This document shows, piece by piece, positions 1 to 32,046 of a stretch of DNA of 32,046 nt. A model generated the notes under the pieces. It ran no database searches. It was not told the DNA's origin and saw only the letters and a program-made list of their open reading frames with translations. Source of the DNA: a virus. Position numbers and translations under genes: made by a program. The stretch's first letter is position 1. The number at the start of each line of letters is the position of its first letter. The stretch is taken from IMG/VR virus record IMGVR_UViG_3300030060_004148, positions 1-32,046 of that record; one strand, given 5' to 3'.

Positions 1-1
1 T

Positions 2-112
2 TTCTCTAATAGGTATTTTAGTTAATTCTATAATCTCACCTTTAGTAGTAGTAGAATTATCACTAGGTGGTTTTTTATCTAAATACTTTTGTATATTAAA
101 ATCTTTTAACAT
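2..112 (-). CDS. 5' end of an unrecognised gene (partial)
   Basis: An ATG on the minus strand at 112-110 opens a frame that stays open to the window edge, giving 37 codons that begin MLKDFNIQKYLDKKPP. The start overlaps the stop codon of the preceding basic-protein gene (TAA at 108-106), the stop/start coupling seen at many junctions here. The visible part is hydrophilic, rich in Lys and Thr, with no signal peptide or recognisable motif. The protein continues beyond the window, so I assign no function. The start is supported by the overlap and the uninterrupted frame, not by homology. Confidence 0.6.
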   Translation of the reverse strand, partial: MLKDFNIQKYLDKKPPSDNSTTTKGEIIELTKIPIRE

Positions 113-510
113 CTCCATCTTCTTCTTGCTGCTAAGCCTCTTTCACTTTTCCAACTTCTTGATCTAGCACAAAACGATTTACGTCTAGCAGCATTTTTCT
201 TTGAAGGATTTTTTTCTGTAACAGCTGTTTGTAGCTTACTACCAGGGTTATTTCTTTTGTATGCTTTAACACCTTTTTCAGTCATACCACCACCTGCGGC
301 ACCACCTTCAGTACTTTTATCTTTAGCTACTTTATTAAAGTTTTTACCTTTACCTATAGTTTTAGGTGGATCAGCATCTGGAAAAGGACTTTCTTCTGTA
401 CGATCTTTACCAGGTGAATTAATTTGTCTACGTACATTGTTATTCATAAACGATCTACGTCTACCGCAACTTGTTACAGGAAAAGGATTATTTCTTTGTA
501 TGTATGCCAT
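106..510 (-). CDS. Small basic phage protein with ARRKSFCAR motif
   Basis: This 134-residue, strongly basic protein has a Gly-rich segment (GGAAGGGMTEKGVKAYKR, about residues 70-87), then NPGSK, a conserved-looking AARRKSFCARSRSW block and a C-terminus ending in RRRWRC. From memory, this Gly-rich, NPGSKL, RRKSFCAR and terminal W-x-C pattern recurs in short proteins of many marine and gut phages whose function is unknown. The paired Cys residues and high Arg/Lys content suggest nucleic-acid binding or a small virion protein, which is inference. The ATG follows the preceding stop by one nucleotide (TAATATG), and the stop overlaps the next start. The N-terminal 65 residues look disordered. Confidence 0.75.
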   Translation of the reverse strand: MAYIQRNNPFPVTSCGRRRSFMNNNVRRQINSPGKDRTEESPFPDADPPKTIGKGKNFNKVAKDKSTEGGAAGGGMTEKGVKAYKRNNPGSKLQTAVTEKNPSKKNAARRKSFCARSRSWKSERGLAARRRWRC

Positions 511-511
511 A

Positions 512-874
512 TTAAAAATCGCTCATTATTATATTATCTATTTCTTCTTGCACTTCTTCTCTAGTTGCTACTAGTGTAAAACTAAGATCGGCTTGAAATC
601 TAGCAACCTCTTCACCATCTTTAAATATTATTATTGTAGGTACAGATGCTATTTTATATTTTTTTTGTGCTTTAACATCTTTACCAACATCTGTGTAACT
701 TATGGTTTTACAGTCTTTTAAACTCATAACCCAAGGCACATCATTAGCTTTATTCCAACCCGCGTTAAATTGTATTACTTTTATTTGGCCAAAAGCAGTG
801 CCAGCAATAAACATTAACAGCATTAATAATACATATACAACGTAATGCCGCCAAACTGTTTGTTTATTTTCCAT
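512..874 (-). CDS. Membrane-anchored thioredoxin-fold protein lacking CxxC
   Basis: A 120-residue protein. Residues about 9-30 form one hydrophobic segment (VVYVLLMLLMFIAGTAFG), either an uncleaved anchor or a signal peptide. The rest reads as a shortened thioredoxin fold: strand KVIQFNAGW, an acidic-strand/helix region, then KYKIASVPTIIIFKDGEEV, which matches the thioredoxin cis-Pro strand and following beta-hairpin. Where thioredoxins have WCxxC, this protein has GWNKAND, so redox catalysis is unlikely; the only Cys is in the DCKT segment. It should face the periplasm. It starts directly after the stop of the coiled-coil membrane gene (TAAATG) and precedes the small basic gene by one nucleotide, so the envelope genes look co-translated. 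The fold call rests on motif reading only. Confidence 0.72.
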   Translation of the reverse strand: MENKQTVWRHYVVYVLLMLLMFIAGTAFGQIKVIQFNAGWNKANDVPWVMSLKDCKTISYTDVGKDVKAQKKYKIASVPTIIIFKDGEEVARFQADLSFTLVATREEVQEEIDNIIMSDF

Positions 875-1159
875 TTATTTTAATTTATCAATTTTTTCTT
901 CTATACGCTTTATATCTTCTTTTATCTCTTTTACATCTTCTTGTGTGCCCATAATGGTATTACGTATCATTTGATCTTTCATATCAAACTCCATACGTGT
1001 AACTTCTGGATCTGGTGGGGCTGGAAGTTCTTTTGCTTCTGCAATATCTGCTTGTAAAGCAAACCACATACCTACTACCGTAGCGATTGCAAAGCCTATA
1101 CCTATAAGTGTTTTTACACTTACTTTAAAACTTGTATCTTCATTTAATTCTTTTGCCAT
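875..1159 (-). CDS. Single-span inner-membrane protein with periplasmic coiled coil
   Basis: A 94-residue protein. A short N-terminus with Lys residues precedes a transmembrane helix at about residues 18-37 (TLIGIGFAIATVVGMWFAL). A Pro-rich linker (ELPAPPDPEV) follows, then a charged heptad-like helix ending KEIKEDIKRIEEKIDKLK. The positive-inside rule predicts an N-in, C-out topology. The layout resembles inner-membrane spanins and some small holin-like phage proteins, but it lacks diagnostic residues. Similar MAKELNEDTSF-starting proteins are, from memory, common in uncultured marine phages. It lies one nucleotide after the outer-membrane barrel-like gene and abuts the thioredoxin-fold gene. 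A role in lysis or envelope modification is plausible but unproven. Confidence 0.72.
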   Translation of the reverse strand: MAKELNEDTSFKVSVKTLIGIGFAIATVVGMWFALQADIAEAKELPAPPDPEVTRMEFDMKDQMIRNTIMGTQEDVKEIKEDIKRIEEKIDKLK

Positions 1160-1160
1160 T

Positions 1161-2261
1161 TTAAAAAATTGTGTAATTTAATCCTAATTTAAAATCGTAC
1201 CACTCACGATTCCAATACTTATTATATTTTCCTTCTACAAAATAACCAAGCTGTTTATTAACCTTTATACCATATATCAAGCCACCACAGTAATCATACC
1301 ATTGACCATCAACGTAATTATGATAACTAAACTCGCTACCATCATCGTAATGATATGGCATTAAACTAGCCCAAGCGTGTAACCATGTATTTTTGTTATA
1401 TTTATAATAATCAAAACCTACAACTAAAGAGTGTTGTATTGTTTTCTTTAGTTCGTTTCTTTTCTTTTGCGTATAGTCAGATAACACTTGTGGTATTACT
1501 ACTGCTTCCCAAACTTCAGCGCTAGTAGCTACCACACTACCACTTGGATCTGTGTATATTGAATTAGCTACATCTACGTTATAACCTTCTTGTAAAGCTA
1601 AATAAGTATAATGTATGTTACCATTACTTAACATCCACTCATCTAAAGCATTGTAACCATATGGTTCTGCAAGACGATGTACTAAACCTACGTTCCAAGA
1701 TAAATGTCTACCATCTCTATGTCTATATCTTTCTGACATCTCAAAATATTTTACATCAGCAAAACCATCTTCAAGATATTCTAGTTTTAAAGCAAAAAAG
1801 TTTACACATAATTCATCAGGACAACCTTCATCAGAGCTAAATCTAATAAAGTGATGTTGGTCCATGTAATTTTTACCTTCTTGTCTTTTGTAATCTACTT
1901 CAAATAAATATTCAACTCCTTTAACTTTACCTACAGTAGCTGCATCACTGTAATTAGATTCCGTACCATCATAAAAAGTCTGTGCTTTATTTTCATAACC
2001 AAATCTAGCTATCTTACGTAAACCTATAGTTAAGTTATAATCATAAGGAGTTGAAATAGTTTGTGTAGACAAGCCGTTGTCAACAGAAAATACGTCAACA
2101 TCAGACAATGATGTACCGCCATTTACAGCAGCATAAAATGTAGAAAATTTTAAAAGCTTCTTAAGTTCTTCATTACCAATGCTTTGTCCACAACAGGTTT
2201 TTGGAACAGAACAAGCTACTAAAAGTATTGTTATTAATATTGTTATTAGTCTTTTCACCAT
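1161..2261 (-). CDS. Exported outer-membrane beta-barrel-like protein (possible lipoprotein)
   Basis: A 366-residue protein beginning with a basic N-terminus and hydrophobic core, then LLVAC, a good lipobox with Cys17, followed by CCGQS, so cleavage by signal peptidase II or I is possible. The mature part is rich in Tyr, Trp and Phe in alternating strands. The last 45 residues form strand pairs such as GGLIYGIKV, LGYFVEGKY and FKLGLNYTIF and end in Phe, the usual outer-membrane barrel signal. An inserted middle region (about 150-190) carries two Cys near DEGCPDELC. No enzymatic motif is visible. It heads the three-gene envelope cluster, 30 bases after the giant virion gene. Possible roles are superinfection exclusion, receptor masking or lysis; the sequence does not decide. 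Confidence 0.75.
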   Translation of the reverse strand: MVKRLITILITILLVACSVPKTCCGQSIGNEELKKLLKFSTFYAAVNGGTSLSDVDVFSVDNGLSTQTISTPYDYNLTIGLRKIARFGYENKAQTFYDGTESNYSDAATVGKVKGVEYLFEVDYKRQEGKNYMDQHHFIRFSSDEGCPDELCVNFFALKLEYLEDGFADVKYFEMSERYRHRDGRHLSWNVGLVHRLAEPYGYNALDEWMLSNGNIHYTYLALQEGYNVDVANSIYTDPSGSVVATSAEVWEAVVIPQVLSDYTQKKRNELKKTIQHSLVVGFDYYKYNKNTWLHAWASLMPYHYDDGSEFSYHNYVDGQWYDYCGGLIYGIKVNKQLGYFVEGKYNKYWNREWYDFKLGLNYTIF

Positions 2262-2291
2262 TGTTATATAGTTACGTATTTTTTTAATTCT

Positions 2292-5200
2292 TTACCTTTT
2301 TTTATTTTCAAGCTCTATAATTTTTTTAACTCTATCTTCTTCATATTTAAGAGCTTTTATTTGTTTAGTAGTTAAACCTAAGCTAATTAACTTGTTTACT
2401 TGATCTTTTTTATTCATTTTAAATAAATCTATAGACCTTTGTTCTTTTTCAGAAGGAACATAATTTTCTATAGCTGTCAACGTTGAGTCCATTTTTTTAG
2501 GATCTTTATTATAATAATCCATTATTATATCAACTCTGTCTTTTTCTTTTGGATAATATTTAGGGTTTAATTCTAAATCTTGTATAATTTTAACTTGTTC
2601 TCTTTTGTTTAAATCAAATACTTGTTTAGTTTTTTCTTCTATTAAAATGATTTTCTCTATCTCTTTATCTGTTTTACCAGGATATTCTTTTCTTAATTTT
2701 TGTTTTTGTTCTTCAGCTTTTTCCTTTTCTTTTTGTATTTTTACAGCTTCTTTGTTTTCTTGTCTTACTTGTTTTTTTAGACCTTCAATATCTTTATCTC
2801 TTATACCTAAGTCCCAAGTATTCCAACCTAAAACTAAAGCTATTCTTTGATAAAATTCGTTATTAGAATCAAGTGCGTTATCAATGTTTAATAGTTTATT
2901 TGCTAACCTACCAAGAGGTATATTTGTTACACCTTCTATTACATTTCCAATAGCAGACCAAAGAGGATTATCTAATGTTAAACCTCTCTTCATGTAAATG
3001 TCTTCGTTCCACTTATCAGTTTGTATAGACTGATATATTTTTCTAAGCTTAGAACCTATTGGTGGAGAAAAACTTAATAATGTTAAAAGTGTATATGCAT
3101 GATCAGCTCTAAAACCTTTGTCTTTTTGTTTTTGAAACTCCATGACAGTGTTTTTAACAGTGCTTATTGCTTTACCACCGTAACCAATACCAGACAAAAC
3201 AGTATCTACCATTTGATTTAATATTCTACTTCTTTTAGTTTTAAATCTTTGTCTATCTTCTTCGTCATCGCCTAATGAAGCAAATATAGCTGATTGTAAA
3301 GCTCCAAATATTATACCTTGTATGGCGCCATAATATATTATTTTAGATATATGCGTTTTTGCATCACCTCTACCATTGTATAAGTCTCTAGCAGCTTTAT
3401 TCATTATTCTAGCATACTGCATAGGTGTGTTTTGAAAAGCTAATATTAATCTACCAAGTGGTGACGCTTGTTGTTGTGATATTAAATCAGGTCTTGCAGA
3501 CTGCTGTGCTACTTCTGTTAACTCTTGAAAATCTAAAAACGCTTGAGCTTCTGCTTCTCGCTGTGTCATGCCTTGTTTCATTAAAGATTTTATTCTATTT
3601 CTATAAAACGTAGCACCACCACTAGCAATAGCAAAACTATCTGCTATTTGTGTAGGTAAAAAACCTTTTTTAAGCAACCAAGCTATAGCAGCTTTAGCTT
3701 TATTATCAGCGCCAGCTACAGCATCAGAAAGCTCAGCTTCATTAATACCTCTTTGATTACCAGCTCTTCTTTGTTTTAAGAAGTCAGAGTTAAATAAAAA
3801 CGTAAAGTCTTTCCAGTACTGTGGTTGGTTAGCAAAAGCTTGACCTGCTTTTAAAATATTATTATCACTCCAATTTATATAGTTAACAGCTGATATAGTT
3901 TGTAACAAAGCAGATCTCATATTAAAGAACATGATAGCACCAACAGAGTTGTTTGTCCAGTTCATAAAGTTACTAACTAGTCTACTACTACCTGTAGGTC
4001 TACTTCTACCAGTCTTCATACGATATAACATATCTTCTAAAGCTTCTCTAAATTTACTACCGTATATTGCTTGTATCTTATTTAAATTTTGTGGACTAAA
4101 TATTATATCTGCATTTTGTTGCCACTCTTCTAAAAACTTAGATCTTAAATCACCAATTGCACCATCACTTAATAAATCAGATTTTATATTTTCAGCTAAC
4201 CAATATTCACTAGGCGCACCATAACCTTCTTTTCTTTTTGATACTAAAGCTAAAGTTTCTGCAAAAGCTTTTAGTTCTGCATCGTTATTAACAGTGCTAG
4301 ATAAAAGATTTAAATCTTTTTTTGATAAACCAGGTATTTCAAAACCAAACTTATTCCATAAATAAACTCTTATAGCCTGATCAAACGTAAAGTTACTATT
4401 ACCTATTTTTTTATTTAGTTTGTTTTTAACATTTTTAAATTCTTTAAATAAATTTTCAAGATCCTCTGCTGATTTTTGTCTAGAAGTATTTAACTCTCTT
4501 ATACCTCTAGCAAAAGGATCAATTAAAGTTTTCTTAAAAAATTCAAACTGTTGCTCACCTAATTTACCTTTAGCTAAAAAGTTATATAACAAACCAACAA
4601 AATCTTGAGCTGATGGTGGTATAATAGACTGATATTTAGTTTTATTACCTCTTAGTCTAGCTTGAGCTTCAGAAAAATTTTTAAAAGCCTCAACACCTGT
4701 TGTCTGTTGTATTATTCTATTAAAATCTTTATTTATATCTTTACTAAACTTTACTTTAGCTTGTTGAACTTTTGACTTAACATCAAATTGATCTAACATA
4801 TTTTTAACCGCTTGTACGTTTTGTAAAGCATCATCTGCAAAATAAAAATCGTTATAACCTTCAGTAACTTTACCAGCTATCCAAAGTGCTTTTGCTTCAC
4901 TAGTACTATTACCCAAACCAGTAATATTTTTTAAAGGTATATTTAAACCATTAGCTCTTAAAAATCTAAATATAGGCTTAGCAGAGTCAGCAGGTCTAGC
5001 TGTTAATACAAACATATTTTCAGGCCCAAACTTTTTTTGTAGTTTTAGTGCTTTTTCAAACAACGGTGCTTTTTTAGCACCAACAACTTTACTAAACTCT
5101 GAAAAATCAAACGTAAAGCCTTGGTCTAATAAAGCTGAGCCGTTTTTAGCAAACTCTTCAGCATTTATTTTAGTAATTGTACGATCAGGAGCTATAACTA

Positions 5201-8200
5201 TTACCTCTGATTTAGTAGTAGCTAAAGTGTCATCAAAGTCTAAAACCGTAATACCTCTAGGTTTTTTTAACTGTGGTTTTATTGATTTAACAAATTCTTT
5301 ACCTCTTTGTTTTTGAGCTTGAAATTTATCAAACGCAGATCTTGAAAACAAAACAGCTTCATCTATTTTATTAATATCTTCAATATTATATTTACTAAAA
5401 CGATACTCACCTACTTTGTTTATGTTATATTTGCTAGCTACACTAACACTATTATCTTTTACTAAAACTAAATCTTCAGTGTTTAACTTGTAATCTAGAT
5501 TACTAGCAGTTGCTTTATTAAACATTCTTTTAACAAAAGTATCTTTAGCTAAATCAAAATCTTTTAATGTATTTATTTTTTTAACTGCATCTAAAGCTGT
5601 TGCATCTGTTTTAAGTATAACGCTTTGTACATAAACATCATCTCTTAATATATTATCAAGTGTTTGCTTAAAATTACCTTCAGCAATAGCCTCCATTAAA
5701 GTTTCTATAACATCTATATTAGCTACAGCATGTTCAAATTTTATTTTTCCTTTTGGTAAACCTATAGCTTTTTTATCTATCCACTTAATAGGAGCACCTG
5801 TTCTTGATGGGTGTGAAGTATCGTTTATAGAAGACAAAGCAAGATGATAAGCTGAAGTAAGTAAAGTTTTACTTCTTTTTTTAGCTGGTAATTTTTGATT
5901 AGCAATATGAGCGTCATTTATTAAGTTCCAAAAAGCTAAAAAATTATATCTACCAGTTTCGTTTATTTCATCTAAAGATTTTTTACCTTCATAAAACTCC
6001 GCATCCATACGCGGGTACCTTTTAATACCAACATCTTTGTTTTTTACTCTAGAGCCCTGCATAACAAAAATATCTTTAAAACCATCTTGTCGTGATACTG
6101 CTCTCATGTACTGTTCAAACTCTACGTTTTTAGTACCACTAATCCACGTATATAAATCTGCAGCCCGTAATACACCAGGATTATTACTACTTATAGTAAT
6201 AGCATCATCAATATACGCATAAAGAGCATCTGTATTACCATCAATGCCTGTGTAATCAAAACCATATTTCTCAGCGTATTTTTTTACCTTAGTACGAGTT
6301 ATTTCATTAGAAGCTTCTTTACTAAACATTACTTCAGGTGTACCATCTTTAATATTATTAATAGTTTGTTGATAATCAGGTGATGCGTTTTCTATCTGTT
6401 TTCTAACAGCTTGGTTAGACATCATCTTACCAGTTAAGTTTGCTAATGATAAAACTCTAGCAGATGTATTTCTATCTGTACGATCTGGCTTTCCGTTTAT
6501 AATACCAAAGACTTCTAAAAAATCTTTTCTATTTATTTTGTTTTTTACTTGAATAGCTAAACCTGCTTTTGTACCTGTTTTAGCCATTTTAGCTCTATCG
6601 GTTTTAGTATAAAAAGCATCTAATATAGTTTTAGGTACACCTGTAGAAGTACCGCCCGTAGTGCTACCTTCTGGCAACATTGATATTAATATATCTGCAT
6701 TTTTATTTATAAACATTTGAGCAGCTTGTAGCTCACTTTTAGTTATATTAGCGTTTGTTATAAGCTTTTTAGGTAATATACCAAATAGCTCACCAGTTAT
6801 ATCAGGTACTAAGTTTTTTAACTTTTTAAATGTTAAGTTTTTAATATCTAAATTTGGAAACTGTTTTTTAATAGCATCGTTAACTTTGTTCTTAACACCT
6901 AGCCTTTCTGATAATATAATTTTCTTTTTAGGTTTTTTTGTTGGCGTGGTAACCTCTTCAGCAGCAATACCGGTAGCTTCTGTAACATCTTGTGTAAACT
7001 CTTCACCTAGAACACGTCTAGAAGCCTCTATAGCTCTTAGAGGTAAGTTTTGATTTATGTAAGCAGCTAAAGGTACACCTGAATCTGGTTTGTATGTTCT
7101 AACTAAATCTATTATACCACCTTTACCTATTTCTATTTCACTAGTTAAAAGCTCTCTATCAAAATTAGGTGCGTTTCTACGTTTTTCAACTATTCTACCA
7201 ACTATAGGTTTAAACTCTTCTATAATTTCAAAAATACCATCTACACCTTTTTCGTTGTATATAGCTTGTACTTTATCAGAAGCTTCTTTAGATAACTGTG
7301 GTAGTTGATCTTCACTAATTTCTATACCAAGTCTTTGAAGTGCTTTTGCATATTGTTGACTACCGTATTTTATTTGACCACCTATTCTAGCACCTTTAAG
7401 CATAGTACGCTTTAAACCTTTACTTAATCTTTTAGTTTCAATAGCTTTATTATAATCTCTAATAAAATTCATTACATCTCTACCAGTTTTAAATGTAACT
7501 CTTTTACCGCCTCTAGAAAAAGCTCTTCTAAGCATATCACCAATTTTAGTGGCGTTTGTTTCATTGTAAATTATTTCACCTTTTATTAAAGCGTCTGAAA
7601 AAAGATTTAACGTTTCTTCAGCGGCAACAACATCACCTTGTTGTGCTTGATAACTAATTAATCTTCTTTGAAAATCAGAGTTTTTTATACCTTTAGGGTT
7701 CATGTTCATTAACTGTTGCTGTAATGCTCTACCAACAGCTAATTTAAGGTTTGGATTATTATTAAAAGTTTTATTTAAAAACCTGTGTAAAAATTCGTGT
7801 GCCGCTACATTTTCAGCTCCAACATCTAAACTAGTTTCTTTGTTTATAATAATAGATTGTCTACCATCTACAGTAGGTGTAGTAAAACCATGTGTTATAT
7901 CAAAATCACTTTTGTTTTCCTGTACCATTTGATTTATTTGGTCAAATGACATTTCACCAAAATCAAAATTGTTTAAATCTTTTAAAGATAAAGTAGTGTT
8001 TGTTTTTTTATCTATATAAACTCTTCTACCTGTTGTAGCATCTCTTATAACTTGAACGTTATAATCAGACAGTAATCTGTTAAGAGCATCTATTTCGTAA
8101 ATCTCTGCTGCTTCTCCAGATGTTTCTGCTTCTATAATATCTGTCCCTGTGTCAACGTCTTCAGAAAACTTTTTAATAGCATCTAACTTGTCTTTGTAAC

Positions 8201-11200
8201 CTTGTTTAGTTTTTTCTTTATTAATACTTTTTATAACAGGATCTAGTATTTTGTTTTTTTGATTCTGAAGTTTATTTCTTTCAGCTTGGAGATTAATAAC
8301 ATCTTGCTTGTCTTGCTTGTTATTCTTATCACCGTTTTTCATTTTTTCTTCTATCTGCTGATCTAAATCTTCTATTTTCTCAGTTAAGTCTTCAACTTTT
8401 TTAACATTATCTTTTGATAATCTATTAACAGCTTCTACCTCTATAGCGCTTCTCATATCCTCAATAACATCTATTAAGTTTTTAGAATCAAGGTTGTTTT
8501 CAAAACCAGTACCTTCTAACTCGTTAAATATAGCATCAAAAGTAATAAAGTCATTACTTATTTCTATTTTAAGATCTTTTAGCTTACCTTCTTTTTTTGC
8601 TATTTTAACAGCTTCTAAAGCATCTGCTCCATTAGAATAACTATCTAAACCAACTACATAAACAGGATCTTTTACACCATTATAAAGTTTGTAAGCTTTA
8701 TTACCAGCACCAAACATTATTTGCATAGCCGCTGTTTGTATAACAACTTGTTGTGTAAAATCAGAGTCTATACCATCAGTAAAACCTCTACCATCAATAA
8801 GATTTTGTAATGGTTGAGCCATAAATTCTTCTGCTATTTCAGGTAGTATACCGTTCCAACCACCAGCTCTTTGAACTCTAGCTAAAAAATTAGCAGACGC
8901 AGGATTTAAACCTAATTTTCTAGCATATCTACCTAGCGTCATACGTTTTAACCACATAGGATTACCTATAAGACTTTTGCTTATCGTATTTACTCCACCT
9001 GGTATATACATACCAAATCTTTCTGTAGCATATTCTACCCAAGTACTACCAAATGCCTTAACAAAAGCTTCGTCCCAACCTTTATCTTGTTCATATATTG
9101 GATTACCATCAGCATCGTCTCCAACATAAAAACCTAATTTGTCTATTTCTAACGAAATATTTTCACCATCGCTAGATAAACTCCAAGCCATCTCAGGTGT
9201 CATACGCTCTATAGTTTGTTCGTATACCATAGAACTACCACCTATAGTTGTTAGCGTTGCTGATTTAAGTAAAAACTCATAAGTTTCAGCTGCGCCTTTT
9301 TGAATTTTTAAAGCACCCGGTGTAATATTTTTTATTTTAGCAAATCTATCTAAAACATCTTGCGATCTACTAAGCAAAGAGCCACTTTTTGTAGCTACTG
9401 AAGTAAATCTATTAACAAACTTACCAATACCTCTACCTGCAATCATTTCTATCATAAATCTAAAACTATCTACAGTACCAGCACCAGCGTTATAAGCGTT
9501 AGATATTTCACTTATTTTAGATTCAAGCTTAGCAGACTCGTGCCAAAGCATTAAAGTTTCTTTTTCTTGATCAGTTAGTTCATCTGCTGGTTTTTCTAAA
9601 AGTTTTCTAATATGGTTTTGTATATTACCATTTCTAATACCAGCATATATAGGTACTAAGTCTGCAAAATCTTTACTAAACATACCATCAAAATATCTTC
9701 CAACAGCTGTTGAAGACATAAACTCTGGTGACTCTAGTATTTCTTTTGCATATCTTAATGATTCTTTTTCTTCATCTGATAAGTCATCTAACTTTGATAG
9801 TTCATTAACTAATTGTTCTGCTTGATACTTCATTGCAGCAGCTGTTGGTCTATTTTCTTTATCTAAAGAAGTTTTTTGATATGCTTTAAAGTAAAACTCA
9901 TCTCTGTAAGCATCTAAATCTGATATACCAGAAGCCTTAAGACTGTGAGAAAGCCTCGCCCACTCTACGTCAATAGCTTTTTGTTTTACTTTATAACCAT
10001 AACCATGTATGTTTTGATCATGTAATCTTTTAAATATTTCAGTATATTGATCGTCTGATATTAATTGTTCAGCCCCGTTTGTTTTGTTTTTGTAAGAATC
10101 TTCTATAAATTTAGACTGAAAGTCATAGTAAATAGTTTCTAACTCTTTTGTTTTTTTATTTATAAACTCACCAACATATTGCTCAGCGAGCTCATTATAC
10201 CTATCATTGTATTTTTTATTAAAAGGATCTACTAAATCTGATCTAAGCTTTTCACGGTCTTTAAGTACAGCTTTGTAATGTGCGTTATAAGCTTCTTGTA
10301 ACCTTTTATTAAATTCAGTTTCAAACTCTTCATTTGAATCAAAATCAATGTCTCCTCTTTCATAAGCAGTGACTAATTGATTTTCTATTTCTTCAGCTAA
10401 ACTTTGTAATATCTCTTCGTCTTCAGCTTCAAATTGCTGTTTTAAACCATTTACTTTCTGTTCTATACTATTTAGCTCTTCACTAAACTCACTGTTTAAA
10501 ATATTTTCTATATCTTCTTTGTGAGGTTGTAATTTTTCTTCTAGCTCACTGTTGAAATTTCTATCAAACTCTAATTGTTTATTTAACCACTCTTCACCAA
10601 ATGCTTTACTATCAATTATTCTAGTATTATTTTCTAAAATTTGTTGATTTATATCTACAAAAGTCATTGGTTGGTTATACTCAGTCTCAGAATAAACCTC
10701 TTTATCTAACTCTTTATCTAACTCTTTTAACTTATCTTGATTATCAGCATTAGTTATTTCATCACCTTTAGCTAAAGTCCCTTCACCTATTACATCACCA
10801 CCGGTACCTTTTGCATAATCATACTCGTCACCTGTTGCTTTATAGTAAACATCTTCAAGTACTTTTTTACCTCTAGTATAGTCATCATACATAAACTCAT
10901 AAGCTTCAAACGTACCTATACTATTAGCGTTTACTAATCTACCTTCTTTGTCATATTCAGGCGGTATAAAATCTGTATATTTTTCATAATAATTTAATTT
11001 TCCTGAGCCAGGAGGCCATATAAAAGTATCATAATTAAAATTAAAATCTTTAGTATTTACGTCACTTGAAACAAGCTGTGCTCTTTTAGTACCACTAGTC
11101 CAATAATCGAATTCACTTTTATAAACACCTATACCTCTTTGATAGCTAACTTTTTTTATACCACCTCTTTCGTTACCTATTTTTATAGTTCTTTGACCAT

Positions 11201-12410
11201 CTGAATATTTACTACCTGTAACGATCTCGCTAGTGTTAGGTTGTATTTTAGTAAGATAATCCTCTAAGTTTTCTGAGCCTTTCATATCTAAAACCCAGTC
11301 ATTCCAGTTAAATACAACTTGGTCTAAAGCAATTTTTTTAGCGTCTGCTTTGTTTTGTGTAAGAAAATTTACATAGTCTGTATATGCTTTAGTCCACATG
11401 CCTTCAAAATCTTCACTTTCTACAGTTGGTAAATCTATTTTAAGAGTTTCTTCTTTATTACCGCTATAGTCGTACTTATGTATTTTAAGCACATCATCAC
11501 CGTCTAGCACTGTCCAATCAAACTCATAATAAAAACCAGCAGCGTCAACACCATTTTCGTTGACATCATTAGTTCTCATTTTTTTATACTCGTTATGAAA
11601 AGCGTTTAATTGGTTTGCTATATATTTTTCAACATTATTAACTTGAGCAACAGATATATTTCTAAATGTGTTAAAGTCTACAGCACCATTAAGCTCTTCG
11701 CTATGCGTAACACTTATACCATTCATGTTATAAGAATAGTTACCTTGCCCATCATTAAAATCATCACTAAAAACACTTTTAGATTTTCTAGCTGCATCAA
11801 CTTTCATATTATACTCTAAAATACCCTGCTGCTGTGCAGGTAGAATTTTAGTATTATATACCATTTCTGGATTATCTGTTAGTAAATTCCAATTGTCAGG
11901 GTTATTATAGTCAATACCAGAATAGTATGAATTAACTAGAGGATCAGACTGTATTTGATTAATTCTATTTCTTAAATTTTTTATCGCTTCTTCTTCCTCT
12001 TTTTCTTGTTCTTTTCTTTCTCTTTCTAGCCGTTGCTCTCTTGTTATTGTTTCGTATAAATAGTCTTTGTCTTCTTCAACAGTACCTAATGTAAAACTAA
12101 CATCACCACCAGGGCTTTCACCTACATAATTTGAGTCTTCATAAATCTTACTATCAGTGTCAACGCTAATATCTTCACCGCTTTCTTCAATAACTTTACG
12201 GACATTAGACATGTCAATATCAGTTTGTGTTGTAGGACCAGAAATAGGTTCTATACCTGGTACTGATTGTGAAGTGGTTTTTTTACTTTTTGCATCAAGC
12301 AAACTTTTCCTAATACGCTCAAGCTGTTCTTCAGTGTATTTACCAGTGGCCCTATACCTTTCAAGTACTTTTTCTATTTCTTCTATTTCTGTAGAAAGTA
12401 TTTCAGACAT
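2292..12410 (-). CDS. Giant polyvalent virion protein (zincin, sigma-like, HAD-like domains)
   Basis: A 3372-residue protein, probably a cargo protein ejected into the cell, judging by its size, position after the internal virion genes and domain mix. Residues about 1-300 are acidic and low-complexity, and 600-780 and 1330-1390 look coiled-coil. At 1538-1542 HEFLH, followed by AAEE near 1598, suggests a gluzincin-type metalloprotease. Residues 1760-1805 resemble sigma-70 region 2 (GGIIDLVRTYKPDSGVPLAA). At 2391-2530, DFDDT, LTARP (2469-2473) and FADDA (D2526, D2527) mark a HAD-like hydrolase. A region at 3015-3050 (KIIYYGAIQGIIFGALQSAI) is hydrophobic and could insert in the membrane, and the last 150 residues are Lys/Glu-rich helix. 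Such fusions belong to the 'polyvalent protein' class known from phages. I see no RNA-polymerase DxDxD motif. It starts one nucleotide after the upstream stop. Virion location is inference. Confidence 0.82.
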   Translation of the reverse strand: MSEILSTEIEEIEKVLERYRATGKYTEEQLERIRKSLLDAKSKKTTSQSVPGIEPISGPTTQTDIDMSNVRKVIEESGEDISVDTDSKIYEDSNYVGESPGGDVSFTLGTVEEDKDYLYETITREQRLERERKEQEKEEEEAIKNLRNRINQIQSDPLVNSYYSGIDYNNPDNWNLLTDNPEMVYNTKILPAQQQGILEYNMKVDAARKSKSVFSDDFNDGQGNYSYNMNGISVTHSEELNGAVDFNTFRNISVAQVNNVEKYIANQLNAFHNEYKKMRTNDVNENGVDAAGFYYEFDWTVLDGDDVLKIHKYDYSGNKEETLKIDLPTVESEDFEGMWTKAYTDYVNFLTQNKADAKKIALDQVVFNWNDWVLDMKGSENLEDYLTKIQPNTSEIVTGSKYSDGQRTIKIGNERGGIKKVSYQRGIGVYKSEFDYWTSGTKRAQLVSSDVNTKDFNFNYDTFIWPPGSGKLNYYEKYTDFIPPEYDKEGRLVNANSIGTFEAYEFMYDDYTRGKKVLEDVYYKATGDEYDYAKGTGGDVIGEGTLAKGDEITNADNQDKLKELDKELDKEVYSETEYNQPMTFVDINQQILENNTRIIDSKAFGEEWLNKQLEFDRNFNSELEEKLQPHKEDIENILNSEFSEELNSIEQKVNGLKQQFEAEDEEILQSLAEEIENQLVTAYERGDIDFDSNEEFETEFNKRLQEAYNAHYKAVLKDREKLRSDLVDPFNKKYNDRYNELAEQYVGEFINKKTKELETIYYDFQSKFIEDSYKNKTNGAEQLISDDQYTEIFKRLHDQNIHGYGYKVKQKAIDVEWARLSHSLKASGISDLDAYRDEFYFKAYQKTSLDKENRPTAAAMKYQAEQLVNELSKLDDLSDEEKESLRYAKEILESPEFMSSTAVGRYFDGMFSKDFADLVPIYAGIRNGNIQNHIRKLLEKPADELTDQEKETLMLWHESAKLESKISEISNAYNAGAGTVDSFRFMIEMIAGRGIGKFVNRFTSVATKSGSLLSRSQDVLDRFAKIKNITPGALKIQKGAAETYEFLLKSATLTTIGGSSMVYEQTIERMTPEMAWSLSSDGENISLEIDKLGFYVGDDADGNPIYEQDKGWDEAFVKAFGSTWVEYATERFGMYIPGGVNTISKSLIGNPMWLKRMTLGRYARKLGLNPASANFLARVQRAGGWNGILPEIAEEFMAQPLQNLIDGRGFTDGIDSDFTQQVVIQTAAMQIMFGAGNKAYKLYNGVKDPVYVVGLDSYSNGADALEAVKIAKKEGKLKDLKIEISNDFITFDAIFNELEGTGFENNLDSKNLIDVIEDMRSAIEVEAVNRLSKDNVKKVEDLTEKIEDLDQQIEEKMKNGDKNNKQDKQDVINLQAERNKLQNQKNKILDPVIKSINKEKTKQGYKDKLDAIKKFSEDVDTGTDIIEAETSGEAAEIYEIDALNRLLSDYNVQVIRDATTGRRVYIDKKTNTTLSLKDLNNFDFGEMSFDQINQMVQENKSDFDITHGFTTPTVDGRQSIIINKETSLDVGAENVAAHEFLHRFLNKTFNNNPNLKLAVGRALQQQLMNMNPKGIKNSDFQRRLISYQAQQGDVVAAEETLNLFSDALIKGEIIYNETNATKIGDMLRRAFSRGGKRVTFKTGRDVMNFIRDYNKAIETKRLSKGLKRTMLKGARIGGQIKYGSQQYAKALQRLGIEISEDQLPQLSKEASDKVQAIYNEKGVDGIFEIIEEFKPIVGRIVEKRRNAPNFDRELLTSEIEIGKGGIIDLVRTYKPDSGVPLAAYINQNLPLRAIEASRRVLGEEFTQDVTEATGIAAEEVTTPTKKPKKKIILSERLGVKNKVNDAIKKQFPNLDIKNLTFKKLKNLVPDITGELFGILPKKLITNANITKSELQAAQMFINKNADILISMLPEGSTTGGTSTGVPKTILDAFYTKTDRAKMAKTGTKAGLAIQVKNKINRKDFLEVFGIINGKPDRTDRNTSARVLSLANLTGKMMSNQAVRKQIENASPDYQQTINNIKDGTPEVMFSKEASNEITRTKVKKYAEKYGFDYTGIDGNTDALYAYIDDAITISSNNPGVLRAADLYTWISGTKNVEFEQYMRAVSRQDGFKDIFVMQGSRVKNKDVGIKRYPRMDAEFYEGKKSLDEINETGRYNFLAFWNLINDAHIANQKLPAKKRSKTLLTSAYHLALSSINDTSHPSRTGAPIKWIDKKAIGLPKGKIKFEHAVANIDVIETLMEAIAEGNFKQTLDNILRDDVYVQSVILKTDATALDAVKKINTLKDFDLAKDTFVKRMFNKATASNLDYKLNTEDLVLVKDNSVSVASKYNINKVGEYRFSKYNIEDINKIDEAVLFSRSAFDKFQAQKQRGKEFVKSIKPQLKKPRGITVLDFDDTLATTKSEVIVIAPDRTITKINAEEFAKNGSALLDQGFTFDFSEFSKVVGAKKAPLFEKALKLQKKFGPENMFVLTARPADSAKPIFRFLRANGLNIPLKNITGLGNSTSEAKALWIAGKVTEGYNDFYFADDALQNVQAVKNMLDQFDVKSKVQQAKVKFSKDINKDFNRIIQQTTGVEAFKNFSEAQARLRGNKTKYQSIIPPSAQDFVGLLYNFLAKGKLGEQQFEFFKKTLIDPFARGIRELNTSRQKSAEDLENLFKEFKNVKNKLNKKIGNSNFTFDQAIRVYLWNKFGFEIPGLSKKDLNLLSSTVNNDAELKAFAETLALVSKRKEGYGAPSEYWLAENIKSDLLSDGAIGDLRSKFLEEWQQNADIIFSPQNLNKIQAIYGSKFREALEDMLYRMKTGRSRPTGSSRLVSNFMNWTNNSVGAIMFFNMRSALLQTISAVNYINWSDNNILKAGQAFANQPQYWKDFTFLFNSDFLKQRRAGNQRGINEAELSDAVAGADNKAKAAIAWLLKKGFLPTQIADSFAIASGGATFYRNRIKSLMKQGMTQREAEAQAFLDFQELTEVAQQSARPDLISQQQASPLGRLILAFQNTPMQYARIMNKAARDLYNGRGDAKTHISKIIYYGAIQGIIFGALQSAIFASLGDDEEDRQRFKTKRSRILNQMVDTVLSGIGYGGKAISTVKNTVMEFQKQKDKGFRADHAYTLLTLLSFSPPIGSKLRKIYQSIQTDKWNEDIYMKRGLTLDNPLWSAIGNVIEGVTNIPLGRLANKLLNIDNALDSNNEFYQRIALVLGWNTWDLGIRDKDIEGLKKQVRQENKEAVKIQKEKEKAEEQKQKLRKEYPGKTDKEIEKIILIEEKTKQVFDLNKREQVKIIQDLELNPKYYPKEKDRVDIIMDYYNKDPKKMDSTLTAIENYVPSEKEQRSIDLFKMNKKDQVNKLISLGLTTKQIKALKYEEDRVKKIIELENKKR

Positions 12411-12411
12411 A

Positions 12412-13266
12412 CTATTTATTATTTTTTGTATTTAATTTTACTGAAGGAGCTTGAAATGTTTTTTTAGTTTGCTCTGGTTGACTTGCTTTTTCTTGTTCGC
12501 TTATGTAATTAGGATCAAATGATCTTTTAATTCTACCTGCAAAGTATTCATGCAATCTATTGTCATAGTCTGGATGAAAAGAATCTACTGTTAATTTTTC
12601 TGGCGGTATATCTCCATTAGTTATAGCTTGTTCGTTTTCTACTATATAATCTTGTAAAAAATATCTACCACCTATTTTATCAGAAACAAAAGACTTCCAA
12701 TTGTCTTGATCTATTAATAAGTTACCTACAGCAAAGTCAACGTCAAAGTCTATAGGTTCACCCATATTGTTTCTTTGTTTTACAGCATCTTGCTGCATTT
12801 TCATATATTGATTTTCACCATCACCTTTTACAACCCAGTTTTCAGTTATATCTTCTATTCTTTTACTAACAACCTTACCATCTTCCATCTGCACAGACAA
12901 TATAGGATTTAAGCTTTCATCAAAATTTATATTACCTTGTTCTGTCCAAAATTTTCTGTCCCAACTTAAATCAGTATAATTAGAAAATAAGTTTTTACCA
13001 GCTGTACCACCACCGTAGTTTACAGCAAACTCTTTTTTTATTTCTTTTAAATTATCTAACTGTTTGTTTATTTTAGTAACAGCCCTGTAAAACTTAGCCG
13101 CTTTTACTTTATCACCTTCTTTCATGGCTTGATCATAGTTTCTAACTAGACTAGACACAAAAGTATTTATTACGTCTTGGTTTCTAGCACCATGTATTTC
13201 AGATGACTTAGCATCATCACCATAAGGCATGTTTTCAAAATATTTTTGTACTGCTTTATCAGACAT
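12412..13266 (-). CDS. Conserved internal/cargo virion protein candidate
   Basis: A 284-residue soluble protein with no signal peptide or membrane span. An N-terminal helical half (about 1-90: DVINTFVSSLVRNYDQAMKE, then KAAKFYRAVTKINKQL) precedes a mixed alpha/beta part with YFLQDYIVENEQAI and HEYFAGRIKRSFDPNY, and a disordered Gln/Lys tail. No enzyme motif is seen. It sits between the helical NPYA-motif protein (12-base gap) and the giant polyvalent gene (one-base gap, TAGTATG). That order recurs, from memory, in marine podovirus genomes, suggesting a packaged or ejected partner of the giant protein. The function is otherwise unknown. Confidence 0.7.
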   Translation of the reverse strand: MSDKAVQKYFENMPYGDDAKSSEIHGARNQDVINTFVSSLVRNYDQAMKEGDKVKAAKFYRAVTKINKQLDNLKEIKKEFAVNYGGGTAGKNLFSNYTDLSWDRKFWTEQGNINFDESLNPILSVQMEDGKVVSKRIEDITENWVVKGDGENQYMKMQQDAVKQRNNMGEPIDFDVDFAVGNLLIDQDNWKSFVSDKIGGRYFLQDYIVENEQAITNGDIPPEKLTVDSFHPDYDNRLHEYFAGRIKRSFDPNYISEQEKASQPEQTKKTFQAPSVKLNTKNNK

Positions 13267-13278
13267 ATTATATTATTT

Positions 13279-13965
13279 TTATTCTTTATCTTTTCCTTTA
13301 AACAAGCTACCAATACCACCTATTAAATCTCCTACGGCACCACTTCCTATACCAGCTGTTACAGCACCAGAAACAAATCTGTCCATTTGTGCGCTTGCGT
13401 TGTCAATAGCTTGATCAGCAGCTGCTTTTCTACCCATAGCCATTTCAAGCATCCTATCTTGTTTCTGCAGGTCAAATTGCTCTACCATTCTAGCTCCTTC
13501 TCTTTCTAACATATCTCGCTTCTGCTCTCCTTGTCTATCTAAAGTTTGTAACCTACTAGCTTCTTGTCTAGCTCTAGCTTGATTAGCTTGTTCTTGTCTA
13601 CCTATATCAGCAGATGCTTGTTGCGCTTGTTTTACACCTTGATTTGCTAGTACTTGCGCTAAACCAGCTATACCACTACCACCAGCTGCACCTTTTAAAT
13701 TAGCCATAATATTAGCTGCGCTTTGCTGTGATTGTTCTTTTTGAAACTCAGCAGCTCTTAAGTCTACAGTTTGGTCTTCGTAAACATTTTCCATATCAGC
13801 ATATGGGTTTTTAACACCCGCGTAAGGATTAGTCATTTTAGTATCTTCAAACTTGTCCATTTGATTACCTAAATCTTCGTTTGCAGCACGTTGTTCTCTT
13901 CTTCTAGCCGCGCCACCAAAAACAGCGTTAATAAATTTAGCTGGTGATTTTTTGTTATATGCCAT
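13279..13965 (-). CDS. Helical internal virion (ejection) protein candidate
   Basis: A 228-residue Ala/Gln/Arg-rich protein. An N-terminal basic part (FGGAARRREQRAANED) is followed by a paired NPYAGVKNPYADMENVY motif near residues 46-63, a long helical, Gln-rich middle (QQSAANIMANLKGAAGG, then repeated QxxxxQ helices through about 175), and a glycine-rich hydrophobic C-terminus (VSGAVTAGIGSGAVGDLIGG) before GSLFKGKDKE. This layout, a soluble helical body plus a membrane-active Gly-rich end, resembles ejection proteins such as T7 gp14-type internal core proteins. The NPYA double motif recurs in many marine phages from memory. It lies upstream of the other presumed cargo genes. The ejection role is inference from composition and position. 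Confidence 0.72.
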   Translation of the reverse strand: MAYNKKSPAKFINAVFGGAARRREQRAANEDLGNQMDKFEDTKMTNPYAGVKNPYADMENVYEDQTVDLRAAEFQKEQSQQSAANIMANLKGAAGGSGIAGLAQVLANQGVKQAQQASADIGRQEQANQARARQEASRLQTLDRQGEQKRDMLEREGARMVEQFDLQKQDRMLEMAMGRKAAADQAIDNASAQMDRFVSGAVTAGIGSGAVGDLIGGIGSLFKGKDKE

Positions 13966-13990
13966 AATTTTATTTATTTATATATTTAAT

Positions 13991-14110
13991 AGTTACAGTT
14001 ATTGCTGTTTTTTTACTAAACAGATATTAAGAACCTCTCTAGATTTAAAAATATTTCAGTATTAGATAATGGAAAATTAGAAACACTTATTTTTCCAGTT
14101 ACAGTTATTG
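13991..14110. repeat. Perfect 14-base direct repeat at the fibre gene 3' end
   Basis: The 14-mer agttacagttattg occurs at 13991-14004 and again at 14097-14110, 106 bases apart. The upstream copy encodes an ITVT strand near the end of the fibre-like protein; the second lies just past its stop codon, in another frame. It may be a duplication scar, a frameshift remnant or coincidence in AT-rich DNA. Confidence 0.6.
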
Positions 14111-15803
14111 TGGTTGCAAAGTTTTCAACTGTTAACGTTTGTCCTGACTCTAAAGTTTGATTAGAAGAAACAACAATGTTACCAGCTCCTGTTTGACCAG
14201 CTTTACTAACTACAGTAGGATTTGCAACAGAAGCATCAATATTAGTGCCACTTATTTCAGCGCCAACGGCAATATTACCCATACCACCATCTGTTGATGC
14301 TAAAGGTATTGTAGTACTATTAGAGACTGATCCACTAGTGGTAACTAGCAAGTCTGTTAACGTTACTTCAACATCACTTAAAAATACATCCATACCTGTC
14401 ATAGATTTTATTTGACTTGCACCTTGAGCAAATATTCTTACGCTTGTATCATCTGCTAAAGCAGAAGCTTGTTGTTTGCTAAATATTAAATTACCTGCCT
14501 GAGCAGTAGGTCTACCATTTCTATCAACAGTTGTTATATCGTTAGTTTCTGCGCTAACGCCTTTTATGTTTTCTTCTTCTATTGTTTCATCGTACAAATT
14601 ACCATAATCGCTGCTTTGATCAAAAGATTTTACACTAACTGTTTTTATATAAGGTTTTATAATACTAGGTGTTGTTGTATTAGCACCACCACCGCTTCTA
14701 GCTGGATCTAAAAACATACCTTCTGTTATACCAGCTATATTATCAACAGGCCATCTAAAATTACCACTAGACGTATCTTCACCAGGTAAATCAATAGCAG
14801 CAGAACCTATAGTAACATTTTTAAAAAAACATAGATCATCAGCTGTAGGTGTTTTAGTAACAGCAAGTAACCTTCCAGAAGGAGCTGTTATAGTAACTGT
14901 AAAAGAAGCGTCTAATGCCCCACCGCTAGATATACTTAACGTATCTCTTCCAGTTGTACTATCAGAAGAATGTGGTGTTATACCGTTAAAAGCAGGTGTA
15001 AAAGTAACTGTTGCTCCGTCTGAAATAGAGTTCGTAAGACTGGTTTGTATTTCTTTTGCGTTGTCACCGTCTGGATCAATTGATGTAATTAACGTAAACT
15101 CTGCTGTAGTTGCCTCTGAACTTGTTGTAATTAAATCACCTACAAAAACTTTTTTAGAAGATAAATTATTATCAAAAACTAATCTGTTTGAACTACTAGT
15201 AGCACCGTCAACAGTATCTGTTACTGTAGCGTATTTACTAGGAGCGATACAAGATATAAATAAACTTTTTTCAACATCTTGATATATTATTTTTTCTACA
15301 ATGTTAGAGTTTGAACCAGTTGATTTATTTATGTTTATACTGTTATCTGCATTTCTGCTTTCAACATAACTACCTTGTAAAGTCTTACAGTTATATACTG
15401 TTTCTGCTATTACTCTAAAAGTAAATTTTTTAAGAGAACTAGTGTTTTCTTCAAAGTTTATATAGTTAGTATAACTACCTTCTATTTTTATTTTATGAAT
15501 AGACCCATTTTTATCTGTAGACCATGTATTAGTGTAAAAATTATAATAATTTGGAGTTGCAGCGTCATCATATATTTCTATACTAACATACCCACTACCA
15601 GCTATAGTAAAAGGTCTAGACTCACCAAGATGACTAATATCTGTAAAATCTATATCTATTGAATTTATTTTTTTATTAACATAACCATACTGTGCTATAT
15701 GATGAGCATCGTTCATTAATTTACCGTTAGGCATATAATGAAAACCACTAGGAGCTTTAACATTATTTAAAACTTTTAAAAATTCTTCTTCTTTGTATGC
15801 CAT
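14016..15803 (-). CDS. Beta-rich fibre-like structural protein, cyanomyovirus-type C-terminus
   Basis: A 595-residue, Ser/Thr/Asp-rich protein with almost no predicted helix. Residues 1-30 (FHYMPNGKLMNDAHHIAQYG) look like an attachment segment and are followed by an Ig/jelly-roll-like beta region. Two related 70-residue units occur near 202-273 (KVFVGDLITT ... ISDGATVTFTPAF) and 489-561 (IAVGAEISGTNI ... LESGQTLTVENF). Between them, RPTAQAGNLIFSKQQASALA and a TGMDVFLSDVEVTLTDL stretch closely resemble, from memory, a domain in structural proteins of T4-like marine cyanophages. It follows the 129-residue gene by one base. A tail-fibre or decoration role is likely. The C-terminus may be frameshifted (see the direct repeat just after the stop). 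No depolymerase motif is seen. Confidence 0.72.
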   Translation of the reverse strand: MAYKEEEFLKVLNNVKAPSGFHYMPNGKLMNDAHHIAQYGYVNKKINSIDIDFTDISHLGESRPFTIAGSGYVSIEIYDDAATPNYYNFYTNTWSTDKNGSIHKIKIEGSYTNYINFEENTSSLKKFTFRVIAETVYNCKTLQGSYVESRNADNSININKSTGSNSNIVEKIIYQDVEKSLFISCIAPSKYATVTDTVDGATSSSNRLVFDNNLSSKKVFVGDLITTSSEATTAEFTLITSIDPDGDNAKEIQTSLTNSISDGATVTFTPAFNGITPHSSDSTTGRDTLSISSGGALDASFTVTITAPSGRLLAVTKTPTADDLCFFKNVTIGSAAIDLPGEDTSSGNFRWPVDNIAGITEGMFLDPARSGGGANTTTPSIIKPYIKTVSVKSFDQSSDYGNLYDETIEEENIKGVSAETNDITTVDRNGRPTAQAGNLIFSKQQASALADDTSVRIFAQGASQIKSMTGMDVFLSDVEVTLTDLLVTTSGSVSNSTTIPLASTDGGMGNIAVGAEISGTNIDASVANPTVVSKAGQTGAGNIVVSSNQTLESGQTLTVENFATTITVTGKISVSNFPLSNTEIFLNLERFLISV

Positions 15804-15804
15804 A

Positions 15805-16194
15805 TTATTTACTATTTATAACAACTTCGCTTCCTACAGAAAACATTTCAGCTGCTTTTTTTGAATTATTTTTAAATCTCGCTTTTGCATAATACCCTAT
15901 AACATCACCCCTTATTTGATCGTATTTAGAAAACATAATAAAATCACCAGGTTGTGGAACGTTTGTCCCAATAAACTGTGTTTCATCAACATCTAAAACT
16001 ATATTTGTACCCTGAACAGTAATTCTTCTTAATATGCCAACTATATTAGTTGCAGCCCCACCACCAACATCAGGGTCTACACTTTCCGCATCAATAGCGT
16101 TGTTTTGTGTTGTTAGTGGTACTCTATATATTAAATCACCAACTTGTAAAGAGTTGTTTAAATTTGTTATGTTATTTAAAGTTATTGTTATCAT
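15805..16194 (-). CDS. Small conserved virion-associated protein (YYAKARFKNNS type)
   Basis: A 129-residue beta-rich protein with LQVGDLIYRVPLT near the N-terminus, a Gly/Ala-rich linker, a second strand set (GTNIVLDVDETQF), PQPGDFIMFSKYDQIRGDV and a conserved end YYAKARFKNNSKKAAEMFSV followed by GSEVVINSK. This end matches, from memory, a small protein found in T4-like marine cyanophages and many uncultured marine phages whose function is not assigned. Its position between the nozzle gene (three-base gap) and the fibre-like gene (one-base gap) suggests a tail-associated structural part. The start is the only ATG fitting the tight junction. Confidence 0.72.
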   Translation of the reverse strand: MITITLNNITNLNNSLQVGDLIYRVPLTTQNNAIDAESVDPDVGGGAATNIVGILRRITVQGTNIVLDVDETQFIGTNVPQPGDFIMFSKYDQIRGDVIGYYAKARFKNNSKKAAEMFSVGSEVVINSK

Positions 16195-16197
16195 ATT

Positions 16198-19100
16198 TTA
16201 ATATCCTGATCTTCTTGTTCTAGGTACTGTTGTTTTTGTTGTTTTTTCTTCAACCGTTGGAGTAAATGATGTTGATGATGGTGTTTCTTTAGTTTCACTA
16301 TCTTTTGTTGTAATTTCGTTTGTTTTATCAAATTTATCTGTAGCAACGTTATCAGTGCTAGTGCCCGTGTCACCTAAATCAATATCCCCGCCACCAAGAC
16401 TTATATCATCATCAGCAAGCACAACTACATCATCAGCAGGTGTTGTGCTATATATACAAGTTCCGTTATCAAAAGTTGCATTTGGATCATAATTTAAAGC
16501 GTTTATATCAGTACAACCACCAATGTTAACAGCACATGAACCGTCGTCGTAATTAGCTGTGATACTGTAATTAGAGCTTTGTGCGTTTGTACAGCCTAAC
16601 TCTATATCTAACTGAACGGTACTAGTGCAACTAGTAATACCTGTCCATATAAAAGTTATATCAAGTGTCCATGTACCGTTTCCAGCGTTAATAACTTGTG
16701 TGTTATCTATAAAAGGTATACCACCTGTTATTCCTGTTATTAAACTACCTGATGGTGGTGTTATGGTAAAAGTATAGTTATCATAAGCAGGTAACACATT
16801 ACTTAAAGGTACGGCTGGTGGTAGCTGTATTAATAAACCTGTACCACCGTTAGGTTGTGCTATTTTAAACACAGGAACAGGACAAGGTATTCCTCCTGCA
16901 CCAATTAAAACAGAACCTTGGTTACCAACAACTCCAACGCCTTGAAAAGTAAAATCTGCTGCGTCTGCTTTTTTTATACTTGTGTCTACAAATTTACTTA
17001 TAGCATTAAACCATTTACCTTCTTTTTCTAAAAACTCATTTATATTTCCTTTTTCTTTATTTGTAGTTATATCTTCAACATACCAACCATCTTTTTCACT
17101 TAAGTTATAATATTCTTGATTTGTATAAGTTGTTATAGGTTGAAAGTCTAAATCTAAAGTACCGTCAACTTCATTAATAAATTTATCAACTTTTGATTGA
17201 CTACCTTCGTAATTTAAAGTGTTAAAGACTTTAACAACAGTAGGATTATCGTTTAACATAACATCAATAGAAGACTCTGTAAAGTTATTATAAAAAGTAT
17301 TTCTATCTTTTGTTTCAGAATAATGTTTAAATATATTACCTTCAAAAAAGCTATAGTAATCATTACCCATACTTATAGCGTTTTCCATTTCTACAAAAGA
17401 TTTAAAACTTACCCAACCTCTTACTTTTTCGCTAAAAGTCAAAACTTTACTTTCAATTGCAGTGTCTGTTGGTTTTTCTTTTGTTTCTAACTTAATATTA
17501 TATTCATCGTTTCTATCATCATAACTACCAAGTATTCTAAGATCTCTAACTAGTTTTAAATTATCTTTAAACCAATCAGTCATACCATGATCTGATATTG
17601 GAGTCAAACCATCTCTTGATAATCTTATTATTTTACCTCTAACTTTATCGCTAAAATAAACTCTATAATCTTCTGAAGCAAAAGACTCTGGATTAGTTGA
17701 TATACCATATTCGCCTCCAAAAGGTATTGCTTGGCCTAAAACATTAGAGCTTGCAGTAACATTTGTATTGCCATCAGCATTAAATAAAGCGTCTTTGTTA
17801 GCTTGTATTTTTAATATTTTATCTTCGCAAAGCGTTACTAAATCTGAATCTCTAGTATGTAGCTTTTGAATACTACCATATATAGGATTTATATCTTTAG
17901 TTATTTTCTCAGCTTGTATAAATTGATTTAAATCATTAACACCACTTACAGAGTTGTATATACCTGAATATATTAAACCATATTTTCTACGCTCTTCTTT
18001 ATACTCTTGTTCTAAAGTAGTAGAAGCTTTAACACCATTAAGTATAAACGGTTGATTAAAATTATCTCTAATTCTATTAGACTCAACACCATTACCAAAA
18101 GAATAACAATTAAACCAAGGTAGCCTAAAATTAGCATTGTATAATCTTGGATCTATAGTTATTCTATTGCTGTTTGAAACACCTGTTACTTCAACACCAA
18201 AATTTAAACCACTAGGTGTTGTTACTTGATATATACCTCCAATATTAAAATATATTGGATTACCATTACTGTCAGTTTGATTAGTAACAACAGGAACACC
18301 AAGTGTTTCATCTACCGGTGTACTAGGATCGTCTGTAGCTGTTATATTAACTTGATTAAGAACTACTTGTTCTTGCATATAACCAGTAACATATAATACT
18401 TGATCTTGAGCGTTAGTTGTTATACTACTACCAATTGGAAAAGCCTCATGAACATTTGTTTCGTCAAAATTAAAAGGTATTGCGCCTGTAGCTTCGTAAT
18501 ATATTTCTAAATCTTTTGAGTCTTTAGGTTCTGTTTCCCATATGGCTGGGTTTTCTGATAAAATTTCTTCAGGTTGTATTTCCTCTACAAACTGTATATT
18601 ATAACCAACAGCACCTATTTTACCTACTCTATCACCGTGTATCGTAGACTCTAGTTCATAACCACAAGTGTTAATGTTAAACTCTGTATTTGAGTTGTGA
18701 CCATTCATACCTACTTGCACGAACTCATATGAACCTCCTACTTCAGGCGTATCTAACCAGCTGTGATCATCGCTATTCATAGGCATATTGTAACCACCTA
18801 GTTTTAACTCATAAAAAGTAGGGTTTAAAGCATTAGGTTTTGGTGTTATCTGTCTAACAACTAAAAAATCATTACCTTTATGTACTATACCACTAGAGTT
18901 ATAACCAGATACACTTGATATAGTGACAGTAGTAATAGTACCACCGTTATTTTTAACTTTTTTTAATGCCATACCTTCGTGTAGTGTTTGCACACCATGA
19001 GTTGCATCAGGTCCATTTAAGCTTGATACATATATTTTAACGTCATTTCCATCAGGACCGTTTATATTACCAGAAGTAACATTACTAGGGTTAGTAGTGC

Positions 19101-22100
19101 TACCTGAGGCATTACATATTGTTAAATCTATTTTAACACCACCTTGTATTTCACCATCTGTTATTGGGTTCCACACTATCTCTGGTTTCACGTCATTTAC
19201 CTTCCAGTTTTTTCTAAAATTATGTGATATAGCTGGATCCATGTTTTTCCACATGTTTTCACTTTGATGATGTTTTATCATATAACCAGCATACTGGTTA
19301 TCAAGATTATTTTTTCCTTGTCTAGTACTGTGATTTAAATAATTTTTTTCTTTTATATCTGGACCTACGGTATATACTGTTTTTGTTGGGTCTTCAGCAA
19401 ATTTAAACCTGTAACCAGGGTTTATTCTTGAAACAAAATTAGCTAAGTCACCACTATCGTGATAAGGATTTACAGTAGTTCCGTTCCAACCACCAATACC
19501 AAAAAAATCTGGAAAATTATAATGATAACCTGCTTGCATACCATATATACCTCCATAACCTATATCTATATTAAAACTGTCAGGTTTTTTTCGCAAACCT
19601 TTAGGACCACCAGCATCACCATTTTTATTACAAGTAGGTTTATTTTCATGTATTGGTTTCCAAGAAAGCTCTGATTGATTAAACTGTAAAGAGTTATTAG
19701 TTGTTCTTAATCCTTGTGCTCTACCGTTGTCTATAAACCAAACCTCAGCATCTCTACACGCAGCTTGATTTTCTTCAGTGTCATAAACAGCTGCTTGAAT
19801 TTCAAATATAGCCTCTCTATAACCTTTACCATCTGTATCAACAAACTTAAAATGACTTCCAACACCGTAACCAGCTTCTGAAATCGTAAAATTAATAGGC
19901 GTCCAATTATCTGGATCTCTTTTATCACCGCCACCGTTGTAAGTACAATATTGATAATTTAAATTAAAACTTGACGGGTTATTTGGTTGACCTCTAAGTG
20001 ATCTCATAGGTTTAAATCTTCTAAAGTATAAAGCAGAAGCGCAAAACTTATCATTACCATAATGACCAAATTTTCTTAAATTACCATCACTATCTGTATT
20101 TGTAGGATGATCACCACCAACTGGGACACCAGGTGTTGGAGGACCAGCAAGCTGTGATTGTGGTGGACCAAAATATAAAAGCTGTATTATATCTCCAAAA
20201 AACTTAGTGCCACTACTACCTGTGCCTCCAACGTCAGAATAACCATATGCTTCAGAACCAGAATGTAATCTACTACCTCGATATGTTGTGCTACCATAAC
20301 CACCATAACCAAAGCCATTAGATCTAGGACCTTGTTGATAATTAGGTGTAAACCACCAGTTCATATATTGAGTAAACTGCTCAAACCAGTCTTCTTTTAA
20401 ATAATATATTTTTTCTTGCTCTACTATTCTAAAGCCTAACTCTGTTTTAAAACTTTTTTCTATGTTTTGTTTAAATATATCATCCATATATATTTTAACA
20501 AAAAACCTACCATCAAACTGCGCTAAATTTAAAACTTCGTATTTATAAAAACGAACTATAGTACCATCTATAATTTCTTCAGGATCTAAACCTGTAGGAT
20601 CTGTAGTAATAAAGTTTACGTCTGAACCCAAAGCCTCTTCAACTTGTATGTTAAAAGTATCTTCAAGTAAAGTACCAGTGTCACCTTCATATGTAGAAGT
20701 TATATTAACTATTTTGTATCTTTTAGAAACTTCTTCTTCAAAACGATTTCCAAACTCTATATATAGTTCACCTTTACCTGTGGCTAAGTAATTGTGCAAG
20801 TCTCTACCAGGAGTATTTTTATATAAATTATATAATATTTTAAATTCTTTTTTACCTTGTAGAGGAGCGTCATCTAAATTTGGTTCAAATAATGGTGAAC
20901 CAGGGGTTTGAAACACGCCATCACTATCTGGGTTTGATGGATAAAAATGAGTCATTTCAGAATACAACAAAGCTTTTGTTTTTATAAAGTCAGGTGCTTC
21001 TGACTCTATAGCTAAAACTTTATATCTAGCAGCTTCTTCAACTAAAACATCTTGATCAGAACCTTTTTTAAGTATTAAAAATGTATCTAAATCTAACTTA
21101 TTTCTTTCTGTAGATGGAAACGAAAGCCAAACGTTATCATCTTCGGCATAATACCATCTATCCATAGCTAAGTTATAATACTCATTAGCAGTTTCTTTTA
21201 CAAAAAACTTAAAATAAGTCATATCTTGTGGTTCGTTGTTGTTGTTACCACGCAAGCCAACTTGTATTCTGTTAGCGGTATCAGCAGATGTTTTATCTAA
21301 CTTCATAGTACCAGTTGGATTAGAAATCACAGGTGTTTCTCTTCCGTATTTATCTATAAAAACAACACCTAGTTGATACTCTCTTAAACTTTTACAAGAT
21401 TTATTTGATTCTGAAATAACATTTGGAAAATATTTCCATGCAGTTTTAAACTCTGGATAATATTTTTCACCAGACACCGCTAACATATCATAGTTTTGAA
21501 CATAGTTTGCGTATACAATTCTATTACCTACTATGTCTTGAGCTAAAGCTTTTCTAGGTACATTATCCCACGGTCTAAGTAGTTGATTTGATGGAAGTAT
21601 TTGATTTACCGTTTCTTTTTCTATAACATAATCACCACCAAGTCTAACTACATCCCATTTATTAAGACCATTAGGATCTAAAGAGTGATCTTTAGGTGTT
21701 AACGTATCAACAACATATATAGCTGTAGAAGGCTCATCTTTAAATAATATATCTACAGCAACAATATCTTGAGGCATAGATTTATTTAAAAATCTGTTTA
21801 GCTTTATAGTTCTTATAGTATTAGTCATACCAATATTATAACCTTTTCTTGGATGATAATCAAAAGAACCAGGTACAAATGCTACTTGTGTAAAAGGTGC
21901 AAATGGAGTATACTCACCGTCTTCATATTTATATCTGTAAGAAAATCTAGGGAATTTAAACTCGAAAAGTTTTTCAGTTTCATCGAAAAGATCTATTGCT
22001 AGTTGAAGAGATTCTTCACCAATAGAAGCATCTGGTTCTGGTGGAAAACCAGTTATATTAGTTATTTCAAAATATATTGCGTTGTTATGAGCTGTTGCGC

Positions 22101-23190
22101 CAGAACTAGCATCTCTATCTACAACTTGCCCTTTTATAGCAAAATCAGTAATAGGTATACCAGGTGGATCATCTACAGCATCAAAACGTTGTATAACTAG
22201 TTTTGTACCAGGTTGTATGCTTGAGTTACCACTGCCAGTATGCCAACCTGTTAAACCATCATTAGTTTGTGAAGAATTGTAATTAGGGTTGTTAGGGTCT
22301 GAAGAATAACGTATGTCTCCCAAAGGTACTATTGCCCCAGTACCATCTATACCTTCTTCTATTTTTATAGCATATATATCACCAACTGAAGCAGCTGCAA
22401 AGTTATATATATCTGATTGGTTTTGTGTTTGCACACTCATATTACCATTAAAATTTAAAGATGAATCATTAATAGCATCATCATCTATTTCTACAGTAAT
22501 AACACCAGTGTATATTAAGTTGTTATCTCTTACACCTATTAAATCCATACCCATTGGTTTTGGAGGTGTTTTTTTCATAACAATAAGGTGCTTTTCTTCC
22601 ATATCTACACCAATAGTACTTGAAGGACCACCTATTGAAGTTAAAGAAGTAGAATCGTTTATAAGTTTAGTTTGCGTAGCGTTTATAATTGTACTTGGTA
22701 TACCGTTTGAAGGTGCTGTAGTACCTTCTATACATCTTTTTATGTTTATTTTTTTTGGTTCAGTTTGATTATCTGTCCAAAAAATCATACCATCAATTAC
22801 ATTTATACCTGTTATAATATTATTTTCATCAAATTTTAACGCGTTTTTATTAACATCAACAAAAACAAAAGTTGGTGCTGCAGCGTTTCTATCGTAAGAC
22901 AATATATAATCTATTTCTGGCGTCCAAACAAACCAATATAAAGTATCAACTTTTTCATCAGCAACAGAACCTACAACCCTGGCAGATGTTGGAAAAATAA
23001 ACGTACCAAACTTTGTTGATATGTCTATTTTATCATTACCTAAAATGTTTTCAACAGTACCTACGTCTCCATCTTCTGAAGTTGCTACTTGTATATTCAT
23101 AGCATCTCTATACTCCCCGTTAGGAACTAGTCTTTCGTCTAGATCCTTATTCATTTTACCTTTGGTAAACTGCTTTTTAATCTCTGGCAT
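16198..23190 (-). CDS. Giant tail nozzle ('stabilisation'/muzzle) protein
   Basis: A 2330-residue protein. The N-terminal MNKDLDERLVPNGEYRDAMN and following TSEDGDVGTVENILGN (about residues 13-50) are the hallmark opening of nozzle proteins of T7 gp12/P22 gp10 type, called 'stabilisation protein' in marine phages and muzzle in crAss-like phages. Beta-propeller and Ig-like segments follow. Residues about 945-1090 are a Gly/Tyr/Asn-rich insertion (NWWFTPNYQQGPRSNGFGYG). A second conserved body part reads EDYRVYFSDKVRGKIIRLSRDG and KVRGWVSFKSF. Near the end lie an Ig-like strand set, two Cys-to-Cys repeats (C2200-C2219, C2226-C2245) and a disordered Thr/Asp tail. It forms the short tail tube below the connectors and probably its tip. 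It is longer than typical nozzle proteins, so it likely carries added host-contact modules. Confidence 0.85.
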   Translation of the reverse strand: MPEIKKQFTKGKMNKDLDERLVPNGEYRDAMNIQVATSEDGDVGTVENILGNDKIDISTKFGTFIFPTSARVVGSVADEKVDTLYWFVWTPEIDYILSYDRNAAAPTFVFVDVNKNALKFDENNIITGINVIDGMIFWTDNQTEPKKINIKRCIEGTTAPSNGIPSTIINATQTKLINDSTSLTSIGGPSSTIGVDMEEKHLIVMKKTPPKPMGMDLIGVRDNNLIYTGVITVEIDDDAINDSSLNFNGNMSVQTQNQSDIYNFAAASVGDIYAIKIEEGIDGTGAIVPLGDIRYSSDPNNPNYNSSQTNDGLTGWHTGSGNSSIQPGTKLVIQRFDAVDDPPGIPITDFAIKGQVVDRDASSGATAHNNAIYFEITNITGFPPEPDASIGEESLQLAIDLFDETEKLFEFKFPRFSYRYKYEDGEYTPFAPFTQVAFVPGSFDYHPRKGYNIGMTNTIRTIKLNRFLNKSMPQDIVAVDILFKDEPSTAIYVVDTLTPKDHSLDPNGLNKWDVVRLGGDYVIEKETVNQILPSNQLLRPWDNVPRKALAQDIVGNRIVYANYVQNYDMLAVSGEKYYPEFKTAWKYFPNVISESNKSCKSLREYQLGVVFIDKYGRETPVISNPTGTMKLDKTSADTANRIQVGLRGNNNNEPQDMTYFKFFVKETANEYYNLAMDRWYYAEDDNVWLSFPSTERNKLDLDTFLILKKGSDQDVLVEEAARYKVLAIESEAPDFIKTKALLYSEMTHFYPSNPDSDGVFQTPGSPLFEPNLDDAPLQGKKEFKILYNLYKNTPGRDLHNYLATGKGELYIEFGNRFEEEVSKRYKIVNITSTYEGDTGTLLEDTFNIQVEEALGSDVNFITTDPTGLDPEEIIDGTIVRFYKYEVLNLAQFDGRFFVKIYMDDIFKQNIEKSFKTELGFRIVEQEKIYYLKEDWFEQFTQYMNWWFTPNYQQGPRSNGFGYGGYGSTTYRGSRLHSGSEAYGYSDVGGTGSSGTKFFGDIIQLLYFGPPQSQLAGPPTPGVPVGGDHPTNTDSDGNLRKFGHYGNDKFCASALYFRRFKPMRSLRGQPNNPSSFNLNYQYCTYNGGGDKRDPDNWTPINFTISEAGYGVGSHFKFVDTDGKGYREAIFEIQAAVYDTEENQAACRDAEVWFIDNGRAQGLRTTNNSLQFNQSELSWKPIHENKPTCNKNGDAGGPKGLRKKPDSFNIDIGYGGIYGMQAGYHYNFPDFFGIGGWNGTTVNPYHDSGDLANFVSRINPGYRFKFAEDPTKTVYTVGPDIKEKNYLNHSTRQGKNNLDNQYAGYMIKHHQSENMWKNMDPAISHNFRKNWKVNDVKPEIVWNPITDGEIQGGVKIDLTICNASGSTTNPSNVTSGNINGPDGNDVKIYVSSLNGPDATHGVQTLHEGMALKKVKNNGGTITTVTISSVSGYNSSGIVHKGNDFLVVRQITPKPNALNPTFYELKLGGYNMPMNSDDHSWLDTPEVGGSYEFVQVGMNGHNSNTEFNINTCGYELESTIHGDRVGKIGAVGYNIQFVEEIQPEEILSENPAIWETEPKDSKDLEIYYEATGAIPFNFDETNVHEAFPIGSSITTNAQDQVLYVTGYMQEQVVLNQVNITATDDPSTPVDETLGVPVVTNQTDSNGNPIYFNIGGIYQVTTPSGLNFGVEVTGVSNSNRITIDPRLYNANFRLPWFNCYSFGNGVESNRIRDNFNQPFILNGVKASTTLEQEYKEERRKYGLIYSGIYNSVSGVNDLNQFIQAEKITKDINPIYGSIQKLHTRDSDLVTLCEDKILKIQANKDALFNADGNTNVTASSNVLGQAIPFGGEYGISTNPESFASEDYRVYFSDKVRGKIIRLSRDGLTPISDHGMTDWFKDNLKLVRDLRILGSYDDRNDEYNIKLETKEKPTDTAIESKVLTFSEKVRGWVSFKSFVEMENAISMGNDYYSFFEGNIFKHYSETKDRNTFYNNFTESSIDVMLNDNPTVVKVFNTLNYEGSQSKVDKFINEVDGTLDLDFQPITTYTNQEYYNLSEKDGWYVEDITTNKEKGNINEFLEKEGKWFNAISKFVDTSIKKADAADFTFQGVGVVGNQGSVLIGAGGIPCPVPVFKIAQPNGGTGLLIQLPPAVPLSNVLPAYDNYTFTITPPSGSLITGITGGIPFIDNTQVINAGNGTWTLDITFIWTGITSCTSTVQLDIELGCTNAQSSNYSITANYDDGSCAVNIGGCTDINALNYDPNATFDNGTCIYSTTPADDVVVLADDDISLGGGDIDLGDTGTSTDNVATDKFDKTNEITTKDSETKETPSSTSFTPTVEEKTTKTTVPRTRRSGY
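16456..16593 (-). repeat. Two 20-residue Cys-flanked GCTD/NYDP repeats in the nozzle tail
   Basis: Within the nozzle gene, codons for C2200-C2219 (16534-16593) and C2226-C2245 (16456-16515) encode two copies of the pattern C-T-N/D-x2-A-x2-Y-x4-A-x2-D-D/N-G-S/T-C. The spacing from Cys to Cys is identical. In secreted Bacteroidota proteins this type is thought to bind calcium; here that is inference. Confidence 0.8.
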
Positions 23191-23193
23191 ATA

Positions 23194-24537
23194 CTAGTGT
23201 TTTATCCACTTAGATTTACCTCTAAGTATTTGAGTTAATTCTTCTAATTTTAAATTTGATAATCTTAGTTTTGCTGTTCTTATAGCTGCAAATCTTTCTC
23301 TTTTATATCTTTGTATAACATACTCTGGCATTGCTATTCTACCTGAAATTATAGAATATATTATACTTTTGTACATTGCTTCTTCAGCAAACTTGTGAAC
23401 TTTCATTTCATCTTCAGTACCTAAGCCGTCACTTATATAATCAATAACAGCTACGTTACCGCTTACGTTAGAGCTAAAATGCACTAAACCTCTTACGTCA
23501 TCAATGTAAAAATTACCGTTTATTTGAGCGTGCTCTGGGTTTATACCGTACCTTCCACCTACATTTACATCATATAACTCATCGTCATAATCAAAATCAT
23601 GATGAGCGTTTTCGCTAGGGTTTTTTGATTTATAGTTGTTCCAAGTTGTAGTGTCTTTGTCTGGATCAACAAAAATAACTTGACCTTGGTTGCTAGTTAC
23701 TGTTGCTGTTGCTGCTTGATCAACATGTATTGTTGTATTAACAACGTTTACAACTTTAGTTCCAGTTGGAAAATCTTGGTTATATACAAGCATGCCTACT
23801 TTTACATTACTAGCGTCACCTATGCTATCAGCTGTTATTTTAAATTCTCCAACAACCCAGTCACTGTCATCTAAAACATAGACTTCGTTATTAGGTGTAA
23901 TCAAACTACCATCTTGATTTGTAAATTTAGCTAAAGTCTTACCAACTGTAGAAGGAACTAAGTTTGATCCTGTTGAATCTATTATAGTTATAGTTGTTGT
24001 GCTAGTAGCGTGAGTAACAGTATCAACAATAGCACCATCTGGTATGTAAGGTATTCCTTGCACTAACATTCCAGGAAGTATGCTCTCTTCTCTGCTAGCT
24101 ATTATAATACTATTATCAGACGTGTTTGTTGTTACGCTTATATTATCTAAACAAAAGTCACCATCATCATTTTGCAAAGGAGCTATTACAGGATTTTGTG
24201 TATTTCTAGTAGGATACAATGGGTGTTTTATACCAGCTCTATCAACCCACATTACTCTAGTGTAATTCACATAGTCTTGTGGTAATGGCAGCTGAAGAGT
24301 GTTAGGAATTACAAACTCAATAGATTTAAAAGACTTAAAAGTATCAAAAGATAATTCAGCTAAAGCTCTTTGCGCATGAAAAGCAACATCTAATCTTTTT
24401 ACTTTTGGAATTACCTTGTCTTCACCTACATATACTAACATGAATTGATTAATAATATCTGTTAAAGATACAAACTGATAGTTGCCATAATCACCACTAT
24501 CATAATATTGTTGAGGTGTTTGATTTATTAATGCCAT
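23194..24537 (-). CDS. Tail hub/tubular connector protein
   Basis: A 447-residue protein. Residues 15-75 (FVSLTDIINQFMLVYVGEDK, IPKVKRLDVAFHAQRALAEL) and the C-terminal helical part (EEAMYKSIIYSIISGRIAMP, then RYKRERFAAIRTAKLRLSNL) match a conserved marine and crAss-like phage connector type related to T7 gp11-like tubular proteins. Between them, about residues 130-298 are beta-rich and Thr/Val-rich (LPGMLVQGIPYIPDGAIVD, VGMLVYNQDFPTGTKVV), looking like two decoration modules inserted in the connector fold. It lies between the ring protein (7-base gap) and the nozzle (3-base gap), the expected place for a hub joining them. I cannot say which crAss ring or hub number it corresponds to. Confidence 0.78.
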   Translation of the reverse strand: MALINQTPQQYYDSGDYGNYQFVSLTDIINQFMLVYVGEDKVIPKVKRLDVAFHAQRALAELSFDTFKSFKSIEFVIPNTLQLPLPQDYVNYTRVMWVDRAGIKHPLYPTRNTQNPVIAPLQNDDGDFCLDNISVTTNTSDNSIIIASREESILPGMLVQGIPYIPDGAIVDTVTHATSTTTITIIDSTGSNLVPSTVGKTLAKFTNQDGSLITPNNEVYVLDDSDWVVGEFKITADSIGDASNVKVGMLVYNQDFPTGTKVVNVVNTTIHVDQAATATVTSNQGQVIFVDPDKDTTTWNNYKSKNPSENAHHDFDYDDELYDVNVGGRYGINPEHAQINGNFYIDDVRGLVHFSSNVSGNVAVIDYISDGLGTEDEMKVHKFAEEAMYKSIIYSIISGRIAMPEYVIQRYKRERFAAIRTAKLRLSNLKLEELTQILRGKSKWIKH

Positions 24538-24544
24538 TTATTTT

Positions 24545-25297
24545 TTATTTTTCTTGTTGTATTTGAGTTTGTTCTAATGTTTGACCTACTTGTACTATAT
24601 CAGCAGCTTTTAAGTTTATACCAGCTAGCTTTAATATTCTATATACTAACTCAGTTTCTTCAGAAGAGTGTAGCTCAAAATCAACAGCTATGTTATCATT
24701 ATATAACGGTTTTTCGTTTATTACAACATACGCCCACTCAACTCTAATAGGACGCCTAATATAATTTATAGATAAATTATTACCTGTACCAGGCGTGATA
24801 AGCTCTGGATCATTATTATCATCTAAAGACTCTGTTATAAGTATTGAAGCTCCAGCACCGTTATTAACAAGTCTACCTAGTGGCCTTGATACTGTAGGCC
24901 TAGTTAAAGGTGATTGCATTGCTAAGTCAAAGTCTTTTGATTTTAAAATATCAACTTTATTTCTATTAACAAAAACTGTTCCTATTTTATATATTAAGTT
25001 CCATGGTACAATTAAACCACCAGCACCAACCGGCATGTTTACGTTCATCCAAGCATCATCTTGTGTGGTTTCAAACTCTGATATTTTTTCATACAAAACG
25101 TTTAGAGGATCTGAATATTCTTCTGTATTACCAGGTAAAACTGTATATGTTTTTATGTCGTAAAAGTATTGCTCAAAAATTTCCATTTGAGCTTGATTAG
25201 CTAACAAATTAAATTCTTGAGGCGTTATGTAACCTCTTTGTTCTTTATTAGCAAGAGTTAAAACTCTTTGATATACTGTATCTATAGGTACCGGCAT
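24545..25297 (-). CDS. Head-tail ring (adaptor) protein
   Basis: A 250-residue protein. The N-terminal helical segment, NKEQRGYITPQEFNLLANQA followed by EIFEQYFYD, and the C-terminal ETELVYRILKLAGINLKAAD are typical, from memory, of head-to-tail ring proteins in marine podoviruses and crAss-like phages. The middle is beta-rich with VPWNLIYKIGTVFVNRNKVD and SINYIRRPIRVEWAY. It should stack below the portal and contact the hub encoded next. It starts 57 bases after the previous gene, downstream of a UNCG-loop hairpin, with an A-rich leader (AAATAAAAATAAATT) and no Shine-Dalgarno. The alternative is a gp4-like adaptor. Confidence 0.77.
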   Translation of the reverse strand: MPVPIDTVYQRVLTLANKEQRGYITPQEFNLLANQAQMEIFEQYFYDIKTYTVLPGNTEEYSDPLNVLYEKISEFETTQDDAWMNVNMPVGAGGLIVPWNLIYKIGTVFVNRNKVDILKSKDFDLAMQSPLTRPTVSRPLGRLVNNGAGASILITESLDDNNDPELITPGTGNNLSINYIRRPIRVEWAYVVINEKPLYNDNIAVDFELHSSEETELVYRILKLAGINLKAADIVQVGQTLEQTQIQQEK

Positions 25298-25311
25298 AAT
25301 TTATTTTTATT

Positions 25312-25348
25312 TGTAGTTACGATCGCCCCGTAGGGCGACCGCTCTACA
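25312..25348 (-). promoter_or_regulatory. GC-rich RNA hairpin with UACG tetraloop
   Basis: In the 57-base gap before the ring-protein gene, the minus-strand transcript folds as TCGCCC-TACG-GGGCGA (25323-25338), a 6-bp stem closed by a C(UACG)G loop. An outer TGTAG/CTACA pairing (25312-25316 with 25344-25348) flanks it. There is no U-run after it, so it is not a standard terminator. It may be an RNA processing, stability or attenuation element. Confidence 0.65.
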
Positions 25349-25354
25349 GTTTGA

Positions 25355-26179
25355 TTAGTTGTTTAATCTTTTTTCTATATTTTGATATATTTCCATACCT
25401 TCGTCAGTTTTAAACCAATGCGCTAACGCTGTATACGGGTGTTCATCAAAAGGTATAGTCATTACTTTTCTTCCATTAGAACCCCATAAAAAGTTTCTTT
25501 GATCAGAAGATAATCTTAATATACCATTTTCAGTAGCTTTAATACCAAAGTTTCTTAACATTACATTTTCATCATCTGCTAATTCTAAGAATATTTTTGG
25601 ATTATTACGAGCAAATACTAATAAATCTCTTCTAAGCTCTTTAGAACTCAGCCCTGATACCTTAGAACCAACTTCTGCTCGCATAATAGCTTCAGCTATA
25701 TCAATATCAACATTTCTAGCAGCTGTTAATGCGTCAACTTGCATATTTAACACATCTATTTCTTCTTCAGCAATAGCTGCTGGCTTAAACTCTTCGTATA
25801 GCTTATCTCTCAAAGGATGATATAATGATAGTAGTTTTTGTAAAATAGTTTTTTCTTTTTCTACAAACAAACTACCATTTCTAAAAATAATATGAGCTAA
25901 TCTCTGTTCGCCTTTCATTTCATCTACAAAAGGAGTTTGTTGATTAATGCAATATTTAAGCTCTCTTTCGTAACCTTTATCTTTATCAAAATAATAAATA
26001 TTTGTAGATTTTATAGAGTAAGTAAGTGGTTTTTTATTAGACTTTAATAAATATAATCTATCTTTTATTTCCCACTCATCTTTTGGTTTTACCCTTTGTC
26101 TTGGTTGTTCTACAACCGGTGCAGTTTCTACAACTGTTTTTACTTGAGGTTCTTCAGCCTCTGTTTTTTTCTTTGCCAT
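25355..26179 (-). CDS. Conserved late protein of unknown function
   Basis: A 274-residue soluble protein with a Lys/Glu/Val-rich disordered start (to about residue 32), then a conserved-looking core: DEWEIKDRLYLLKSNKKPLT, IFRNGSLFVEKEKTILQKLL followed by SLYHPLRDK, SSKELRRDLLVFARNNPKIF and a C-terminal HPYTALAHWFKTDEGMEIYQ. No catalytic motif, signal peptide or membrane helix is visible. The same type follows capsid genes in other uncultured marine phages, from memory. The setting is notable: it is the only gene bounded by both hairpins, a terminator before it and a GC-rich hairpin after it, so its mRNA level is probably separately tuned. Head completion or late regulation are both possible. 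Confidence 0.7.
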   Translation of the reverse strand: MAKKKTEAEEPQVKTVVETAPVVEQPRQRVKPKDEWEIKDRLYLLKSNKKPLTYSIKSTNIYYFDKDKGYERELKYCINQQTPFVDEMKGEQRLAHIIFRNGSLFVEKEKTILQKLLSLYHPLRDKLYEEFKPAAIAEEEIDVLNMQVDALTAARNVDIDIAEAIMRAEVGSKVSGLSSKELRRDLLVFARNNPKIFLELADDENVMLRNFGIKATENGILRLSSDQRNFLWGSNGRKVMTIPFDEHPYTALAHWFKTDEGMEIYQNIEKRLNN

Positions 26180-26208
26180 AATATAATATATAATAAAATT
26201 AATAAAAT

Positions 26209-26238
26209 AAAAGGCCGAGGCCGAAGCCCCGGACTTTT
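26209..26238 (-). terminator. Intrinsic terminator after the major capsid gene
   Basis: Ten bases after the capsid stop codon, the minus-strand transcript forms a 13-bp stem (AAAAGTCCGGGGC with GCCTCGGCCTTTT, one mismatch and one G-U pair) capped by a C(UUCG)G tetraloop, running into TTTTATTTTATT. This is a textbook factor-independent terminator. Only about 30 bases separate it from the next ATG, leaving little room for a new promoter, so partial read-through is likely. Confidence 0.9.
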
Positions 26239-26247
26239 AAAAATAGT

Positions 26248-27759
26248 TTACTTCATTAACATAAAGTTGTTAGCACCTTGAGTAACTAAACATCTTTCAG
26301 TCAACATGTGTATTTGCATCGCATCTAAAGCAGATGTAGCAGCACCAACAGAACCAGTAACCCAAGTTTTCATTCTTCGGTCATCAGTTTGTGAAGCTCT
26401 AAATCTTACGTGTAAGAAAGGACGCTTAAGGTTTTTACCTAACATTTGGTCATAAACCGTAGATGTACCAGCAGGAATAATAACCCCTCTAATAGCATCT
26501 ATTGTTGCAGCATCGTTAATACCTCCTCTAGTAGCTTTGTCATTTAAGTATCTAAAGTCAGACTTGTAGAAGTCATAAGAACCTCTTCGGAAACCTGAGA
26601 AACCTAAATTAAGTGCCATGTCTTCAGAGTTATCAAACACCCCGTAAGAAGTACCACCAGCTCCGTAAGAGTTCATAGAAGCTAACATGTCATCCATTGC
26701 TAAGCTAGTTTGTCTGTTAACAAACATCATGTTTTCTTCAATAGCACCTTGCTTATCAAACTCAGCAAGTATTGCGTCAAACTCAGCTAAGTCAGTAGCA
26801 GCATTAACACCAGTTACACCAGTAGTAATATTACCTCTTGACTCAATAGCAGCGAATAAACCTTCTGTACCAGTACTTTGTCCAGTAGCAGCAGTTGCTC
26901 TAGCAGCACCTAAGAAATTATCAACGTCATCAGTACCAGCAACACCAAGTTCAGATTCTAACATTGCCATTTCTAAGTAATCAGTAAAACGTGCTCTTGT
27001 ATCAGCTTCAGCTTTTAAGTACCATAAGTAACCTGATTGACCATCTTCAGCAGCTACTTCAACCCAACCTATTCTAGCTACATCAGAACCTGATACTTCG
27101 TAGTAGTCTTTCATTATGATCGGCTTGTTAGAGAAAGTTTTAAAGTCTGGCTCATTAGCTCCTCTTCCATCAGCTGTAGTAGCTTCGTCAAGAGCACCTC
27201 TGTATTTCTCACCTTTATCAAATTCAGAACCATAAACTAATATAGTTGTTGCTTTTGAAGTAGTTAATTCAATAGTAGATAAGTTAGCTAAACCATAAGG
27301 TGCTACATCGATAACACCACCTGAAGCTTCTACTTTTCTAACGATACACTTAACAGTACCTAACTTGTTAGATACAATAATTAAATCGTTAACTCTAATA
27401 CCGTGATTAGCAGCAGTAAAACCTGCAGTTTCATCAATATCAGATTCAATTGTAATCTCACCAGAAGACGACGTACCACCCGAATGAGCAGATACATTAC
27501 CTTTGTAAGATAAATGTAAACGACCTTGCTCAGACCAAATAACTTGATCAGCAGTCATCGATTCTTCAGCCCCAACTTGTGATAAGAAACCTGAAATAGT
27601 TCTAGGTCCGAAAACCTCAGCTTCTTTCTCCATTAGGTCTGGTAAATATTGTTGAGCCCAACCCATATCTTGGTTGAAGTCAAGGTAGTTTGTTGCTAGT
27701 GCTTGTTGCTGTGCAGCAGGCACACTGTTTAACAAACCACCAGGATTTGAAATTGCCAT
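26248..27759 (-). CDS. Major capsid protein
   Basis: A 503-residue protein beginning MAISNPGGLLNSVPAAQQQA, then FNQDMGWAQQYLPDLMEKEA, the N-arm of a marine/crAss-like HK97-fold capsid protein by recollection. Residues about 92-155 are a beta-rich insertion (IRVNDLIIVSNKLGTVKCIV). The body includes the WYLKAEADTRARFTDYLEMA-like long helix near 245-265 (seen as YLWYLKAEADTRARF), an acidic hinge region (AATDLAEFDAILAEFDKQG) and a C-terminal FLHVRFRASQTDDRRMKTWV block. The length fits crAss-type capsid proteins. The gene follows the scaffold by 20 bases and is followed by a strong terminator. Its codons favour AAC, TAC, TTC and GAC, unlike the T-ending choices of its neighbours, consistent with very high expression. 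Confidence 0.88.
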   Translation of the reverse strand: MAISNPGGLLNSVPAAQQQALATNYLDFNQDMGWAQQYLPDLMEKEAEVFGPRTISGFLSQVGAEESMTADQVIWSEQGRLHLSYKGNVSAHSGGTSSSGEITIESDIDETAGFTAANHGIRVNDLIIVSNKLGTVKCIVRKVEASGGVIDVAPYGLANLSTIELTTSKATTILVYGSEFDKGEKYRGALDEATTADGRGANEPDFKTFSNKPIIMKDYYEVSGSDVARIGWVEVAAEDGQSGYLWYLKAEADTRARFTDYLEMAMLESELGVAGTDDVDNFLGAARATAATGQSTGTEGLFAAIESRGNITTGVTGVNAATDLAEFDAILAEFDKQGAIEENMMFVNRQTSLAMDDMLASMNSYGAGGTSYGVFDNSEDMALNLGFSGFRRGSYDFYKSDFRYLNDKATRGGINDAATIDAIRGVIIPAGTSTVYDQMLGKNLKRPFLHVRFRASQTDDRRMKTWVTGSVGAATSALDAMQIHMLTERCLVTQGANNFMLMK

Positions 27760-27779
27760 AATTTTGTAATTTTAAATTG

Positions 27780-29030
27780 TTATTTATTTCTGTTTTTAAT
27801 TCTAAACTTAAAATCAGAAGTGTCGTTATCTAAAGCTCTAACTTTAAAACCACTAGTATTTATATTTTCACTATGTGATTGTCTGGGATCCATACTTACA
27901 TTTTTAGACTTAGCAATACTTTCTTTTAATGCATCAGCCTTGCCTTGTTCATAAAAATGATTAGCAATTTGATCTGCGTTCATAGCTGTAAATAGACCTT
28001 TGTGATAACCCGCGGCATCTTCCATTACATTATCTTTATTCAAAAACCTTTTGACAAAGTTATTAATGTCACTTTGAGTTTCTCTTGTCTTATTAGCATC
28101 TTTAATATTAAACCTAAACTTTTTATCTCCAACATTGTATTCAAAACCTTTGAAATTATTGTTAAAAACATCATTTGTTTTGTTTTGAAAAATATCAACT
28201 TGCTGTTTATAAGACTCTGATTTTTCGTTATAGTCATTGAAGAAATTAATAGCCTCGCGTTGCTCTTCAGTGAGCTTACTACCAGCTTTTATATCTTCGT
28301 AATATTTGGATTTTACACTTTCCAAGTGTTGCTTTGCTTGAGCAACTTGCTCTTTCAAAGCTAATTTTTTTCTTTTTATTTCTGTTTCTGTGTTATCATC
28401 TTCGTCATAAGCAAAAGTATCATCCATTACAAACTCTATTTCATCTTCTGATAAATGTGGTTTTGTTGATTTGTAATACTCTCTTAACAAAGTGTGATCA
28501 TCTAACTCATTGTAATTTTGGTTTAAAGCAACATAATCTTTAACATCACCACCAGTTTCCTCCATAAAATCAACTAGTTTTTGTATGTTTTCTGGTAATG
28601 GTTGACCTGTTTGTGTAGACTCAACTATTGCTTCTTTTGCTTGTTCTACTATTTGCTCTGTTTTTTCTTCAACTACCTCGTTAGTAATTTCTTCTACAAC
28701 AGGTGTTTCTTGTGCTTCTGCTTCCTGTTGTACTTCTTTTTGTTCTTGTACGGGCTCGGCATTTTCAAGCTTTGTATTAGCTCCTGAGTTGTCAATATTA
28801 TCTTTTGTAACTTCTTCTTTGACTTCATTGTTTTCAGGTTCTGCCTGTTTATTTAAATTTATTTTTGTTACATAAGCCTCACTTAAATCTTCAGCTGGCT
28901 TCTTCATTTTAGATTTTACTTTTGTAACGTTACCTTTTGTTTCGTTATTAGTTGGTTGTTGTTCTTTTTTTGCTTTTACCTTAATTTTACCAGTTTCGTT
29001 ATCTGCTACTGGTTTTTCTTTTTTTGCCAT
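27780..29030 (-). CDS. Capsid scaffolding protein
   Basis: A 416-residue, highly charged protein. The first 130 residues are low-complexity Lys/Glu/Thr (repeated KVKAKKEQQ-like and VEEITNEVVEEKTEQIVEQA stretches). The middle is helical: NIQKLVDFMEETGGDVKDYV, then LNQNYNELDDHTLLREYYKS and LSEDEIEFVMDDTFAYDEDD, followed by coiled-coil KRKKLALKEQVAQAKQHLES. The C-terminus is basic and ends FKFRIKNRNK, suitable for binding the capsid protein. The VDFMEETGG and LLREYYK signatures and the place between portal and capsid genes mark it as a scaffold. I see no serine-protease triad, so I do not call a fused maturation protease. Confidence 0.82.
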   Translation of the reverse strand: MAKKEKPVADNETGKIKVKAKKEQQPTNNETKGNVTKVKSKMKKPAEDLSEAYVTKINLNKQAEPENNEVKEEVTKDNIDNSGANTKLENAEPVQEQKEVQQEAEAQETPVVEEITNEVVEEKTEQIVEQAKEAIVESTQTGQPLPENIQKLVDFMEETGGDVKDYVALNQNYNELDDHTLLREYYKSTKPHLSEDEIEFVMDDTFAYDEDDNTETEIKRKKLALKEQVAQAKQHLESVKSKYYEDIKAGSKLTEEQREAINFFNDYNEKSESYKQQVDIFQNKTNDVFNNNFKGFEYNVGDKKFRFNIKDANKTRETQSDINNFVKRFLNKDNVMEDAAGYHKGLFTAMNADQIANHFYEQGKADALKESIAKSKNVSMDPRQSHSENINTSGFKVRALDNDTSDFKFRIKNRNK

Positions 29031-29058
29031 AATATAATATAATAATAGTTAATAATTT

Positions 29059-31458
29059 TTATCTAGGACCAAACTGTGACAAGTCAATACCACCCATTAT
29101 ATCATTACCTGATGATTCAAAGTTTTTAGGTGGTTTATTGTTTTTTCTTTGGTCTATAAGTTCACTTTGTTGTGATGCTTGTATTTTTGTTCTTTTGTCT
29201 TTACGATCTTCTTTTTCTTTTTCAACGCTAGTCTTTCCTTTTACTTCAATGTCTTTTAATTGCATGTTAAACTGAAACTCTAGTTCCATTAATTGTCTTT
29301 TAACATCTGCTTCTTTAATAAGCTTTTCTATGTCTAGTTGAGATTGTGCTGTAGCTACAGATATTGCCATTTGAGAAGCCGCGTTTTGCTTTTCTTGTTC
29401 AAGTTGAGCAGCTGCTTGTTGCTGTTGTATATTTGCTTGAGCTTGAGCTTCCATGTTTTCTTGCTGCATTTTTTGATCACGATCTATTTTCTTTTTTCTT
29501 CTAATTTTTAAAAGTTGATTAGCAAGCTTAATGTTTTTAATTTCTCTAAGATCAATAGCATCTTCAAGCTCTATGTTTTGTTGTGCTAAAGCAGCTTGTA
29601 TATTATTTTCAAGCATAGCTTTTTCTTCTTCATCTGGTGTCAACTCTATAAATATACCAAAATCATATAAATGTAACTCTGACATTTCAGTTAGTGTAGC
29701 AACATTGTGCGCTCCTATAGACTGAACAAAAGCATCTTTAGTAGGTGAGTACTCTAGTATATCAGATATTCTTAGTGATAAACACTCTGCAACTTCTTGT
29801 GTTAAAAATAAACCTCCTTTTAATATATGTCTAGTAGCAGTATTAGAATTTGCAGCAGCTAATTTCTGTACACCAACAAGAGCTTTTGGATCTGGCGTTG
29901 CAGCATCTCTAGCTTCGTTTAAACCAGTCACATCTCTTATCATTTGTAAGTAATAATTATAATTACCTATTAAAGACTGCAACTTAGCTCCACCTGAGCT
30001 TGACTGTATTTCCTGTATAGGTATTTTACCAGGGTTCATATCACCATCACTAGTAAAGCTTCTACCTATAATACTACCTGTTTGGAAAAACATGTTTAAA
30101 GCTTCTTGCGGGTTGTAATTAGTACCGTTACCTAAATCTATTTCAGCTAAACCATCAGCGTCTAAATAAACACCATCTGGTACCATACGTGACATTACTT
30201 GTTGTATTTTTAAATGTGTAAGCTGTATCATATCAGCAAAACCAGTAATACGTTTTACTAACGAATCAATACGACCTTCATACATACGCGGTGCTGTTAT
30301 AGCGTAATTCATTTTTACTTTTGTAAAATCACTTTTAGGCCTAACCATGTTTTTTGCCATTTCCCATTTTAAAAGCTTTTTAGTACCTAATACTAAAGCT
30401 CCTTCATATAGTGTTTCTACTTTTCTAGACTCTTTAGTAAAGTTTTCGTTTTCTTCTGGGTTAAAAGTATCATCTTTTTCTATTGCTTTTTCAGCACCAG
30501 TTGCAGTTTCTTTTACTTTGTAAACTTCACTCATAAAAGTTTTATAATTAAAATAAAGTATGTTTACTTTGTTTTTATCATTATCATCCTCTCTATATTT
30601 AGAGTTTCTATATTTATGAGTATCATAATTACCTTTTTTTTGTATTTCTTTTAAGTCCTCAGGTGATAGATGCGGAAATTGTTTTATAAGCTCGTTTATT
30701 GGGATTGTTTTTATTTCTCCAACATAATATATATCTTCAAAATATGGGGATTCAGTATGTGAATATACTAAATTAGCTGGATCAACGTAATCTATTGTTA
30801 CGCCTTCAGAAGTGTTAAAGTTTGTTTTTACAGCACCAATACCTAGTACTGTTAAGTCGTGATAAAACCTCTTTTTTGTTAACTCATATCTGTTACCTTC
30901 CATTAAAACTTTAATAGCTTGTTCTTCTGCTATTTCTACAGCTTGTTTATAGTTAAGCTGCATATGTAAATCTAATTCTTCTTGTGTGTCTGGTAATAGA
31001 TTAGGGTCTGTGTTATAAAGATCTAAGTTAAAATTTTCTTTAACCATTTGCTTTAAACTTTTAGTACGCATGTCAGACATTATGTTGTTCATGTACTCTG
31101 TTCTTTTACTAACACCGAAAGGATCTTGTGTATAAGCCTTTACATCATAAGTTCTTTCTGCAATACCATTAACAACTATATCTACAAACTTAGATATTAT
31201 AGGTACAGGTTTCCAGTCTAAATTAAGATACGATAAGTCACCATTAATAGACAACTCATCTTTGTACTTTTGTATTGACTGTTCACCTCTAGCATATAAT
31301 CTTAAGTTGTGAAAATTTAATTTATTCATATCGTATCTACTAGCATTACGATCTCTATCAAACCATTCACCTTGTATAGCCTCAGCAACTTTAAGCCCAT
31401 ACTCATAGCTTATTTTTTCAGCATCACTAACTACTTGACTTGGAAAATTATACCTCAT
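29059..31458 (-). CDS. Portal protein
   Basis: A 799-residue protein and the dodecameric DNA gate of the head. Hallmarks are an N-terminal helical/basic part (YLNLDWKPVPIISKFVDIVV followed by NGIAERTYD, about residues 90-120), the clip/stem region near 370-400 (YAITAPRMYEGRIDSLVKRI), the DVTGLNEARDAATPDPKALV block near 505-525, and a long Gln/Ala-rich helical C-terminus (about 619-760) ending GGIDLSQFGPR. The FVDIVVNGI motif and the Gln-rich tail are shared, from memory, with crAss-like and marine podovirus portals. The start lies one base after the TerL stop (TAATATG). The barrel-like Gln-rich end is longer than in most portals and may extend into the head. Confidence 0.87.
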   Translation of the reverse strand: MRYNFPSQVVSDAEKISYEYGLKVAEAIQGEWFDRDRNASRYDMNKLNFHNLRLYARGEQSIQKYKDELSINGDLSYLNLDWKPVPIISKFVDIVVNGIAERTYDVKAYTQDPFGVSKRTEYMNNIMSDMRTKSLKQMVKENFNLDLYNTDPNLLPDTQEELDLHMQLNYKQAVEIAEEQAIKVLMEGNRYELTKKRFYHDLTVLGIGAVKTNFNTSEGVTIDYVDPANLVYSHTESPYFEDIYYVGEIKTIPINELIKQFPHLSPEDLKEIQKKGNYDTHKYRNSKYREDDNDKNKVNILYFNYKTFMSEVYKVKETATGAEKAIEKDDTFNPEENENFTKESRKVETLYEGALVLGTKKLLKWEMAKNMVRPKSDFTKVKMNYAITAPRMYEGRIDSLVKRITGFADMIQLTHLKIQQVMSRMVPDGVYLDADGLAEIDLGNGTNYNPQEALNMFFQTGSIIGRSFTSDGDMNPGKIPIQEIQSSSGGAKLQSLIGNYNYYLQMIRDVTGLNEARDAATPDPKALVGVQKLAAANSNTATRHILKGGLFLTQEVAECLSLRISDILEYSPTKDAFVQSIGAHNVATLTEMSELHLYDFGIFIELTPDEEEKAMLENNIQAALAQQNIELEDAIDLREIKNIKLANQLLKIRRKKKIDRDQKMQQENMEAQAQANIQQQQAAAQLEQEKQNAASQMAISVATAQSQLDIEKLIKEADVKRQLMELEFQFNMQLKDIEVKGKTSVEKEKEDRKDKRTKIQASQQSELIDQRKNNKPPKNFESSGNDIMGGIDLSQFGPR

Positions 31459-31459
31459 A

Positions 31460-32046
31460 TTATTTTTTAATTATTTTAGACATACCGCCTTTATTAGAAT
31501 ACTTAGCAATATGTATATTTAATTTTGGTTTTTCTATTTTAGCATTTGGCGCGTATAAATGTCTATTGTTAGCCATTATAGCTAAACCAGAACTTATAGT
31601 TGCATCATGCTTTGTTCTTTTGTTTATATCAAATCTACTCCAGTCGTTTAGTAATTCGTTAAAATATAAATTACCAAAACTACCATCTTGTTTAACACCA
31701 ACGTGATCTTGTATATACATTTCGATGGCTGCTGCATGAGCTTGCTTTATATCTTCACTGGAGTTTGGTATACCTCCTACTTCTTTTTCTGCTGTTGATA
31801 ATTTGTTCCAAACTTTATCTGGCCTATTCATACTAAAACCTCTGTAGCCTCTACGTCTTAAATAATACAACAGTCTTGGCTTGTTGTTTTCCGCTAGCAA
31901 TGGCATACCGTAAAATACTAAAGCCATTAACACATCTTCAAAAAATATTTCAGCTGTAGGTGGCCTTGACAAGTATTCTAAAAAAAAGCTATTCGCAGGA
32001 GCGTCCTCCATACTAAACCTGGTTAAGCCGTGTAATGCTCCTTTAG
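31460..32046 (-). CDS. Terminase large subunit, C-terminal part (partial)
   Basis: The frame is open from the right edge of the window to a stop at 31462-31460, so the true start lies outside; the internal ATG at 32011 is not a likely start because KGALHGLTRFS precedes it in frame. The visible 195 residues belong to the nuclease half of a packaging terminase: EIFFEDVLMALVFYGMPLLA followed by ENNKPRLL, GGIPNSSEDIKQAHAAAIEM, and KRTKHDATISSGLAIMA, where the Asp is a candidate metal ligand of the RuvC-like nuclease. The ATPase motifs (Walker A/B) are outside the window. Position directly before portal, scaffold and capsid genes supports the call. I judge the family as crAss-like or marine podovirus type. 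Confidence 0.82.
   Translation of the reverse strand, partial: KGALHGLTRFSMEDAPANSFFLEYLSRPPTAEIFFEDVLMALVFYGMPLLAENNKPRLLYYLRRRGYRGFSMNRPDKVWNKLSTAEKEVGGIPNSSEDIKQAHAAAIEMYIQDHVGVKQDGSFGNLYFNELLNDWSRFDINKRTKHDATISSGLAIMANNRHLYAPNAKIEKPKLNIHIAKYSNKGGMSKIIKK

What the first reader, a model, noticed from the sequence alone, without database searches (positions are those of the whole stretch)
512..2261. Three-gene envelope module: outer-membrane barrel-like protein, coiled-coil anchor, CxxC-less thioredoxin fold
The genes are separated by 0-1 nucleotides, all encode exported or membrane proteins, and together span outer membrane, periplasm and inner membrane. No endolysin, holin or canonical spanin is visible in this window. 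The trio could be an undescribed lysis (spanin-like), superinfection-exclusion or envelope-remodelling system. The barrel-like protein and the coiled-coil protein could bridge the membranes, with the thioredoxin fold as a chaperone or adaptor.
Basis: partly seen in the sequence, partly recalled or inferred. Interest (0 to 1): 0.65.

Follow-up and report, generated by a model that had tools for sequence, protein, structure and literature searches.

The report
Phage cassette linked to type IX secretion
The three genes are real and form three quarters of a four-gene cassette, carried by many unrelated uncultivated marine phages, that probably uses the bacterium's own type IX secretion machinery to put a large cysteine-rich phage protein on the surface of the infected cell.

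Summary
Three minus-strand genes 0-1 nt apart encode a predicted 12-strand outer-membrane barrel (OMP), an inner-membrane coiled-coil protein (CC) and an exported thioredoxin fold whose W-C-x-x-C is replaced by W-N-x-x-N (185 of 186 distinct relatives; the other is N-x-x-H). The trio occurs in hundreds of uncultivated viral contigs but not in 50,697 deposited phages. It is shared by two unrelated phage types: P22-portal podovirus-like phages and T4-like phages.

A large Sec-exported, cysteine-rich repeat protein (BIG) sits beside the trio in 122 of 123 loci with enough flank, often overlapping the OMP gene by 4 nt. BIG ends either in a curated T9SS type A sorting domain or in a tail also found on secreted proteins of a SprA-positive Flavobacteriales MAG. 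Our record stops at window base 1; in the nearest relative BIG lies 1.8 kb past the trio.

Best reading: a phage-borne T9SS cargo plus dedicated envelope partners (OMP as carrier/anchor, CC and TRX as periplasmic adaptors), analogous to SprB/SprF pairs. A spanin/lysis role is less likely, because relatives carry separate endolysin-type and holin-like genes. The steps after secretion are inferred.

The parts
1161..2261 (-). OMP: 366-aa exported outer-membrane beta-barrel (predicted 12 strands, helical insert at residues 205-271), N-terminus ..LLVACSVPKTCCGQ.. (possible lipobox plus vicinal Cys)
875..1159 (-). CC: 94-aa protein with one N-terminal transmembrane segment and a periplasmic coiled-coil-like C-terminus
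   Evidence: topology from sequence
512..874 (-). TRX: 120-aa exported thioredoxin fold, W40-N41-x-x-N44 in place of WCxxC, cis-Pro79 kept
106..510 (-). Small basic DUF6321 protein directly downstream; frequent neighbour (85 ORF hits among the loci), not a constant part of the module
1..105 (-). End of the record. In the nearest relatives the fourth module gene (BIG, the T9SS-type cargo) lies 1.0-1.8 kb beyond the trio on the same strand (L244:13937-15826, L246:5994-8339), so in this phage it would lie off the record
   Evidence: inferred for this genome

Best explanation
The trio is part of a four-gene phage cassette (BIG, OMP, CC, TRX) that exports and anchors a phage protein at the surface of an infected marine Bacteroidota cell. 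SHOWN by sequence: the four genes travel together in fixed arrangements in unrelated phages; BIG has a signal peptide by inspection, many cysteines (median 39) and, in one large group, a curated T9SS type A sorting domain; a Flavobacteriales MAG with the T9SS translocon SprA carries the alternative BIG tail on its own secreted proteins. INFERRED: BIG goes through Sec to the periplasm and then through the host SprA translocon to the surface. OMP, whose gene often overlaps the end of BIG, is its dedicated outer-membrane carrier or anchor, working like SprF/PorP does for type B cargo. CC (held in the inner membrane) and TRX (periplasmic, redox-dead) tie or guide the barrel and cargo across the periplasm; TRX may act as a non-catalytic folding helper for the disulfide-rich cargo, like the b domains of protein disulfide isomerase. 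Displayed BIG would change the infected cell's surface, for example by blocking adsorption or altering adhesion.
For: Co-occurrence: BIG present in 122 of 123 loci with enough flank; TRX beside CC in 140 of 140 distinct loci with flank. Operon structure: BIG-OMP overlap of 4 nt in 30 distinct loci. T9SS signal: TIGR04183 above its curated cut-off in 19 of 47 viral records and in BIG itself. Alternative BIG tail: profile matches many ORFs of a Flavobacteriales MAG, best E=2.4e-14, two read in full and both with signal peptide and C-terminal tail; the same MAG has SprA, 2384 bits. Two backbones: T4-like gp23 in six module records, phrog_6547 portal in thirteen others, no overlap. Phage-specific OMP: genome-contig hits are only eight contigs; those read through are phage-like, the other short ones carry giant-protein or trio genes, and 99 of 100 host relatives lack it. 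Parallel: F. johnsoniae type B substrates encoded next to a cognate barrel shuttle, some with an anchor gene (PMC12618676).
Against: OMP matches no PorP/SprF or PorV model and has 12 predicted strands without SprF's Cys-x-Cys C-tail. Type A cargo normally uses the shared carrier PorV, so a dedicated carrier is not obviously needed. Many podovirus BIG proteins lack a curated sorting domain. BIG is outside our record, so for this very phage it is inferred. No interaction, localisation or phenotype data exist. Endolysin-type genes lie close to the module in several phages, which also suits a lysis role.
Confidence: 0.5

Rival explanations
1. Lysis accessory: OMP, CC and TRX form a spanin-like bridge (CC in the inner membrane, OMP in the outer membrane, TRX between) that disrupts the outer membrane after holin and endolysin act.
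For: CC has i-spanin-like topology. In T4-like relatives a PG-binding endolysin-type gene starts 16-30 nt after TRX (L172, L257). In L187 an M15 peptidase and a GTA-type holin follow TRX within about 1.4 kb. In most podovirus-like relatives with an M15 gene it lies roughly 3-11 kb downstream of CC on the same strand.
Against: Gives no role to BIG or its sorting domain, although BIG is the constant partner. A large barrel and a thioredoxin fold are not spanin features; the Rz-like PHROG match of CC is only E=0.2. Distance to lysis genes varies while the module stays intact, and late genes cluster anyway.
Confidence: 0.15
2. Superinfection exclusion or receptor masking in which OMP itself is the active surface protein (a decoy or blocker) and BIG is a co-inherited adhesin.
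For: Phage outer-membrane barrels exist. Late, exported, accessory-like, shared between phage types.
Against: OMP is highly conserved across phages, including long inter-strand segments, which is unexpected for an arms-race surface; does not explain CC, TRX and BIG.
Confidence: 0.2
3. Virion components that end up in the envelope on infection (for example ejected or tail-associated proteins), since the genes follow the giant virion-type gene.
For: Gene position 30 nt after the 3372-aa late gene; OMP is near the giant protein gene in most podovirus-like relatives.
Against: All four carry export or membrane signals; the same module sits in T4-like phages without the giant protein.
Confidence: 0.08

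Closest known systems
SprB/SprF and other type B T9SS cargo with PorP/SprF-like shuttle pairs of Flavobacterium (PMC12618676, PMC9143113)
   Same: Large exported surface protein encoded next to its own outer-membrane barrel, sometimes with a third periplasmic anchor gene
   Different: Here the cargo tail is type A or an alternative tail, not type B; the barrel is not in the PorP/SprF family by profile; the partners are a coiled-coil membrane protein and a redox-dead thioredoxin; the genes are phage-borne
Phage-encoded T9SS cargo in Cryophage (PMC7468147) and crAss-BACON phages (PMC6949934)
   Same: Phage genes whose products carry T9SS sorting domains
   Different: Those are described as flexible or single genes; no conserved barrel, coiled-coil or thioredoxin partners are described in the passages read
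Thioredoxin family (PF00085)
   Same: Fold, cis-proline and the matching second half
   Different: Both catalytic cysteines replaced by asparagine; exported; below the Pfam cut-off for the window protein
Two-component spanins (Rz/Rz1)
   Same: Small inner-membrane protein with periplasmic coiled-coil
   Different: Outer-membrane partner is a 366-aa barrel, not a short lipoprotein; extra thioredoxin and secreted cargo
SprF/PorG disulfide link to the GldK track (PMC12635249)
   Same: Outer-membrane barrels of the T9SS and gliding machinery with paired cysteines; 85 of 157 podovirus-type OMP loci have an N-terminal C..PK.CC.Q motif
   Different: Cysteines are at the N-terminus, not in a C-tail, and absent in many members; any track link is speculation

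Membership tests
T9SS cargo (type A sorting domain), applied to BIG in relatives | C-terminal sorting domain over the curated cut-off (TIGR04183/PF18962) | tested here: met
   35-43 bits vs cut-off 23 in L172 and L175 BIG; 19 of 47 viral records over the cut-off. Not met by the alternative-tail BIG of most podovirus-like relatives (L004, L221: no hit)
T9SS cargo (type A sorting domain), applied to BIG in relatives | Sec signal peptide | tested here: inconclusive
   Clear by eye in full-length BIG; no signal-peptide predictor available
T9SS cargo, alternative tail | Same tail on secreted proteins of a T9SS-bearing bacterium | tested here: met
   Flavobacteriales MAG G053: best E 2.4e-14, two hits read in full, SprA present. 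The MAG also contains a module phage contig, so the host link is suggestive
PorP/SprF shuttle family, applied to OMP | Match to a PorP/SprF family profile | tested here: not met
   No Pfam match up to E=1 or NCBIfam match up to E=0.1
PorP/SprF shuttle family, applied to OMP | Gene directly beside the cargo gene | tested here: met
   BIG-OMP overlap of 4 nt in 30 distinct loci; not in all arrangements
PorP/SprF shuttle family, applied to OMP | SprF-type twin-cysteine periplasmic C-tail | tested here: not met
   Protein ends at the last strand (..GLNYTIF)
Catalytic thioredoxin | CxxC active site | tested here: not met
   N-x-x-N in 185 of 186 distinct sequences after correcting two pattern artefacts; one N-x-x-H
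Catalytic thioredoxin | Thioredoxin fold with cis-proline | tested here: met
   Invariant P79; PDB profile match; Foldseek; AF2 model only pLDDT 66
Two-component spanin | Inner-membrane subunit with periplasmic coiled-coil | tested here: inconclusive
   CC topology fits; PHROG Rz-like match only E=0.2
Two-component spanin | Small outer-membrane lipoprotein partner | tested here: not met
   Partner is a 366-aa barrel; a lipobox-like N-terminus occurs in only part of the family

The most novel reading that the evidence does not exclude
A widespread phage system that exploits the host type IX secretion system: a phage cargo displayed on infected cells by a dedicated viral carrier barrel with a trans-envelope partner and a redox-dead thioredoxin, exchanged as a unit between T4-like and podovirus-like phages of marine Bacteroidota.
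Probability: 0.4. Interest if true: 0.85.

Novelty: new variant of a known kind. Interest (0 to 1): 0.7.

Why it matters
Single phage genes with T9SS sorting domains are known, but in the papers searched no conserved phage cassette pairing such a cargo with its own outer-membrane barrel, membrane anchor and redox-dead thioredoxin was described. Its presence in hundreds of marine viral contigs and in two unrelated phage types implies strong selection. If confirmed, it would show how phages remodel the surface of abundant marine Bacteroidota late in infection, and it names four protein families, mostly unannotated, that can be tested in Flavobacterium johnsoniae.

Tried and rejected
tblastn of all three window proteins, and of divergent CC and TRX members, against 50,697 phage records: none of the module found; hits to other thioredoxins only. 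BIG tblastn: only repeat matches in S-CAM3 and Marine virus AG-345-P14. PDB sequence search with the OMP profile: nothing. Pfam, PHROG and NCBIfam scans: nothing for OMP, only weak hits for CC. Virion-component reading rejected as main explanation because the module also occurs without the giant gene. Considered OMP lipidation and disulfide linking from the N-terminal C..PK.CC.Q motif: present in only 85 of 157 giant-type and 6 of 56 other loci, so not a family-wide feature. hhalign of type A against alternative tails gave 94.9% probability, but much of the alignment covers the shared segment before the tail, so it is not proof that the alternative tail is a type A domain.

Full report
WHAT IS IN THE WINDOW. 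The window is bases 1-32046 of a 37,674-base viral record. Portal, terminase and virion proteins place it with podovirus-like phages of Flavobacteriia: the portal is 42-54% identical to Maribacter phage Panino, elemoviruses and a Manatee Spring podovirus. After a 3372-aa late gene (2292-12410) come, on the same minus strand, OMP (1161-2261), CC (875-1159), TRX (512-874) and a small basic DUF6321 protein (106-510). The gaps are 30, 1 and 0 nt, then 1 nt.

THE THREE PROTEINS. OMP is exported; AlphaFold2 predicts 12 strands with a confident helical insert at residues 205-271 (mean pLDDT 70), and Foldseek finds porins and autotransporter barrels. No sequence family matches. CC has an N-terminal hydrophobic segment (around residues 15-35) and a charged heptad-like C-terminus; much of it is nearly invariant. 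TRX has a signal peptide ending before a conserved Gln; relatives with short N-termini keep the same end point, so the mature protein is probably soluble (inference). A profile of the family matches PDB thioredoxins (E=3.8e-7). The catalytic cysteines are both asparagine. In the 186 distinct TRX, 183 read N..N, two apparent exceptions are pattern artefacts when the printed sequences are read, and one is N..H. Even the most divergent member (L187, FWAEWNKSN) keeps them.

HOW WIDESPREAD AND HOW LINKED. Among 202 loci kept after removing duplicates, CC and TRX lie within 40 nt in 180 of 186, and all 140 CC loci with enough flank have TRX. OMP is usually just upstream of CC but in some phages lies downstream, so CC-TRX is the tight pair and OMP the looser member. 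The module occurs in six records with a T4-type gp23 capsid gene and in thirteen others with the portal family of this phage; no record has both. It therefore spans two unrelated backbones.

THE FOURTH GENE. Reading the neighbourhoods showed a large secreted protein, BIG, with GCTDPxAxNYNP-type repeats and a median of 39 cysteines. Of the loci with enough flank, 87 of 88 of the giant-gene type and 35 of 35 others have it (loci from overlapping scans, so some contigs are counted more than once; the repeat was found by pattern). When all four genes are visible the arrangements are OMP-CC-TRX-BIG (86), CC-TRX-BIG-OMP (28) and BIG-OMP-CC-TRX (26). BIG and OMP overlap by 4 nt in 30 distinct loci. 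In one large group BIG ends in a T9SS type A sorting domain above the curated cut-off. In most giant-gene phages it ends in a different short tail (ITDLLGRP...YIYDDGTVEKKLIK). A profile of that tail matches many ORFs of a Flavobacteriales MAG; two were read in full and are secreted proteins with the tail at the C-terminus. That MAG has the T9SS translocon SprA. The two tail types occur in phages of the same backbone, as if interchangeable. In the nearest relative (L244, OMP 97% identical) BIG lies 1.8 kb past TRX; our record ends before that point, so for this phage BIG is inferred.

PHAGE, NOT HOST. In 84,980 bacterial and archaeal genomes the OMP profile found eight contigs, several binned into improbable hosts (Maricaulis, Nitrosopelagicus, Woesearchaeota). 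Two were read through and are phage; the others carry trio or giant-protein genes. Among 100 relatives of the MAG only the MAG itself matched, at one place.

LYSIS. The record has a GTA-holin-like gene just outside the window, with homologues in 40 of 50 relatives' records; 28 of 50 have an M15 peptidase, and two T4-like ones a PG-binding endolysin-type gene. These are separate genes, at distances from 16 nt to many kb from the module. A spanin-like role is not excluded but does not explain BIG.

MECHANISM. Shown: linkage, export signals by inspection, sorting domain, fold classes. Inferred: BIG is exported by the host T9SS and held at the surface by OMP, with CC and TRX as trans-periplasmic partners or folding aids. 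The closest functional parallel is the type B cargo with its adjacent PorP/SprF shuttle, sometimes with an anchor gene (PMC12618676). OMP is not a member of that family by profile, so the claim is 'works like', not 'is'. What displayed BIG does (blocking adsorption, adhesion, protection) is open.

PRIOR WORK. Phage-encoded T9SS cargo was noted in Cryophage (PMC7468147) and crAss-BACON phages (PMC6949934). The searches run here found no description of the four-gene cassette; the library lacks many subscription papers and all preprints.

LIMITS. AF2 models are of moderate or low confidence. Signal peptides and transmembrane segments were judged by eye. Hosts are inferred. Contigs are fragments, so absences are weak.

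Noticed in passing
window 2292-12410: The 3372-aa late protein contains, by eye, an HExxH-like motif (AAHEFLHRF), a HAD-like DFDDTLA motif and a sigma-factor-like stretch; Pfam gives only a weak large-polyvalent-protein match.
   Followed up: no
record G000 36206-36604 (L002:16206-16604): Small protein with an HExxH-like motif (MAHEMVHLKD) overlapping the holin-like gene at 35808-36230; weak metallopeptidase matches.
   Followed up: no
L256, L258, L259, L260, L261: Contigs with the phage barrel gene binned into MAGs labelled Nitrosopelagicus, Maricaulis and Woesearchaeota; probably misbinned phage contigs.
   Followed up: partly
L187:5272-5640: Most divergent TRX; keeps a canonical FWAEW start and the best thioredoxin score (TIGR01068 E=2.7e-11) yet has NxxN, a possible evolutionary intermediate.
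   Followed up: partly
L168:1075-1401 and L169:1083-1397: Two module phages also encode a separate thioredoxin with normal WCGPC on the other strand.
   Followed up: no
L230:8793-9269, L254:6963-7460 and others: DUF5675 genes (weak Tlde1 similarity) near the module in phages without an M15 match; possible alternative wall-active gene.
   Followed up: partly
window 106-510: DUF6321 basic protein; the same domain appears as a separate small gene in many marine phages and at the end of several large PHROG families.
   Followed up: no
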